Positions 1 through 64,000 of a DNA stretch of 64,000 nucleotides are shown piece after piece (positions within the stretch are counted from its first letter, which is position 1; every line of letters starts with the position of its first letter). Under the pieces are notes generated by a model that saw nothing but the letters and a program-made list of their open reading frames with translations, was not told the origin of the DNA and made no database searches. The DNA lies in NCBI GenBank assembly GCA_029213045.1, contig JARGPN010000016.1:124001-188000 (forward strand), written 5' to 3'. The position numbers were made by a program, and so were the translations under genes. The DNA comes from Alcanivoracaceae bacterium (GTDB lineage: Bacteria > Pseudomonadota > Gammaproteobacteria > Pseudomonadales > Alcanivoracaceae).

Positions 1-1
1 C

Positions 2-697
2 AAAGCATCCAGCCGAGTAAATCCATTTATTCGCTTTAACCAAGATAAGCAGCTCTATCGCCAAGCGCTTGAATTGCATGGCATCACCAAGGCCTATGAC
101 GACCTAGTGTTGTTCAAAAACTTTAATCTACAAGTTGAAGTAGGCGAACGCGTCGCCATTTTAGGCCCGAACGGCGCCGGCAAAACGACACTGTTGCGCT
201 GCCTGATGAACGAGATCAACGTTGATGCGGGAATCATCAAGTGGTCGGAGAACGTCAACATTGGTTACTACGCGCAGGACCACGCTGCCGACTTTGAACA
301 AGACATGAATCTCATCGACTGGATGACACAATGGCGTCAGCCCAAAGACGATGAACAATGGGTACGCGGCGTGCTCGGCCAACTACTTTTTTCTGGCGAC
401 GAAATTAAAAAGTCAGTAAAGAAAATTTCCGGTGGCGAACAGGGACGCATGCTGTTCGGAAAAATGATGATGCAACGCCCGAATATTTTAGTGATGGACG
501 AACCGACCAACCACTTGGATATGGAATCTATCGAGTCGCTAAACCTTGCCTTGGAGAAATTCCCCGGCACCTTGTTCTTTGTATCCCACGACCGCGAGTT
601 TGTATCGTCGTTGGCGACGCGCATCATCGAAATTACACCTGAAGGCATTACCGATTTTAGCGGCAACTATGAAGACTTCCTCCGCAGCAAAGAGTAA
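2..697 (+). CDS. ybiT: ABC-F family ATPase, C-terminal part (YbiT-like)
   Basis: This is the second half of a duplicated-cassette ABC-F protein; the reading frame is open to the left window edge, so the N-terminal ATPase and linker lie outside. Visible motifs are Walker A (GPNGAGKTT), the ABC signature (SGGEQGR), Walker B with MDEPTNHLD and the H-loop SHDRE. The stretch running into NPFIRF just before the second cassette, and the C-terminal end [14 protein letters not shown], match the YbiT subgroup as I remember it. ABC-F proteins act on the ribosome in the cytoplasm, not in transport; the exact role of YbiT is poorly known. A strong terminator follows 33 bases after the stop. Confidence 0.9.
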
Positions 698-722
698 GTC
701 TTTTGGTCTCTGATTTTCGGCC

Positions 723-754
723 AAAAAAAGGGAGCATAAAGCTCCCTTTTTTTT
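723..754. terminator. Bidirectional intrinsic terminator between ybiT and DUF2750 gene
   Basis: The arms GGGAGC (730-735) and GCTCCC (741-746) enclose a five-base loop. A run of eight T follows on the plus strand, and a run of seven A precedes it, which gives a T-run on the minus strand. It sits between two convergent genes and can serve both. Confidence 0.9.
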
Positions 755-779
755 ACACTAGAAAACGCCGCGATCGCAG

Positions 780-1163
780 TTATTCGCTCGCACTGCTTAA
801 CGCGTCTTTCAATTCCTCAGAAGACATAACCACGCCATCAGGATCTTCACCTGGGCATATGGCCAATAAAATTCCGTCTGCGTCCATACCGTCAGCCCAA
901 CGCTCAAACCAAGCAGACAGAGGGATAGCTTTAGGTGTGCTGCCTTGATGCTCGTCACCCGCCCAGGCTGCTGCCATATCAGGATGCGGCCACACCGGCA
1001 GGAATTCTTCACCGCCGCTGCTCAGCACCATCCACTCATCGCCGTCAGCAAGGCTCCACATTTCTTCGTTCGCCAGTGTCTGTTCAATAAAGTATTCGCA
1101 ACGATCATCCGCAGAAAGGTTTAGCGCTTTCTGCAAATCTTCGGGTGTCATTTCATAAGTCAT
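780..1163 (-). CDS. DUF2750 family protein
   Basis: A 127-residue acidic cytoplasmic protein. The order of conserved features (LADGDEWMVL near residue 40, then the WPHPDMAAAWA segment and a C-terminal GILLAICP stretch) fits the DUF2750 family, whose function is unknown. The start chosen is ATG at 1163, preceded by AAGTGG at suitable spacing; an in-frame GTG four codons upstream (1175) is possible. There is no signal peptide or membrane segment. It lies downstream of the CvfB-like gene on the same strand with about 80 bases between, so it may be read from that transcript. Family call is from memory of the pattern. Confidence 0.75.
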   Translation of the reverse strand: MTYEMTPEDLQKALNLSADDRCEYFIEQTLANEEMWSLADGDEWMVLSSGGEEFLPVWPHPDMAAAWAGDEHQGSTPKAIPLSAWFERWADGMDADGILLAICPGEDPDGVVMSSEELKDALSSASE

Positions 1164-1243
1164 AATAGTAACCACTTAACGTAAATTTTAGAGCGTGCCG
1201 CCTACCTCCGCAGCCAACATCGCCCCAACGGCTTTGAATAAAG

Positions 1244-2071
1244 CTACGACAAATAAATGCCGTCCTTCTCAATTCGAATTTTTCGGGCTTTGTACAGCTT
1301 GCCGATGGTTTGCTTAAACGCGGCCTTGCTAACCCGAAAGCTGGAAAAAATTTCTTCCGGCGAACTTTTATCGTTCAACGGAAGAAATCCGTCGTTCTTC
1401 TCAAGTTGCGCGAGCACTTTCTCACTAAACTCGTCACTCTTTGCTGCGCCTGGGGCATTCAGAGAAATACTGAGCCGATCGTCTGGCCGCAATCTCTGAA
1501 TATAACCAGTCAAACGCTGACCGCGTTTTAATGGCGCGCGAATCTCATTTAAGTTAATCAAGCCCCAATAACGAAAATCGACAACCACTTTGTAGCCAAT
1601 ATCCGTATCGTGTGCGACCACCAAGACAACTTCGTCGCCTTGCTGATAACAGGTTGCCGTATCTTCAAGGTGCCGATCCAACTGTGCACTGGCAACCAAA
1701 CGCCCATCGTGGTTTTGAATAATTTTAACCAACTGTGAGCGCCCTTCTTCAGGCTGCCCACGCTGCTCGCCAAACGGCAGCAACAAATCTTTCGCTAAGC
1801 CCCACTCCAAAAATGCACCAACGCGGCTCACCGAAACAACATTGAGAAAAGCAACTTCACCCAGCTGGGCTCTTGGCTTCGTGGCTGTCGCCACCAAACG
1901 CCCCTCACCGTCGTGATAGACGAAAACATTCACGCTGTCGCCGCTTTCTAAGCCTTCCGGCGCCTCGCGGTTCGGCAATAAAATTTCACCGAGTTCAGCG
2001 CCATCTAAATAGGCGCCCTGACGTGCGCGATGCAACACGGTAAGCGGCTGTGTAATACCTATGCGGGCCAT
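1244..2071 (-). CDS. CvfB/YitL-like S1 RNA-binding protein
   Basis: A 275-residue protein made of S1-type beta-barrel RNA-binding modules and a C-terminal winged helix, the layout of the CvfB/YitL family. The second half contains the typical segments GLINLNEIRAPLKRG and the C-terminal IFSSFRVSKAAFKQTIGKLY helix-turn region. The family is implicated in RNA metabolism and virulence gene control in Gram-positive bacteria; its role in gammaproteobacteria is not established. It starts 70 bases after the orn stop on the same strand, so the pair may share a transcript. Length fits the family. Confidence 0.8.
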   Translation of the reverse strand: MARIGITQPLTVLHRARQGAYLDGAELGEILLPNREAPEGLESGDSVNVFVYHDGEGRLVATATKPRAQLGEVAFLNVVSVSRVGAFLEWGLAKDLLLPFGEQRGQPEEGRSQLVKIIQNHDGRLVASAQLDRHLEDTATCYQQGDEVVLVVAHDTDIGYKVVVDFRYWGLINLNEIRAPLKRGQRLTGYIQRLRPDDRLSISLNAPGAAKSDEFSEKVLAQLEKNDGFLPLNDKSSPEEIFSSFRVSKAAFKQTIGKLYKARKIRIEKDGIYLS

Positions 2072-2141
2072 AAAAATTCCGGCAGGAAAAAATCGACAAT
2101 CTCTTCACTAGACCAACGCATTGGTCCAGCAAAAAGAATAT

Positions 2142-2687
2142 TCAGATACTAAATACTTTTTCGCGGTAGAACTGCAATTCTGCAATGGAGTCTTTGATGT
2201 CGTCCATGGCCAAGTGCTTAGCATCTTTTTTCAAATGCTCCAGCACTTCGGGCTTCCAACGACGCACCAGTTCTTTTACAGACGATACATCCAAGTTGCG
2301 ATAATGGAAGAAATCTTCAAGCCGCGGCATGGCGCGATGTAAAAAGCGACGATCTTGGCAAATAGAGTTGCCACACATGGGCGACATTCCACGCTCAACG
2401 TATTGCCCTAGAAATGAAAGAGTTTCTGCTTCTGCGGCGGCGGCTGTCCACTCGCTCTGACGTATACGCTCGACCAATCCCGAGCCGGTATGCGTTGTGG
2501 TATTCCATTCATCCATTTTTGCCAGCACAGCATCTGGCTGATGAATAGCCATTACCGGGCCTTCTGCCAACACATTTAATTCTTTATCAGTCACTAACGT
2601 AGCAATTTCGATAATCACGTCGTTGTCGGTATCCAGCCCGGTCATTTCTAAATCGATCCAGATTAGATTGTCTCGTTTGTTGCTCAT
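2142..2687 (-). CDS. orn: Oligoribonuclease
   Basis: Orn is a 3'-to-5' exonuclease that clears two- to five-residue RNA fragments, including pGpG from c-di-GMP breakdown, which links it to the c-di-GMP protein FimX further along. It belongs to the DEDDh exonucleases: IDLEMTGLD near residues 11-19 gives the first D and E, and [10 protein letters not shown] near the C-terminus gives the catalytic H and D. Length (181) is normal. The ATG at 2687 is preceded by AAAGGA at good spacing. In many gammaproteobacteria orn lies directly beside rsgA, divergently; here a dehydrogenase gene separates them. Confidence 0.97.
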
Positions 2688-2751
2688 GCGGATTCCTTTA
2701 CGTCGTGTTCTCGCGCTATCGGTCTGCGTACGCGCAGAATAACACTTGCGG

Positions 2752-3600
2752 CTACAGACCTGTCATTTTTTCCGATAACGCCCACAGTTTTTCTGCCGCG
2801 CCATCATCACGCGCTTCTGCGGAGGGCTCACGCTCTTTGCACCGGATGAAATATTTTCCTGTTGCGCGGCCACCGGTTTCGCCCGACGCCAGCCAAATCG
2901 TGGTCCGCGCGCCCTCTTCAGCACTGATCAGAAACTTTTTCAGCAGGGTGCTAAACGCTCTCTGGGCAAAATTTCCATTCGGCCAAATATTGGTGGCCAC
3001 ACCGCCAGGGTGCAAACAATTCGCATGAATGCCTAAGCCCGCGCAGCGACGAGACAGTGCCCGTGTAAATAGAATATTGGCCATCTTTGATTGAGCATAG
3101 GCCTTCATCACGAAATAGCCTTTTTCGAGTTGCAGGTCACCCCAGTGCATTTTGCCCGCTTTGTGCGCACTAGAGGCCACGCTAATAACGCGACCTTTCG
3201 CCAGCTTTAGGTTGGGCAGCAATAAATTGGTCAATAGGAAGGGGCCTAGATGATTGACGGCAAACGTCATTTCAAAGCCGTCTTCGCTTGTTTCACGACG
3301 GACTTTTGCCAATCCCGCATTATTTACCAGCACATCCACGCGCGCATGCCGCTGGGTAATGTTAGCGGCGCAACGACGCACCGATGCGAGGGAGGCAAGG
3401 TCAACATGCACAAACTCCAAGGACGCAGAAGGGTGCTCGCGCCGTATCGCTTGCATCGCTTTTTCGGCGGCGTCTTGCCGGCGGCACGCCAACACTATGT
3501 GTGCGCCCATGCCCGCCAATGACTCCGCTGCGACAAGGCCAATGCCGCTGTTCGCCCCAGTGATAACGATTGTCTTGCCTTTCAATGCATCCGCACCCAT
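2752..3600 (-). CDS. Short-chain dehydrogenase/reductase (retinol dehydrogenase-like)
   Basis: A 282-residue NAD(P)-binding Rossmann enzyme of the classical SDR type. It shows TGANSGIG at the N-terminus for cofactor binding, NNAG in the middle and the catalytic YAQSK (Y-x-x-x-K). The overall pattern resembles retinol dehydrogenase/WW-oxidoreductase-like SDRs; the substrate cannot be read from the sequence. The frame stays open far upstream, to 4047, but that part overlaps rsgA and lacks SDR features. I place the start at the ATG at 3600, which has GGGAG eight bases before it and leads straight into the Rossmann motif. Confidence 0.88.
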
Positions 3601-3789
3601 GGTGCTCGCTCCCGTCTCGTTGCCGGTGCTATATACTACCGCCCTAGCCACACCCTTGGACTGCAGCACACGCTTTCTAAGACTTAGCCGATAAATTGCT
3701 ACGCAATATAATAGCGTGGAATGTACCGCGAAAACGCGATGTAGCCCAAGGCTCACGCCACAATAAAGCAGCACCACACAGGTAATTGC

Positions 3790-4818
3790 ATGAGCAAACG
3801 CAAACTGACCCGACGGCAGCAATGGCGGATCGATAAGATTCAGCAGGAACGCCTTGCCCGTGCCGAACGCAAGGACGGTGACGGGCCAGCGAAGGTCAGC
3901 GGGCAGCTCGGCAACGAACAGCACGGACGCGTTGTCACGCACTATGGCCGCCAGGTGATCGTCGAAAATACCAACGGCGAAACCGTGCGTTGCCATTTTC
4001 GCGCAACACTGGAGCAGCTCGTGGTCGGCGACCGCGTTGTTTACCAACCGCCCACCGACGAAGGACTTGGCGTAGTGTCTGCGATTGAGCCTCGCAGCAC
4101 GGTGTTAAAGCGGCCAGACCCTTATGGAAATTTAAAACCGGTGGCTGCGAATGTGGAGCAAATGCTGATTGTGTTCGCGCCTCTGCCCACGCCTTCATCG
4201 CAGCTTTTAGATCGCTATTTGGTCGCGGCGGAGTTATCCGGCATCGCGCCGATTTTAGTGCTGAACAAGGCCGACCTGATCGACGCACAAAGCCGCCCTC
4301 TCATCGACGACATGCTCGGCCCCTATCGGCACCTCGGCTATACCGTGCTAGAGGCCTCGGCCACGGCTGCCCACGGCCTCAACGCATTGCGCGAACACCT
4401 TCGCAGCAAAACATCGGTGTTTGTTGGGCAATCTGGCGTAGGCAAGTCCTCGCTGATTAACGCTCTCATGCCTGACGTTGATCTGGCCATTGGCGGCCTT
4501 TCGGAAACATCCGGGTTAGGCCAACACACCACCGTCACCGCCCAATTGTTACGTTTCGCCGACGGCGGCGACCTCATCGACTCCCCCGGTGTACGTGAAT
4601 TCGGGCTCTGGCATATCAGTGAAGACGAATTGTTGCGCGGTTATACGGAGCTCGCCCCGCTCGCCGGCGCGTGCAAATTTCGTAACTGCTCGCATCGCCA
4701 TGAGCCAGGCTGCGCACTGCTGGCCGCCGCCGAAGACGGTTCGATTAGCTCAGATCGCCTGGAAAACTTCTTTCGCATCGCCGAAACATTGGATGACGAC
4801 GCTCGCAGCCGTTATTAA
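3790..4818 (+). CDS. rsgA: Ribosome small-subunit biogenesis GTPase RsgA
   Basis: RsgA is a circularly permuted GTPase that checks late 30S subunit maturation. In order: an OB-fold RNA-binding region (about residues 40-110), the G4 motif NKAD (159-162), then the P-loop GQSGVGKS (213-220), G3 DSPG (264-267) and a C-terminal zinc site C295, C300, H302, C308. G4 preceding G1 is the family hallmark. The basic N-terminus is typical. Length (342) is normal. It is transcribed away from the SDR gene; the 189 bases between hold no other gene. Confidence 0.97.
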   Translation: MSKRKLTRRQQWRIDKIQQERLARAERKDGDGPAKVSGQLGNEQHGRVVTHYGRQVIVENTNGETVRCHFRATLEQLVVGDRVVYQPPTDEGLGVVSAIEPRSTVLKRPDPYGNLKPVAANVEQMLIVFAPLPTPSSQLLDRYLVAAELSGIAPILVLNKADLIDAQSRPLIDDMLGPYRHLGYTVLEASATAAHGLNALREHLRSKTSVFVGQSGVGKSSLINALMPDVDLAIGGLSETSGLGQHTTVTAQLLRFADGGDLIDSPGVREFGLWHISEDELLRGYTELAPLAGACKFRNCSHRHEPGCALLAAAEDGSISSDRLENFFRIAETLDDDARSRY

Positions 4819-4930
4819 CGGACGTATCTAAATAAAAGCGCGCTCGGCGTAGATCAGAAGCGCGCGCACGCCTGTCACCGTCGGCAGCTCTGCTTTACAA
4901 TGCCGATATCCTTGGCAGTGCTGATCTCAC

Positions 4931-5755
4931 ATGACCTCCGAATTTCCCTTATTGCTGGCCCCACAAGATTTAGCCGCGCGCTTAGGCGGCAAGAATGTAT
5001 TGATCGTGGACCTCGGAAAATCACAAGTGTACGAGCAGGCCCATGTGCCCGGCGCTGTGCATTTGGATTTTCGCCGATTACTGCGCGGCTCGCAGCCCGC
5101 ACCTGGCCTTTTGCCCGATCTTGATGATTTGAACCAGCTGTTTTCGGAACTTGGCTTAACCCCGGATACCGTTGTGGTCGCCTACGACGACGAAGGCGGC
5201 GGCTGGGCCGGTCGATTACTGTGGACGCTAGACGCCATAGGCCATCGCCACTACGCCTACCTCGACGGCGGCATTCATGCATGGCTTGCTGAAGGCTTGC
5301 CGACGGAAGTGGACCGCAACGAACCCACCCCGAGCGATTTTGAAGCTGCCGCGTTTAGCGAGACCACCAACGTCACGTTCGACGAAATGCTCGCGCGCTA
5401 CCAAGATCCCAACGTCGCCATCTGGGATGCACGCTCCGAAGAAGAATTTTTAGGGCTGCGCGCCTACGCGCAAAAAAGCGGGCATATCCCCGGCGCGATT
5501 CATTACGAATGGACAGAGCCGATGGATCGCGGTCGTCACTTACGCGTACGTAATCTAGATGAAGTCCGCAAAGAGTTAGATAAACTGGGTTTAAATGGCG
5601 ATAAAGAAATCATTACCCATTGCCAAACCCACCATCGCTCCAGCTTTTCTTGGCTTGTTGGCAAGATGCTCGGATTAAATATTCGCGCTTATGCAGGTTC
5701 GTGGTCGGAATGGGGCAACCACCCCGATACGCCCGTAGAAAAAAATATTTCCTGA
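4931..5755 (+). CDS. sseA: Two-domain sulfurtransferase (rhodanese family)
   Basis: A 274-residue tandem rhodanese. The N-terminal domain keeps the fold (VDLGKSQVYEQAHVPGA) but has Asp where the active Cys would be (YDDEGGG), so it is the inactive structural half. The C-terminal domain carries the catalytic Cys in CQTHHRSS, the loop that cradles the persulfide. Enzymes of this layout move sulfane sulfur from thiosulfate or 3-mercaptopyruvate to acceptors; which donor is used here is unknown. The gene ends 57 bases before psd on the same strand; the pairing is, from memory, also found in Pseudomonas. Confidence 0.9.
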   Translation: MTSEFPLLLAPQDLAARLGGKNVLIVDLGKSQVYEQAHVPGAVHLDFRRLLRGSQPAPGLLPDLDDLNQLFSELGLTPDTVVVAYDDEGGGWAGRLLWTLDAIGHRHYAYLDGGIHAWLAEGLPTEVDRNEPTPSDFEAAAFSETTNVTFDEMLARYQDPNVAIWDARSEEEFLGLRAYAQKSGHIPGAIHYEWTEPMDRGRHLRVRNLDEVRKELDKLGLNGDKEIITHCQTHHRSSFSWLVGKMLGLNIRAYAGSWSEWGNHPDTPVEKNIS

Positions 5756-5812
5756 TGGCGCAGCACACCATTGCTCGTCTTTTCGAGCAAGATTTCAACA
5801 CGAGGCCTTTCC

Positions 5813-6679
5813 GTGAACGAACTGTTTGAAAAATTATTCGCGTTGCTACAGCTCATTTTGCCGCACCACGTCCTATCGCGTTTAGTCGGCTACTTGGCGC
5901 GTAGCGAAGTCGGCCTGATAAAAAATACCTTTATCAAAACGTTCTTGAAAAACTTCGACATCAATATGTCAGAGGCAAAAGAAGAAGACGCGTTGGCATA
6001 CGCCAACTTTAATGCATTTTTTACTCGCGAACTCAAAGATGGCGCGCGCATTATTGATGATGAAAAAAACGCCATCGTCTCACCAGCGGACGGAGCCATC
6101 AGCCAACTAGGGTCAATCCTAGGGTCCGACGTACTGCAAGCCAAAGACCGTCACTTTTCCTTATACGAATTACTGGGCGGCAACAGCGAACTTGCTAGCG
6201 AATTTATTAATGGCAGCTTTGCCACCGTATATCTTTCACCGAAAGATTATCACCGTGTGCACATGCCTTTTACCGGCACGCTGCGCGAAATGATTTATGT
6301 GCCTGGACGATTATTTTCGGTCAACCAAGCCACCACCCGACAAATTTCCGATTTGTTTGCACGCAACGAACGCGCGGTATGCGTGTTCGATACTGAGCAC
6401 GGCCCGATGGTCGTCATTCTGGTGGGAGCGATGATCGTTGCCGGTATTGAAACTGTATTTTCTGGGCCCATCACCCCACTTGCGCGCACCGTGCAGCGCG
6501 TCGAATACGGCGCAGAACAACGCGGTCCAATCGTGCTGAATAAAGGCGATGAATTAGGTCGTTTTTATTTGGGGTCAACTGCCATTCTGCTTTTCCCAGA
6601 GGGCAAGGTGGAATTCTCGGCAGGAATGGACGCTGAAAGCCCCGTGCAAATGGGCCAGAAAATGGGCGAGTTTGTTTAA
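5813..6679 (+). CDS. psd: Phosphatidylserine decarboxylase proenzyme
   Basis: Psd makes phosphatidylethanolamine from phosphatidylserine at the inner membrane. The proenzyme cuts itself at an LGST site, seen here in FYLGSTAIL near the C-terminus; the Ser becomes the pyruvoyl group of the alpha chain. HRVHMPFTG and SPADG are other family motifs. I place the start at GTG 5813 (N-terminus NELFEKLFALL), with CGAGG seven bases before it, giving 288 residues, a normal length; the frame is open upstream to 5771 but that part does not look like Psd. An inverted repeat follows the stop. Confidence 0.96.
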   Translation: MNELFEKLFALLQLILPHHVLSRLVGYLARSEVGLIKNTFIKTFLKNFDINMSEAKEEDALAYANFNAFFTRELKDGARIIDDEKNAIVSPADGAISQLGSILGSDVLQAKDRHFSLYELLGGNSELASEFINGSFATVYLSPKDYHRVHMPFTGTLREMIYVPGRLFSVNQATTRQISDLFARNERAVCVFDTEHGPMVVILVGAMIVAGIETVFSGPITPLARTVQRVEYGAEQRGPIVLNKGDELGRFYLGSTAILLFPEGKVEFSAGMDAESPVQMGQKMGEFV

Positions 6680-6688
6680 TATTTCTAC

Positions 6689-6717
6689 GGCGCTGCACCG
6701 AACGTGTCTGCAGCGCC
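6689..6717. terminator. Inverted repeat between convergent psd and YtjB-like genes
   Basis: The nine-base arms GGCGCTGCA and TGCAGCGCC enclose an eleven-base loop. There is no T-run after it on either strand, so an intrinsic terminator role is plausible from position but not proven. Confidence 0.5.
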
Positions 6718-6739
6718 AATCCGCTTATTGTTCGCTTTC

Positions 6740-7873
6740 CTAACTTTCCAGCAGAGCCGCAGCTTGCGCGGCAATTAATTTTTGGTAGCGCTGTGCCAGT
6801 TGCTCAACCGGCTGTAATCGTATGGTAGTTTCGCCATTACTGATCTCAATGCACCGCTCCGCCTGATACAGCAAACGTGCATCCAGTTCTAATTTCAGCA
6901 GCTCCGCCTCAGGCACATGCACGCGTCCGGGCAGCCCTGCCACACACATTGACCAACTTGCATTGGTGTCCGCCTCGCAGCTAACTAACAACTTAAACTC
7001 CAATGCAGAACGCCCCTGCTTTTTGCGTTGCTCAGACACTTCCCGTGCTACCCGGCGAAACAGCATGCCTGCGCATAACGCCTGAAACGCGACATCCGCG
7101 CGCGACTCTGCTTTAAACTCTAACGCGCATTGCTTACCTAGCTCGGCGTTTACTTGGGCGCCATATACGCCCGCGATGCCTTCCAATATTTTTCGGTACG
7201 GCGCCACCATTTCTTCGATGAGTGACGTGGTCAGCCGATCACGCATACGATCGAAATTCACGATGCTGATACGTAATCGGGCTTTCGGTATTTCATTCGC
7301 TTGTGTCATGGACAACACGGGGACCATGTCCGCTTCAATGTCGTCATCGCTATTGCGCTCACTCTGCAGCCGACGCCAAACCACCTCAGCCAGCACCCGC
7401 AATGCCAACAAGCAAAACACCACTAAGACAAAATTGGATTCCAGATATTTTTCTTGTTCTACGCTGGTGTTAGCGGGCCAAAGCTCGACCGTTCCTGCAA
7501 CGCCATCCTCGTCCACTCGCACCGCCCGACTCACCGGCAAGCCGTCGCCTCGTGGTTCACCGGCGCTCGAAAGAACAATCCCTGCAACACTGCGGAACTC
7601 GATACGCGACACTGTGGGCAAGCTCGCTGCGTGACCGGCAATAACGTTCAGGCTAACCAGGTTCCCTGTCACGACAAACTCAGCAGAGCTGGTCGACAGT
7701 TGCTGCGCCAACGCTTCCGCCGCCTCACGGCGATTGTGCTCAAGCGTGGAGTGAACATGTTCGAGAAAATAGATGCCGATCACCAGCGCGGCGACCAGCA
7801 TTAATGACAACTCTCGCAACATGGTGCGCTCTCGCTGCAACCATTGGCGTACGCGATATTCGTCCCAGACCAT
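6740..7873 (-). CDS. YtjB/AhpA-like inner-membrane protein
   Basis: About 377 residues. A hydrophobic segment near residues 21-39 and a second near 148-165 flank a region of roughly 100 residues that should face the periplasm; the C-terminal half is soluble and presumably cytoplasmic. This layout, and its position divergent from serB, match the YtjB (SMP) family known beside serB in enterobacteria, which is shorter there. Function unknown. The start is ATG 7873; a TTG two codons upstream is less likely. No catalytic motif is visible in the C-terminal half. Confidence 0.65.
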   Translation of the reverse strand: MVWDEYRVRQWLQRERTMLRELSLMLVAALVIGIYFLEHVHSTLEHNRREAAEALAQQLSTSSAEFVVTGNLVSLNVIAGHAASLPTVSRIEFRSVAGIVLSSAGEPRGDGLPVSRAVRVDEDGVAGTVELWPANTSVEQEKYLESNFVLVVFCLLALRVLAEVVWRRLQSERNSDDDIEADMVPVLSMTQANEIPKARLRISIVNFDRMRDRLTTSLIEEMVAPYRKILEGIAGVYGAQVNAELGKQCALEFKAESRADVAFQALCAGMLFRRVAREVSEQRKKQGRSALEFKLLVSCEADTNASWSMCVAGLPGRVHVPEAELLKLELDARLLYQAERCIEISNGETTIRLQPVEQLAQRYQKLIAAQAAALLES

Positions 7874-8047
7874 ACTCAAACACTCGCAATTTGATTCGGC
7901 GGCAAGTATAGCCTAGCCGCACAGTGAAAATCGCCGTCAACACAACGCCTCTTTGTTGGCGCAATTTTCTGGTAATCTAGCGCCACTTAATATGGCTTCA
8001 ACCTAGCCAGCTGGCTCGATCTTCCGTCCAGCATTGGAGAGCAGTTA

Positions 8048-9301
8048 GTGCGCGAAATCATTCTAATCCAGGTGTCAGGTGGCGATCGCCCCGGCCTTAC
8101 CGCCGCGTTTACCCGCATTTTGGCGCAATACCGCCTTAATATATTAGATGTCGGGCAAGCCGTGATTCATGACACCTTGTCGCTCGGCATGGTGGTCGAA
8201 GTCCCGCCCGATAGCGAAGCGCCGGCGGTATTGAAAGATTTGTTGTTCGAGGCGCACAAGCTAAATGTGTCGGTGCGCTTTCGCCCTATTGATCATGATA
8301 AATATGAAGACTGGGTGTCTGGCCAAGGCAAAGACCGCTACATCATTACCTTGTTAGCGAGAAAAATCACCGCGTTACAGCTTGCCGATGTTACCGCTGT
8401 TGTTGCAGAAAATGATTTAAACATTGATTCAATTAATCGCCTTTCGGGGCGTGTGCACCTCGAAGGCGAGGCCGAAGATGATGATGCGCGCGCCTGCGTC
8501 GAGGTGTCCGTTCGCGGCCAACCGAAAAGCGCTGAAGCTATGCGTGTAGCGTTCTTGCGTATCGCCAATGAAAGCAACGTTGATATTGCCTTCCAAAAAG
8601 ACAGCGCCTTCCGTCGCAACCGTCGACTGGTGGCCTTCGATATGGACTCCACCCTGATTGAATCGGAAGTGATCGACGAGCTCGCCCGTGAGGCAGGCGT
8701 TTACGATCAGGTCGCGGCGATCACAGAGCAAGCAATGCGCGGCGAATTAGATTTTAACGAAAGCTTTAAAAAGCGCGTGGCATTATTAAAAGGGTTAGAT
8801 GAATCCGCCCTAGAAAACGTTCGCGATCGCCTGCAGCTTACCGAAGGCGCCGAGCGGTTAATCAGCACATTGAAAGCACTTGGCTATCGCACAGCGATTT
8901 TATCTGGCGGCTTTACGTGGTTCGGTCGTCATCTACAGCAACGACTGGGCATTGATCACGTGCACGCCAACGAGCTAGAAATCGAAAATGGCAAAGTCAC
9001 TGGCCGAGTGATCGGCCAAATCGTTAACGGCGAACGCAAAGCAGAATTATTGCGGGAACTGGTCGGCAAGGAAGGGATTAGCCTGGAGCAAGCGATTGCA
9101 GTGGGCGACGGCGCGAACGATTTGCCTATGCTGGGAATTGCCGGGCTAGGCATCGCGTTTCGAGCAAAACCATTGGTAAAGGAAACCGCCGAGCAAGCGA
9201 TTTCCACGCTTGGACTCGACGGCATTTTGTACCTTATGGGCGTTCGCGACCGCGACCAGGCTGAGTTGCTGGCCGCAGGTTATTCGCCTTCCGACACCTG
9301 A
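8048..9301 (+). CDS. serB: Phosphoserine phosphatase
   Basis: SerB removes phosphate from phosphoserine, the last step of serine synthesis. Residues 1-180 form two ACT-type regulatory domains (the first begins IQVSGGDRPGLTAA). The HAD phosphatase part starts with DMDSTLIE, where D198 is the nucleophile and D200 the acid/base; SGGFTWFG and VGDGANDLPM are the later HAD motifs. Length (417) matches the long pseudomonad-type SerB rather than the shorter enteric one. Start is GTG 8048 with GGAGAG upstream. Its last 22 bases overlap the convergent fimX gene. Confidence 0.96.
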   Translation: MREIILIQVSGGDRPGLTAAFTRILAQYRLNILDVGQAVIHDTLSLGMVVEVPPDSEAPAVLKDLLFEAHKLNVSVRFRPIDHDKYEDWVSGQGKDRYIITLLARKITALQLADVTAVVAENDLNIDSINRLSGRVHLEGEAEDDDARACVEVSVRGQPKSAEAMRVAFLRIANESNVDIAFQKDSAFRRNRRLVAFDMDSTLIESEVIDELAREAGVYDQVAAITEQAMRGELDFNESFKKRVALLKGLDESALENVRDRLQLTEGAERLISTLKALGYRTAILSGGFTWFGRHLQQRLGIDHVHANELEIENGKVTGRVIGQIVNGERKAELLRELVGKEGISLEQAIAVGDGANDLPMLGIAGLGIAFRAKPLVKETAEQAISTLGLDGILYLMGVRDRDQAELLAAGYSPSDT

Positions 9302-11355
9302 AGGACGCTGGAAGGTGGCTGCAAATAGAAGCCCTGCAAATAATTTACACCGTTGATGGTCCACAGTGTTTGCATTTGATTAGCGCTTTCCACAAAGCCA
9401 ACGAGCACTTGCTTACCTTCACCGTCCGCGCGTTCGATCATTCGCGCAAACTTCTCTTTGCTTTCTTTGTTGCCTAAATCTTGCGTATAAGTGCCGTCAA
9501 ATTTAACGAGATCAATATTAATATGGCCGAATAGTTTGAACGGATCCAACGAGCCGCCAAAACGATTCACCGCCATTTTGCTGCCAATTTGATGCAGTTT
9601 CTCGCTGAACGCTGCTGCGAGCGAAAGGTAATTGGTAAGATCGGATTCAGGAAATTGGAACGTTACCTGAGAAGGGGAAATCTTTGCCGCCTTTAACGCC
9701 TTAACAATCCACTCCGCCAGCCCAGCATCTTCCAACGAATAACCGTTCAGGTTGATCAGCAGGCGCACGGTCTCATCCAATCCGGATGCCGCTTTAATTG
9801 AGTTGAGAATAACCCAGCGATCAATTTTACCCGCCAAACCAAGCCCACCGGCAACAGGAATAAATTGTGATGGCGACAGCACAGAGCCATCTTCTTGGGG
9901 CAAGTTCACAAACACTTCAAAGAAATGTTCGCCGTCTTCCGACATGCTCATGATCGGCTGGTACTGCAACTGCAAACCGCCTTTCTCTAACGCTTGGCGT
10001 AACACCAACGCTATCGCTTCAGCGGAACCCGCCTCGACATCATCAAGAGGATTATAGATTTGAATCGCGTTGCCTTTGCCATCGTTCGCGGCATGCGCTT
10101 TGTTACAACACTCAAGCGCTTTTGCCACAATCGTCTGACTAGAACGACTTTCTTCCTGCGCAAACGATACACCCACGCTGGCAGTAATATGCAGGCTGCG
10201 AGAATTTACCGTTGGTAGCATTTTTTCCAAGCCAGCACGCAGCGCCTCCGCCACTTCAGTCGCCTCATCAATATCATGGGCAGACGTTAAAATGCCGAAA
10301 TCTTCGCCGCTAATACGCGCTAGCAGGCTGCCCTCTCCGGCGTTCTCCGTCAAGAAGCCACCGATCATCTTCAACAACACATCGGCGCCTTCGATACCGA
10401 TGGCCGTTTGATGCTGTTCAAAATCATCCACGCGCACAATAAACACTGCGCTCATTTGACCGCTGCGTACCGCTTCCGATAAAGCGTCGTCGATCTTTGT
10501 CATAAACCAGCCGCGGTTAAACAACCCTGTCACTTGGTCTATCTGACTCATTTCGTGCAGCTTTTCCTGCAACACGTTTTCATCTACCGCAGCGACACGA
10601 ATGACAATCTGCGTGCACGCTTCTCCGTCGTAGGTTGACGCGGAAAATACAAACGTTGCATCGAATTCTTTGCCGTCTAAATTGACACCTTTACATTGAA
10701 GCTCATGCGTCTGAGTTTCATCTTGTGCTCGACTGCGTAGCAATTTTTTAAGCTTCTCGTGGTCTGCGGCCGAGACCATATCCATGATCGGGACACCGGC
10801 CAAATCATCGGAGCTTTCATAGCCGAACAGCTCTAGGTAAACGTCATTCGCGTGGATGTGCATGCCATCAACAACGTAAGCAATCGCGTCGCGACTTTGA
10901 TCCATTAATGTGGCGAGGCGCTTCTCTGCCTGATGCAGAGCCAACTGCGTATGCTGCAACTCTTTACGCAGGCGCAAGTGCTCAACCTGACGGTCTACTA
11001 ACAACATCATCAGCTCACGATCCGACACAGGCACCACTGCTCGCGCGCCGGCCTCTAGCATTTCACGCAAGACTTTTAGGTCAAGCTGATCATCGATCAC
11101 CATCAGCGGAACGTTTTTACCAAGGCGGTGAATATGACTTAGCGCAACCTTATAATCGCAACCACCAAACGTTGGCCGACATAACACTAGCTCCCACGTG
11201 CCAGACTTGAGGGCCTTAACGAAATCATCTTCGGATAATGCCAACTCCGCACGGGTGGCTTTGCCCGCATTACGCAGCGAATTCATCAACTGCTCTGCGT
11301 CATCTTGCGAGTCGTGCGCAATCAACAATCTGATGGTATCGAGGGTATAACTCAT
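9280..11355 (-). CDS. fimX: FimX-like degenerate GGDEF/EAL c-di-GMP effector
   Basis: A 691-residue cytoplasmic protein: a receiver-like domain lacking a clear phosphorylation site (about 1-125), a PAS domain (about 145-255), GGDEF (about 270-430) and EAL (about 440-685). The GGDEF signature is degenerate (SGEDF) and the EAL signature reads EVF, so neither synthesis nor breakdown of c-di-GMP is expected; the EAL domain may bind c-di-GMP. This layout, the length and the position beside serB match FimX of Pseudomonas, which promotes type IV pilus assembly and twitching at a cell pole. The 3' end overlaps serB by 22 bases. Confidence 0.9.
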   Translation of the reverse strand: MSYTLDTIRLLIAHDSQDDAEQLMNSLRNAGKATRAELALSEDDFVKALKSGTWELVLCRPTFGGCDYKVALSHIHRLGKNVPLMVIDDQLDLKVLREMLEAGARAVVPVSDRELMMLLVDRQVEHLRLRKELQHTQLALHQAEKRLATLMDQSRDAIAYVVDGMHIHANDVYLELFGYESSDDLAGVPIMDMVSAADHEKLKKLLRSRAQDETQTHELQCKGVNLDGKEFDATFVFSASTYDGEACTQIVIRVAAVDENVLQEKLHEMSQIDQVTGLFNRGWFMTKIDDALSEAVRSGQMSAVFIVRVDDFEQHQTAIGIEGADVLLKMIGGFLTENAGEGSLLARISGEDFGILTSAHDIDEATEVAEALRAGLEKMLPTVNSRSLHITASVGVSFAQEESRSSQTIVAKALECCNKAHAANDGKGNAIQIYNPLDDVEAGSAEAIALVLRQALEKGGLQLQYQPIMSMSEDGEHFFEVFVNLPQEDGSVLSPSQFIPVAGGLGLAGKIDRWVILNSIKAASGLDETVRLLINLNGYSLEDAGLAEWIVKALKAAKISPSQVTFQFPESDLTNYLSLAAAFSEKLHQIGSKMAVNRFGGSLDPFKLFGHINIDLVKFDGTYTQDLGNKESKEKFARMIERADGEGKQVLVGFVESANQMQTLWTINGVNYLQGFYLQPPSSVLQVSEGE

Positions 11356-11491
11356 GTAGCTATCGCTTACCTAGTTACGTCATTCATTTTCTGGGCGAAG
11401 CGCTCACCAAATCGGAGCTGCTAACTATGTGGCATCGGCGGCGCTGTCGTGTTTTTAGCGACACCGCAACATCTAAAGCCAAAAATACCCA

Positions 11492-11510
11492 GCTCTATGA
11501 TTCATAGAGC
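11492..11510. promoter_or_regulatory. Perfect 19-base palindrome upstream of fimX
   Basis: GCTCTATGATTCATAGAGC has nine-base arms around a single T. It lies 137 bases before the fimX start and 125 bases after the stop of the preceding gene on the same strand. A hairpin with one loop base is unfavourable, so a protein-binding operator is more likely than a terminator. The rest of the 279-base gap (11356-11634) shows no credible gene. Confidence 0.45.
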
Positions 11511-11634
11511 AATGAAACGAACGATAATTATTGATTCCATCCCCAAAAACTACCAAGCGATGCGTCACTGCACGGCTTTGCATTTAAATCATCTAAACAA
11601 CGAACCAAGCATCAGCCAACCACCCATTACGTGG

Positions 11635-13554
11635 TTATAGGCTGCTCCAAATTGAGTCAAAATCTTCGCCGCTTTCTTTATTTTCTACGTCCGGCGTTTC
11701 ATCCAAGCTCGCAGCACCGGTCATGGCGTTTTTGTATTCGTATTGCCCGAAACTAGCCGTACCATTGACCTTGCGATTCAAAATCACCTTACTGTTGTCG
11801 CCACTGGCCACAAGCTCAATTTTAGCACCGCCATGAAACCCAACTGATGGTACCAGCAGCGTCGCAGGCTGCCCAATAGCATTTAGCGCTGGCAGCAACA
11901 GTGCGCGCATAAAGCTGCCCGCATCGCCCGTTTTACGCAGCACACGAACGCCGCACGGCAACGCTCTCGGCGCCAATAACTCAACGCCAAATTGTGCGCC
12001 CTGAGTGGCTAATTGCTTCACCCAGCGTACAACACCAATAGCCCATTCATTTTGCCCAAGCTCCCGCACCCCTAGCATTTCGCCGGTGCGCAAAGAGGCA
12101 GGCGCTGCCCCAACCCACTCGAGACAATAGCCGCCGGGGCTAGCGTTAATTTTTTGGCAGGTGAAATGCTCGCTGCTAATTGTTTTAGCGCCCGCTTCTT
12201 GCTGCTTTGCCAGCGCACTGGTAATGCCGGCAAACTCGATATCGTCGATATTCGCGTCGTCACCCATGTTATGACCGCCACCATCGTAGGCGCGCGACCA
12301 CGGGTCGTCTTCTCCGCTCATTCGCGGGCTTCCCGAAGCAAAAGATGCCGGCTTATTCGACAAGAATGGATTGCCTTCTTCACCCTGCGCCAGTACCTGT
12401 AAATTTCGACCACGCACCATGCGCTCGAAATCCATACCGTTCGACAAAGTGCCATGCAGCGCGGTCAATCCCAAACTTATATCAATGGGTCCGGTCTGCC
12501 CGAGACGCTTGAATGAACGCTCCGTCAGAGCACCCCAAGCTTGCTGCAAATGTGCGAGTAAATTCTCCGCCATGCCATCGGGCACTTCAAAATCGGGCAG
12601 AGGGTTATGTGCAATGATCGACGCAAGCTTGCCAACTAATAAACGCGAATCGATATAACGACACTGGTCTCCAGCGACGGACACGTGCGTGCGATAGGTT
12701 GGCGGACGATCCACCTGCAAATCGAATACAAATAAATCGGGGTCTTCGCCGGCTTCTTTAATATCAATTAAATCACTCCACACTTCTGTGGCGCGATACA
12801 CCAACGCAATTTCTTGCTGACGTAACTGGTTAGGTTTCGATGTCGACAATAAAAGTACGCGAGCATACGCGTCAGCAATCGAAGACGATTCAATTAACGC
12901 GAAATCTGCGTCGGCCACTTCTTGATTAGCAATGTTGTGCATTTCTGCGAGCAAATAAAGCTGATGTAGCTCCAACCACAAATGACGCGCAACCGGAAAA
13001 TAAAGCTGGTAACTACGCACCAAACTATCTGTTAACGCAGCAATCGCGCGATGTACAGACGCCGCCACAGTACGGCGACCCTCTCTATCGTTGATGCGAC
13101 TCACGCCTTGCACTGCGACGAGTTTATATCCACTCGCCAAATGACTTTGCAACGCCTGCGCCAAACTCGCCACACGCCGCGCCTTATCCGGCAACACCAA
13201 GGATTGATTTAAATAATGTTTTCCCAGCGCACGGCAAACGTGGAGAATCACTGGGCGCACAATTTCCAACAACGTAAAGCGCTGCAGAAAAGGCAACTGC
13301 AAGCGGTTAAGTTCTTGGATAAATTGATAAAGCTGGCGCGACGTTTCGCCCATGTTCATTAACGGCAGCTCGTCTACCCACACCTTCAGACGCTTGGCCT
13401 GGTCGCTGCCAATAGTCAGGTACTGGAGATCCTGCTCCGGTAGCTTCAACCTAATTTTTTGTGGTTGCTGATCCATGCCAAGGCGTTCCAGTGTTGTTAG
13501 GTTGTCCCAGTAACCCCTCTCGATTGATTCAGCGTCCCAGACGCCTGAAAACAT
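11635..13554 (-). CDS. Protein with PilZ-like C-terminal domain, function unknown
   Basis: A 639-residue soluble, largely helical protein. I do not recognise the first 430 residues. Around residues 470-475 the segment NASPGG fits the (D/N)-x-S-x-x-G half of the PilZ c-di-GMP-binding motif, followed by beta strands up to about residue 545; the arginine half (RxxxR) is not obvious, so binding is uncertain. It lies upstream of fimX on the same strand, which makes a shared c-di-GMP or pilus role a reasonable inference. The ATG at 13554 has a weak ribosome site; ATG 13476 is an alternative giving 613 residues. Confidence 0.6.
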   Translation of the reverse strand: MFSGVWDAESIERGYWDNLTTLERLGMDQQPQKIRLKLPEQDLQYLTIGSDQAKRLKVWVDELPLMNMGETSRQLYQFIQELNRLQLPFLQRFTLLEIVRPVILHVCRALGKHYLNQSLVLPDKARRVASLAQALQSHLASGYKLVAVQGVSRINDREGRRTVAASVHRAIAALTDSLVRSYQLYFPVARHLWLELHQLYLLAEMHNIANQEVADADFALIESSSIADAYARVLLLSTSKPNQLRQQEIALVYRATEVWSDLIDIKEAGEDPDLFVFDLQVDRPPTYRTHVSVAGDQCRYIDSRLLVGKLASIIAHNPLPDFEVPDGMAENLLAHLQQAWGALTERSFKRLGQTGPIDISLGLTALHGTLSNGMDFERMVRGRNLQVLAQGEEGNPFLSNKPASFASGSPRMSGEDDPWSRAYDGGGHNMGDDANIDDIEFAGITSALAKQQEAGAKTISSEHFTCQKINASPGGYCLEWVGAAPASLRTGEMLGVRELGQNEWAIGVVRWVKQLATQGAQFGVELLAPRALPCGVRVLRKTGDAGSFMRALLLPALNAIGQPATLLVPSVGFHGGAKIELVASGDNSKVILNRKVNGTASFGQYEYKNAMTGAASLDETPDVENKESGEDFDSIWSSL

Positions 13555-13672
13555 TCAATCCATGAGACCGCGCATTATTTCATACGAGGTCGAGATACGA
13601 GGGACAACCTTTTGATTTGTCTTAATTTGTGACCGATTTCACGACTTTAAGCGAATCGCGCCGACCTGTAAA

Positions 13673-14779
13673 TCAGCCACTTGGGCCTATAGATCGCCCA
13701 GACAGCCAAGTTTTACTTTTCTCCGCCGGCATCTCCCGCACCAGCCTCGGCACCAAGTAGCCTGGCAGTCGCTCCTGCATGGCGCCGTGAAGCGCCAATG
13801 CCTGCGCATCATCCACCATAAAATGGGCAGCGCCGGCGACAGGGTCAAGCTGGTGTAGGTAGTACGGCAGCACCGCCGCTTCGTACAACCGCTCAGACAG
13901 ATCGCACAGCGCACCGACGTCGGCATTCACGCCTTTTAGCAACACGGTTTGATTGAGCAGTGTTACACCGCATGCCCGTAACAGCGAAAAAGCGGCCATG
14001 ACGTCGTCGCTGAGCTCGTTCGCGTGATTGGCGTGAAGCACCATCGCCACCGACAGAGGAAAGTCCGTCAACACCTGCAGCAAGCCTTCACTAACCCGCT
14101 CAGGCATCACCAGCGGCAGTCGAGTATGAATGCGAAGCCGCCGCAGCTGTGGCAACGCGGCGAGTCGCGCCAGCAAATCTCGTAGTCGGCGATCAGAAAG
14201 GCTCAGTGGGTCGCCGCCGCTCAGAATCACCTCAGTAATGTCGTCGCGCTGCTCAAGCCACGCTATGGCGCCCCCGAGTCGCTCCGTTGTGGAAACATGC
14301 TCTTGGTAAGGAAAATGACGCCGAAAGCAGTAGCGGCAGTGGATCGCGCAAGCACCGGTGGCCATCAGCAGTACGCGACCGTGATATTTGTGCAAAATGC
14401 CCGGCACCGGCGCAAAAGACTGCTCGTCCAATGGATCTGCTGCAAAGCCTGCGACGGGCTGGAGCTCAATGCCTTGCCCCAGTATCTGCAGCAGCAATGG
14501 GTCCTGTGGATTGCCTCGCTCTATCCGCTCGACATAGCTGCGCGGCACCTTCAACGGAAAGTCGGCGCTCGCCGCCAGCGCGGCGGGCAAATCCGCTGGA
14601 TCAAGACCAAGCAGGTCAAACAATTCCTCACTTTCGGTAATCAATGCTTTGCCTGACGGTTGCCAGTCGCTAGCCGCATCGCTGTGCGCTATGATTGCGG
14701 CCTTTTTACGGACCCCATGACGCACCGCCTCTGCGGGAGGAGCATTGGGTATCAACGTGTTAAGCGGCTCATTGGGCAT
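13673..14779 (-). CDS. epmB: EF-P beta-lysylation protein EpmB (lysine 2,3-aminomutase family)
   Basis: A 368-residue radical SAM enzyme that converts (S)-alpha-lysine to (R)-beta-lysine for attachment to EF-P. The cluster-binding motif is C-x3-C-x2-C in CAIHCRYC, followed by FRRHFPY, typical of the KamA/EpmB family; VILSGGDPL is the SAM-binding segment. It is shorter than catabolic aminomutases, as expected for EpmB. It is divergent from efp with only 22 bases between the two start codons, and epmA follows efp, so the three genes form one modification locus. Confidence 0.95.
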   Translation of the reverse strand: MPNEPLNTLIPNAPPAEAVRHGVRKKAAIIAHSDAASDWQPSGKALITESEELFDLLGLDPADLPAALAASADFPLKVPRSYVERIERGNPQDPLLLQILGQGIELQPVAGFAADPLDEQSFAPVPGILHKYHGRVLLMATGACAIHCRYCFRRHFPYQEHVSTTERLGGAIAWLEQRDDITEVILSGGDPLSLSDRRLRDLLARLAALPQLRRLRIHTRLPLVMPERVSEGLLQVLTDFPLSVAMVLHANHANELSDDVMAAFSLLRACGVTLLNQTVLLKGVNADVGALCDLSERLYEAAVLPYYLHQLDPVAGAAHFMVDDAQALALHGAMQERLPGYLVPRLVREMPAEKSKTWLSGRSIGPSG

Positions 14780-14801
14780 GCAAACAACCTACGGGTGAAA
14801 A

Positions 14802-15371
14802 ATGGCAACCTATTCTACCAACGAATTTAAATCCGGTTTGAAAGTAATGCTCGATGGCGACCCATGCGCCATTGTGGAAAACGAATTTGTGAAGCCAGGC
14901 AAAGGCCAAGCGTTTAACCGCGTCCGCTTACGCAACCTCAAAACCGGCAAGATGTGGGAACGTACGTTTAAGTCTGGCGAATCCTTAGAAGGCGCGGACG
15001 TGATCGATGTAGAGATGCAGTATCTCTATAGCGACGGCGAATTCTTCCACTTTATGGATCCAAACAGCTTCGAACAGCAAGCGGCCGATGCGGCAGCGGT
15101 AGGCGATGCGAAATTGTGGCTCGCCGAAGAAGACTCCTGCACGGTGACACTTTGGAATGGCGTCCCGCTAGCGGTGACTCCTCCGAACTTTGTGGAACTG
15201 GAAATTGTTGAAACCGATCCAGGCGTAAAAGGTGACACGGCAGGCACGGGCGGCAAGCCAGCGAAGCTAACCTCTGGCGCAGTGGTACGTGTACCGCTAT
15301 TTGTTCAGCAAGGCGAAGTCATTAAAGTAGATACGCGTAGCGGCGAATACGTTAGCCGCGTCAAAGAATAA
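14802..15371 (+). CDS. efp: Elongation factor P
   Basis: EF-P rescues ribosomes stalled at polyproline stretches. The 189-residue protein has the three beta-barrel domains of the family. The lysine that receives beta-lysine sits in the loop [11 protein letters not shown] near residue 34, so the substrate site for EpmA/EpmB is intact. The C-terminal signature region [13 protein letters not shown] is present. The 22-base gap to epmB means that its promoter must extend into epmB coding sequence. epmA begins ten bases after the stop. EpmC, the hydroxylase, is not in this window. Confidence 0.98.
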
Positions 15372-15381
15372 AGTCGCTGCC

Positions 15382-16326
15382 GTGACAAACTGGCGCCCCT
15401 CCGCAAGCCTTCACGCCTTGCAGGCCCGCGCCAGTTTGTATGCGGCGATTCGGCAGTTTTTTTCTGAGCGACATGTTTTAGAAGTCGAAACACCCTCACT
15501 CGCGCAACACGGCGTCACCGACTTGCACATCGATTGCATCGCTGTTCCGCGCTACGGATACTTACAATCTTCACCTGAATTCCATATGAAGCGCTTGCTC
15601 GCGTCAGGCAGCGGCCCAATTTATCAAATCGGCAAAGCATTCCGAGACGGCGAAAGCGGCTCAAAACATAACCCCGAGTTCACCATGCTGGAGTGGTATC
15701 GCCCAGGCTTTTCGTTGCAGGATTTAATCGAGGAATGCATTGTGTTGTTGCGGTCATGTCTGAACATAACGCAGACAGCACAACACCGTTTCCGCGACAT
15801 TTTTTTTGATGTTGTCGGGGTTGATCCAATCCGCAGCGATATCGCTACGCTACGTCACACTGCGCAATCTTATGACGCGCACCTTCCTGAACTAGACAAA
15901 CCTGCGCTAATCGATTGGTTAATGTCGTGTGTCGTTGAGCCTGCCCTGCCACAACACTGCATCAATATTGTCACAGATTTTCCAGAATGGGCGGCCGCGC
16001 TAGCACAAAAAAAAGCTGATGCGAACGGTGACATTGTCGCGCAACGCTTCGAGATATATGCCAACGGCATCGAACTAGCCAACGGCTACTTAGAACTCAT
16101 TGATGCGCAAGAGCAAGCGTTGCGATTTACCCACGATAACGCGTTACGTCAGCAACAAAATAAAGACTTTATGAGGCCTGATCAGGCGTTACTCAGCGCA
16201 CTAGAGCATGGACTGCCGCAATGCAGCGGCGTAGCGATAGGATTGGATAGAGTATTGTTAGTGCAACAGCAAGCGCAATCGCAATCGCTGGCGGATATTA
16301 TTGCCTTTCCAAACGATCGCGCTTAA
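15382..16326 (+). CDS. epmA: EF-P--(R)-beta-lysine ligase EpmA
   Basis: A 314-residue paralogue of the catalytic half of class II lysyl-tRNA synthetase, without the anticodon-binding domain. It activates beta-lysine and transfers it to the EF-P lysine. Class II motif 2 appears as FRDGESGSKHNPEFTMLEWY and motif 3 as GVAIGLDRV near the C-terminus. Start is GTG 15382. It lies directly behind its substrate gene efp. The stop is nine bases from the stop of the convergent hydrolase gene. Confidence 0.96.
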   Translation: MTNWRPSASLHALQARASLYAAIRQFFSERHVLEVETPSLAQHGVTDLHIDCIAVPRYGYLQSSPEFHMKRLLASGSGPIYQIGKAFRDGESGSKHNPEFTMLEWYRPGFSLQDLIEECIVLLRSCLNITQTAQHRFRDIFFDVVGVDPIRSDIATLRHTAQSYDAHLPELDKPALIDWLMSCVVEPALPQHCINIVTDFPEWAAALAQKKADANGDIVAQRFEIYANGIELANGYLELIDAQEQALRFTHDNALRQQQNKDFMRPDQALLSALEHGLPQCSGVAIGLDRVLLVQQQAQSQSLADIIAFPNDRA

Positions 16327-16335
16327 TTAACGCGG

Positions 16336-17262
16336 CTATGCCACTGCCTGACCTTGGGGCTGCATCGCACCGCGCTTTACCGTTTCCAAAATTGAATCTT
16401 TAATTTCGTCCATCACCGCAGCGGGAAAGTCATGGCCCATGCCCTTGATTAAATGGAGCCGCGAGTCGCGAATATATTTCGCCGACATTTTTCCGCCAAC
16501 AGGACGAATCAGCGGGTCGCTGGCGCCGTGAATAATTGTCGTCGGCGCCTTAATACGATGCAGGTCACGACGAAAACTGCCGGTGGCCATAATCGCCATA
16601 AACTGCTGACGAATTCCGCGCGGGTGCAAACCACGCGTCCAACTTTGGCGGAACATGGCATCCATATCTTCATCAGCCTGCGGTAATACCCCACCAAGCT
16701 TTGCCATCATCTGCTTTCCGAATGACACATACTGCTCAACATTTTCGATTTTAACGCGCGGACCCACCAACGTTTTTAAGGCTGCCATTTTCGGCGGCGG
16801 CACCATACGACTGTTCGGGCTCGACATGATAGATGTTAGGCTTAACACCCTGTCCGGATGATGAATCGCCAATAGTTGGCTAATCATTCCGCCCATCGAC
16901 GCACCAACTAAATGCACCTTGGGAATATTGAGCGCATCTAACAACCCAACAGTATCGCTCACCATATCGTGCAAGGTGTACTGCACGCGTATTGGCATGC
17001 CAACAAAATAGCGAAACATTGCGCCCGCAGGGTTATGCGTAATCGGAGAGCGGAAACGTGTACTCATTCCGACATCGCGGTTATCAAACCGAATCACTCG
17101 ATATCCTTGCTCCGCCAGCGCGTTTAATATTTTTTCTGGCCAAAACACCATCTGCGCAGACAGGCCCATGACAAATAGGATCGGCTCGCCGTCTTGTGGG
17201 CCGCGCTCTTCATAAAACAATTCAACGCCGTTGCTTGGGATCTTGCCACTGGTAATCTGCAT
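16336..17262 (-). CDS. Alpha/beta-hydrolase fold protein
   Basis: A 308-residue hydrolase of the esterase/proline-iminopeptidase-like type. The nucleophile elbow is GASMGG and the oxyanion region VMGLSAQ follows the first strands; FDNRDVGMS is a common segment in this group. The late histidine lies in KGMGHDFP and the acid probably in GASDPLI. There is no signal peptide, so it should be cytoplasmic. The substrate cannot be inferred. It is divergent from the zinc-ribbon/pilin-domain gene. Confidence 0.88.
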   Translation of the reverse strand: MQITSGKIPSNGVELFYEERGPQDGEPILFVMGLSAQMVFWPEKILNALAEQGYRVIRFDNRDVGMSTRFRSPITHNPAGAMFRYFVGMPIRVQYTLHDMVSDTVGLLDALNIPKVHLVGASMGGMISQLLAIHHPDRVLSLTSIMSSPNSRMVPPPKMAALKTLVGPRVKIENVEQYVSFGKQMMAKLGGVLPQADEDMDAMFRQSWTRGLHPRGIRQQFMAIMATGSFRRDLHRIKAPTTIIHGASDPLIRPVGGKMSAKYIRDSRLHLIKGMGHDFPAAVMDEIKDSILETVKRGAMQPQGQAVA

Positions 17263-17320
17263 GCTAAATCTCTATTTTTATGTGCGGCCCAGCCACCGTC
17301 TAGGAACGATGGGCTCTAAT

Positions 17321-17344
17321 AATAGCGACGAAAATAGCGACGAA
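17321..17344. repeat. Two tandem 12-base direct repeats upstream of the zinc-ribbon gene
   Basis: AATAGCGACGAA occurs twice with no gap (17321-17332, 17333-17344), ending 20 bases before the ATG at 17365. Position suggests a binding site or a chance slippage duplication. Confidence 0.6.
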
Positions 17345-17364
17345 ACGGATACTGGCGCAACCTG

Positions 17365-18687
17365 ATGACTGATATTGGCCTGAAAAGATACCGACTTATA
17401 TTCTACGGCAACCTCATGTTAGAGGCCGATCCTGACGCCGCCCGAGCGGCCTTCGCCAAGCGCTATAAATTAAATGATCAGAAGCTCACTGCCAGCTTTT
17501 CTGGCCGTAAGGTTGCGCTGCATTCGGAACTGAACGAACAAGATGCCTACCGAATCCAAAGCGAATTGGAAGATATCGGCCTCATTACCCATCTTGAACT
17601 ACTCGAAACAAGCAAATCACCGCAAGCCGCACCAACAAAGAAAAAGACTGCGATACCTCCGCTAGAAAAGCGAGCAGACCCCACGCGGGCAAACACAGCC
17701 CAAGAACCTGCCCAAACAAGTGCGCCCAAGGCAGACTCTCGCCATCTCACGCCGTGCCCGTCATGCCGCCAGCCCATCGAACCGAAGGCCTTAAATTGCC
17801 GCTATTGCGGTGAACGCGTTGGTAAACGCAGCTTAACGTGGCTGTGGCTATCCGCCGCCGGCTTGCTGTTGGCGGTCGGCATTGGCGGCTTGCTGTCTTT
17901 CATCGCCCCTCTTTACCAACAGCAAGTAAGCAAATCATCGACCACTCGCGCCATCAGCAATGGCATCGAGGAAGCGAAAGCTATCCAACAACCTGTACGC
18001 GAATTTATCGGCAGAACTGGATTCTGGCCGAACACTAATTTAGATGCGGGGCTCGACGAACCGCAAACGTTCCGCACCGAATCAACCGACAGCCTGACCG
18101 TGGGCAATAAAGCGTTAATCATTCTTACATTTAACACAGACCTCCCAGACATTGGCGGAGAAACTCTGCTGTTCGTTCCTCAAAAAGAACCGGACGGGTC
18201 TGTTAGCTGGCGCTGCGATGGCGGCTCACTCGCTATGGAGCTGCGCCCTACGGAATGCATTCCCCCCGACGTAAGCGCTTATAAAAAGCCAGAAAAGGCC
18301 AAGCCATTAGACGTCACATCACTGCCCTCGCTACCCAGACAGAACACTCAAGGGCCATCAGTGTCGCGCGTACATCAAGTCATTCGAGACGAAATCGCCA
18401 ACACTGCTCATGTTCGGCAGGCGTTAATGGCCGGCCTCATGGAGGGAGATTGGCCCTTTAACAACGGCAATGCTGGCTTGCCGGAGGGCCGCAAAATTGC
18501 ATCCGCCAACTTCCGACGTGTTGAAGTACAGATGGGTGGAAAGATCATGTATGAATTCTCCGACGCCATTTATGGATTCGAGGGGCACAAGCTTTACCTC
18601 GTACCTACCAGTATCGGCGAGTGGCGCTGCGAAGCTACCTTCCCAGAAAAATACGTTCCACCAGACTGCGGCGGCGGCGTGCGTTAG
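17365..18687 (+). CDS. Membrane protein with zinc ribbon and two pilin-like domains
   Basis: A 440-residue protein of unknown function. Residues 1-80 form a small alpha/beta domain seen at the N-terminus of varied proteobacterial membrane proteins (it contains FSGRKVAL). A Lys/Pro/Ala-rich linker leads to a zinc ribbon (C131, C134, C145, C148) and one membrane helix (about 158-180). Beyond it are two similar domains that resemble the globular part of type IV pilins: the first has TGFWPNTNLDAGL and a Cys pair (C284, C298), the second GDWPFNNGNAGLPEG and a Cys pair near the C-terminus (WRCEATFPEKYVPPDC). There is no prepilin cleavage site. The N-terminus should be cytoplasmic and the pilin-like part periplasmic. 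Confidence 0.75.
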   Translation: MTDIGLKRYRLIFYGNLMLEADPDAARAAFAKRYKLNDQKLTASFSGRKVALHSELNEQDAYRIQSELEDIGLITHLELLETSKSPQAAPTKKKTAIPPLEKRADPTRANTAQEPAQTSAPKADSRHLTPCPSCRQPIEPKALNCRYCGERVGKRSLTWLWLSAAGLLLAVGIGGLLSFIAPLYQQQVSKSSTTRAISNGIEEAKAIQQPVREFIGRTGFWPNTNLDAGLDEPQTFRTESTDSLTVGNKALIILTFNTDLPDIGGETLLFVPQKEPDGSVSWRCDGGSLAMELRPTECIPPDVSAYKKPEKAKPLDVTSLPSLPRQNTQGPSVSRVHQVIRDEIANTAHVRQALMAGLMEGDWPFNNGNAGLPEGRKIASANFRRVEVQMGGKIMYEFSDAIYGFEGHKLYLVPTSIGEWRCEATFPEKYVPPDCGGGVR

Positions 18688-18694
18688 CCCTCAG

Positions 18695-18721
18695 AGATGG
18701 AGGCTTAATCCGCCTCCATCT
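18695..18721 (+). terminator. Strong hairpin after the zinc-ribbon gene
   Basis: Ten-base arms AGATGGAGGC and GCCTCCATCT enclose a seven-base loop, starting eight bases after the stop codon. No T-run follows, so it may be a terminator of the weaker kind or protect the 3' end. Confidence 0.55.
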
Positions 18722-18830
18722 CCATCTAACCCATTGAAATACAATAATCTTTAAAACCTTCACTCCGTTTCTCACGACCTCTCTAAGCACCTAAACGACG
18801 ACCATTCGTCGGCTTTTCCCTATGCAAAGA

Positions 18831-18865
18831 TTGACCTAATCTAGATTTGGGAATATTTTCCCAAA
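18831..18865 (+). promoter_or_regulatory. Promoter with -10 inside a perfect palindrome, before DUF6502 gene
   Basis: A -35 box TTGACC (18831-18836) and a -10-like TATTTT (18854-18859) are 17 bases apart. The -10 lies inside the inverted repeat TTTGGGAATATTTTCCCAAA (18846-18865, eight-base arms, four-base spacer). The predicted transcription start would fall at or just before the ATG at 18867, so the message may be leaderless and the palindrome is well placed to be an operator. Inferred from sequence only. Confidence 0.5.
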
Positions 18866-18866
18866 C

Positions 18867-19688
18867 ATGAAGGACGCAAATTCAATCATTCTGTTGGCAC
18901 TGGCACGATTACTTAGACCGATCGTCCGTATTCTGCTGCGCAACAAGGTGTCCTATAAGACATTTGAGGAGGTAGCACGGCAGGTTTTCGTAGAAGTGGC
19001 GGATGAGCATTTTGGTGTCACTGGGCGAAAGCAGACCAACAGCCGAATAAGCGTGGTCACCGGGCTATCGAGAAAAGAAGTATTACGTATTAAGCGGTTA
19101 TCGCCCCTGGAGGACAGGGACTTGGCGGACCAGTTTCATCGGGCCGCGCGCGTGGTCTCCGCATGGACATCGGAAACGGATTTTATGGACGCTCAAGGCA
19201 ACCCAAAAACGCTACCTTTCGACGGCCCGACGAACTCCTTTAGTGCGTTGGTCGAGCGGTATAGCGGGGATGTGCCAGCACGCGCCATGCTTGATGAACT
19301 CGCCGCCGCAGGCGTGGTGGAAGCGGACTTTAACCGTCAGATAACGCTTAAACGCCGCAGCTATGTGCCCTCAGGTGACGACACCCAGATGCTGCGTCTG
19401 CTCGGCACCGATGTCGGCGATTTAGCCAACACCATCGTGCACAACTTTTCAGTGCCAGCCGATCAATCTCGCTTCCAACTAAAAGTTGCTTACGACAATT
19501 TGCCAGAAGATGGCCTCGCGCACTTTCACAACATGGTGTCAGAGCGTGGTTACGAAGTCTTAGTCGACTTCGATAAATATTTGCGTCAACAAGACAGGGA
19601 CACCAACCCGTCAGTAAAAGGTCGCGGAAAAGTGCGCGCGGGGGTTGGTATTTACTACTTCCAAGAACAACAGGAAGACGCGCTATGA
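18867..19688 (+). CDS. DUF6502 family protein, possible DNA-binding regulator
   Basis: A 273-residue cytoplasmic protein I assign to DUF6502 from its N-terminal pattern (LARLLRPIVRILL followed by SYKTFEEVARQVFVEVA). Residues about 55-75 (ISVVTGLSRKEVLRIKRL) look like the recognition part of a helix-turn-helix, so DNA binding is a reasonable inference. The C-terminal half has no motif I know. It overlaps the next gene, a DUF5666 lipoprotein, by four bases (ATGA), which implies translational coupling. There is no ribosome site before its ATG; the upstream palindrome abuts the start codon. Confidence 0.7.
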   Translation: MKDANSIILLALARLLRPIVRILLRNKVSYKTFEEVARQVFVEVADEHFGVTGRKQTNSRISVVTGLSRKEVLRIKRLSPLEDRDLADQFHRAARVVSAWTSETDFMDAQGNPKTLPFDGPTNSFSALVERYSGDVPARAMLDELAAAGVVEADFNRQITLKRRSYVPSGDDTQMLRLLGTDVGDLANTIVHNFSVPADQSRFQLKVAYDNLPEDGLAHFHNMVSERGYEVLVDFDKYLRQQDRDTNPSVKGRGKVRAGVGIYYFQEQQEDAL

Positions 19689-21091
19689 AAACGAAAAACT
19701 GGATTCATGTTTCTGCGCTAAGCGCGCTCTTTTTGGCCGTCGCATCTTGCGGTGGCGATACATCGCAATCATCAAATCGCCCAGGTAGTGGCGACGAATT
19801 TGCCAATGGTGGCATCGGCGGTTCCGGCTCCGGTACCGTGTCCGACTATGGTTCAATAATCTTCAACGGTATTGGCGAAAACGGTCGAGAATTCCAAGTC
19901 GAAGCGCACACGCTGTTAACTCTCGACGGAGTTCAAATTCCGTTCGTGGATGGTCACAGTGAATTGCCACTAGGGGCGACTGCGGAATTCTTGATTGGCG
20001 AAGACGTTGAAGAAAATATGACCGGCGGCACGGCTACCGCGATCCGGGCATTCCACCAAGTGATTGGTCCAATCACCAACGTGTCTCCGCTGGAAGTCTT
20101 TGGTCAGCCAGTGGTAATTGAAGACGGCACCGTATTAGGAGATCGTCCGGACTGCTTAATTGACCCAGAAAACGTTTCACTCAATCAGGTCATTGCGGTA
20201 GCGGGTGCCATAGATCAAAACGGTAAAATTAAAGCGACTCGTTTTGTCGATGCAGAATGTGACGCGGTGACTACCGAGTGGAAAATTCGCGGGCGAGTAG
20301 CCAATAGCGCCGCAAATGAGTTCACCCTCGGCGGCCAGTCAATCACCACGCTCGGCACTATTTATACGAATTGCCCAGTCTCACTTCCGCTACCAGACGG
20401 GCAAAAAGTACTAGTGACCACACCGCGCGGCATTCCGGCAGACAGCCTAAACGCCAACGAAGTCGAGTGCTTAAGCGAAGGCCTAACCATTTTGAACGGC
20501 TACCCTGAAGTGCCTGATAACTTACCGGTAAGTTACTCCGGTGTGATTACCGATGGCCCTGCATTACCACTCGTAGAGTTTGTAGCGAACGGTAGCGTTA
20601 TCTTAGAAATCGACGGGCAGAAAGTGCGGATCAGCGCACTCAACCTTGAAGTAGTCACCGGCACTCTTGGCGTCGATGCCCTGCTGCAAGCGCTAATCCC
20701 TGGCGCTCGCATCGACGTCGACGGCACGCTGGGTAGTGACGGCATTATTGACGCAAAACATGTGAACTTGCTGGACGACCTCACGGGCGTTATCACCGAC
20801 ATACTCGGCGGCTTGCTGGGTGGCTTGGTGCAAACATCAGGTGAGAACGCGCAGTACATCAGTTCGCCACTGGTCGATGCCCCATTTGAAAGTTTTTCCG
20901 CTGATTCATCGATGGAAGTGTCTTTACTAAAACTCTCAGCGAACAATGAATCGCAAATAGAAATCGTCGCGGTTGGCCCAAGCCAACCCGGCTCTCAGAT
21001 CCTTGCCGCACTGCAAATTGGCAATGAGGTGGCTTTCCCCACCGCAGGAGAAGTTGCTTTCGAGCGCCGTATGGTTGCGCTCCGGAACTAA
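19685..21091 (+). CDS. DUF5666 domain lipoprotein
   Basis: A 468-residue exported lipoprotein. The signal peptide ends in the lipobox AVASC, with Cys22 as lipidation site, followed by a Gly/Ser-rich tether. The body repeats small beta domains of the DUF5666 kind, for example around WKIRGRVANSAANEFTLGG and again near the VEFVANGSVILEIDGQKVRI region. Such domains resemble OB-type barrels; no activity is known. The absence of Asp after the Cys favours sorting to the outer membrane. It is co-transcribed with the DUF6502 gene and followed by a strong terminator. Confidence 0.75.
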   Translation: MKTKNWIHVSALSALFLAVASCGGDTSQSSNRPGSGDEFANGGIGGSGSGTVSDYGSIIFNGIGENGREFQVEAHTLLTLDGVQIPFVDGHSELPLGATAEFLIGEDVEENMTGGTATAIRAFHQVIGPITNVSPLEVFGQPVVIEDGTVLGDRPDCLIDPENVSLNQVIAVAGAIDQNGKIKATRFVDAECDAVTTEWKIRGRVANSAANEFTLGGQSITTLGTIYTNCPVSLPLPDGQKVLVTTPRGIPADSLNANEVECLSEGLTILNGYPEVPDNLPVSYSGVITDGPALPLVEFVANGSVILEIDGQKVRISALNLEVVTGTLGVDALLQALIPGARIDVDGTLGSDGIIDAKHVNLLDDLTGVITDILGGLLGGLVQTSGENAQYISSPLVDAPFESFSADSSMEVSLLKLSANNESQIEIVAVGPSQPGSQILAALQIGNEVAFPTAGEVAFERRMVALRN

Positions 21092-21124
21092 TCCCCCCTG
21101 GGCACGAAAGTGCCCAACCCCTTG

Positions 21125-21154
21125 GCCGCGTTCGCCAGAACGCGGCTTTTTTTT
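21125..21154 (+). terminator. Intrinsic terminator after the DUF5666 gene
   Basis: Nine-base arms GCCGCGTTC and GAACGCGGC enclose a four-base loop, followed by eight T. This ends the DUF6502-DUF5666 unit. Confidence 0.93.
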
Positions 21155-21235
21155 GCCTGTCGTTTATGAAATTTTTCTGCGGATGGCACTGTCGAGCTGA
21201 AGTATTTCAAAGGGTAATCCCACCTGCCAGCGCCC

Positions 21236-21398
21236 AATCGCTTGCTGGCAAGCTCCCACAGGGGCGGCGTGGCTTCGTATTTTATTCGGGGAAAATAGGA
21301 TGAAGATGTGTTTTTAGATACAGCGATGCATGCCAATAATCGCCATGCGCGTCTGTGTTCAATCTTTATGTGGCAGCTTGCCTGCAAGCGATACGACC
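21236..21398. repeat. Inverted pair of REP sequences (diverged)
   Basis: The first element (21238-21263) begins ATCGCTTGCTGGCAAGC and runs into TCCCACAGGG. The second (21369-21392) is the same motif inverted, ending GCTTGCCTGCAAGCGAT. They are about 105 bases apart. The motif resembles Pseudomonas REP elements and recurs at 60.9-61.3 kb. Together with a terminator at each side they fill the 415-base gap 21092-21506, where I see no gene. Confidence 0.8.
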
Positions 21399-21454
21399 TT
21401 GATCAGCACCCTATCCGACCCAAGAAAATTCGAACACAAATTAGAATCCCAAAC

Positions 21455-21488
21455 AAAAAACCGCCGAACCTTTCGGCACGACGGCTTT
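21455..21488 (-). terminator. Intrinsic terminator after parC
   Basis: The arms GCCGAA (21463-21468) and TTCGGC (21472-21477) lie within a longer imperfect stem. On the minus strand the stem is followed by six T (21460-21455). It sits 19 bases after the parC stop. Confidence 0.8.
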
Positions 21489-21506
21489 TTAACGACCGCT
21501 ACTACA

Positions 21507-23744
21507 TCAAGACTTTCTTTCTACCACTGTATATTCAACATTCTGGAAACCGCGCGGCAGCTTCGCACCGCGCCGCCCTCGCTCACCCAAATAATGCTGT
21601 AAATCCGAAGGCTTTAAGCTCAAATGACGCTTGCCGGAATACACCAGCAAGGTATCGTTTGGTCCGAGCACCTGCATATCCATCATAAACTCCGTACGAT
21701 CTAATACCCGTGCGGAGGGAATGGACATCATCTTGTTGCCTTTGCCGCGCGCCATATCCGGCAACTCGGACACCGGGAAGACCAACAGCCTGCCTTCATT
21801 AGATAGCACAGCAATGACATCTTCTTTCGCGTTTTGAATTAACCGCGGCGGCAAAACGCGCCCACCTTTCGGTACATTCAACACCGCTTTACCGGCTTTC
21901 TTATTGGCAAACATATCGGCTAGTTGCGTCACAAAACCATAGCCCGCATCGCTGCCCAACAACCACTTATCTTTATCAGCGCCCATCATGGTGCCAATAA
22001 ATGTCGCGCCGCTCGGCGGACTTAACAATGCGGAAAGCGGCTCACCGTGACTTCGCGCACTCGGCAACGTGTGCGCCATCAACGAATACGTTCGGCCGGT
22101 GGAGTCGATAAAGCAGGCTTGCTGATTCGAGCGCCCGTGCGCAGAAGATAAAAATCCGTCACCGGATTTATAATTCAACGTCGCGGGGTCAAGATCATGC
22201 CCCTTACCTGAGCGCACCCAACCTTTCTCGGAAACCACAACAGTAACGGGCTCTGCGGACACCAGCTCTGTTTCGTCGAGCGCTTTTGCTTCACCGCGAA
22301 TCACTAGCGGCGAACGACGATCATCACCATATTTCTCGGCATCTTCTTTGATTTCTTTTGCCACCAATTTCTTCATCAGCGGCATGGAACCCAAGGTCTT
22401 CTCTAAATAGTCACGCTCAATTTGCAGCTCTTCTTGTTCGCCGCGAATTTTCATTTCTTCGAGCTTGGCAAGATGGCGCAATTTCAATTCGAGAATGGCT
22501 TCAGCTTGCTTATCTGACAAGCTAAAGCGCTCCATCAATGTTGTCTTCGGTTCTTCTTCATAACGAATAATCCGAATCACTTCATCAATATTGAGGAATG
22601 CCACCAGCAAGCCATCGAGGATATGCAGGCGATCTAACACTTTATCCAAGCGATATTGTAAGCGGCGACGCACTGTCACCATACGGAACTGTAGCCATTC
22701 GTTGAGAATCACATCGAGTGATTTCACCTGCGGCTTGCCGTCGATACCGATCATGTTGAGATTGATACGGTAGTTCTTTTCTAGATCCGTCGTCGCGAAC
22801 AAATGGCTCATCAGCTGTTCAAGATCGATACGATTTGAGCGCGGTGTAATCACTAATCGGGTGGGATTCTCGTGATCCGATTCATCGCGCAAATCACTGA
22901 CCATTGGCAGCTTTTTCTTGTTCATTTGATCGGCGATCTGCTCCAACACTTTCGCACCAGACACCTGATGCGGCAGCGCTGTGATCACAATATCATTTTC
23001 TTCTTTTTCCCAAATCGCACGCATTTTTAACGCGCCACGACCTTCCGCGTACATGCGAATAATGTCATTTCGCGGGGTAATAATTTCCGCTTCGGTGGGA
23101 TAATCCGGCCCTTGAATAATCTCCATTAAATCGTCTAACGACGCACCGGGGTCTTTTAGAAGATGAATACACGCGGCAGCCACTTCACGTAAATTATGTG
23201 GCGGAATATCCGTGCTCATGCCGACAGCAATACCGGTCGTGCCATTCAGCAATACGTTAGGCAAACGCGCAGGCAGCAGCTTCGGCTCATCCATGGTGCC
23301 GTCAAAGTTCGGCACCCATTCTGCTGTGCCCTGACCAAGCTCAGACAACAAGACTTCTGCGTAAGGCGCTAATTTAGATTCGGTGTAACGCATGGCGGCA
23401 AAGGATTTAGGATCATCTTGCGAGCCCCAGTTTCCCTGACCGTCCACTAACGGATATCGATAGCTAAATGGCTGCGCCATCAACACCATCGCTTCGTAAC
23501 ACGCCGAGTCGCCATGCGGATGATACTTACCCAACACATCACCGACAGTACGTGCCGATTTTTTATATTTTGCAGTGTTCTTTAATCCAAGCTCCGACAT
23601 CGCATACACAATACGACGCTGAACTGGCTTTAATCCGTCGCCGATATACGGCAATGCGCGATCCAAAATAACGTACATCGAATAATCGAGGTATGCTTTT
23701 TCCGCGTACTCACGTAACGGCAGTTTTTCAAAATCATCAGCCAT
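21507..23744 (-). CDS. parC: DNA topoisomerase IV subunit A
   Basis: ParC is the DNA-cutting and rejoining subunit of topoisomerase IV, which unlinks daughter chromosomes. The catalytic tyrosine lies in AAMRYTES. The quinolone-determining segment [10 protein letters not shown] carries Ser and Glu at the usual positions, the quinolone-sensitive form. The C-terminal third is a short ParC-type beta-pinwheel; the length (about 745) matches ParC rather than GyrA, which is longer. I choose ATG 23744; a GTG four codons upstream (23756) is possible. It follows parE on the same strand, with a terminator between. Confidence 0.96.
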
Positions 23745-23765
23745 GATGTGATTCACTCACTTACG

Positions 23766-23788
23766 AAAAAAAACGCCGAAGCTCGGCG
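23766..23788 (-). terminator. Intrinsic terminator between parE and parC
   Basis: On the minus strand a six-base stem (CGCCGA/TCGGCG, three-base loop) is followed by eight T, 45 bases after the parE stop and just before parC. It should limit read-through from parE into parC. Confidence 0.85.
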
Positions 23789-23833
23789 CTCATCAATATT
23801 TGCTGATGCGCAACTGCGCACCAGCGCATTCAT

Positions 23834-25720
23834 TTACACGTCCGCCAAGTTGCCTTTATCTTCCAGCCAGCTTTTGCGATCACCAGCGCGTTTCTTGGAT
23901 AACAACATGTCCAGTAGCTGGTGCGTATCATCGTCTGCGGAAATTTCCAGCTGCACCAAACGACGGGTATCCGGCGCCATGGTGGTTTCGCGCAATTGCA
24001 GCGGATTCATTTCACCCAACCCTTTAAAACGCGTCACCTGAACTTTACCGCGCTTACCCTCCGCGCGAATGCGGTCCATCACGCCCTGCTTTTCATCGTT
24101 GTCTAACGCGTAATACACTTCTTTGCCCACGTCTAAACGGTACAGCGGCGGCATCGCGACAAACACATGCCCTTCTCGCACCAAGGCAGGAAAGTGGCGC
24201 ACAAATAGCGCGCAAATCAGTGTTGCGATGTGCAAACCATCGGAATCCGCATCGGCCAAAATGCAGACCTTCCCGTAACGCAGCTGCGATAAATCGTCGA
24301 CACCAGGCTCAACGCCCAACGCCACCGCGATATCGTGAATTTCCTGCGAGCCCAATACCTCACCAGAATCCACTTCCCACGTGTTCATGATTTTTCCGCG
24401 CAGCGGCATGATGGCTTGGAATTCCCGGCTGCGCGCCTGCTTTGCCGAACCGCCAGCCGAATCACCTTCCACCAAAAATATCTCGGTGCGAGCCGGATCA
24501 TCGCTGGCGCAATCCGCCAGCTTGCCCGGCAACGCGGGGCCAGACGTTAATTTTTTGCGCACCACTTTTTTTGCAGCGCGCATACGTTTTTGCGCATTGC
24601 TAATACATAATTCAGCTAGCAACTCCGCATCGGCGGTATGCTGGTTTAGCCACAACGAAAAGGCGTCTTTTACAACACCAGACACAAACGCCGCCGTTTG
24701 TCGTGAGCTTAAACGTTCCTTGGTTTGCCCAGCGAACTGCGGGTCCTGCATTTTAATGCTGAGCACGTAACCCGCTCGGTCCCAAATATCTTCCGCCGAC
24801 AACTTCACGCCACGCGGCAACAAATTTCGCAACTCGCAAAATTCGCGCATCGCCTCAAGTAGACCTGCACGCAAACCGTTCACGTGTGTGCCGCCTTGCG
24901 CCGTGGGGATCAAGTTCACGTAGGACTCTGTGACCAGCTCACCCGCGTCGGGCAGCCACAGAACTGCCCAATCTGCCGCCTCCGTCTCTGCTTTAAACAC
25001 GCCGGTAAACGGCTCTTGCGGCACACGCTCCCAACCACGAGTGGCATCGAGCAAATATTCGGTTAAGCCATCAGCAAACTGCCAGGTTTCCGTTTCGTCA
25101 TTTTTTACGTCGACTAGGGTTACTTCCAAGCCTGGGCATAGCACGGCCTTAGCACGTAGCAAGTGACGTAACTTCGAAACAGAAATATTGGGGCTATCAA
25201 AATATTTTTCGTTGGCCCAAAAACGAATAATGGTGCCGGTGTTACGCTTGCCGACTGTATCGATCACTTCAAGATCTTTGGTTTTCTCTCCGTCAGCGAA
25301 CTCAATGCGGTATAAATTTCCGTCGCGCTTTACAAATACTTCCAGTTTTTTCGACAACGCGCAGACAACGGACACACCGACGCCATGCAGGCCGCCAGAA
25401 AACTGGTAATTGTTATTGGAGAACTTTCCGCCGGCATGCAGCGTCGACAATATCACTTCAACGCCTGGCTTATTTAACTTCGGATGCATATCCACAGGCA
25501 TGCCCCGTCCGTCATCTTCTACTTCAACGGAGCCGTCTTTATGCAATGTGACTTTGATGCTTTTCGCGTGCCCTGCCAGCGCTTCATCGACGGAGTTGTC
25601 GATCACTTCTTGGGCTAAATGATTCGGGCGCTGGGTATCGGTATACATGCCAGGACGCTTACGAACCGGCTCCAGCCCCGAGAGGACTTCAATATTCTCG
25701 GAGGTATAATTATTACTCAT
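23834..25720 (-). CDS. parE: DNA topoisomerase IV subunit B
   Basis: ParE is the ATPase subunit of topoisomerase IV. It shows the GHKL ATP-binding motifs (NSVDEALAGHA, DDGRGMPVD, GGLHGVGVSVV) and the TOPRIM segment EGDSAGGSAKQARSREFQA that includes the quinolone-determining positions. Length (628) is that of ParE and clearly shorter than GyrB. It follows yqiA on the same strand after 71 bases; in many gammaproteobacteria parE lies behind yqiA and cpdA, as here. Confidence 0.97.
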   Translation of the reverse strand: MSNNYTSENIEVLSGLEPVRKRPGMYTDTQRPNHLAQEVIDNSVDEALAGHAKSIKVTLHKDGSVEVEDDGRGMPVDMHPKLNKPGVEVILSTLHAGGKFSNNNYQFSGGLHGVGVSVVCALSKKLEVFVKRDGNLYRIEFADGEKTKDLEVIDTVGKRNTGTIIRFWANEKYFDSPNISVSKLRHLLRAKAVLCPGLEVTLVDVKNDETETWQFADGLTEYLLDATRGWERVPQEPFTGVFKAETEAADWAVLWLPDAGELVTESYVNLIPTAQGGTHVNGLRAGLLEAMREFCELRNLLPRGVKLSAEDIWDRAGYVLSIKMQDPQFAGQTKERLSSRQTAAFVSGVVKDAFSLWLNQHTADAELLAELCISNAQKRMRAAKKVVRKKLTSGPALPGKLADCASDDPARTEIFLVEGDSAGGSAKQARSREFQAIMPLRGKIMNTWEVDSGEVLGSQEIHDIAVALGVEPGVDDLSQLRYGKVCILADADSDGLHIATLICALFVRHFPALVREGHVFVAMPPLYRLDVGKEVYYALDNDEKQGVMDRIRAEGKRGKVQVTRFKGLGEMNPLQLRETTMAPDTRRLVQLEISADDDTHQLLDMLLSKKRAGDRKSWLEDKGNLADV

Positions 25721-25791
25721 GGTTACCTGTTAACACTTTGTTGATGCCGGCCTTCCTGCGCAGACGCAGTCGGGGCGAGAAGCATTCAAGA

Positions 25792-26376
25792 TCAGAAGGT
25801 AATGCCGCAAAAACGCAACACTAACGGAATAAAGGCATCGAAGTCATCAAAGGAGTGGCTTCCGCCGAGGCCGCGATACACATGACTGTCCGCATAGTAG
25901 TCCCACGCGTCTTGCCAATCGAGGGTTTCGTCGCCGGTCTGCGTAAGCACCAGCAAATTTTCTGGGTGCGCAATATCGTCCACTTCGTAGTAGCGCAATT
26001 CGTCTAGCCAGCTTTTTTGAAACGTGTATTTTTCGCCGGTGTGATAGTTCGCCATGTCAGCTGGCACTTGATCAAGCAACAGCCAAGGCCGCACGGCGGG
26101 GTTCACTAACACCGCTTTCAGTTCGTGATGTTGTGCTAACCAGGTGGCGTAGAACCCGCCAAGAGAAGAACCGATCAAGGCAACCGGGCCGGCGCCAGCA
26201 ATGGCGGTTTCCAGTTGCGCCATGGCCTGCCGCGGCGATGGCGGCAAGCTTGGAATAATAACGCGGGAGCCCTGCCCTCGGTCCGCAAAGTATTTACGCA
26301 TTTGCTGCGCTTTGGCGGACAGTGGTGAGCTATTGAAGCCATGAATATAGAGCAATGAAACGGCGTCGGACGACAT
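25792..26376 (-). CDS. yqiA: YqiA-type esterase
   Basis: A 194-residue alpha/beta-hydrolase of the UPF0227/YqiA group. The N-terminus LLYIHGFNSSP gives the oxyanion region, GSSLGG is the nucleophile elbow, and HSFDDFD near the C-terminus supplies the catalytic His. E. coli YqiA has esterase activity on short acyl esters; the natural substrate is unknown. Its place between cpdA and parE is conserved in many gammaproteobacteria. It begins 48 bases after the cpdA stop. Confidence 0.92.
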   Translation of the reverse strand: MSSDAVSLLYIHGFNSSPLSAKAQQMRKYFADRGQGSRVIIPSLPPSPRQAMAQLETAIAGAGPVALIGSSLGGFYATWLAQHHELKAVLVNPAVRPWLLLDQVPADMANYHTGEKYTFQKSWLDELRYYEVDDIAHPENLLVLTQTGDETLDWQDAWDYYADSHVYRGLGGSHSFDDFDAFIPLVLRFCGITF

Positions 26377-26424
26377 GTTAAGGCCTTATCAATCTTCGCG
26401 GCGAAGAAATTGTCGAAGGAAAGA

Positions 26425-27234
26425 TCAGTAGCCTTTTACGGAAAAGTCCACTTCAAATTCAATTCCCTGCACACGCGATACTTGCGTCTCAATCCGTCCA
26501 TCGGCAAACAAATCAAACCAACGATAGCCCGGTGGAATTTTCTCCACGGCGAAATCATCGCTTTTCGGTTTGAACTGCACACAGGTGGATGGCACTGCGT
26601 ATAACTTTACGCCATTACGCTCGCCATTGTACTCCTGATGTACATGCCCCCAGACCACCGCCCGCACATTCGGATATCGATCAATCACTTCAAAAAATCT
26701 GTCGGCGCTGGCAACCACTTGAGTATCCAGCCATTTGCACCCCATCGGCACAGGATGGTGATGCAAGCACACCATCACATGCTCACCGTTGGCAGCTTTC
26801 AGGGATTTATCGAGAAAGACGATATCGTCGTCATAGAGCTCGCCGGGTACATCGCCAGGAATTGTTGAGTCGAGCATCACGAAGGTCCAGTTATCCATAT
26901 CGATAACACAGGGACTCATCTTGTCGCGCTTAAGCTTAAGCACTTCGAGCATGGGAGAGGGTTTATCGTGATTACCTTCGAGCCAGTAGCAAGGGGCGTC
27001 AAAGGTCTCTAGCTCATCGTCTAGGCGCTTATAGGCTTCGTACGAGGCATCTTGCGACAGATCGCCTGTCGCCAAGATCAAATCAATAGACGGCTGCTCG
27101 CTCCGAATAAGCTCTAGCACCCGGTCCAAACTAAATTGTGTGTTTAGTCCCAACAACTTGCCTTCCGTGTCTGCAAACAGGTGGCTATCCGACAACTGCA
27201 CCACCCGCAGGGGACTATCTCCTGCTTTACTCAA
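26425..27234 (-). CDS. cpdA: 3',5'-cyclic AMP phosphodiesterase
   Basis: CpdA hydrolyses cAMP and so lowers CRP-dependent transcription. It is a 269-residue metallophosphoesterase with the two-metal motifs in order: LSDSHLF, ATGDLSQD, EGNHD, CLHHHP and WGHVHQEY. The codon at 27234 is TTG, but it has GAGGGAG at ideal spacing, so I take it as the true start; the next in-frame candidates would cut into the first motif. It lies in a minus-strand run with the DUF1249 gene upstream and yqiA downstream. Confidence 0.93.
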   Translation of the reverse strand: MSKAGDSPLRVVQLSDSHLFADTEGKLLGLNTQFSLDRVLELIRSEQPSIDLILATGDLSQDASYEAYKRLDDELETFDAPCYWLEGNHDKPSPMLEVLKLKRDKMSPCVIDMDNWTFVMLDSTIPGDVPGELYDDDIVFLDKSLKAANGEHVMVCLHHHPVPMGCKWLDTQVVASADRFFEVIDRYPNVRAVVWGHVHQEYNGERNGVKLYAVPSTCVQFKPKSDDFAVEKIPPGYRWFDLFADGRIETQVSRVQGIEFEVDFSVKGY

Positions 27235-27341
27235 ACCCGCGCTCCCTCAAGCGTTTGATTCCGTTATATCGAAAGGCAGCAACGAATGCCAGCATCAGCG
27301 TACGCTACAGGCCAATTGCTTCAGGTTTCGCTAACTCCGTC

Positions 27342-27785
27342 TCAGCTTATGGGGGTTAATGTCCTGCCGTGCTCACGCACGAAGCGCAGCCATTCACCCA
27401 GAAAACTGTTCCATTGATGCTTCTCGTCCGGCACATGCATGGCCGCATTAGGATACGGATTCTTCGCATCCACTTTGCGCCAAGGCCGTGCTTCGGTGAC
27501 TTCCGCAATCCGCGCATCGTGATACAGCCGCACGGTCAACGCTGGGGCAGGCATCATCGGATGCAGGGACTCTTGCTCTAACTGCAATATAGTCGTGTAA
27601 CGCGCCTGCTCTAAGATACGCACCCACAAGCGCCGCTCACGGCCGTCCGTGGATAAATCCAAGGTCGCTTGGTCGTTGTCGCCCAGCACGCGGAGTAACT
27701 GCACCATACGTGCATAGTTCTCCTCACACTGACTCATCAGTGCGGGGAAATTGAGCTGGTATCGTTTACGTTGAGAAGTAGACAT
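27342..27785 (-). CDS. DUF1249 family protein (YqiB-like)
   Basis: A 147-residue soluble protein matching the YqiB/DUF1249 family, which travels with nudF and cpdA in gammaproteobacteria. Recognisable segments are YQLNFPALMSQCEENY at the N-terminus, TILQLEQ in the middle and KNPYPNAAMHVPDEKHQWN before the end. No function is known. The single long domain is mostly beta with an N-terminal helix. The ATG at 27785 lies 18 bases after the nudF stop, so it is surely in the same transcript. Confidence 0.88.
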   Translation of the reverse strand: MSTSQRKRYQLNFPALMSQCEENYARMVQLLRVLGDNDQATLDLSTDGRERRLWVRILEQARYTTILQLEQESLHPMMPAPALTVRLYHDARIAEVTEARPWRKVDAKNPYPNAAMHVPDEKHQWNSFLGEWLRFVREHGRTLTPIS

Positions 27786-27803
27786 GCCATCACTATACGC
27801 AAA

Positions 27804-30442
<2,639 letters not shown>

Positions 30443-30494
30443 CTATAAGGCAGTGCCAGCGCGACCGGAACCGGATTGCGCAGATAGTTTTAAC

Positions 30495-30512
30495 TGGTAC
30501 GTTAGAGTACCA
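30495..30512. promoter_or_regulatory. Palindrome in the tolC upstream region
   Basis: TGGTACGTTAGAGTACCA has perfect six-base arms around a six-base spacer, 34 bases before the tolC ATG. The size and spacing suit a dimeric repressor or activator site. No regulator gene lies next to it. Confidence 0.5.
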
Positions 30513-30546
30513 TTATTCACCATTTAGGTTGAGAGGCCGTTTTAAG

Positions 30547-31971
30547 ATGCGCAAGTTATTCGTACCGCTGTCGCTGGCAGCAGCCATCATCAGCACGCCA
30601 GCGCTGGGCGCTACCCTACAAGACGTTGCGATGGCGGCATGGGGAAATGATCACGAATGGGAAGTGGCCCGTAAAACGTGGATGGCCGCTCAAGAAACAG
30701 AGAAACAAGGCCTAGGCGGTCTATTGCCTCAAATTACCGCCGATTACACCCACGTCAGAAACCATCAACATGTTGAAGGCTCACCGATCAGTGTCGGTGG
30801 CGGCGCCCTGAACAACCCCTACAGCTACAATTTCGAAACGCAAGCGGCCACGGTCAGCGTGGTACAGCCTTTATTTCGCGTAGACACCTGGTACGAATAT
30901 CAGCGCAGCAAAGCGGTTACCTCAGCAGCGGAAGCCAGCTTCACGGCGGCCCGTCAGCAGTTTCTATTGCGTGTCACAGAACAATATATGAACGTGTTGC
31001 GCACACGGGAAAACCTCACTACGGCGTACGCCGAAGAACGCGCCCTAAAGCGCCAGCTCGAACAAACCAATGAACGCTATAAAGTTGGCTTGGTACCCAT
31101 TACTGACGTCAATGAAGCACAAGCTGCCTACGATTTAAGTCGCGTTGGCTTAATTGTCGGCCAGTCAGACTTTCAAATTGCCCGAGATCAACTTGAAGCA
31201 CTCACCGGCAAACGTTGGGACAGCATCGACGGCTTAAAAACCGAACTGCCCATGGCCGGTCCTGAGCCATCCGAACCCGAACCTTGGGTTGAACAAGCAC
31301 AAGCCAATAACCCACAAGTTGTGAGCGCGCGCTTTAATGCAGAAACGGCGAAAGCAGTTTCCAAGCAGGGTCTGGGCGCGCAAATGCCGTCGGTGAATCT
31401 GATTGGCCAATACCAGCATAAGCACACGCTTGATTTAGACACCAACCAGCTCAGCGTAAATAGCATTGAGCTTGGCTCAGAAAGCAATTATTACGGTGTT
31501 CAGGTGAGCATGCCGATTTTCACTGGCGGCAGCGTCAACTCCAAGCGCAAACAGGCGGCGCTGAATTACCAAGCGACAGAAGAGCAGTACAAATTAGTGT
31601 GGCGCGACACCGGCCAGCAAACCCGTAGTTTGCACCGCGTCGTAGAAGCAGACGTCCTGCGCGTACAAGCACGACGCCAAGCGCTGGTCTCCGCGCAGTC
31701 TGCGTTAAAAGCAACCGAGTCCGGCTATTCGGTCGGCACCCGTAACGTCGTTGACGTGGTCATTGCACAACGCAACATGTATTCCGCACAACGCGATTAT
31801 GCTGGCGCACGTTACGATTACATTTTAGATAGCCTGCGCTTAAAAGCGGCAGCAGGCATTCTTAATGAAGAAGATCTAGGAGAAGTAAACGGTTGGCTAG
31901 ACAGTAACGGATCAATAGAGCTTTACGGCGACTTATCCCAACTCGAAGACACCACCGAAACCACGCGTTGA
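30547..31971 (+). CDS. tolC: TolC-family outer membrane channel
   Basis: A 474-residue outer membrane efflux protein that forms the exit duct for multidrug pumps and type I secretion. The N-terminal signal peptide MRKLFVPLSLAAAIISTPALG ends before ATLQDV. Two OEP repeats follow, with the typical AALNYQATEEQYK and STKVNVDVV-like GTRNVVDVVIAQ segments near the end of the second helix pair. The start is ATG 30547 with GAGAGG upstream; an in-frame TTG at 30529 would add residues before the signal peptide. Its 3' end overlaps the convergent waaA gene by 49 bases. It lies divergent from thiC. Confidence 0.94.
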   Translation: MRKLFVPLSLAAAIISTPALGATLQDVAMAAWGNDHEWEVARKTWMAAQETEKQGLGGLLPQITADYTHVRNHQHVEGSPISVGGGALNNPYSYNFETQAATVSVVQPLFRVDTWYEYQRSKAVTSAAEASFTAARQQFLLRVTEQYMNVLRTRENLTTAYAEERALKRQLEQTNERYKVGLVPITDVNEAQAAYDLSRVGLIVGQSDFQIARDQLEALTGKRWDSIDGLKTELPMAGPEPSEPEPWVEQAQANNPQVVSARFNAETAKAVSKQGLGAQMPSVNLIGQYQHKHTLDLDTNQLSVNSIELGSESNYYGVQVSMPIFTGGSVNSKRKQAALNYQATEEQYKLVWRDTGQQTRSLHRVVEADVLRVQARRQALVSAQSALKATESGYSVGTRNVVDVVIAQRNMYSAQRDYAGARYDYILDSLRLKAAAGILNEEDLGEVNGWLDSNGSIELYGDLSQLEDTTETTR

Positions 31972-33191
31972 AGCGCCCCTTTATGAGCGGCCAGCACTCC
32001 GTGTGCTGCGCTGCCCATTTGCTCTCGACGCGACGTATCGGAAAACAATTCCACCAGCACCTCTCCCAAACCGTCGCCGGAATTCACTAACTTTAGCGCG
32101 CCTGCCTGCTCCAACAATTGCGCGATTAACGCAAAATTATGCAAGTGTGGGCCACTTAACAACGGCAGCTGCCACGCAGACGGCTCCAAGAAATTATGTC
32201 CGCCTACCGGCACAAAAGAGCCACCCACCCACGCCACATCCGCAAAACCATACAGCTGCATTAATTCGCCCATGGTATCGCACAGATAAACGGAAACGTC
32301 CGCACTAGGATGTTGCGTTTCACTACGCCGGGACAAGGCAAAATTCTGTAGGCGGATAAGACGCGCCACGTCATTAAAACGCTCGGGGTGGCGCGGCACT
32401 AACATCAATAAAGCATTCGGCTGTGCCCTCAACAAATGCCCGTGTGCCTGCAGGACTTTCTCATCTTCTCCGGCGTGCGTACTTGCCGCGATCCAAACGG
32501 GCCGGTCAATTGATTCACGCCACCGCCTTGCAAGCGCCGCCATCTCCGGCGCCACCTCAATATCAAATTTCACGCTGCCCGTTACGGTAACTTGTTCCTC
32601 GCGCGCGCCGAGCATTTTAAAGCGTCGCGCATCATCGTCAGTTTGCACCGCCAGCATTGTCATCGCATTGAGCATTGGCCTTACCAGCGCCGGCAAACGC
32701 GCATACCCGCGCTGACTTTTTTCAGACAAGCGACCATTTAACAACAATACCGGAACATTACGCTTCGCCGCCGCTGCGACAATGTTTGGCCACAGCTCCG
32801 TTTCCAAAAGCAGCACCATTTTCGGTTTAAACGCGCGAAACAAACGCTTAATCGCGCCAGGCAATTCCCACGGCGCGTAAACATGCAAAACCCGATCACC
32901 AAACAGTGCCTGCACACGTTCCGAACCGGTCGGCGTGGTAGTGGTCACCAAGACCGGACATTGTGGGTACTGCGCCAGCAGCGTTTCTATTAAAGGCACT
33001 GCCGCCAGAGTTTCCCCCACCGACACCGCATGCACCCATATACACTGCTCAGCGGCTTTACCCTGATAAAACCCAATGCGCTCCGCCCAGCGTTGACGAT
33101 AGGCCGGTGCGCGGCGACCACGCCACCATAGCCGCGCAAACAACAACGGCGAAAACACTATCCAGATTAAGGTGTATAAATGACGGGCCAT
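31923..33191 (-). CDS. waaA: 3-deoxy-D-manno-octulosonic acid transferase WaaA
   Basis: WaaA adds Kdo from CMP-Kdo to lipid IVA at the inner face of the inner membrane. It is a GT30-family enzyme of 422 residues with an N-terminal membrane anchor (LYTLIWIVFSPLLFARL). Family motifs are WVHAVSVGETLAA, VLLLETELWPN, TGSVKFD and GGSFVPVGGHNFLEP. The start is ATG 33191 with AGAAGG six bases upstream; a GTG five codons earlier is unlikely. The last 49 bases overlap the end of tolC on the other strand. Confidence 0.96.
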   Translation of the reverse strand: MARHLYTLIWIVFSPLLFARLWWRGRRAPAYRQRWAERIGFYQGKAAEQCIWVHAVSVGETLAAVPLIETLLAQYPQCPVLVTTTTPTGSERVQALFGDRVLHVYAPWELPGAIKRLFRAFKPKMVLLLETELWPNIVAAAAKRNVPVLLLNGRLSEKSQRGYARLPALVRPMLNAMTMLAVQTDDDARRFKMLGAREEQVTVTGSVKFDIEVAPEMAALARRWRESIDRPVWIAASTHAGEDEKVLQAHGHLLRAQPNALLMLVPRHPERFNDVARLIRLQNFALSRRSETQHPSADVSVYLCDTMGELMQLYGFADVAWVGGSFVPVGGHNFLEPSAWQLPLLSGPHLHNFALIAQLLEQAGALKLVNSGDGLGEVLVELFSDTSRREQMGSAAHGVLAAHKGALQRVVSVVSSSWDKSP

Positions 33192-33334
33192 GATGTGCCT
33201 TCTCACGTTGCGCCTGCCTCAACTAATCCGCCCATTCTCAATATGAAATGACGTTGGCAGGCGCTTAAATAATTGCTCGCTATGCTACCATAGCCACTCA
33301 AATTGCCGGCAGACATACGGCCAAAAAGATAAAG

Positions 33335-34561
33335 ATGGAATCCATGAACGACACCGTGCACACAGATATCGCCATCATCGGCGGCGGCATCGCCGGGCTC
33401 TGGCTAATCAACATTCTCCAGCAGCAAGGCTTTTCCTGCGTTGTCATTGAAAATAATGAATTGGGTGGCGAGCAAACTTTACTTAGCCAAGGCATTATTC
33501 ATGGTGGCCTGAAGTATGCGCTCGGCGGCACCCTGTCATCCGAATCCGAATCAATTGCTGGCATGCCGGATCGCTGGCGCAAAAATCTTTCTGGCGAAGG
33601 CGAAATTGATTTACGCAGAGCGAAAATATTATCTGATACGCAACACCTGTGGTCGGCAGGTTCAATGGCGTCACGTTTTACCACCTTCTTTGCCAGCAAA
33701 ATGCTGCGCGGCCGCATCAACAAACTGAAATTTGACAACTACCCCACCGCGTTGCGTAACAAACGCTTTAAAGGCAACGTCTACTGCATGGACGACTTGG
33801 TTGTCGATACAAGCTCTTTGCTGGCAGCGCTCGTTGAACAAGCGGGTGATCGCTTTCTAAAGTTTGACGACCGCTCTGACAAAATAATTTGGAACGATAG
33901 CGGCGTTGAATCTATCCAGCTAGCACACGTCAATATTCAGCCACGGATTACCATTCTCGCTGCAGGTGCGGGCACCGGTGCGTTATTGAATGATGCACAT
34001 CAACACGACGTTGCGAAAAACATCAACGTGCAATTGCGCCCCCTGCAAATGCTACTGGTGCAACACAACCTCGGTCATCGCCTATACGCTCATTGTATCG
34101 GCGCCAGCAACAAACCGCGCCTAACGATTACCACCCATGACGCCACTAATGGCGATCTGGTCTGGTATCTTGGCGGCGACATTGCCGAGCGCGGCGTTGA
34201 TATGATGGAAAGCGAACTTATTGCCGCAGGAAGATCAGAGCTTAATCAACTTTTTCCGTGGCTCGACTTTAGCGAAGCGGTATTTTCTGGCGTGCGCATT
34301 GATCGCGCCGAACCCAAGCAAGACAGCTTAATAAAGCCCGACAACGCTTACGCGATGCGCGATAAAAACCTCATCGTTACCTGGCCGACAAAACTCACTC
34401 TTGCACCTGATCTTGGTGATCGCGTCATGCAACTGCTTGAAGGATTTTTACCGTCAGAGAAGCGAGTCGCTATCAACGACAGCACTCCGCGTGCACGCAT
34501 TGCCAACGCCAAATGGGAAACATCTTTTGTTGATCATGACGGGACGACTGGTCATGAGTAA
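33335..34561 (+). CDS. FAD-dependent oxidoreductase of unknown substrate
   Basis: A 408-residue DAO/glycerol-3-phosphate-dehydrogenase-like flavoprotein. The FAD-binding motif is IIGGGIAGLW near the N-terminus, followed by ELGGEQTLLSQGIIHGG. No signal peptide or membrane helix is seen. From memory, Pseudomonas carries a similar gene between waaA and hldE, also followed by an aldo-keto reductase, so the pair appears conserved in this LPS neighbourhood without a known function. ATG 33344, three codons in, is an alternative start. The stop overlaps the next gene by eight bases. Confidence 0.8.
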   Translation: MESMNDTVHTDIAIIGGGIAGLWLINILQQQGFSCVVIENNELGGEQTLLSQGIIHGGLKYALGGTLSSESESIAGMPDRWRKNLSGEGEIDLRRAKILSDTQHLWSAGSMASRFTTFFASKMLRGRINKLKFDNYPTALRNKRFKGNVYCMDDLVVDTSSLLAALVEQAGDRFLKFDDRSDKIIWNDSGVESIQLAHVNIQPRITILAAGAGTGALLNDAHQHDVAKNINVQLRPLQMLLVQHNLGHRLYAHCIGASNKPRLTITTHDATNGDLVWYLGGDIAERGVDMMESELIAAGRSELNQLFPWLDFSEAVFSGVRIDRAEPKQDSLIKPDNAYAMRDKNLIVTWPTKLTLAPDLGDRVMQLLEGFLPSEKRVAINDSTPRARIANAKWETSFVDHDGTTGHE

Positions 34562-35351
34562 TTTCCTACGCCCGCTTGGCCGCACCAACATAAAGGTTAG
34601 CGCGCTAGGCTTGGGCACCGTAAAAATAGGCCGCGATGAAGGCGTCAAATACCCTCATAAGTTCACCATCCCAGACGATAGCGCCGTAAAGAATTTATTT
34701 TCTTTGGCTCGCGAATTAGGCATCAACTTGATCGACACTGCGCCAGCCTACGGCAACAGCGAAGAACGCCTCGGCCAATTACTATCGCATCGACACGAAT
34801 GGGTTATCGTCACCAAAACCGGCGAAGAATTCATCAATGGCGAAAGCCAATTTGATTTTTCACCAGAACATACCAGACGTTCCGTAGAGCGCAGCCTAAG
34901 ACGTTTAGGGACGGATTATCTTGATATGGTACTAGTCCATTCGGATGGTAATGATTTAGCGATCGTCAAACAGCACGGCACACTCGATGCCCTCGGCGAC
35001 TTAAAGAAACAGGGAAAAATTCGCGCCTTCGGACTTTCTGGAAAAACGGTTGATGGTGGCATTGCTGCGCTGGAATATTCTGACGTCGCCATGGTCACCA
35101 GCAATTTAAGCTACGACGATGAACAAGCGGTAATTGATTACGGACACCAGCACGGCAAGGGAATTTTAATTAAGAAGGCATTCGCCAGTGGGCATGCTTG
35201 TGCAAATGACGAAGATGCAATTCAAAAAAGCTTAAACAGGATTCTCAATCTTGATGGCGTCAGCAGTGTTATTGCCGGCACCATTAATCCTGAGCATTTG
35301 CGCGATAACGTTACTAAAGCAAGACAAGCATTGAATTGCCTTACCGACTAA
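34554..35351 (+). CDS. Aldo/keto reductase family protein
   Basis: A 265-residue TIM-barrel oxidoreductase. The N-terminus RPLGRTNIKVSALGLGTVKIG is typical; the catalytic Asp and Tyr lie in LIDTAPAYGNSE, and the Lys in VIVTKTGEE. The His usually follows as DMVLVHSDG. The reading frame is open further upstream, but ATG 34554 begins the family signature and lies inside the stop region of the flavoprotein gene (eight-base overlap), implying coupled translation. Its substrate is unknown. The 3' end overlaps the convergent ligase-like gene by 11 bases. Confidence 0.87.
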   Translation: MSNFLRPLGRTNIKVSALGLGTVKIGRDEGVKYPHKFTIPDDSAVKNLFSLARELGINLIDTAPAYGNSEERLGQLLSHRHEWVIVTKTGEEFINGESQFDFSPEHTRRSVERSLRRLGTDYLDMVLVHSDGNDLAIVKQHGTLDALGDLKKQGKIRAFGLSGKTVDGGIAALEYSDVAMVTSNLSYDDEQAVIDYGHQHGKGILIKKAFASGHACANDEDAIQKSLNRILNLDGVSSVIAGTINPEHLRDNVTKARQALNCLTD

Positions 35352-36588
35352 CTGCGAGTGCTCGCTCGCGCTTATCCCAATAAGACACCGCCAGCGCAAC
35401 GGACGCCGGAAGCAAAAAGGTAATCCACATTGGGCCCGGTTTCGTAACCAACGTATTCCCATCAACCATCAGAGCGATATAACCGAACGCCACTTGCATC
35501 AATGCGACCTGCGCGATTGCGTATCGTCGATTGCTCCACAGCAAATACACCGTCCGCCCAACGACGGACAACAGCAAAGAGGCCCCTGCAATACCGCCCC
35601 AATAGAGATGACTTAACCATATATTGTGCGCATGCCAAGGCACTAGCTTTTCATCGAACATCTTGCTGCACACGTAATTGTGTCCGTCACTACCATGACC
35701 AAGCCATAACGCCTCAGGAATACGGTTAAGCGCGCATTGCCAAATATAGGGACGCCACGACATCCCGCGAACACCTATTAGTTCTCGCCAATCTGGCGCC
35801 AGCAACAACACCACGGCGAAAGCACCAACGCACACCACGCCGACGGCAAACAACCAGCGATAACGAACCGCCAACCGCACAGCAATAACGACGAGCGCCG
35901 CGCCTAACGGACCCCGACTTCCGGTTAGCACAATAAGCATCAAAAAGAAGAGAACAATGAAGGAAGCGAAGAAACGAAACTGTTTTCCACAAAACAATAG
36001 GGTTACAGCACAGAAGAGAGGCAACGCATAATAGTGCACCCCCATTATCGGATGCCTAGCACTACCTAAAAAATTAAGACGCGGACCAATGTGATCAAAC
36101 CCATACCAAGCGATCATCGACGCCACGGCTGATGCGACGCCCGCTACAATGAGAAAATAGAGTAAGCCGACTGTGTGCTTAGAGGGCGTCGTGGCGCCCT
36201 CTACACCAAACCGAGTTTCCGCGTAATGACTCGCCGCATACACCACAATCACTGCATAAATAAGATAGTAGCCACACATTCGAACATTGAGGCGCAAAAA
36301 ATCAACCTGCGCACTCTCGGACCAAAAACCGGATGCGGCGACAAACACCAAATAACTGACCAACAGCCCCCCGAGCCACCGATCTGCCCGCAATGACTTC
36401 AACTTCCTAGCCAGGAGCAGGTAAATCGCTGGAAGCGCGAACAACACATCAAAGAGCACAATGAGCTTGCCCCCTCGAACAAGCCCCATGGCCACAAAAA
36501 ACAGACACAACCAAACCAAAAACACACCGCCATTTCGGCGAGAGAGCAATTCACTAAATAATGTATTTCTAATAAACTGTTCTGCCAT
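35341..36588 (-). CDS. O-antigen ligase-like polytopic membrane protein (WaaL/Wzy type)
   Basis: A 415-residue protein with about ten to twelve hydrophobic segments and a larger periplasmic loop between roughly residues 255 and 320. The loop contains GHGSDGHNY and a following WHAHNIWL segment, the H-x-x-x-L pattern typical of the Wzy_C ligase/polymerase domain. It could attach O-antigen to lipid A-core or polymerise a glycan; its setting among core genes favours ligase. It is transcribed alone, convergent with the aldo-keto reductase. Confidence 0.78.
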   Translation of the reverse strand: MAEQFIRNTLFSELLSRRNGGVFLVWLCLFFVAMGLVRGGKLIVLFDVLFALPAIYLLLARKLKSLRADRWLGGLLVSYLVFVAASGFWSESAQVDFLRLNVRMCGYYLIYAVIVVYAASHYAETRFGVEGATTPSKHTVGLLYFLIVAGVASAVASMIAWYGFDHIGPRLNFLGSARHPIMGVHYYALPLFCAVTLLFCGKQFRFFASFIVLFFLMLIVLTGSRGPLGAALVVIAVRLAVRYRWLFAVGVVCVGAFAVVLLLAPDWRELIGVRGMSWRPYIWQCALNRIPEALWLGHGSDGHNYVCSKMFDEKLVPWHAHNIWLSHLYWGGIAGASLLLSVVGRTVYLLWSNRRYAIAQVALMQVAFGYIALMVDGNTLVTKPGPMWITFLLPASVALAVSYWDKRERALAVSR

Positions 36589-36805
36589 GCGTTAATTCTC
36601 AATACTTCTGTAGTTCGCGAACGAATGAAGGTCTGCCTCATCCCAAGGCGCGAATTTCGATAATATTTATTCAGTTCTGAAAATGGCGCAGTCAGGACAG
36701 ATGGGGAAGCCGAGCATAATGCCATTCCGTGTGCACCCTGTCATGCTGCGGCTTGCACACTAAGGTCGGAAACCCGCCGACACATTCACGAATTGAGTTA
36801 ACTTA

Positions 36806-37654
36806 ATGAAATTAAAAGAAATTATCGGCTCGCTGTACCGCTCTTTCATCCTAAGCCGACATAGCCCCGAAGCGCTCTGCCATCCCGCCCGCAAGAAAGC
36901 ACCGGTTGTCGTCTCATTAACGTCCATTCCAAGTAGACTCAACATTCTGCACCTGACAATACGCAGCCTGTTAAGGCAAAGCACCCCTCCAGAGAAAATT
37001 GCGCTGTGGCTGCACCATGACCTAAAAGAAAGTCTGCCTGAGTCACTTACACGGCTCTGCGGCGACATCTTTGAAATTCATTATGTCGACCTCACCTGCT
37101 CACACCGCAAATTGGTACATTCCATTCAGCGCTTCCCAGACAGCGTTATCGTTACCTGTGATGACGACCAAATGTACGGTTTTGACTGGCTTGAAAAGCT
37201 CTATGCGAGCCACTTGAAGTCACCTAACGAGATTATCGCCAACTCGTGTCGCCGCGTTTCACGCTTTGAAGATGGTGAAATTTTGCCGTACTGGGACTGG
37301 AAGCGAGATACGCGTCCTGGCGCATCAGAGCCATGCTTAATGGCCGTCGGGTATGCCGGTGTGCTGTACCCGCCTAACAGCCTCCTTCCTGAAGCGACTG
37401 ACGATAAGCTCTTCCTCGCACTGACGCCAAAAGCGGATGACCTTTGGTTTAAAGCCATGAGCTATCTGAATGGCACCGCTGTCAGAATAAGTTACTATGT
37501 GTCTAGGAAGCCGGTTTCCATTCTTCGCTCGCAAGCCTCTTCTTTGAAGTGGTCGAACGTGAACAATGACGGGAACCGTGCGCAGTGGTTGCAGCTCAGC
37601 GCGCATTACGATTTGCAAGCACTAGCTGATACCGTCGAAAGGAAAAACACCTAG
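36806..37654 (+). CDS. Putative glycosyltransferase (GT-A fold)
   Basis: A 282-residue protein that begins its conserved part with PVVVSLTSIPSRLNILHLTI, a pattern of nucleotide-sugar transferases of a GT2-related group. VTCDDDQMYG provides a D-x-D metal site and KADDLWFKA a later acidic motif. No membrane segment is seen. The sugar and acceptor are unknown, but the gene is followed after three bases by another glycosyltransferase, so the two probably decorate the LPS core or O-chain together. The 217 bases before it hold nothing I can name. Confidence 0.75.
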   Translation: MKLKEIIGSLYRSFILSRHSPEALCHPARKKAPVVVSLTSIPSRLNILHLTIRSLLRQSTPPEKIALWLHHDLKESLPESLTRLCGDIFEIHYVDLTCSHRKLVHSIQRFPDSVIVTCDDDQMYGFDWLEKLYASHLKSPNEIIANSCRRVSRFEDGEILPYWDWKRDTRPGASEPCLMAVGYAGVLYPPNSLLPEATDDKLFLALTPKADDLWFKAMSYLNGTAVRISYYVSRKPVSILRSQASSLKWSNVNNDGNRAQWLQLSAHYDLQALADTVERKNT

Positions 37655-37657
37655 CGT

Positions 37658-38608
37658 ATGCCCTCAACATCAGCACCAATGCTCACGGTTATTATTCCCA
37701 CTCGGAACCGTATAGATTTCGTCGAGCAGGCAATTCAATCCATTCGCACCCAATGCGCGACAAATTGGCGGATCATCCTAGTCGACGACGGCAGCGACAC
37801 ACCAGTCTCCGAACAACTTAGCGCCGACATTCTCGCCAACATCCAGATTCTTAGAAACGACACCAGCTGCGGCGTTTCATGCGCCAGAAATCAAGGCGCG
37901 GAAGCTGCCGACTCAGAGTGGATCTTATTTCTTGATGACGACGACTGGCTAGACCATTCATTTATTCGGGCGGCCTCCGACGCCGTTACCATCTACGGGC
38001 CGTCGATGGATTTTATGTGGCCCCAGCGCAGCAACTACTACATGTCAAAAAGGGAAATCGTTCCCGCCACCGTCCGTGATGTTCAAATAAAAAAAGGACA
38101 AGGCACGGAAGAAGCATTTGCTCACGCGATTGATGTTAGCTGCACAGGCATGCTGTTTAAACGCGCATCATTTCTACAAGCAGGGGGCTTTGATCCCACA
38201 CTCCGAGTCTCCGAAGATCGAGATCTTGTTTTTAGATTGCTGTCACAAGGGTATAGCTGCCGCTCATTAGCGGAGCCTCGATTAATCTTCCGCATCCACG
38301 ACGGCGAGCGTCTCAGCACGCATCAATCACGAGAAACCCAAGCCAATTCAGACATGTTGGTTATCGCCCGTTTTGATCTTTTTTTTCGGCAGCACCCGAT
38401 GCTCGCTAACCGCTTTATTGGTCGCGTTGGCAAGCGACTTTGGCGTGAAGGCTACGCCACCGACGCCATAAAATTAATGAAATTGCAGCTCGAAATTGAG
38501 CCATCGGATCTGAAATCGCGTAAACGACTTTGGATTTGGATGTTTCTTTCGTTATTTAAAACCAAGCTATATGAAGCCCGCAATATTGCTGAAGACACAA
38601 ATATTTAG
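37658..38608 (+). CDS. Family 2 glycosyltransferase
   Basis: A 316-residue GT2 enzyme. The N-terminal domain opens with LTVIIPTRNRIDFVEQAIQS, includes LVDDGSDTP and the D-x-D region LDDDDWLDH, and SEDRDLVFRLL gives the E-D-x-D acceptor-site motif. The last 80 residues are basic and helical, possibly touching the membrane. Donor and acceptor are unknown. It lies three bases behind the previous transferase and ends in a strong bidirectional terminator. Confidence 0.88.
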   Translation: MPSTSAPMLTVIIPTRNRIDFVEQAIQSIRTQCATNWRIILVDDGSDTPVSEQLSADILANIQILRNDTSCGVSCARNQGAEAADSEWILFLDDDDWLDHSFIRAASDAVTIYGPSMDFMWPQRSNYYMSKREIVPATVRDVQIKKGQGTEEAFAHAIDVSCTGMLFKRASFLQAGGFDPTLRVSEDRDLVFRLLSQGYSCRSLAEPRLIFRIHDGERLSTHQSRETQANSDMLVIARFDLFFRQHPMLANRFIGRVGKRLWREGYATDAIKLMKLQLEIEPSDLKSRKRLWIWMFLSLFKTKLYEARNIAEDTNI

Positions 38609-38620
38609 TCGCTCCGCTTC

Positions 38621-38656
38621 GAATAAAAAATGGGCCCGTGAGCCCATTTTTTATTC
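38621..38656. terminator. Bidirectional terminator between GT2 gene and hldE
   Basis: A perfect 15-base inverted repeat encloses the six-base loop CCGTGA. The inner stem is TGGGC/GCCCA, flanked by six A before and six T after, so it works on both strands. It ends 14 bases before the hldE stop. Confidence 0.95.
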
Positions 38657-38670
38657 CGCGAACAACAGGG

Positions 38671-40098
38671 CTATTCGCCTCTAATTTTTTCAACAATTCG
38701 CGTTGTGCTGACGTTTTCAACAAAATCCAATACTCTGACTTCGCCGCCATAACTTTTTATCAGGTCTGCACCAACCACCTGATCAACGCTGTAGTCGCCG
38801 CCTTTCACCAGCACATCTGGCCGCACCTTTTCTAGCAGTGCCGTCGGCGTTTCGCCCGAGAATGACAACACCCAGTCTACCGCTTCTAACGCCGCTAGCA
38901 CTGACATGCGGCGCTCAACGCTATTAATCGGTCGGCCCGGCCCCTTTAATTGCTTCACCGATTCATCGGTATTCACAGCGACAATAAGACGATCACCTTG
39001 CTTGCGGGCGGAATCCAAGTACCCCACATGTCCTGCATGAATAATGTCGAAGCAACCATTGGTGAAAACAATTTTTTCGCCTTGCGCACGCGCATCGGCA
39101 ATGGCGATAAGCAACTGCTCCTCGGTCATCACGCCTCGGCCAATACCACCTTCCTGGTGGACGGCTCGACGTAATTCCGGCGCGCTCACCACTGCCGTGC
39201 CAAGCTTGCCCACCACAATGCTGGCCGCAATATTTGCCAGCGCAACCGCATCTTCGAGTGCGGAACCCGACGCAAGCGCGACCGCCAATGTTGAGATAAC
39301 CGTGTCGCCCGCGCCGGTCACGTCATACACTTCCCGCGCACGGGCCGGCAGATGGAACTCAGGGGTATTCGGACGCAACAGTGTCATGCCGCGTTCGCCC
39401 CGGGTTACTAACAACGCCTGCAGATCTAAGTGCGCGATTAACTGCTGCCCTTTCTCTACCAAATCCTCTTCGCTGGTCACAGCACCCACTACCGCCTCAA
39501 ACTCGTGCAAATTTGGCGTCAGCAACGTTGCCCCACGATAGCGTTCGTAGTCGGTTCCTTTGGGGTCCACCAGAACAGGAACGCCCGCTTCACGCGCTGC
39601 TGCAATTAACGATTGGCAGTCACGCAAAGCGCCTTTTTGATAATCAGACAAAATTAGTGCGGAGCAATCCTTTAACCCGTCTGCGACGTGTGACGTAAAG
39701 GGGATGGGATCCAAGTGTGCGAAAGACTGCTCAAAATCCATGCGAATTAATTGCTGCTGACGACTAATCACGCGCAGCTTGGTAATCGTTGGCAAGCCGT
39801 CCGCTTGCTGAAAGCGACAGCGCACACCCGCCACACCGAGTTTTTCGCGCAAAATATTTTCCGATTCATCGCCCCCGGTCACGCCCACCAAGTCGGAGCC
39901 TGCACCCAGTGCCGCAATATTTAATGCGACGTTCGCCGCACCGCCGGGACGGTCTTCAATGTCGGAGACCAGCACCACCGGCACCGGCGCTTCTGGCGAA
40001 ATACGGCCCGTCGGCCCGCGCCAATAGCGGTCTAGCATAACGTCGCCGGCAACCAATACGCGTGCCGAGGAGAAATCGGGGATTTTTGAATGTTGCAT
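38671..40098 (-). CDS. hldE: Bifunctional heptose kinase/adenylyltransferase HldE
   Basis: HldE makes ADP-D-glycero-beta-D-manno-heptose for the LPS inner core in two of its steps. The N-terminal ribokinase-like half (about 1-320) has the substrate and ATP motifs [20 protein letters not shown] and DVTGAGDT; the C-terminal nucleotidyltransferase has [10 protein letters not shown] (H-x-G-H). At 475 residues it is the full fusion. The start is ATG 40098 with GGAAGG upstream; the frame is open further up but without homologous content. It is the partner of waaC/waaF, which use the product. Confidence 0.96.
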
Positions 40099-40229
40099 GA
40101 GCACCTTCCGAAAATTCTTGCGCACAATGTTACCACAAGGGGCAAATACATCCGCGTTTTTACCTTGTACCGGATTTCTCCACGCCCAACGCTGGTACAG
40201 CCGCATAGCCATGGGTAAACTTCGCGCTA

Positions 40230-41153
40230 ATGAAAAACGAATCCCTTTTTAAAGACCCCAAAGCACAGATTAAATACTGGCCACTTTGGCTCGGCATCGC
40301 CTTTCTATGGCTGGTTGGGCATATTCCGTGGCGCATGCTGCTTTGGCTAGGTCGTATCGTCGGCCACATCGCTTGGCAGCTCGTTGTATCGCGGCGCGAA
40401 GCGGCGCGCACGAATATTCGCCTGTGTTTTCCCGAGCTGCCTGCGGAACAACAAGAAGCCCTTGCCAAAGCAGCGGTGATCAGTACCGGCGAAGCATTGC
40501 TAGAGATGTCGGGCGCTTACTTTAATCGGCAAATCGATCTGAGCAAACGCCGCGAGTTTATTGGTCGAGAGCATGTTGAGCAGGCTGTCGCCGACGGGCG
40601 CGGCGTACTGTTGCTGGGTATGCACTTCAACACGCTCGACGTTGCCAGCCGGATGCTCGGCGAAGCGATGACGTTCAGCACCGTATATAGGCCGAACGAC
40701 AACCCCGTACTTGATTGGATGATTCGTGAAGGGCGCGGCACGTATATCAATCACTCTATTGAGCGCTCGAACATTCGTAAAGTGGTGCGCTTATTAAAAA
40801 AATCGAATGAAGTGATTTGGTACGCGCCGGATCAAGACTACGGCACCTCGAACGCCGTCTATGCACCGTTCTTCGGTGTTCCTGCCGCCACGATTACCGC
40901 CACAGCACGCATCGCACGCATGAGTGGTGCGGCAGTCATTCCTGTTGCGCATTATCGGATGCCCAAAGGGCGTTACATTATTGAGTTTGGCGAGCCGCTG
41001 GAAGATTTTCCATCCGGCGATGATGTTGCCGATGCCACGCGCGTTAACAGTGTTATCGAAGGGTACGTACGCCGCATGCCGGAACAGTATTTGTGGGTAC
41101 ATCGGCGTTTTAAGCATCAGCCGAATGGCGAAAAGCTCTATCAGCAGAAATAA
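40230..41153 (+). CDS. Lipid A acyltransferase (LpxL/HtrB family)
   Basis: A 307-residue membrane-anchored late acyltransferase that adds a secondary acyl chain to lipid A. One N-terminal hydrophobic segment ([19 protein letters not shown]) anchors it to the inner membrane. The catalytic H-x4-D is in GMHFNTLDV, and the APDQDYG and [10 protein letters not shown] segments are typical of the family. Which secondary position it fills (LpxL, LpxM or LpxP type) cannot be told. It is divergent from hldE. Confidence 0.92.
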
Positions 41154-41180
41154 TCTTTTCGCTTATTCCTTGGCGGTTGC

Positions 41181-42323
41181 TCAACTGCGCTGATTTTTTT
41201 CGCGCGCCACACCTTCAATAATATCCACCGCCACCTTCGGGCGCTGATACAGGTCAACGCGATCGGCATACTCCCAACCGTTCTTCGAAAGACGCTCACG
41301 CAACGCAGTATCTTCAGCGATGCGCTTTACTGCGGTATCAAATAACACCTGATCAAAGGGCACGTCATCGACCACAATGCCCGCATCCGCGCGTTCAACG
41401 TGATAACTAAACCCAGCGCTACGGCTAACAATAACCGGCAACCCAGACACTAAGCCTTCCAAAATGGCGTTGCCTGCCGCTTCAGTAACCGCAGAATGAA
41501 TTAGCACATTGGCCGCACTCAGAATGTCTGGCACATCACTGCGCCCACCCAGAAAATGAACCTGACTTTCGATGCCAAGCGAAGCGGCCAGCTTTTTGAA
41601 GCGCGGCACCTTACCTTCACCCACCACCCACAGCTGCGCGTTCACTTTTATTGATTCCGGCAGGGCGGCAATGGCGCGAATTGCGCGATCAACACCTTTG
41701 CGTTGAAAATCCGAGCCAACCATGACGAAGACTAACTCAGACGCCTCAGTGCCAAGCTCAGCACGAATAGACGCGCCAACGTTTTTGTCGTGGGCGTCAC
41801 GAATCCGTGTTTTATCAATACCAGGAGGTAAAGCGCTAAAGCGCTCATCAGGCGTTTGATATTCACGTTGGAAAATCTGACGTTCCTGTTCCGACACGTA
41901 CATTACCTGCGTCGTAGAGCCGGGAGAAAAAATGGCAGCTTCGAATGAAGAAAGAACACGATAGCGAGACGTCAGCCGATACCAACCAGCATGTTTTTGT
42001 GCGACTTCGTTTTTAAAGCACACGTCACCGTTGTAGTACACATCAAGATCCGGCATGCGTTTAAATCCAACGAACACGTCATCCGGATGCTGCGCGCGTA
42101 TCGCCATCACTTTCGCGTGGAACTCTTCTATGCGGCCATGATTGGATAAAGACCGCAAAGGCACTTCAACGATATTCGCGCCTGCTAGCTTTTCACCTTG
42201 CCACTTATAGCAATACAAGGTCAGCTCATGGCCTCTGCGCAGCGCTTCCTTGCAAATATTCAGAAAGCTCTTTTCCAACCCACCGAAGGGATAATATTTT
42301 AATGTCGCGAATGACAACCGCAT
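41181..42323 (-). CDS. waaG: LPS core glucosyltransferase WaaG
   Basis: A 380-residue GT4 glycosyltransferase. The N-terminus (ATLKYYPFGGLEKSFLNIC), the YNGDVCFKNEVAQK region and the C-terminal E-x7-E-type segment ILEGLVSGLPVI closely follow WaaG, which adds the first hexose (glucose in enterobacteria) to heptose II of the core. Donor here is inferred only. GT4 donor-site residues lie in VGSDFQRKGVDRAIRA. It stands downstream of the GT90 gene (51 bases) in a minus-strand core run waaF-waaC-GT90-waaG. Confidence 0.92.
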   Translation of the reverse strand: MRLSFATLKYYPFGGLEKSFLNICKEALRRGHELTLYCYKWQGEKLAGANIVEVPLRSLSNHGRIEEFHAKVMAIRAQHPDDVFVGFKRMPDLDVYYNGDVCFKNEVAQKHAGWYRLTSRYRVLSSFEAAIFSPGSTTQVMYVSEQERQIFQREYQTPDERFSALPPGIDKTRIRDAHDKNVGASIRAELGTEASELVFVMVGSDFQRKGVDRAIRAIAALPESIKVNAQLWVVGEGKVPRFKKLAASLGIESQVHFLGGRSDVPDILSAANVLIHSAVTEAAGNAILEGLVSGLPVIVSRSAGFSYHVERADAGIVVDDVPFDQVLFDTAVKRIAEDTALRERLSKNGWEYADRVDLYQRPKVAVDIIEGVAREKNQRS

Positions 42324-42374
42324 TCATTACTCCTGTGCGCTAGGCAGCAACTCTCGGATATTACTGCCGAGCTT

Positions 42375-43337
42375 CTATAGCTGCCCAGATAATGCAAAAT
42401 ATTTCTCGACGACGCGGTACGCAATCAATGCTTCACGCTCCGCATCTTTAAACTGCTCAATATAATGATTAGCGTTGCGAATTATGCGCAGCGCATGATC
42501 TGTTTTTTCAGAATAGTATTTCACCTTCTCTTCTACGTCTGAAAAATCATCATTCACTTCGACGTAGTGCTCACCGGCCACCAATGTGCCTTCCATAAAC
42601 CACGTCTCTCGGGTCGGCTTAGGCATAAAGCAAATAGAGCCAGACGACATAATCCACTTTAGGTTAGTGGCGACGTCATTGCCCTCAATCGACAAAATGA
42701 ATTTGCACTTCAACTGATCGCGAATACTCATGAAGGGCTTCTTCCACAACCCGTCGCCTTGCGGATCATTAGTGCGACCCACGTCAAACTGAGGGTGGTG
42801 AAAATAATTTTCCAATAACAACATTCTATTACGATGCTTGGCTGCGCCGCGCCAGACTAGCTGGTCCTTCTTTTTCTCGAACGGTACTTTGTCGTGAAGG
42901 AAATTAAAGTGGCGAACCTTATTCAGCTTTAACAGCACTGAATTGGCGACATCACCCTGAATTGGCCGCGCCTTAACAAAGGTCGGCTCATCTGGCACAA
43001 ACCATTCATCACCGAAACGCTTATTGAATCTACATTCCTTTGGAAAATAGCGAACGTACTCGTACGTATCAAAAAAATAATTGCTCTGGCCACCGAATAT
43101 CGTGCGGGAGAAATCTCCGATGGACGTCCCACCCTCTCCGACCACAAATGTTTGCTCGCCGCGGCAGTAATAAGACACCCGCCGCTCCACATAGGCGCGC
43201 TCGTCCTGCGACATTGACGCCCAGCGACGCTCAAGCGGCGCTTTATCTTTCGGGCCGCCCATCAAGTACAAAAAAATACCGCGCATAAAATACAGAAAGC
43301 GCACGTTCTTTGATTGATGCTTAGGAAGAATCTTCAT
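42375..43337 (-). CDS. GT90/CAP10-type glycosyltransferase
   Basis: A 320-residue protein of the CAP10/LpsA group. Marker segments are QLVWRGAAKHRNR, KCKFILSIEGNDVATNLKW and FMEGTLVAGEHYVEV, the last third being the typical donor-binding region of this family. Members add a sugar (often glucose or xylose) to LPS core, capsule or protein; the acceptor here is inferred to be the core from its place between waaC and waaG. No membrane helix is evident beyond a weak N-terminal hydrophobic patch. Confidence 0.82.
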   Translation of the reverse strand: MKILPKHQSKNVRFLYFMRGIFLYLMGGPKDKAPLERRWASMSQDERAYVERRVSYYCRGEQTFVVGEGGTSIGDFSRTIFGGQSNYFFDTYEYVRYFPKECRFNKRFGDEWFVPDEPTFVKARPIQGDVANSVLLKLNKVRHFNFLHDKVPFEKKKDQLVWRGAAKHRNRMLLLENYFHHPQFDVGRTNDPQGDGLWKKPFMSIRDQLKCKFILSIEGNDVATNLKWIMSSGSICFMPKPTRETWFMEGTLVAGEHYVEVNDDFSDVEEKVKYYSEKTDHALRIIRNANHYIEQFKDAEREALIAYRVVEKYFALSGQL

Positions 43338-43402
43338 GTGTTGTTTCCAACCACCATTCGCACTAAATGCCTAGACATATTTATTGGGCGCGCTGTAAGA
43401 CG

Positions 43403-44425
43403 CTATTGAATCGCCGCAAACACCGCTCGCCATACTGCATCGGGAGGCAATGCGCTAAAGCAAGGCGGAAAAATACCGGCTCCCTCTTTACCTTGGTAGG
43501 TACACTTTTCCTGCATGCACGGCGCGCAAGAAAAGGTCGCGGAAAGATTCTGGCTGTTTGCGCTAAGCACGCCGGTCAAACCGGGATTAGTAGGCCCATA
43601 CAACACCACGCCAGGCAAATTCGCCGCCGCGGACAAATGCGCAAGACCCGTATCCACCGCAACGAAACCGTCCAGCGATAACATATACGACAACAACTCT
43701 GCCAACGTCATCTTCGGCAGTAGCTCCGCGTTCTCAACACCCTGAACAATAGCGTGCGCGCGCTCCTTCTCTTCGTCGTTGCTCCACGGTACAACAACGC
43801 GGCATCCCGCCGCAGACGATAACTTTGCGAGAGCATGCCAATATTCGGTGGGCCAGTGCTTCGTCGCCCACGTTGTGCCGTGAAAAAAGATAATGCTTTT
43901 TTTCTCTGAGGTATCTTTGCGCGCAGCGGACGGCAAACCAGAATCAATCTCCGTCGCGAGCACTTCATACCCTAACGCTTTGGCAAACAATTCTCGCAAG
44001 CGAACAATGGCATGCTGTCCTTTCGCCACAGCAATCGGACGTTGTAACACGCGCGCCGACAAAGGCTCCCTCGCGGAGTGTTTATCTAGGCCGACCTTTT
44101 CACCTTGCGCATGGCGCGTAATCAGCGCGCTTTTAATCAATCCTTGCGCATCGATGACCAAGTCATATTTTTCTGCTTTTAGGCGTTTTTTAAAATCATG
44201 CCATTCGCGATTTCGCCACGTTACAAACGGCGCTTTACGCCAACGACGAATGGCACAGGGCAACACATTGCGCACGGCGGGATGCATAGCGGCAATGTCA
44301 GCAAACGCTTCCTCAACTACCCAATCGAACTGAATGCCAGGGATCGCATTGCTTGCATCGGTCAATGCAGGAAAGGTGTGAACGATATCGCCTAACGACG
44401 AGGTCTTAATGAGAAGGACGCGCAC
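43403..44425 (-). CDS. waaC: LPS heptosyltransferase I
   Basis: WaaC transfers the first heptose from ADP-heptose to Kdo of the inner core. It is a GT9 enzyme of 340 residues with the N-terminal VLLIKTSSLGDIVHTFPAL, the central IIFFHGTTWATKHWP and the donor motif VAVDTGLAHLSAA that includes the family D-T-G-L-x-H. I take GTG 44425 as the start: it lies one base past the waaF stop and begins the family's N-terminus; the frame is open upstream inside waaF. It follows waaF in the same transcript. Confidence 0.95.
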   Translation of the reverse strand: MRVLLIKTSSLGDIVHTFPALTDASNAIPGIQFDWVVEEAFADIAAMHPAVRNVLPCAIRRWRKAPFVTWRNREWHDFKKRLKAEKYDLVIDAQGLIKSALITRHAQGEKVGLDKHSAREPLSARVLQRPIAVAKGQHAIVRLRELFAKALGYEVLATEIDSGLPSAARKDTSEKKSIIFFHGTTWATKHWPTEYWHALAKLSSAAGCRVVVPWSNDEEKERAHAIVQGVENAELLPKMTLAELLSYMLSLDGFVAVDTGLAHLSAAANLPGVVLYGPTNPGLTGVLSANSQNLSATFSCAPCMQEKCTYQGKEGAGIFPPCFSALPPDAVWRAVFAAIQ

Positions 44426-44426
44426 G

Positions 44427-45497
44427 CTAGTCTCGCCAATCGACGGGTTGCGGGGCATCTTGGAGTAGGCGCTGTACCGCCGCGAACACAATATCCGGAG
44501 ACAACTGCCGCAAACAATTTAAATGCTCAAGAGGGCACTCTCGTTTAAAGCAGGGGCTGCACTCTAACCCCAGTCGGACAACTTCCATTTGCTGCGCCAA
44601 TGGAGGAGTAAAATCCGGCGACGTAGAGCCGTACACTGCCACCAATGGGCGACCCAGCGCCGCGGCAATATGCATCAACCCTGAATCATTACTAATAACC
44701 ACATTGGCTTGCGCCATTAAATCAACGGCTTCTGCCAACGACGTTTGGCCAGCGAGAATTTTGACACGATTGCGGAATTTTTCTGGCACTTGCGCAACAA
44801 TTAATTCAGCCACCTCTCGGTCTTTGGCTGAACCAAAAATCCAAACCTGCCAACCTTCCTGCAACTGCTTTGTTGCTAACGCCGCGTAATGCTCATCTGG
44901 CCAACGTTTCGCTGGACCAAATTCCGCCCCCGGACATAGCGCCATCACCGGCAAACTTTGGCTGAGCCCCAAGTTCATCCGAGCGGCATCCGCATCACTG
45001 GGATTCACATTAAAGTGAGGATAGGTAATGTCTGAGAGAGAGGGCACAGGTGCATCTTTTGCTAACGCCAACGCCACGAAGCGCTGCACCATTAAGGGAT
45101 ACTTTTCTTTATCCAACACGCGCACGTCATTTAACAAGCCGTAACGCATTTCGCCACGCCAACCGGTGCGCACAGGAATGTTTGCCCAGAACGGCAGCAA
45201 CGCAGACTTTAAGGAATTGGGTAAAACGATGGCTTGGTCATATTCACCGACAAGCGCTTTGCCTTGTTGGCGACGCTCGCCTAAACGTAAATCGCCATGA
45301 CCAAATGGCAACGATAACGCCGCACGCACTTCCGGCATACGCTCGATAATCGGACGCGACCAATCCGGCGCAAGAACGTCAATTTCACAATCGGGGTGTT
45401 GCGCTTTTAACGCGGAGAAAAGTGTTTGCGCCATCACCATGTCGCCGACCCACGATGGGCCGACGACAAGGATTCGACGAGGCAGGCTTGCTGGCAT
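44427..45497 (-). CDS. waaF: LPS heptosyltransferase II
   Basis: WaaF adds the second heptose of the inner core. It is a GT9 enzyme of 356 residues: ILVVGPSWVGDMVMAQTL at the N-terminus, CPGAEFGPAKRWP at the domain junction and VISNDSGLMHIAAALGRPL as donor site. The late HLNCLRQLSPD is typical of WaaF. It lies 47 bases downstream of ilvE and directly before waaC, the order I remember from Pseudomonas. Confidence 0.96.
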   Translation of the reverse strand: MPASLPRRILVVGPSWVGDMVMAQTLFSALKAQHPDCEIDVLAPDWSRPIIERMPEVRAALSLPFGHGDLRLGERRQQGKALVGEYDQAIVLPNSLKSALLPFWANIPVRTGWRGEMRYGLLNDVRVLDKEKYPLMVQRFVALALAKDAPVPSLSDITYPHFNVNPSDADAARMNLGLSQSLPVMALCPGAEFGPAKRWPDEHYAALATKQLQEGWQVWIFGSAKDREVAELIVAQVPEKFRNRVKILAGQTSLAEAVDLMAQANVVISNDSGLMHIAAALGRPLVAVYGSTSPDFTPPLAQQMEVVRLGLECSPCFKRECPLEHLNCLRQLSPDIVFAAVQRLLQDAPQPVDWRD

Positions 45498-45544
45498 CAG
45501 GCGCGCTCTCTGTTCGTCGGCGGACTGATGTCCGGGAAGAAACT

Positions 45545-46471
45545 CTATTTCGCTACCGGCGTAAGCCAGTGGTTATAGTGTTCCAGTTTTCCCAGCACCA
45601 GATCGAAATACAACTTCTGTAATTTTTCAGTCACCGGGCCACGCTGGCCACTGCCAATTGCGCGTCCATCTAATTCACTGATCGGCGTAACCTCAGCAGC
45701 GGTACCCGTGAAAAAGGCTTCATCTGCGATATACACTTCGTCGCGAGTAATCCGCTTTTCAATGATTTTATAACCGCAGTCTTCGGCAAGCTGAATCAAT
45801 GTTTTACGGGTAATACCGTCTAAGCAAGACGTAAGTTCTGGCGTAAAGATAACACCGTCTTTTACCAAGAAAATATTCTCGCCGCTGCCTTCCGCCACGT
45901 ATCCTTCCGGATCAAGCAGAAGCGCTTCGTCAGCACCCGCACTCAATGCTTCATTCAAAGCGAGCATAGAGTTGATGTAATGTCCGTTCGCTTTCGCTTT
46001 GCACATGCTGATATTGACGTGATGACGTGTGTAGCTGCTGGTGCGTACTTTAATCCCTTTTTCCAACGCTTCTGCGCCCAAGTATGCACCCCATTCCCAC
46101 GCAGCCACCATTACGTGTACTTTTAAATTCGCTGCACGCAAACCCATGCCTTCACTTCCGTAGAAGACCATCGGGCGAATATAGGCGGACGGTAACTTGT
46201 TTTCCGCAACAGCGGCTTTTTGCGCTGCATCAATCTGATCTTTGCTGAACGGCATTTTCATATTCATGATATGCGCAGAATTAAACAAACGATCAGTGTG
46301 TTCGCGCAAACGAAAAATCGCAGGTCCTTGTTGGGTGGCATACGCACGCACACCTTCAAAAACGCCCATGCCGTAATGCAGGGTATGCGTCAGCACATGT
46401 ACCTTAGCGTCGCGCCACGGCACCATTTCACCATCTAACCAAATAACACCATCACGATCGGCCATGGACAT
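45545..46471 (-). CDS. ilvE: Branched-chain amino acid aminotransferase
   Basis: IlvE carries out the last step of valine, leucine and isoleucine synthesis. It is a 308-residue class IV PLP enzyme; the N-terminus ADRDGVIWLDGEMVPWRDA, THTLHYGMGVFEG and the ISMCKAKANGHYINSM segment with the PLP lysine are typical. The start is ATG 46471, with GGAG nine bases upstream; the frame is open 24 codons further up without matching content. It lies between glnE and waaF on the same strand; its place here is likely historical rather than functional. Confidence 0.96.
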   Translation of the reverse strand: MSMADRDGVIWLDGEMVPWRDAKVHVLTHTLHYGMGVFEGVRAYATQQGPAIFRLREHTDRLFNSAHIMNMKMPFSKDQIDAAQKAAVAENKLPSAYIRPMVFYGSEGMGLRAANLKVHVMVAAWEWGAYLGAEALEKGIKVRTSSYTRHHVNISMCKAKANGHYINSMLALNEALSAGADEALLLDPEGYVAEGSGENIFLVKDGVIFTPELTSCLDGITRKTLIQLAEDCGYKIIEKRITRDEVYIADEAFFTGTAAEVTPISELDGRAIGSGQRGPVTEKLQKLYFDLVLGKLEHYNHWLTPVAK

Positions 46472-46593
46472 GGCAGGCAACTCCGAAATTTCAATTAACG
46501 TTGGCGGCACCGCAATCAGCAACCGCTTGAATGTATAACTCAATAAAACGTTGCTGGGACTCTAGTCGTGATGAAAAGAAGGCGCACAAAACG

Positions 46594-49464
46594 CTATTCG
46601 ACTAGAAACCAAGCATCCCAGATCGCCCTAACCCCTTCGCGCAATTCGCGCCAAGTCTCCGCTGGCACCACCACAGATTCTTTCCGTAATGCCACGCGGT
46701 GCGCTTCAGCACGAAATGCCAAATACGCCTTGGTCAGCAACGCAGCCTCATCGGCGGCCATTAGCGCCAATTCTGCCAACGTTTCCAGCAGGCGAACATT
46801 ATCCGTATAGCGGGTCAATTCGCTGTGTTGGGGGGCCCATCTGAGAGCCGCATATTGCACCACAAATTCGATATCAACGATACCACCGGCATCATTCTTC
46901 ACATCAAAAAGCGCCGGATCAGACTGCCCTTTGTGCCGAATCATCTTTTCGCGCATCTCACGCACTTCCGTTTTCAGCGTGGCGACGTCGCGCTCGGTGC
47001 ACATCATGCGTTGGCGGATCGCCTCAAAACGGGTAGTGGTGCGGTCGCATCCCGCGACGACCCGGGCGCGCACCAGTGCTTGATGCTCCCACGTCCACGC
47101 GGTGTCCCGCTGATACTTTTCATAGGCATTCAAGGAACTGACCAACAAGCCTGAAGCGCCAGACGGACGCAAGCGAACATCGACTTCGTAGAGCAGGCCA
47201 CTCATGGTGCGGGCGGTGAGGATATGAATAATGCGCTGGCCGAGACGTGCGAAGAATGTTTCGTTGGCAACGGAGCGTTCACCGTCAGTCATCCCGTCGG
47301 CAGAAGCATCATGTAAAAAGACGACATCTAAATCTGAGTTATAACTCAGTTCAATACCGCCAAGCTTGCCGTAGCCGAGAATCACGAAATCCGGATCGCA
47401 GGGCTGATCATCGTCGCGCACGGGGCGGCCGTGTTTGTCGACCAACTGCTTCCACGCTAGTCGCAATACCTCACCTAAAATGGATTCCGCCAACCACGTT
47501 AGATAGTCACTGATCTTCATCACCGACAACGAGCCCGTGACCTCAGAGGCCGCCACGCGCAACAGATGGGCCTGCTTAAACGTGCGCAGGGTTTCCATTT
47601 GCAGCTCAAGATCATCTTCCGGCACACGCAACATTTGTTGGCGTAATTCGTCGTCTAGCTCGGCTCGCTGTGGCGGTGCATAGAGACTGCCGACGTCCAA
47701 TAACTCATCGAGCAGCACGGGGTGGCGGGTTAATTGATCAGCAATCCACGGACTGGCCGCCGACAATTTTATTAACTGTTCTAGCGCTAACGGATTTTCA
47801 ACAAGCAGCGCGATATACGCAGAACGGCGCAATACTGCTTCTAAAAAACGCAGCACGCGCTCGCTGGTTTGCCCGCCCTGTTTTTGCGCAGCCAGTGCAT
47901 CAATCAATAACGGCATCAGCCGATCAAGACGTTCACGGCCGATGGCTTGCATGTGCCCAACCAAACGCCCTTCTCGCAATTGATTGAGCTGCTCAACGAC
48001 GGCGTCTGCATCTTCGATACCGCGCTCGCTCAAAACTGTCGCGGCGGCCTCTGCGTCGATGCGACCCAGCCACACTTCAAGCAACTCAACATCCACATCA
48101 CGACTTTCGCCTGGCGCGCGTTCAGGGTCCGCAACCACTTGATCAAAATGGTGGCGCACGCGCTTGCGGTGCATCGCCAATGCTTCATCAAAAGCGTCTC
48201 GGGATAAAAAACCCATACTCCATGCCAAGCGCAACCAGCCCGATTCGTCTGCAGGCAGTCGCTGTGTTTGCCGATCGGCCACGGCTTGCAAGCGGTGCTC
48301 AACATCGCGCAAAAACACGTAGCTTTGCGCTAATTCATCAACAACATGCTCGTCCAATAAACCTAGCGTCGCCAAGCGCGGCAATACGGTTAATAAATGC
48401 GGTTCGCGCAGCTCCGTGTCTTGGCCGCCGCGAATTAACTGGAAAACCTGAACGATAAATTCGGCTTCGCGAATGCCGCCGCGGCCTAACTTCACGTTGT
48501 CCTGAATGCCTTTGCGGTTCACTTCACGATCAATCAGCAGCTTCATTTCGCGTAGCGATTCGAACACGCCGTAATCAATATAACGACGATAAACAAAAGG
48601 CGTCAGGCGCTGCCAAAGTCGCTCGCCTGCATCTAGGTCGCCGGCGACAGGGCGCATCTTAATTAATGCATAACGCTCCCACTCGCGACCTTGCTCTTCG
48701 TAATAACTCTCCATGGCATCGAAGCCAATGGCGAGGGCGCCACTTTTTCCCCAAGGGCGCAAGCGCATGTCCACACGAAATACAAAGCCGTCTGCCGTGA
48801 CAGGATCAAGAGCCTTAATAAGCTGCTGACCTAAACGAAGGAAAAACTGGTGATTGGAAATTTCGCGGCCGCCGCGCGTTTCGCCCTCGGACTCGTAGGC
48901 AAAAATCAAATCGATATCGGAGGATAAATTAAGTTCGCGCGCGCCGAGCTTACCCATTGCCAGCACCACAAGCTTCACTGTGTTGCCATTCTCATCCGTG
49001 GGCGTGCCATCGCGTTCACAGGCAGCGTCAAATAGCCAATCGAGTGCTTCGCTGATTAACACATCCGCCAGCAAACTTAAGTCCGCCACCGTTGCAGAAA
49101 AGTCTGCACTGCCGGATAAATCACGCCAAATAATTCGACACTGATGCTGATGGCGAAACACGCGCAGCACGGATTGCAGCTCGGCTTCATCCGTACAAGC
49201 CGACACTTGCGCATGCAAAATATCGCGCAGCGCTTTTTCGGTAAGCGGACCTTCAAATGCGGCACTGGCCAACCATTGCGTTAATGCGGGACGTCGCGCC
49301 ATTTGTTCGGCGACATAATCGGAACCGGCCCACACTCGCGGCATTTCTTTTTCAAGCGCAGACGGCAACGTTTGCTCGCTTTCAACGAAGGCCTGCCAGT
49401 GATGCTCTACCAAGGCGACAAGATCAGACGGCAATTCAGAAAAATCAGGGGAAATATGGGTCAT
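46594..49464 (-). CDS. glnE: Glutamine synthetase adenylyltransferase/deadenylase
   Basis: GlnE adds and removes AMP on glutamine synthetase under control of PII. The 956-residue protein has two nucleotidyltransferase halves: the N-terminal deadenylase with LNLSSDIDLIFAY and the C-terminal adenylylase with ELSYNSDLDVVFLH, both holding the G/S-x-D-x-D metal motif. Length is full. The ATG lies six bases after the nfeD stop and has no clear ribosome site (only a T-run precedes it), so translation may depend on coupling to nfeD. Confidence 0.97.
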   Translation of the reverse strand: MTHISPDFSELPSDLVALVEHHWQAFVESEQTLPSALEKEMPRVWAGSDYVAEQMARRPALTQWLASAAFEGPLTEKALRDILHAQVSACTDEAELQSVLRVFRHQHQCRIIWRDLSGSADFSATVADLSLLADVLISEALDWLFDAACERDGTPTDENGNTVKLVVLAMGKLGARELNLSSDIDLIFAYESEGETRGGREISNHQFFLRLGQQLIKALDPVTADGFVFRVDMRLRPWGKSGALAIGFDAMESYYEEQGREWERYALIKMRPVAGDLDAGERLWQRLTPFVYRRYIDYGVFESLREMKLLIDREVNRKGIQDNVKLGRGGIREAEFIVQVFQLIRGGQDTELREPHLLTVLPRLATLGLLDEHVVDELAQSYVFLRDVEHRLQAVADRQTQRLPADESGWLRLAWSMGFLSRDAFDEALAMHRKRVRHHFDQVVADPERAPGESRDVDVELLEVWLGRIDAEAAATVLSERGIEDADAVVEQLNQLREGRLVGHMQAIGRERLDRLMPLLIDALAAQKQGGQTSERVLRFLEAVLRRSAYIALLVENPLALEQLIKLSAASPWIADQLTRHPVLLDELLDVGSLYAPPQRAELDDELRQQMLRVPEDDLELQMETLRTFKQAHLLRVAASEVTGSLSVMKISDYLTWLAESILGEVLRLAWKQLVDKHGRPVRDDDQPCDPDFVILGYGKLGGIELSYNSDLDVVFLHDASADGMTDGERSVANETFFARLGQRIIHILTARTMSGLLYEVDVRLRPSGASGLLVSSLNAYEKYQRDTAWTWEHQALVRARVVAGCDRTTTRFEAIRQRMMCTERDVATLKTEVREMREKMIRHKGQSDPALFDVKNDAGGIVDIEFVVQYAALRWAPQHSELTRYTDNVRLLETLAELALMAADEAALLTKAYLAFRAEAHRVALRKESVVVPAETWRELREGVRAIWDAWFLVE

Positions 49465-49470
49465 AAAAAA

Positions 49471-49929
49471 TCAGCTATCCGCTGCTTGAACAGTAAAAAC
49501 CATATCCTGCATGGAAATAATTTTTACTCGCGTACCCACCGGCAAGTCTGGGCCGTTCACCCGCCAGCGTGTGTCGTCGATATTAATAAAGCCAACACCA
49601 CCTTCGATGGCGGCTTTGAGTTGCACAGTGCGGCCGATATATTCACGGCCGCGGTGATTCAAGTCCGGCGCATCCGAAGCGGTGTCGTCGTTTACATATC
49701 GCCGCCACAATATAATCGCTGCGAACGAGCCGATGGCAAACAGCACCAGCTGCCACTGCCAGCTTGGATGGATGCCCACCCAAGGAAAAATCAGCACCAA
49801 CACTCCGACCACGATGGAAGAAAAACCCATCCACATTAAAAATGCGCCGCCGACAAAAATTTCCAGCACCAACAACACTAGGCCCAGCAAAATCCAGTGG
49901 TAGTAATCCAGCGCGTACAGAAACTCCAT
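49471..49929 (-). CDS. NfeD-family membrane protein, short form
   Basis: A 152-residue protein with three to four hydrophobic segments in the first 80 residues and a soluble C-terminal OB-fold (about 90-150), ending DMVFTVQAADS. This is the short NfeD form without protease domain. Such proteins pair with SPFH proteins in membrane microdomains. Its ATG overlaps the qmcA stop by one base (TAATG), so the two are coupled. Confidence 0.88.
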   Translation of the reverse strand: MEFLYALDYYHWILLGLVLLVLEIFVGGAFLMWMGFSSIVVGVLVLIFPWVGIHPSWQWQLVLFAIGSFAAIILWRRYVNDDTASDAPDLNHRGREYIGRTVQLKAAIEGGVGFINIDDTRWRVNGPDLPVGTRVKIISMQDMVFTVQAADS

Positions 49930-50861
49930 TAGCTTTTCCCTTTCTGCTTGGCCATCGACTCCCTAACAATCTCCGTCACACCGCCAATCGCGCCCATGAC
50001 GCCCGTCGCATCCACTGGCAACATAAAGACCTTACTGTTGTCAGACGAGCCGATCTTGCCGAGTGCTTCCACATACTTTTGTGCGACGAAATAGTTGATC
50101 GCTTGTACATCGCCTTTTGCGATGGCTTCCGACACCATCTGCGTGGCGCGTGCCTCTGCTTCTGCAGCGCGCTCGCGAGCCTCCGCATCGAGGAATGCCG
50201 CTTGACGTTCACCTTCAGCGCGCAAGATTTCGCCTTGCTTCATACCTTCCGCTTTGAGAATCGCCGCCTGACGCAAGCCTTCAGCCTCAAGAATTGCCGC
50301 ACGCTTCACACGCTCTGCTTTCATTTGGCTGGCCATGGCCTGCACCAAATCAGCCGGAGGCGAAATGTCTTTAATTTCGATGCGGGTCACTTTAACGCCC
50401 CATGGATTGGTCGCGTTATCGACAATCTGCAACAGACGCTCGTTAATTTCATCTCGTTGGCTGAGCATCTGATCCAAATCCAATGCACCGAGCACGGTAC
50501 GAATATTGGTCATGGTTAAGTTACGAATGGCTAATTCCAAGTTATTCACTTCATACGCCGCTTTCGCCGCACTGATCACTTGGTAAAAGCACACTGCATC
50601 AATGGTAACCATCGCATTGTCTTTGGAAATCACTTCCTGTGGCGGAATATCTAACACGGTTTCCATCATGTTAATTTCACGGCCAACAATATCGACAAAC
50701 GGAACAATAATTCCCAATCCTGGCTTCAACGGATGTGTATACCGCCCAAAACGCTCCACCGTATATTCATATCCTTGTGGCACGCGCTTCACGCCCATCA
50801 TGAACATAAAGAACACAAATACCGCGAAACCAATCGCAACAACCGACCATCCCATTTCCAT
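49929..50861 (-). CDS. qmcA: SPFH/stomatin family protein QmcA-like
   Basis: A 310-residue stomatin/prohibitin-type protein anchored by one N-terminal helix (about residues 3-20). The SPFH domain follows ([17 protein letters not shown] through [12 protein letters not shown]), then a long coiled coil rich in Ala, Glu and Arg (about 185-250). These proteins scaffold inner-membrane microdomains and bind FtsH-type proteases in some species. The nfeD partner follows with a one-base overlap. ATG 50855, two codons in, is an alternative start. Confidence 0.92.
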
Positions 50862-50912
50862 AACGCTCCCTAAATACGCTTAATCGTTAGATTTAATATT
50901 AGATAAAAACTG

Positions 50913-52724
50913 TTAAAGCAAAATATCTTGCACCGGCGTTACGCGCATCACTTCTTCAATGGTGGTTAATCCCTTTGCCACTTTTTGCGCACCGCTGATA
51001 CGCAACGGCTTCATACCGTTCTTTAACGCTTGACGGGTAATCGACTCTAAGTCACTTTCACGATTAATCACGCTTTTTAGCGTAGACACCATCGGCATGG
51101 TTTCATATACGCCCATGCGTCCTAGATATCCCGTGCCGCGACATTCTAGGCACCCCACCGGACGAGAAACTTTTTCTGGTGTTTTCATTTTAAAAGGTCG
51201 AATCAATTCCAACCATGCTGCCTCATCCACCGGCACATCTTCTTTGCAATGCGGGCACAAGGTACGCACCAATCGCTGCGCCATCACGCCGACTACGGTT
51301 GCCGTAATCAAGTAACTTGGCACACCCAAATCAATTAAACGTGTCACCGATGAAGGCGCGTCATTGGTGTGCAAGGTTGAGAGCACCAAGTGACCAGTAA
51401 GCGCCGCCTGCACAGCCATGTCCGCAGTTTTTAAATCACGGATCTCACCGATCATAATGATGTCGGGATCTTGTCGCAGTAGCGCTTTAACGCCCTCGGC
51501 GAAGCCCACATCAATATTCGCTTGCACCTGCATTTGGTTAAAAGAAGGCTCTAGCATTTCAATAGGGTCTTCAATCGTGCAAACGTTCACTTCCGGTGTA
51601 GAAAGTTGTTTCAGCGTTGAATACAAGGTTGTCGTCTTACCTGAACCCGTTGGGCCGGTAACAAAAATAATGCCGTGAGTATTGCTCGTCATGCGATGCC
51701 AAGTTTCGGAATCTTCTTTGGTGAAACCCATTTGATCAAAACTGCGCAGCAGCACGTCAGGGTCAAAAATACGCATCACCATTTTTTCGCCGAACGCCGT
51801 AGGCAGCGTGGCAATACGTAATTCGATTTCGTCACCGTCCGTGCTAATCGTTTTTAAGCGGCCATCTTGTGGCTTACGCTTTTCCGCAACATTCAAACGG
51901 CTAAGAATTTTTAAACGTGCCGTCACCGCGGCCATAATAGTGGCGGGCAGCTCATACACATCATGCAACACGCCATCGATACGAAAACGCATGCGACCTG
52001 TTTCGCGACGCGGCTCTAAATGAATATCTGACGCGCGTTGCGCAAAAGCGTACTGCAAAATCCAATCTACAATCGCAACAATGTGCTGATCATCGGCATC
52101 GACATTGCCTTTACCGCCGAGCTCTAACAACTGCTCGAAGTTCGTCACACCGGATAGCGTTTGCCCAGTGTTATCTTTCGCGCCAGCGATAGAACGGCTT
52201 AAATTATAAAATTCAATTCGATAACGGCGCATGGCCGCCGGATCAACAAAAACCGTTTTCAGTTCACGGTCGCGCAAAACCTGCTGCAGGTGACCTTTCC
52301 ACTCTGTTTTAAAGGGTTGGTCACTGGCCACAACAACCTTGTCGCGGCTTACCTCAACGCACAACAAACCGTGGCGCTCAGCAAAGGCATAGGACATGAC
52401 AGTGGTGATTTGGTCGACCTTCACCTTGAGGGGATCAAGGTGATACATCTCTAAGCCAGACTTGTCCGCCAGCCACTGACTTAAAAAATCCATGTCGATC
52501 AGCTTATCGCCGCGAACCGGATCCGCCAGTTGATACTTAGCCACGACCTCAGCGGCATGCCAGGTAAGCTCTTTCTTCTCGCGGGGCGTCGTCGAAATAA
52601 CGTTGAAATCCTCACGCGACACGCGCTTCTCTTCGAGCAGCTCGCGCATAATCCAACGGACATCAACCTCAATGCCCTGCATGTTGGCGGCGGAACTCTT
52701 GCTAGGTGCAGCTTTCGCGGTCAC
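50913..52724 (-). CDS. GspE/PilB-type secretion or pilus ATPase
   Basis: A 603-residue ATPase of the type II secretion/type IV pilus family. An N-terminal MshEN-type region (about 30-190) precedes the ATPase core with Walker A GPTGSGKTTT, Asp box, Walker B IMIGEIRDLKTADM and the His box HTNDAPSSVTRL. A tetracysteine zinc site follows (CPHC ... CLEC). No pilC, pilD or gsp genes stand next to it, so the machine it serves is unknown. MshEN domains bind c-di-GMP in some relatives, so a link to FimX is possible. Start is GTG 52724 with GGGAG upstream. Confidence 0.9.
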   Translation of the reverse strand: MTAKAAPSKSSAANMQGIEVDVRWIMRELLEEKRVSREDFNVISTTPREKKELTWHAAEVVAKYQLADPVRGDKLIDMDFLSQWLADKSGLEMYHLDPLKVKVDQITTVMSYAFAERHGLLCVEVSRDKVVVASDQPFKTEWKGHLQQVLRDRELKTVFVDPAAMRRYRIEFYNLSRSIAGAKDNTGQTLSGVTNFEQLLELGGKGNVDADDQHIVAIVDWILQYAFAQRASDIHLEPRRETGRMRFRIDGVLHDVYELPATIMAAVTARLKILSRLNVAEKRKPQDGRLKTISTDGDEIELRIATLPTAFGEKMVMRIFDPDVLLRSFDQMGFTKEDSETWHRMTSNTHGIIFVTGPTGSGKTTTLYSTLKQLSTPEVNVCTIEDPIEMLEPSFNQMQVQANIDVGFAEGVKALLRQDPDIIMIGEIRDLKTADMAVQAALTGHLVLSTLHTNDAPSSVTRLIDLGVPSYLITATVVGVMAQRLVRTLCPHCKEDVPVDEAAWLELIRPFKMKTPEKVSRPVGCLECRGTGYLGRMGVYETMPMVSTLKSVINRESDLESITRQALKNGMKPLRISGAQKVAKGLTTIEEVMRVTPVQDILL

Positions 52725-52885
52725 GCGGATCTCCCTGTTTTTGCAGTTACTTTACCCTTAGCAGGCGGCGCTCGCTACGCCTCAACGGATTGAAAATTTG
52801 CCGCAACCTCTGCCTGACAGGGTGGAAATGACGGTCTATACTCGCAGCCCACATGAAACTTCTGTGACAAACTGGAGATCCCCAT

Positions 52886-53566
52886 ATGTCACTCGGCAGT
52901 TCGATAGTTGGCCTTTTCGGCCGCTCCCCCATCAAGCCTTTGCAAAAACACTACGAAACCGTTCACGAATGTGTCGCTCGGCTTTCCGATTTCTTCGCCG
53001 CAGTGTCCGAGCAAGACTGGGCATTGGTTGCTGAAATTCAGAAGGACATCACTCGGCTAGAGAACGAAGCAGACGCGCTCAAGAAAGAGTTTCGTCTGAA
53101 CTTGCCAAACAGCCTGTTTTTGCCCATGCCGCGCACTGATCTGCTCGATATGGTGGGCGTGCAAGATCGCGTCGCCAACAAGGCCAAGGACATTGCCGGC
53201 CTAATGCTTGGTCGCCAAATGAGCATCCCAGCGCCCGTCGCACCGGCCATGGCAGAGTATGTAAGCCGCGCCATTGATGCGTCGGCCCAAGCGCTACGCG
53301 CCATTAACGAGCTAGACGAACTGCTTGAAACCGGCTTCGGTGGCCGCGAAGTGAAACTGATCGAGCGCCTGATCGAAGAACTCGACAACGTAGAGCGCGA
53401 CACCGACCACCAGCAAGTGGCGATTCGCGGCGAGCTATACAAGCTCGAAGACGACATGCCGCCGGTCGACGTGATGTTCTTGTATAAAATCGTGGACTGG
53501 GTAGGCGACCTCGCCGACCGAGCTCAAAAAGTTGGCGGTTACCTGCATATGCTGGTCGCAAGATAA
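52886..53566 (+). CDS. DUF47/PhoU-like phosphate transport regulator
   Basis: A 226-residue all-helical protein of the TIGR00153/DUF47 group, related to PhoU. The N-terminus SLGSSIVGLFGRSPI and the LPMPRTDLLDMVGVQDRVANKAKDI segment are typical. It lies directly upstream of a PiT permease gene and is thought to regulate that transporter. The ATG has GGAG at good spacing. Its stop is ten bases before the permease start, so the two form one unit. Confidence 0.92.
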   Translation: MSLGSSIVGLFGRSPIKPLQKHYETVHECVARLSDFFAAVSEQDWALVAEIQKDITRLENEADALKKEFRLNLPNSLFLPMPRTDLLDMVGVQDRVANKAKDIAGLMLGRQMSIPAPVAPAMAEYVSRAIDASAQALRAINELDELLETGFGGREVKLIERLIEELDNVERDTDHQQVAIRGELYKLEDDMPPVDVMFLYKIVDWVGDLADRAQKVGGYLHMLVAR

Positions 53567-53576
53567 GGGGCTCGGC

Positions 53577-54845
53577 ATGGAATGGTTACTCGCACACACT
53601 CATCTGATTCTTATTATTGCTGCCCTCTGCGGCTTCTTTATGGCCTGGGGCGTTGGCGCGAACGATGTTGCCAATGCAATGGGTACATCCGTTGGCGCAG
53701 GCGCGCTAACCGTTAAACAAGCGGTACTGATTGCCATTGTGTTCGAATTTGCCGGGGCCTATTTGGCGGGCGGCGAAGTCACCGACACCATCCGTAAAGG
53801 CATTATCGAACCGTCCACCTTCACTGATATTCCCCACTACCTCGTTTACACCATGCTCTCATCCTTGCTGGCTGCTGGCATTTGGCTGATGGTCGCGTCG
53901 GCGGCGGGCTGGCCGGTATCCACCACGCACTCCATTATCGGCGCCATCGTTGGCTGTGTTGCCGTCGGCATCGGCGTTGACGCAGTTAACTGGAGCAAGA
54001 TGGGCGATATCGTGACGTCCTGGGTAACGTCACCGCTGCTCGCTGGCGTGATTTCCTTCGCGCTGATCAAAAGCGTACAGCGACTGATTTTGGATACCGA
54101 AGATCCGTTCGAACGCGCGAAGAAATATGTGCCCTTGTATATGTTCCTCACCGGTTTCGTGATCGCGCTGGTGACGGTTACCAAAGGGCTCAAACATGTT
54201 GGCTTCCACTTCAGCGTGTTAGAAAACATCGCCGTGTCGTTCGTCACAGGCTGCGTTGTTGCAGTGATCGGTGCATTGCTCCTTTCTCGCATTCAACCTG
54301 ATCCAGAAGCGGACAAAAGCTTCCGCTTCTCGTCAGTGGAAAAAATCTTCGCCGTATTGATGATTTTCACCGCCTGCGCCATGGCATTCGCGCACGGCTC
54401 TAACGACGTCGCCAACGCCGTCGGCCCGTTAGCGGCAATTTATGGCGTCATGCAAAACGCCGGCGCGGTAGCAAGTAAATCAGCCATGCCGCATTGGATT
54501 TTATTGATCGGCGCTATCGGTATTGTTACCGGCTTGGCGTTTCTCGGCGCGCGCGTGATGGCCACTGTCGGCAAACGCATCACCGAACTGACACCCAGCC
54601 GTGGCTTTGCCGCAGAGCTTGGCGCAGCAACAACCGTCGTCATGGCGTCCGGCATTGGCATGCCGATTTCCACAACACACACGTTGGTCGGCGCGGTGTT
54701 AGGCGTGGGCATGGCCCGCGGCATTGGCTCGCTGAACTTGCGCGTCATTGGCACCATCTTCACTTCTTGGGTGGTGACCCTGCCTGCCGGCGCGTTACTC
54801 GCTATTTTGTTTTTCTACTTCTTTAAAGGCTTATTCGGCGCGTAA
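53577..54845 (+). CDS. PiT-family inorganic phosphate transporter
   Basis: A 422-residue polytopic permease with about ten membrane helices. The duplicated PiT signature appears as GANDVANAMGTSVGAGALT in the first half and AHGSNDVANAVGPLAA in the second; GWPVSTTHSIIGAIVG and GMPISTTHTLVGAVLG are the other paired repeats. It imports metal-phosphate with protons at low affinity. The start is ATG 53577 with AAGGGG seven bases upstream; the open frame further up lies inside the DUF47 gene. A terminator follows 34 bases after the stop. Confidence 0.95.
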   Translation: MEWLLAHTHLILIIAALCGFFMAWGVGANDVANAMGTSVGAGALTVKQAVLIAIVFEFAGAYLAGGEVTDTIRKGIIEPSTFTDIPHYLVYTMLSSLLAAGIWLMVASAAGWPVSTTHSIIGAIVGCVAVGIGVDAVNWSKMGDIVTSWVTSPLLAGVISFALIKSVQRLILDTEDPFERAKKYVPLYMFLTGFVIALVTVTKGLKHVGFHFSVLENIAVSFVTGCVVAVIGALLLSRIQPDPEADKSFRFSSVEKIFAVLMIFTACAMAFAHGSNDVANAVGPLAAIYGVMQNAGAVASKSAMPHWILLIGAIGIVTGLAFLGARVMATVGKRITELTPSRGFAAELGAATTVVMASGIGMPISTTHTLVGAVLGVGMARGIGSLNLRVIGTIFTSWVVTLPAGALLAILFFYFFKGLFGA

Positions 54846-54879
54846 ACGTCAACCGCGCTATTGACTGAAATATAAAAAG

Positions 54880-54908
54880 GCCCGTCTCGAAAAAGACGGG
54901 CTTTTTTT
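54880..54908 (+). terminator. Intrinsic terminator after the PiT gene
   Basis: Eight-base arms GCCCGTCT and AGACGGGC enclose the six-base loop CGAAAA and are followed by seven T. An AT-rich stretch up to 55000 with the tandem repeat TTTTGCGTAT (54905-54924) and the palindrome AAAACCGGTTTT follows. Confidence 0.95.
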
Positions 54909-55013
54909 GCGTATTTTTGCGTATCGTTTTAAAAAATATTCCTTCGATCCGATTTTTGGTCTGCTTTGCCCAACAAAACCGGTTTTTTTTATTCAAGCAC
55001 TTCCACTGAGCGC

Positions 55014-55027
55014 CTAGACAGGTCTAG
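55014..55027. promoter_or_regulatory. Palindrome before the DUF6231-like gene
   Basis: CTAGACAGGTCTAG has perfect six-base arms with a two-base centre and ends nine bases before the ATG at 55037. It may be an operator; no other support. Confidence 0.35.
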
Positions 55028-55036
55028 ACTGAGATC

Positions 55037-55564
55037 ATGAACAGCGTGCTTGAAACAGAATCAGTGGCGACTGCCACAACGCCGCATCAGCACTTGGCAG
55101 CAATGCTAGACAGCCAAATGCCGACGTCGATGCTCGTTGTAAGCATGAATGCCATTCCGTTATTGGAAAGCTGGTGCAAAGAACACAACTGCCAGCTCAC
55201 CACCATTTCCGAGCTAAATCCTTTTCCTTTGTTAGCCGATACACGTCGATTTGATCTTGTGGTGGTCGCAGACCAACTCGAATATATGAATCGGCACAGC
55301 GGCGAAGAATTGCTCGGCCTTGTTCGCAACCTGCATTCCAACGCCATGGTCGTGCTGTATCAAGCAGCACTGGCCCCACAAAAATTGCGTTGGAAACTGT
55401 CAGATTTTTTAGGCATGGGCATGCGACGACAAGGCAATTTCCGCGATGGCGACCGTGAAATGAGCCTGTTTAGCTACGAGCTAGACACCTACAACTTCAC
55501 TCGCTCGTGGAATAACTCACGGTTCTGGGCGAACCCCGAGAACTGGGGCAAGTATTGGTGGTAA
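55037..55564 (+). CDS. DUF6231-like protein, function unknown
   Basis: A 175-residue soluble protein that looks like a small Rossmann/methyltransferase-type fold: a hydrophobic strand TSMLVVSMNAI, a second FDLVVVADQLEYM and a later AMVVLYQA. No SAM-binding glycine loop is seen, so enzymatic activity is doubtful. The C-terminus is rich in Trp and Asn (SWNNSRFWANPENWGKYWW), as in the DUF6231 family found in Pseudomonas. The next gene starts 33 bases after its stop. Confidence 0.65.
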   Translation: MNSVLETESVATATTPHQHLAAMLDSQMPTSMLVVSMNAIPLLESWCKEHNCQLTTISELNPFPLLADTRRFDLVVVADQLEYMNRHSGEELLGLVRNLHSNAMVVLYQAALAPQKLRWKLSDFLGMGMRRQGNFRDGDREMSLFSYELDTYNFTRSWNNSRFWANPENWGKYWW

Positions 55565-55597
55565 ACTGCTGAAAAACTTACGCTCGGCAGCCTAACC

Positions 55598-56323
55598 ATG
55601 ATTTTTGATCGACTTCAGCACACCCTTCTGTTTTGGTGGCGCAATCTTTTTCCCCTGTTAATTGTCATAGTGCCATTCGCCGTACTCAGCAGCTTGGCAG
55701 AACTTGCCTTTGGCCCACTGCTTATCGTTGAGAACAATCAAATTTCCGACGTTGGCGGTTTGTCAGTGGTCGCGGTAATGCTTATTCAGGTTTGCGCCGA
55801 AGGCGCGCTGATTTGCCAACTGGCCTCACTGCAAAAAGACGGCCGCGCACGCAACTTATTGGATTGTGTTTTATTTGGCGGCTACCTATTACCCAAGCTC
55901 GCGCTCTGCATTTTTCTTACCACCATCCCGCTTGCCGGAGGCGCATTAATGGCCGTCGCGCTAAGCAGTGGCCCCGCGGGCATAATAGGTTTGGTATTTC
56001 TAGTTATCGGATTACTCGGTTTTATTCGCTTATCTTTGGCGCCGTTTTACGTTGCGCTAGACAGTCTCCCTATAAAAGTTGCGCTACAGCGCAGCATGGC
56101 GCGAACTCAACCAGAGCAATTCCCGCTGCTCACCAGCTGGCTGCTATTAATGTTTGTCATCTTGATGACCGCAGGCGTGTTTGAAGAAGGGATGCTCGCC
56201 ATCGTCGGCGAAAACGGCGTTAGCGCGATGCTGACTACGATTGTACAGAAAGCGCTCGGCGTGGTTGCCACCGTGCTGCTTTTCCTAACCTATGCCGTGC
56301 CTGTGCGTCCAACACAGTCATGA
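55598..56323 (+). CDS. YciC-like integral membrane protein
   Basis: A 241-residue protein with about six hydrophobic segments (for example LLIVIVPFAVLSSLAELAF, LALCIFLTTIPLAGGALMAV and the C-terminal LGVVATVLLFLTYAVPV). It resembles the UPF0259/YciC inner-membrane family, whose function is not settled. No soluble domain or catalytic motif is present. It probably shares the transcript of the preceding DUF6231-like gene. Confidence 0.65.
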   Translation: MIFDRLQHTLLFWWRNLFPLLIVIVPFAVLSSLAELAFGPLLIVENNQISDVGGLSVVAVMLIQVCAEGALICQLASLQKDGRARNLLDCVLFGGYLLPKLALCIFLTTIPLAGGALMAVALSSGPAGIIGLVFLVIGLLGFIRLSLAPFYVALDSLPIKVALQRSMARTQPEQFPLLTSWLLLMFVILMTAGVFEEGMLAIVGENGVSAMLTTIVQKALGVVATVLLFLTYAVPVRPTQS

Positions 56324-56454
56324 CAGGATTTTACAATCTCACTGCGCAGGCGAGTGAATGACAAGGTAGTATCAACGTAGGCATTATTGGGGTTGAAAAA
56401 CACTCTCCGTGAAAGCGCTTTTTCTGCGCCACACCACAATTGGACAAGGCAACT

Positions 56455-56892
56455 ATGTCGCAGCATCAAATTCATCTTCACTGGGATGCGTCCCGTGACG
56501 AAGAGAGCTACACCTGGACTCTAGACAACGGCGTTAAGATGCTGGCCATGGATCCCACTGGCGCTATGGAAAAGCCAGATTTTATGGATCCAGAAGAAGC
56601 GTTTCTTGCGGCGATTTGCAGCTGTCACCTACTGTCTTTTGTGACAGAAGCGGCGCGCCAAGGCTTTGCCGTTCAGCGCTATGAAGATCACCCCCTTGGC
56701 GCACTCGCGAAAAATGCACAAGGCCGCTTATATGTAGCCAAAGCGCTGCTTAGCCCACGGGCATCATTCGGTGGCAGCAAACAACCCAGCAAATCTGAAA
56801 TTGAATCGTTGCATGAAAAGGCACGCGCCAAATGCATCATCAGCAATTCAGTGCTTACCGAAATTACTTTAGCGCCTCAGGTAAAAGAATAG
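56455..56892 (+). CDS. OsmC-family protein
   Basis: A 145-residue OsmC/Ohr-fold protein. The first redox Cys lies in AAICSCHLLSF (with two Cys side by side but one) and the second in ARAKCIISNSV near the C-terminus, the pair that reduces organic hydroperoxides in this family. Length is typical. The start is ATG 56455 with AAGG upstream; a TTG five codons earlier is unlikely. Whether it acts on peroxides or is a YhfA-like member cannot be decided. A terminator follows. Confidence 0.88.
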   Translation: MSQHQIHLHWDASRDEESYTWTLDNGVKMLAMDPTGAMEKPDFMDPEEAFLAAICSCHLLSFVTEAARQGFAVQRYEDHPLGALAKNAQGRLYVAKALLSPRASFGGSKQPSKSEIESLHEKARAKCIISNSVLTEITLAPQVKE

Positions 56893-56920
56893 CCTGCTGT
56901 TCGCGCTGACTGATACGCAT

Positions 56921-56950
56921 AAAAAAACCGCCAAACTTGGCGGTTTTTTT
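56921..56950. terminator. Bidirectional terminator between OsmC gene and folA
   Basis: The stem CCGCCA/TGGCGG with the loop AACT (56928-56943) is flanked by seven A and seven T. It lies between convergent genes. Confidence 0.9.
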
Positions 56951-57001
56951 ATGGCAACCAACAATGCAAACACTGCTGGCTCATTCATCTTATTTCACAG
57001 G

Positions 57002-57505
57002 TCAGGCGCGCTGATATTTCACAAAACTATAGTCGTATTGATTCGGCGGCTGAGCCGAAAAATCTTCGCGCTCTATTTCTTGCCAAGCGCCCATATCAAC
57101 TTCCGGAAAGAACGCATCGCCGTCAACGTCGGCGTGCACTTCGGTCACGTACATGCGCCCTATCATAGGCATCGCTAAGGCGTAAATTTCTGCGCCGCCG
57201 ATCACCACCACTTCGTCCACGCCATCAATTAAACCGATGCTTTCCGCCAGCTGCACTGCTGCCTCTAAGGTCGCTACAACTTTGGCGCCTTCCGCTTGGT
57301 AATTCGGCTGCCGCGTAATAACGATATTGGCGCGCCCCGGTAGCGGGCCCTTTAACGACTCCCACGTCTTTCTACCCATGATGATGGGCTTGCCGAGCGT
57401 CGTCGCTTTGAAATATTTCAAATCACCGGGCAAATACCACGGCAGTTTATTTTCACGTCCAATGCACCCGTTAGCAGCGCGCGCCACGATAAGCGACAAC
57501 AACAT
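57002..57505 (-). CDS. folA: Dihydrofolate reductase
   Basis: FolA reduces dihydrofolate, which ThyA produces. The 167-residue enzyme shows SLIVARAANGCIGRENKLPW with the Met20-type loop, the active-site acid in LPGDLKYFK, and the NADPH motifs GRKTWESL and VIGGAEIY. The start is ATG 57505 with AAGG seven bases upstream; a TTG seven codons earlier is unlikely. It lies just behind thyA on the same strand with a hairpin between, so it can be expressed separately from it. Confidence 0.96.
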   Translation of the reverse strand: MLLSLIVARAANGCIGRENKLPWYLPGDLKYFKATTLGKPIIMGRKTWESLKGPLPGRANIVITRQPNYQAEGAKVVATLEAAVQLAESIGLIDGVDEVVVIGGAEIYALAMPMIGRMYVTEVHADVDGDAFFPEVDMGAWQEIEREDFSAQPPNQYDYSFVKYQRA

Positions 57506-57540
57506 AGTGAGACCTTTATTTTTCAATCAAGCCGTTGCTA

Positions 57541-57562
57541 AAAGCGCCTCAAAAGAGGCGCT
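57541..57562 (-). terminator. Hairpin between thyA and folA
   Basis: Eight-base arms AGCGCCTC and GAGGCGCT enclose four bases, ending near the thyA stop. On the minus strand only three T follow, so termination is probably partial. Confidence 0.65.
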
Positions 57563-57572
57563 CAGTGAAGTA

Positions 57573-58406
57573 TTAAATCGCCACAGGCGCTTTGATATGT
57601 GGATGAGGGTCGTAGCCTTCCAATTCAAAATCTTCGAAACGAAAAGCGAACAAATCCTTCACCTCAGGATTGATTTTCATCGTCGGCAAGGCGCGGGTAT
57701 CGCGCGTCAGAATCAAATCCGTTTGCTCAAGGTGATTGGAATAGAGATGCGCGTCGCCCAGCGTATGCACAAAATCACCAGGCTCTAAACCGCACACCTG
57801 CGCCATCATTAACGCGAGCAAGCTGTATGACGCGATATTAAACGGCACGCCTAAGAAAATATCGCCGCTGCGCTGATACAACTGGCAGGACAGTTTTCCG
57901 TCGGCCACATAAAACTGAAACAGGCAATGGCACGGCGGTAATGCTTGTCGACCTAACGAGGCATTCTCATCCGGCGACACCGTAGGGTCAGGCAGCACCG
58001 CGGGATTCCATGCGGAAATAACCAGCCTGCGTGAATCAGGATTGCGCTTCAGCTCTGCCAGCACGTCACTAATTTGATCAATAATACGGCCGTCGTGGGA
58101 TTTCCAGCTGCGCCATTGCTCTCCGTATACCGGACCCAGTTCGCCGTCTTCGGTGGCCCACTCATCCCAAATCGATACGCCATTTTCTTTTAAATAACGA
58201 ATATTTGTTTCGCCGGATAAAAACCACAGCAATTCGTGAATAATCGATTTTAAATGCAGTTTTTTGGTGGTTAAAACGGGGAAGCCATCTGCCAAATTAA
58301 AGCGCATCTGGTAGCCGAACACCGCATAGGTGCCGGTGCCAGTTCGGTCTGTTTTGTACACACCGTTTTCACGGACGTGACGCAATAAATCAAGATACTG
58401 CTTCAT
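57573..58406 (-). CDS. thyA: Thymidylate synthase
   Basis: ThyA methylates dUMP to dTMP with methylene-tetrahydrofolate. The 277-residue protein has the N-terminal [17 protein letters not shown], the catalytic Cys in [12 protein letters not shown], and the dUMP-binding [16 protein letters not shown]. The start is ATG 58406 with GGGAG upstream, overlapping the lgt stop by four bases (ATGA); earlier in-frame codons lie inside lgt. Coupling to lgt is conserved in many gammaproteobacteria. Confidence 0.97.
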
Positions 58407-59191
58407 GCTTGCTCCCGGCGATATGCCCACACCATGATTGCCGCGCCCGCGATAATCATTGGAATACTTAACACCATGCCCATGGTTAACCAGTCTCCCG
58501 CGAGGTAACCGATATGCGCATCGGGCTCGCGGAAAAATTCAACAAAGGTGCGCGCCATGCCATAGCCCACACCAAACAAACCTGTCACCGCACCCGCCGG
58601 TCGCGGCTTACGGGAATAAATCCACAGTACGGAAAATAAAACGATGCCCTCTAACAATCCTTCATACAGCATCGACGGATGACGCGGCAGTTGCAGCGCA
58701 TCGGTAGGGAAGATCATCGCCCACGGCATGTCCGATGGTCGGCCCCATAACTCCGCATTAATAAAGTTACCAAATCGACCTGTGGCCAAACCTACCGGCA
58801 CCATGGGCACGATAAAGTCGGCAACTTGGAAATAGGTTTTATTGGTTTTGCGGGCGAACCACGCAAACGCCGTCAGCACCCCTAGCATGCCGCCGTGAAA
58901 CGACATGCCACCTTGCTGCACTTTAAAAATCCACAGCCAATCTTTGGCCCATTGGTCGGCGCCGTAAAAAATACCGTAGCCTAAGCGACCGCCAATGATC
59001 ACGCCTATGGCGCCATAAAAAATTAAATCGCCAACCTGGTCCTTGGTCCACAAGCTGCCTTCACGTTGCGCCCGCACCGTGCCGAGCCACCAAGCGCCAA
59101 GAAAGCCGACTAAGTAGGTTAAGCCGTACCAATGCACGGACAAAGGCCCGAGCGAAAATGCGATGGGATCTATCTGAGGGAAGGTCAACAT
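58403..59191 (-). CDS. lgt: Prolipoprotein diacylglyceryl transferase
   Basis: Lgt adds diacylglycerol to the lipobox Cys of prolipoproteins, such as the DUF5666 lipoprotein here. The 262-residue protein has about seven membrane helices. The conserved [17 protein letters not shown] and the Lgt signature [15 protein letters not shown] are present, the last with the Arg and Asn that bind phosphatidylglycerol. It begins directly after the TauE-like stop and overlaps thyA by four bases. Confidence 0.97.
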
Positions 59192-59998
59192 CTAAAGATC
59201 GAACACCAATTTTAAGCCAATCAGGAAAAGCACTAACGAAAATAAGCGCTTCAGGTTTTTTGCTGGCAAACGATGGGCAAATCGCGCGCCCACCCATGCC
59301 ATGGGAAAACTGGTCACCACTATACCGGCAACGGCTGGCAGGTAAATAAAGCCGACACTGCCCGGCGGCAAGGTTACATTCCAACCGCCGACAATAAAAC
59401 CAGCGCAACCGGCCAACGCTATGGGCAACCCGCAAGCCGCCGACGTGGCCACTGCGTACTGGATACGCACCCGCCACGCCCCCATCAACGGCACGGTCAT
59501 GGAACCCCCGCCAATACCGAACATGGCGGACACGCCGCCTATGAGGAGACCTGACAGGATCCGACCCGGCACAGCGGGGATTCGTTCCGGCAGATCCTCC
59601 GCTGGCACGCGTGCGCCGAAGAAGAACATTTGCGCCGCCACCAGCAACGACAACACCCCGAACCAACGCATTAGCGCCGCACCGTCGAGATGGCTAGCGA
59701 ACAACGCACCGACAAAAGCACCGACCAAGACGCCCGACGCCAGTGGCACGACAAGCTCTTTGCGCAGGGCGCCGTGGCGATAGTGAGCACTCACAGCGCT
59801 CACAGAGGTGACAATCATACAGGCCAATGACGTGGCCACTGCCTGCTGCGCCAACGTGGCCGAATCAAAGTCCAGCACATGAAAGACATACAGCAGCGCC
59901 GGCACCACCACTACACCGCCGCCGAGGCCCAATGTGCCCGACAGCAGACCGGCGACTACGCCCACCAATGCGCTGATCACAAATAATTCTGTATGCAC
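59192..59998 (-). CDS. TauE/SafE-family membrane permease
   Basis: A 268-residue protein with about eight membrane helices, the TauE/SafE (DUF81) layout. The two half-signatures appear as GLLSGTLGLGGGVVVVPAL and GGVSAMFGIGGGSMTVPLM. Members export or import sulfur compounds such as sulfite, sulfonates or sulfoacetate; the substrate here is unknown. The start is GTG 59998 with AAGGGG just upstream; a TTG six codons earlier is the alternative. Its stop abuts the lgt ATG, so the three genes TauE-lgt-thyA are one unit. Confidence 0.9.
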   Translation of the reverse strand: MHTELFVISALVGVVAGLLSGTLGLGGGVVVVPALLYVFHVLDFDSATLAQQAVATSLACMIVTSVSAVSAHYRHGALRKELVVPLASGVLVGAFVGALFASHLDGAALMRWFGVLSLLVAAQMFFFGARVPAEDLPERIPAVPGRILSGLLIGGVSAMFGIGGGSMTVPLMGAWRVRIQYAVATSAACGLPIALAGCAGFIVGGWNVTLPPGSVGFIYLPAVAGIVVTSFPMAWVGARFAHRLPAKNLKRLFSLVLFLIGLKLVFDL

Positions 59999-60086
59999 AC
60001 ATTCCCCTTGTATCAAGCGCGCTATGCTAGCATTCGCGTTTCATTCGGTCAGGCCGGATTCGTATTTGCACGGAGACACCCGAAGT

Positions 60087-60839
60087 ATGTGCATCATCCT
60101 CTTTGCATGGCAGCAACACCCTGATTTTCCTTTAATGGTCGCGGCCAACCGCGATGAATTTCACCATCGCCCCGCCGAAGCAGCGCGCTGGCGCGGCGAT
60201 TTACTCTGCGGGCTAGACCTCGCGGCAGGCGGCACCTGGTTAGGCCTTACCCGAGCAGGGCGTTTTGCTGCCGTCACCAACTACCGCGAACCCATCCAAG
60301 ATCAAACCGCCGGCGCTCGCTCGCGCGGCATGTTGCCCATGGGCTTTTTAGAAAGTGACGACGCACCAGAGCAATGGCTAAAGAAGATCGCGGCCGAACA
60401 AGATCAATACGGCGGTTTTAATTTGCTGGTGAGTGACAGCAAAGAACTGTGGTACATCGGCAACCGCGGCGCAGAACCGCAGGCGCTGGCACCGGGTATT
60501 TACGCCCTCAGTAACGGCCTGCTCGAAACCCAATGGCCCAAGACCGAACGCGGAAAAATGTTGATGCGTCAGTGCATCAATAACAATGCGGATACGGATC
60601 AAATATTGGATGTACTCGCTGACGACCAAGTACCGGAAGACGATCAACTGCCCAACACCGGGGTAGGCGTCGAGCTAGAAAGACTAGTCGCTCCAATATT
60701 TATTCAATCCGCCGCCTACGGTACACGCGCCAGCACGGCGATACGTTTTCATTCGGAAGGCGGCTTCGACTTTGCTGAACAGCGCTGGCAACCCGGCGGT
60801 GTAAAAGCAGGAGAGGCATCGTTTTTTACGCAGACGTAG
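60087..60839 (+). CDS. NRDE/TANGO2 family protein
   Basis: A 250-residue protein of the TANGO2 (DUF833) family. The N-terminus MCIILFAW puts Cys at position 2, as in Ntn-type members, and the name-giving NRDE lies in AANRDEFHHRP. GTWLGLTRAGRFAAVTNYR is another family segment. TANGO2 relatives are linked to heme handling in eukaryotes and some bacteria, which is notable as hemB lies about 2.8 kb away, but the role here is unproven. The start is ATG 60087; the frame is open upstream into the divergent gene. Confidence 0.9.
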   Translation: MCIILFAWQQHPDFPLMVAANRDEFHHRPAEAARWRGDLLCGLDLAAGGTWLGLTRAGRFAAVTNYREPIQDQTAGARSRGMLPMGFLESDDAPEQWLKKIAAEQDQYGGFNLLVSDSKELWYIGNRGAEPQALAPGIYALSNGLLETQWPKTERGKMLMRQCINNNADTDQILDVLADDQVPEDDQLPNTGVGVELERLVAPIFIQSAAYGTRASTAIRFHSEGGFDFAEQRWQPGGVKAGEASFFTQT

Positions 60840-60902
60840 ATTTAGAGCATCAATGCAGTGTGTTGAACGTCAACGCTTTACGCGGACACAGCAGCCCTTC
60901 GC

Positions 60903-61020
60903 TAGGCTGAATCGCTTGCAGGCAAGCACAAAAAACAAGCCGCACCGATTATGCTGTAGGAAAACACAGGCATCGCCAAGAACCCTGTGGGAGCTTGCCT
61001 GCAAGCGATACGACCTCTGC
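60903..61020. repeat. REPIN cassette, copy 1
   Basis: Two inverted REP motifs face each other: ATCGCTTGCAGGCAAGC (60911-60927) and its mirror within 60983-61009, preceded by CCCTGTGGGAG. A spacer of about 55 bases joins them. The whole 120-base unit recurs, about 90% alike by eye, at 61194-61317. Confidence 0.88.
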
Positions 61021-61193
61021 CCCCCCCTCACCTTGCAATGCCACCGCAACGCGTTTCAAGCACAGCATTGCGCTAAGTGAACTCTGCAAAAAATATTTTT
61101 TCAGTTTTTCTATTCACGGGAATGATGCGAGAAATTTAACTCTAGCGCTATTTCAAACGGGCGCAGGCCAGATTTTCCGTGACAGCATTCGGC

Positions 61194-61317
61194 TAGGCTG
61201 AATCGCTTGCAGGCAAGCGCCCACATAAACCAAGCCGCACCGATAACGCTGCAGAAAAACGCAGGCATCGCTAAGAACCCTGTGGGAGCTTGCCCGCAAG
61301 CGATACGGCCTCTGCAA
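61194..61317. repeat. REPIN cassette, copy 2
   Basis: Same layout as the previous cassette: ATCGCTTGCAGGCAAGC (61202-61218) followed by GCCCACA, a spacer including AAGCCGCACCGATAA, and the mirror motif at 61278-61304. The stretch 60840-61356 (517 bases) holds only these cassettes and an unassigned 170-base segment between them. Confidence 0.88.
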
Positions 61318-61356
61318 AACCCGCCCATCGGGCGACCTGACGTCGAAACATACTAA

Positions 61357-63492
61357 TCACAACCGCCAGCTATGAAATTTTTCTACCAACGCCAATAATT
61401 TCTGCGGCGCATTTTTTCTCTTCCATTCACCGGCAACAAACTTATTCGCTTCCATCAATGTCGGATAAGTATGAATGGTGCCGAGAATTTTATTCAGCCC
61501 CAATCCATGTTTCATTGCTAGCACATACTCTGCAATAAGTTCAGCCGCATGGTAACCAACAATTGTCACCCCAAGAATTTTATCTTTCCCAGGCACGGTC
61601 AGCACTTTAATAAAGCCATGTGCTTCATCATCGGCAATCGCACGATCCAAATCATCAATGCCATAACAGGTTATTTCATACTCGACATTCTTTGCCTTCG
61701 CTTCCGTTTCGTTTAACCCAACACGAGCCACTTCTGGCGAGGTAAACACGGCAAACGGAATCACCGAATAATCCACCGAAAACTTTTTTGCGAAGCCAAA
61801 CAATGCATTCACTGCCGCATACCACGCTTGGTGCCCCGCCACATGGGTAAACTGATACGGCCCTGCCACATCGCCGCAAACAAAAATGTTCGGGAATTTT
61901 GTCTGCAAATATTCATTGCTTTCTATAGTGCCGTTATCACGCACGGGAATACCCAACACATCCAAACCAAGACCTTGTGTGTTTCCCTCGCGCCCGACCG
62001 CAACCAATAGCTGGTCGCCGGTTAACCGCATTGCCTCGCCATCGCCTTTTGCAGGCATGCACTCAACCGTTTTCTCAGCACCGCCATTCGCAACACTGAC
62101 CACCCTCCATCCGGTTAAAACGCGAACACCGTCCGCCTCCAGCGAGGCATGCACTGCGTCACTCACATCTACATCGTCACGAAATAAAATACGGTCTAAA
62201 AATTCGACTATCGTCACGTCACTACCGAGCCGCCGGAACGCTTGCGCTAATTCGCAACCAATCGCACCGCCACCCATCACTACCAAATGCTTAGGCAGAC
62301 CTTTCAACTGCCATAAATTCTCAGAGGTTAAATAACCACTGCCCTGAAGACCTGGAATCGTCGGTATTTTTGGACGCCCTCCAGTGGCAATCACAATACT
62401 TCGTGTTGTGATTTCTCGACCATCAACTTCAACGCTCCACGGCGAAGTAATTCGCGCACGACCGGTAATGCAATCCACGCCCAACTCTGAATATCGCTCA
62501 ATGGAATCATGTGGTGCGATTTTCTTGATAACGCTTTGAATACGGTTCATTACTTTCGGAAAATCTGCGCCGTAGCTAACAAGCTTTAAGCCAAACTTAT
62601 CGCTGTGGTTTGCATAATGGTTAATTCGTGCTGAGCGGATGAGTGCTTTCGATGGCACGCATCCTGTGTTTAAACAATCACCACCCATTTTTTCAGATTC
62701 AACCAGTGATACTTTGGCTTTCACCGCCGCGGCGATATAGCTTGTCACCAAACCCGCCGCGCCCGCGCCGATCACAACGAGGTTTCTGTCATATTTTTTG
62801 GGCTTATGCCAACCGCTGTACGCCTTGTTTGCCTGCACGCGTTCGATAAAGAATCTCGCAAACCAAGGGAATAAGGCTAAAAAAATAAACGCGATGGCGA
62901 TGTCTACCGTGAACACATCGCGCAGGGATTCAATCTCGCCTAACGTTTGCCCTGCATACACAAACAACAATGTGCCCGGTAACATGCCTAGCTGACTAAC
63001 CCAGAAATAACGCGTGACAGAAATGCGCGTCAGACCCATCACCAGGTTCACCGCAAAAAATGGCACATACGCGATTAAGCGCAAGGTAAATAAATAGAAC
63101 GCACCGTCTCGATCCATGCCCACATTAATTTTTTCATACGAGGCGCTAAACTTTTTTGCGACCCAATCGTGCAGCAATACCCGCGACATCAACATTGCCA
63201 ATGTGGCACCCGTAGTACTCGCGAAAGACACCACAAGGGTGCCGGCGTACAAACCAAATACGGCACCGCCGAGCAGCGTCAGCAGCGCGGCACCCGGTAG
63301 CGATAACGCCGCCATCACCACGTAAACAAGAAAGTACATCAGCGCGATAAATAGGGGCCGCTCAGAAAATGCCTGCTGAAGCTCGGCCTGTTGCGCTTTG
63401 ATACCCGCTAACGTGAACACATCACCCAGCCCAAAAAACCACCACGCGCCAACCGCGGCGATGATCAGGGCCAGTATCACAAACTTTTTCAT
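61357..63492 (-). CDS. TVP38/DedA-like membrane domain fused to pyridine nucleotide-disulfide oxidoreductase
   Basis: A 711-residue fusion. Residues 1-225 are a TVP38/TMEM64 (SNARE-associated) domain with about five to six membrane helices, including the SLPGAALLTLLGGAVFG motif. Residues 235-711 are a lipoamide-dehydrogenase/mercuric-reductase-like flavoprotein with FAD motif GAGAAG (242-247), redox pair C273/C278 in GGDCLNTGCVPSK, and the C-terminal HTYPTLME acid-base motif. The start is ATG 63492 with CGGAG upstream; 37 codons of open frame before it show no family content. Substrate unknown. It is divergent from hemB. Confidence 0.88.
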   Translation of the reverse strand: MKKFVILALIIAAVGAWWFFGLGDVFTLAGIKAQQAELQQAFSERPLFIALMYFLVYVVMAALSLPGAALLTLLGGAVFGLYAGTLVVSFASTTGATLAMLMSRVLLHDWVAKKFSASYEKINVGMDRDGAFYLFTLRLIAYVPFFAVNLVMGLTRISVTRYFWVSQLGMLPGTLLFVYAGQTLGEIESLRDVFTVDIAIAFIFLALFPWFARFFIERVQANKAYSGWHKPKKYDRNLVVIGAGAAGLVTSYIAAAVKAKVSLVESEKMGGDCLNTGCVPSKALIRSARINHYANHSDKFGLKLVSYGADFPKVMNRIQSVIKKIAPHDSIERYSELGVDCITGRARITSPWSVEVDGREITTRSIVIATGGRPKIPTIPGLQGSGYLTSENLWQLKGLPKHLVVMGGGAIGCELAQAFRRLGSDVTIVEFLDRILFRDDVDVSDAVHASLEADGVRVLTGWRVVSVANGGAEKTVECMPAKGDGEAMRLTGDQLLVAVGREGNTQGLGLDVLGIPVRDNGTIESNEYLQTKFPNIFVCGDVAGPYQFTHVAGHQAWYAAVNALFGFAKKFSVDYSVIPFAVFTSPEVARVGLNETEAKAKNVEYEITCYGIDDLDRAIADDEAHGFIKVLTVPGKDKILGVTIVGYHAAELIAEYVLAMKHGLGLNKILGTIHTYPTLMEANKFVAGEWKRKNAPQKLLALVEKFHSWRL

Positions 63493-63645
63493 ACTTGCTG
63501 CTCCGTTGGGCGATGCATCTGCATGCGCCTTATATTGCGCCTTTCCGTTCGAACAGTACGTTTTCCGGCGCCCACACTCTAGAAACTCTTCCTTAGAGTC
63601 CACCGATCATTTCGCGTTACACTAATACGCATATCAACATTTTAA

Positions 63646-64000
<355 letters not shown>

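Follow-up and report, generated by a model that had tools for sequence, protein, structure and literature searches.

DUF6502 as a probable autorepressor of an exported-protein operon, acting on a palindrome at its own start codon

Within a window of 64,000 nucleotides, a DUF6502 gene is followed by a lipoprotein gene and preceded by a palindrome that reaches almost to its start codon. The most probable reading, to which we assign a probability of roughly 0.8, is that DUF6502 is an autorepressor of this exported-protein operon, acting on the palindrome and translated from a leaderless message. The conservation of the site, its promoter geometry, the co-variation of operator and protein, genome co-occurrence and the association with the partner were computed; DNA binding, repression, the leaderless start, the relative translation of the two genes and a signal for the unit are what we infer. 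In the proposed mechanism, a putative DUF6502 dimer would bind TTGGGA-N6-TCCCAA via its N-terminal helix-turn-helix. Because the palindrome holds the -10 element of a near-consensus sigma-70 promoter, the bound dimer should block RNA polymerase and so repress its own operon, and a signal, probably acting on the C-terminal domain, would release the repressor. The predicted transcription start coincides with the ATG or lies no more than about one base from it, which would leave the DUF6502 message leaderless and weakly translated. The lipoprotein, with a ribosome site of its own, would be produced more abundantly, as described for the leaderless acuR operon. The features of the locus are as follows.

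18796 to 18811, plus strand: terminator-like hairpin assigned to the upstream gene, with 19 bp between its end and the -35 element (consensus match only)
18831 to 18836, plus strand: -35 element TTGACC (sequence, consensus match)
18846 to 18865, no strand assigned: operator palindrome TTTGGGAA-N4-TTCCCAAA, with the core TGGGA-N6-TCCCA at 18848-18863
18854 to 18859, plus strand: -10 element TATTTT, within the palindrome (sequence, consensus match)
18867 to 19688, plus strand: DUF6502 gene, putative autoregulator with a predicted leaderless start at the ATG (PF20112, E 3.5e-74; AF2 model, pLDDT 91.9)
18954 to 19094, plus strand: helix-turn-helix, residues 30-76, whose putative recognition helix contains R69, an invariant residue (model secondary structure; VIA matches over 28-82)
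19116 to 19361, plus strand: middle winged-helix-like domain, residues 84-165, at the position of the HetR flap (VIA matches to IclR, MarR and CRP winged helices, about 82-165)
19380 to 19670, plus strand: C-terminal domain, residues 172-268, at the position of the HetR hood and a candidate for effector binding or response (model; HetR match spans 9-268)
19672 to 19675, plus strand: AGGA, candidate ribosome-binding sequence for the lipoprotein gene (sequence; 9 nt before its ATG)
19685 to 21091, plus strand: lipoprotein gene with DUF5666, in ATGA overlap with DUF6502 (sequence, Pfam)
19808 to 19828, plus strand: partner motif GGIGGSG, residues 42-48, after the lipobox Cys22 (sequence; family evidence)
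20066 to 20242, plus strand: best DUF5666 stretch, OB-fold-like (Pfam; Foldseek OB-fold matches; middling model confidence, mean pLDDT 64.1)
21124 to 21154, plus strand: intrinsic terminator-like hairpin and T run, 3' of the lipoprotein gene (sequence, consensus match)

The first-pass annotation had described -35 and -10-like hexamers (TTGACC and TATTTT) at a 17-nt spacing, a single base between the palindrome and the ATG, no visible ribosome site, and a four-base overlap with the lipoprotein gene. The sequence bears all of this out: the base before the ATG at 18867 is C (18866), no Shine-Dalgarno sequence is visible ahead of that ATG, and the DUF6502 stop codon (19686-19688) overlaps the lipoprotein ATG (19685-19687) in ATGA. 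It had also called the inverted repeat perfect, which is true of both 8-bp arms and not of the 4-base centre, TATT, where one pair is non-complementary. A promoter search by consensus found 2 promoter-like sites in the region, not significantly different from the 2.6 expected from shuffles, and was therefore left out of the evidence; the strong evidence for the palindrome is comparative. In the 3.17 Mb genome, the arrangement TTGAC-N18-TANNNT-N7-ATG occurs once, at this locus (control matches, 0), which is also the single exact occurrence of TTGGGAN6TCCCAA. Allowing one mismatch adds four genome sites, no excess over the six of the control pattern.

Conservation was assessed at 174 unique DUF6502 starts (183 minus 9 duplicates). 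Five of 108 profile matches, which lacked the N-terminus, were left out, as were nine DUF6502 matches in G099 (two), G218 (two), G089:C28, G229:C15, G204:C7, G054:C25 and G042:C144. A contig scan with a single protein as query returned no relative and was redone with an alignment; the 80 loci from contig scans were selected for a peptide pattern within the DNA-binding part of the protein, which makes them a biased set. The exact core TGGGA-N6-TCCCA lies upstream of 53 of the 174 starts, against 0.04 expected from dinucleotide shuffles, and with up to one mismatch upstream of 73, against 0.9. Among representatives at 50% identity, 13 of 55 carry the exact palindrome (0.02 expected).

The check for the same repeat at other DUF6502 loci, as the first-pass annotation had suggested, came out positively: 56 of 174 have it in the same place with the same promoter type, in more than one phylum, and others have it at other distances. 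In this start-adjacent class, to which locus L181 of Alcanivorax sp. 1008 belongs, 1-6 nt separate the end of the palindrome (at most one mismatch) from an in-frame start, which is ATG in 55 cases. In 41 of the 56, TTGAC starts 16-18 nt ahead of the core, and the -10 at the offset seen in the window matches TATAAT at a mean of 4.48 of 6 positions; the geometry is present in both Pseudomonadota and Nitrospirota. A Shine-Dalgarno-like word precedes 1/56 of these starts, compared to 24/117 other DUF6502 starts and 77/109 downstream lipobox ORFs. From this geometry a leaderless DUF6502 transcript is strongly predicted, for some loci and not for all.

Leaderless regulator genes are known from other systems. 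AcuR belongs to the TetR family, whereas DUF6502 matches only PF20112 in Pfam; lambda CI and the TetR of Tn1721 likewise come from protein families unrelated to DUF6502 and are not known to have a lipoprotein partner. In the AcuR study (PMC3017554), acuR is the first gene of the Rhodobacter acuR-acuI-dddL operon, is leaderless with no Shine-Dalgarno sequence, and is autorepressed, with an inverted repeat overlapping the promoter; the genes downstream of it are better translated, and AcuR responds to acrylate. The same study names lambda CI and Tn1721 TetR as regulators translated from leaderless mRNA (PMC3017554). The DUF6502 unit shares with acuR an operator-like repeat that overlaps the promoter of its own operon, here with the -10 inside the palindrome.

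In a second class of 42 loci, some 40-340 nt lie between the palindrome and the conserved part of the DUF6502 gene; in Desulfatitalea alkaliphila (L239) the palindrome is about 127 nt upstream. Because TTGA(C) stands at the expected offset in only 11 of the 42, the palindrome may act differently there. At such distances overlap with the -10 is not required. These loci give some room to the idea that DUF6502, when bound to the palindrome, activates transcription or regulates it in both directions, in the manner of HetR at its own promoter, instead of being a simple autorepressor; HetR, the closest fold match, is described as regulating itself positively (PMC4649674). We regard this as improbable, since the palindrome of the start-adjacent class encloses the -10, where a bound dimer would occlude polymerase, and an activator is not needed there because the hexamers and their spacing are already near-optimal.

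Counting against the autorepressor reading, 53 of 174 loci have, by the criteria applied, no palindrome within 400 bp and no near-exact copy in the upstream flank (up to 3 kb); they comprise 45/103 in the whole-genome set, where flanks are mostly 1.5-1.7 kb, and 8/71 in the other set. Variant arms were noted in some palindrome-free loci (L050, L052, L013, L072). Three own-family orthologues (L004, L005, L008) keep only the right half-site.

Operator spacing follows the protein. When 400 nt upstream were scanned, the N6 palindrome was exact in 76 of 148 loci outside one DUF6502 clade (clade B) and N5 in none, while within clade B (n=26) N5 was exact in 11 and N6 in none. All remaining spacings from 3 to 10 gave 0 exact matches, and 0-2 at one mismatch, over the 174 loci and the same 400 nt. 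N5 operators are restricted to this single clade (SH-aLRT 99), whose members all have His at residue 68 of the putative recognition helix (26/26); the neighbouring Arg69 is invariant in 170/170 aligned sequences. A site with a -10-like centre is present in 22/76 DUF6502-positive compared to 1/198 negative genomes (Fisher p 8e-13); the bare 12-base pattern is also found in 20/198 negative genomes. The co-variation of operator spacing with clade, together with genome co-occurrence, strengthens the inference that DUF6502 binds DNA.

Both results also count against a separately encoded regulator that owns the palindrome and has DUF6502 as only one of its targets. This proposal could account for sites before other genes, once in a genome with no detected DUF6502 (G223, where site L160 precedes a DUF5666 gene; G223 is 81% complete, and G082 of the same genus has DUF6502), but we judge it highly improbable. 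That the repeat works in RNA, as a hairpin at the start codon, or merely happens to form part of the promoter is very improbable: it touches the start codon region, but it is not transcribed from the predicted start, lies away from the start codon in the trans sites and in the 42 loci, and is conserved in arm sequence and spacing while its centre varies.

The autorepressor reading extends beyond a single operon. DUF6502-positive genomes contain 43 exact sites, 20 of them outside the DUF6502 operon. Eleven of the 20, chosen for a promoter-like centre, were examined: they precede DUF5666 genes (5), a beta-propeller gene (2) and the gene of a carboxypeptidase-regulatory-like lipoprotein (1), with no clear assignment for 3, so that 8/11 are followed by exported proteins other than the operon's own partner. 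The earlier proposal that DUF6502 controls its own partner lipoprotein was thus too narrow, since the palindrome also stands before other exported proteins in DUF6502-positive genomes. The occurrence of this site in other genomes, ahead of additional DUF5666 lipoproteins and of a beta-propeller protein, suggests a small envelope regulon. DUF6502 is associated with DUF5666: a DUF5666-type lipoprotein lies downstream in 135/167 testable loci, as the suggested genome search was meant to reveal, and DUF5666 is present in 64/76 DUF6502-positive compared to 8/198 negative class genomes, and among relatives in 8/8 compared to 3/30.

The partner in the window matches DUF5666 in Pfam (E 6.9e-9), and the Foldseek matches of its model include OB-folds such as ribosomal S1, cold-shock and LysRS domains and CcmE. 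Its signal peptide has a lipobox whose Cys22 is invariant across 14 aligned partners, and lipid modification is predicted. Proteins encoded directly 3' of DUF6502 have GGI-x-G-T/S-G close to the N-terminus of the mature protein, irrespective of the domain behind it (the ORF finder chose some wrong frames, which were scored as misses). The DUF5666 copy directly behind DUF6502 has this motif and other copies nearly always lack it: it occurs in 0/13 DUF5666 lipoproteins encoded upstream of DUF6502 and in 2/19 elsewhere (L026 and L196, taken as displaced partners). A general lipoprotein sorting signal is therefore disfavoured. A comparison of DUF6502 columns between loci with G-[ILVMF]-xGTG partners and those with GETGTG or GTxGTG partners found no difference that would mark a motif pocket. 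Among the open papers searched, none mentioned DUF6502, the listing for the motif brought up a single paper, on antifungal peptides, and the entries listed for DUF5666 (PF18914) gave no described function.

DUF6502 itself is identified at 249.5 bits (cut-off 27) and has PF20112 as its sole Pfam match at E up to 10, with no match to the HetR families PF03574 and PF18460. The HTH-like segment reported earlier is present in the AF2 model at residues 30-76, and we assign the C-terminal domain a putative effector role. The predicted shape resembles HetR, the master switch for cell differentiation in cyanobacteria; sequence gives no support for homology. Foldseek places HetR first (3qod_A, E 7.2e-3, probability 0.97; first non-HetR match E 0.25), and VIA aligns 219 residues of 4j00_A at Z 8.2, the edge of the tool's meaningful range, with an rmsd of 10.2. 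HetR, in which DNA-binding, flap and hood domains follow in that order, is the best full-length fold match, covering nearly the whole chain, at TM-scores of 0.25-0.38 and an rmsd of about 10 A. Using hhalign, DUF6502 and HetR were related with a probability of 0.3%, a comparison of little power as the HetR side held only three near-identical sequences (the other two sharing 89 and 92% identity with the first). A PDB sequence search with DUF6502 gave no support for HetR homology, and in HMMER comparisons of Anabaena HetR with DUF6502, 46-135 of 3000 shuffled versions of the HetR sequence scored as high. All tests for sequence proof being weak or negative, HetR was kept as a fold resemblance only. 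By eye, HetR LTRPFYAPADD can be aligned with DUF6502 LKRRSYVPSGDD, and the last domains have a helix-strand-helix-strand order in common; both observations are suggestive and neither is a test. Searches of plasmids, phages and viral contigs returned no further HetR relatives at the sensitivity used.

HetR is reported to bind DNA, to consist of three domains and to regulate its own gene through a GGG...CCC palindrome (PMC4649674, PMC4192349), and is inhibited by PatS, PatX and HetN, which share RG(S/T)GR (PMC7761841). It is described as specific to filamentous cyanobacteria, where hetR is said to have arisen (PMC7761841), and among the titles and abstract openings searched no report of homologues outside cyanobacteria was recognised. 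The GGI-x-G-T/S-G of DUF6502 partners recalls the RG(S/T)GR peptides, but differs in having G-I-x-G-(T/S)-G without arginines, and the operators differ as well: GGG-N5-CCC for HetR, and GGG-N8-CCC, or GGG-N7-CCC in clade B, for DUF6502. That DUF6502 might be a non-cyanobacterial branch of a HetR superfamily, with its co-encoded partner's GGIxG(T/S)G peptide as ligand, as RG(S/T)GR of PatS and PatX is for HetR, we consider rather unlikely. If so, the hood-like domain could, speculatively, read the partner peptide, as an unexported precursor or a returned fragment, and tune exported-protein synthesis.

Taken together, these results point to a likely function for DUF6502, a family found in several phyla, and supply its operator along with a candidate regulon; from the promoter geometry at the start codon, leaderless translation is predicted in bacteria that are only very distantly related. 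A concrete clue to the signal comes from the partner motif, common to proteins with differing other domains. Should the resemblance to HetR reflect real homology, it would bear on the origin of the heterocyst regulator; and if the peptide were indeed the ligand, the pairing of regulator and peptide that underlies heterocyst patterning would predate cyanobacteria and extend far beyond them.

Re-reading the sequence bore out the coordinates and elements that the first-pass annotation had placed at the locus:

Promoter: TTGACC, 17 nt spacer and TATTTT, with the -10 inside the inverted repeat (from sequence)
18846-18865: inverted repeat, the putative operator
18867-19688, plus strand: DUF6502 gene (PF20112 match in Pfam, E 3.5e-74)
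19685-21091, plus strand: lipoprotein gene carrying a DUF5666 domain (Pfam)

The inverted repeat had been described as perfect; this holds for its two 8-bp arms, and perfection is confined to them. The DUF6502 ATG begins one base past the repeat. The proposed gene overlap was confirmed, with the DUF6502 gene sharing ATGA with the lipoprotein gene, which has its own AGGA. The gene 5′ of the promoter (17365-18687) encodes a pilin domain with a weaker zinc-ribbon match (Pfam), and its terminator-like hairpin ends 19 bp 5′ of the -35; another, with a T run, lies 3′ of the lipoprotein gene. With such hairpins on both sides, the pair is probably transcribed as a unit of its own. The exact promoter-to-ATG geometry and the exact TTGGGAN6TCCCAA each occur once in the 3.17 Mb genome, with one-mismatch sites at control level.

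DUF6502 genes were collected from relatives (8 of 38 genomes), from the class (76 of 274 genomes) and from named genome contigs (the best 80 of 170 relatives, a set biased by its selection on a DNA-binding-domain pattern), giving 174 unique starts when pooled. The palindrome assigned earlier to DUF6502 proved to be conserved, with TGGGA-N6-TCCCA found exactly upstream of 53/174 starts, where dinucleotide shuffles give 0.04, and with at most one mismatch upstream of 73/174, where they give 0.9. Of the 55 representatives at 50% identity, 13 carried it, versus 0.02 expected. Counting against the proposed autoregulation, nearly a third of loci (53/174) have no palindrome by the criteria used, close relatives L004, L005 and L008 retain only one intact arm, and loci with the palindrome farther upstream have a -35 at the expected offset in only 11 of 42 cases. 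Tandem palindromes precede one gene at L066 (-83 and -45), L140, L142 and L148, an arrangement that suggests more than one dimer site.

At 56 loci the palindrome (at most one mismatch) has its downstream edge 1-6 nt (mode 3) ahead of an in-frame start, which is ATG in 55 and TTG in L247, where an in-frame ATG follows shortly. TTGAC begins 16-18 nt ahead of the palindrome core in 41 of the 56. On average 4.48 of 6 positions agree with TATAAT in the hexamer at the -10 offset, and a Shine-Dalgarno (SD)-like word was found once. This spacing should place the predicted transcription start at or next to the ATG. By record titles, the named set contributes 18 Nitrospirota, 8 Pseudomonadota and 1 Deferribacterota loci of this form, which also occurs in class genomes. 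The leaderless message proposed previously is thus predicted to be common among DUF6502 loci but not universal, because the arrangement differs in the other 118: palindrome farther up (42), N5 form (16), only a more distant site (7) or none by these criteria (53). At L186 and L228, in records titled Deltaproteobacteria and Desulfobacteraceae, the palindrome lies farther upstream and the distance to TTGAC is a few bases longer, which predicts leaders on these messages.

Operator spacing, co-occurrence and sites in trans point to DUF6502 itself as the predicted binder. The 400 nt upstream of each DUF6502 gene were scanned for spacings of 3 to 10. One clade (clade B, 26 sequences) has the N5 operator, TGGGA-N5-TCCCA, exactly in 11 cases and with at most one mismatch in 17, and never N6; the other 148 sequences have N6 exactly in 76 and with at most one mismatch in 102, and never an exact N5. 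No exact operator of any other spacing was found in this region, and 16/16 N5 operators fall inside one supported clade. In the putative recognition helix, all clade B sequences have His at residue 68 (26/26), beside an Arg69 that is invariant (170/170). Sites whose -10 position reads TA were found in 22/76 DUF6502-positive versus 1/198 negative genomes; the lone negative case (genome G105) is, in our reading, part of a longer hairpin that directly follows a tRNA-like end.

DUF6502-positive genomes hold 43 exact sites, 20 of them counted away from the DUF6502 operon. Eleven of these 20, picked for a promoter-like centre, precede DUF5666 genes (5), a beta-propeller gene (2), another lipoprotein gene (1) or no clear target (3). 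Of three sites taken from DUF6502-negative genomes, one is the G105 hairpin, another stands ahead of a DUF5666 gene in G223, which shares its genus with DUF6502-positive G082, and the last has no clear target. Several of the trans promoters retain TTGAC and hold the -10 within the palindrome yet carry a leader, in some cases with an SD (L151, L160). L154 and L155 (near 5174 and 5459), from two genomes within a single genus, each have a palindrome, with TTGAC ahead of it, in front of the gene for a lipoprotein-like beta-propeller protein (PF09826), a candidate non-DUF5666 regulon member. Promoter-like palindromes in DUF6502-positive genomes at L149, L153, L158 and L146 (at 7497) had no assignable target gene.

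Of the 167 loci with enough sequence behind DUF6502, 135 have a DUF5666-type lipoprotein there, called with a profile built for this analysis; in the start-adjacent class the count is 49/53. The directly downstream exported proteins (partners) share G-[ILVMF]-x-G-[TS]-G, mostly GGIGGTG and most often 8-12 residues past the lipobox cysteine; it lies within the first 110 residues of 136/163 partners (3.4 expected from shuffling), including 15/26 that are not DUF5666-type by our profile. Ten of the latter gave no DUF5666 match in Pfam (E up to 0.1): one matched Calx-beta, carboxypeptidase-regulatory and fn3 domains, one was FadL-type, and the others had weak or no matches. Nine carry the motif, the exception being the FadL-type body at L009. 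The motif goes with DUF6502 and not with DUF5666, since DUF5666 proteins have it mostly when downstream of DUF6502 (92/108), never when upstream (0/13) and almost never elsewhere (2/19), and other proteins of the same loci match in 4/328 cases (by our reading, three nucleotide-binding-loop-like and one itself a DUF6502 partner). Also counting against the proposed autoregulation, two Alcanivoracaceae genomes have a further DUF6502 paralogue (L009, L010) that keeps its start-codon palindrome but has no neighbour bearing the motif. About 220 bp behind it lies the FadL-type outer-membrane protein (L009) and, in L165, a 1027-residue lipoprotein, with no GGIxGTG partner. Partners at L078, L089 and L091 are only 93-96 residues long and, in our reading, look secreted without a lipobox, yet their signal peptide is followed by GGIVGTG or SGIGGTG; those of L078 and L091 gave no Pfam match.

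The AF2 model of DUF6502 (92 sequences; mean pLDDT 91.9) has a long N-terminal helix, an HTH, a winged-helix-like middle domain and a mostly helical C-terminal domain. HetR, the cyanobacterial heterocyst regulator (domains and contacts as in PMC4649674), supplied the top three Foldseek matches (E 7.2e-3 to 1.8e-2; probability 0.97, 0.95 and 0.69; next match E 0.25) and the first VIA match (Z 8.2, 219 residues, model 9-268 on HetR 13-298, rmsd 10.2). The rmsd is poor and TM-scores are 0.25-0.38, meaning that a single rigid superposition does not fit all the domains. HetR is reported to require GGGN5CCC, its hetP site being the 17-mer GAGGGGTCTAACCCCTC (PMC4192349). Clade B sites, for example GAGGGAAATATTCCCTC (L078), match that site in total length and arm style, but their GGG and CCC, by the HetR definition, stand two bases farther apart. 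As sequence comparison did not support homology, the relationship to HetR is put here as a resemblance and not as membership.

The partner motif is strikingly like the HetR-acting peptides described in PMC7476756, but the likeness amounts to three letters, G-(S/T)-G. A role for the partner's N-terminal peptide as the ligand of DUF6502 seems unlikely. In the simplest account, DUF6502 would be an autorepressor occluding its own -10. Such autorepression would resemble that of acuR-acuI-dddL, for which PMC3017554 reports a 5′ end mapped to the AUG and lower translation of the regulator than of its partners.
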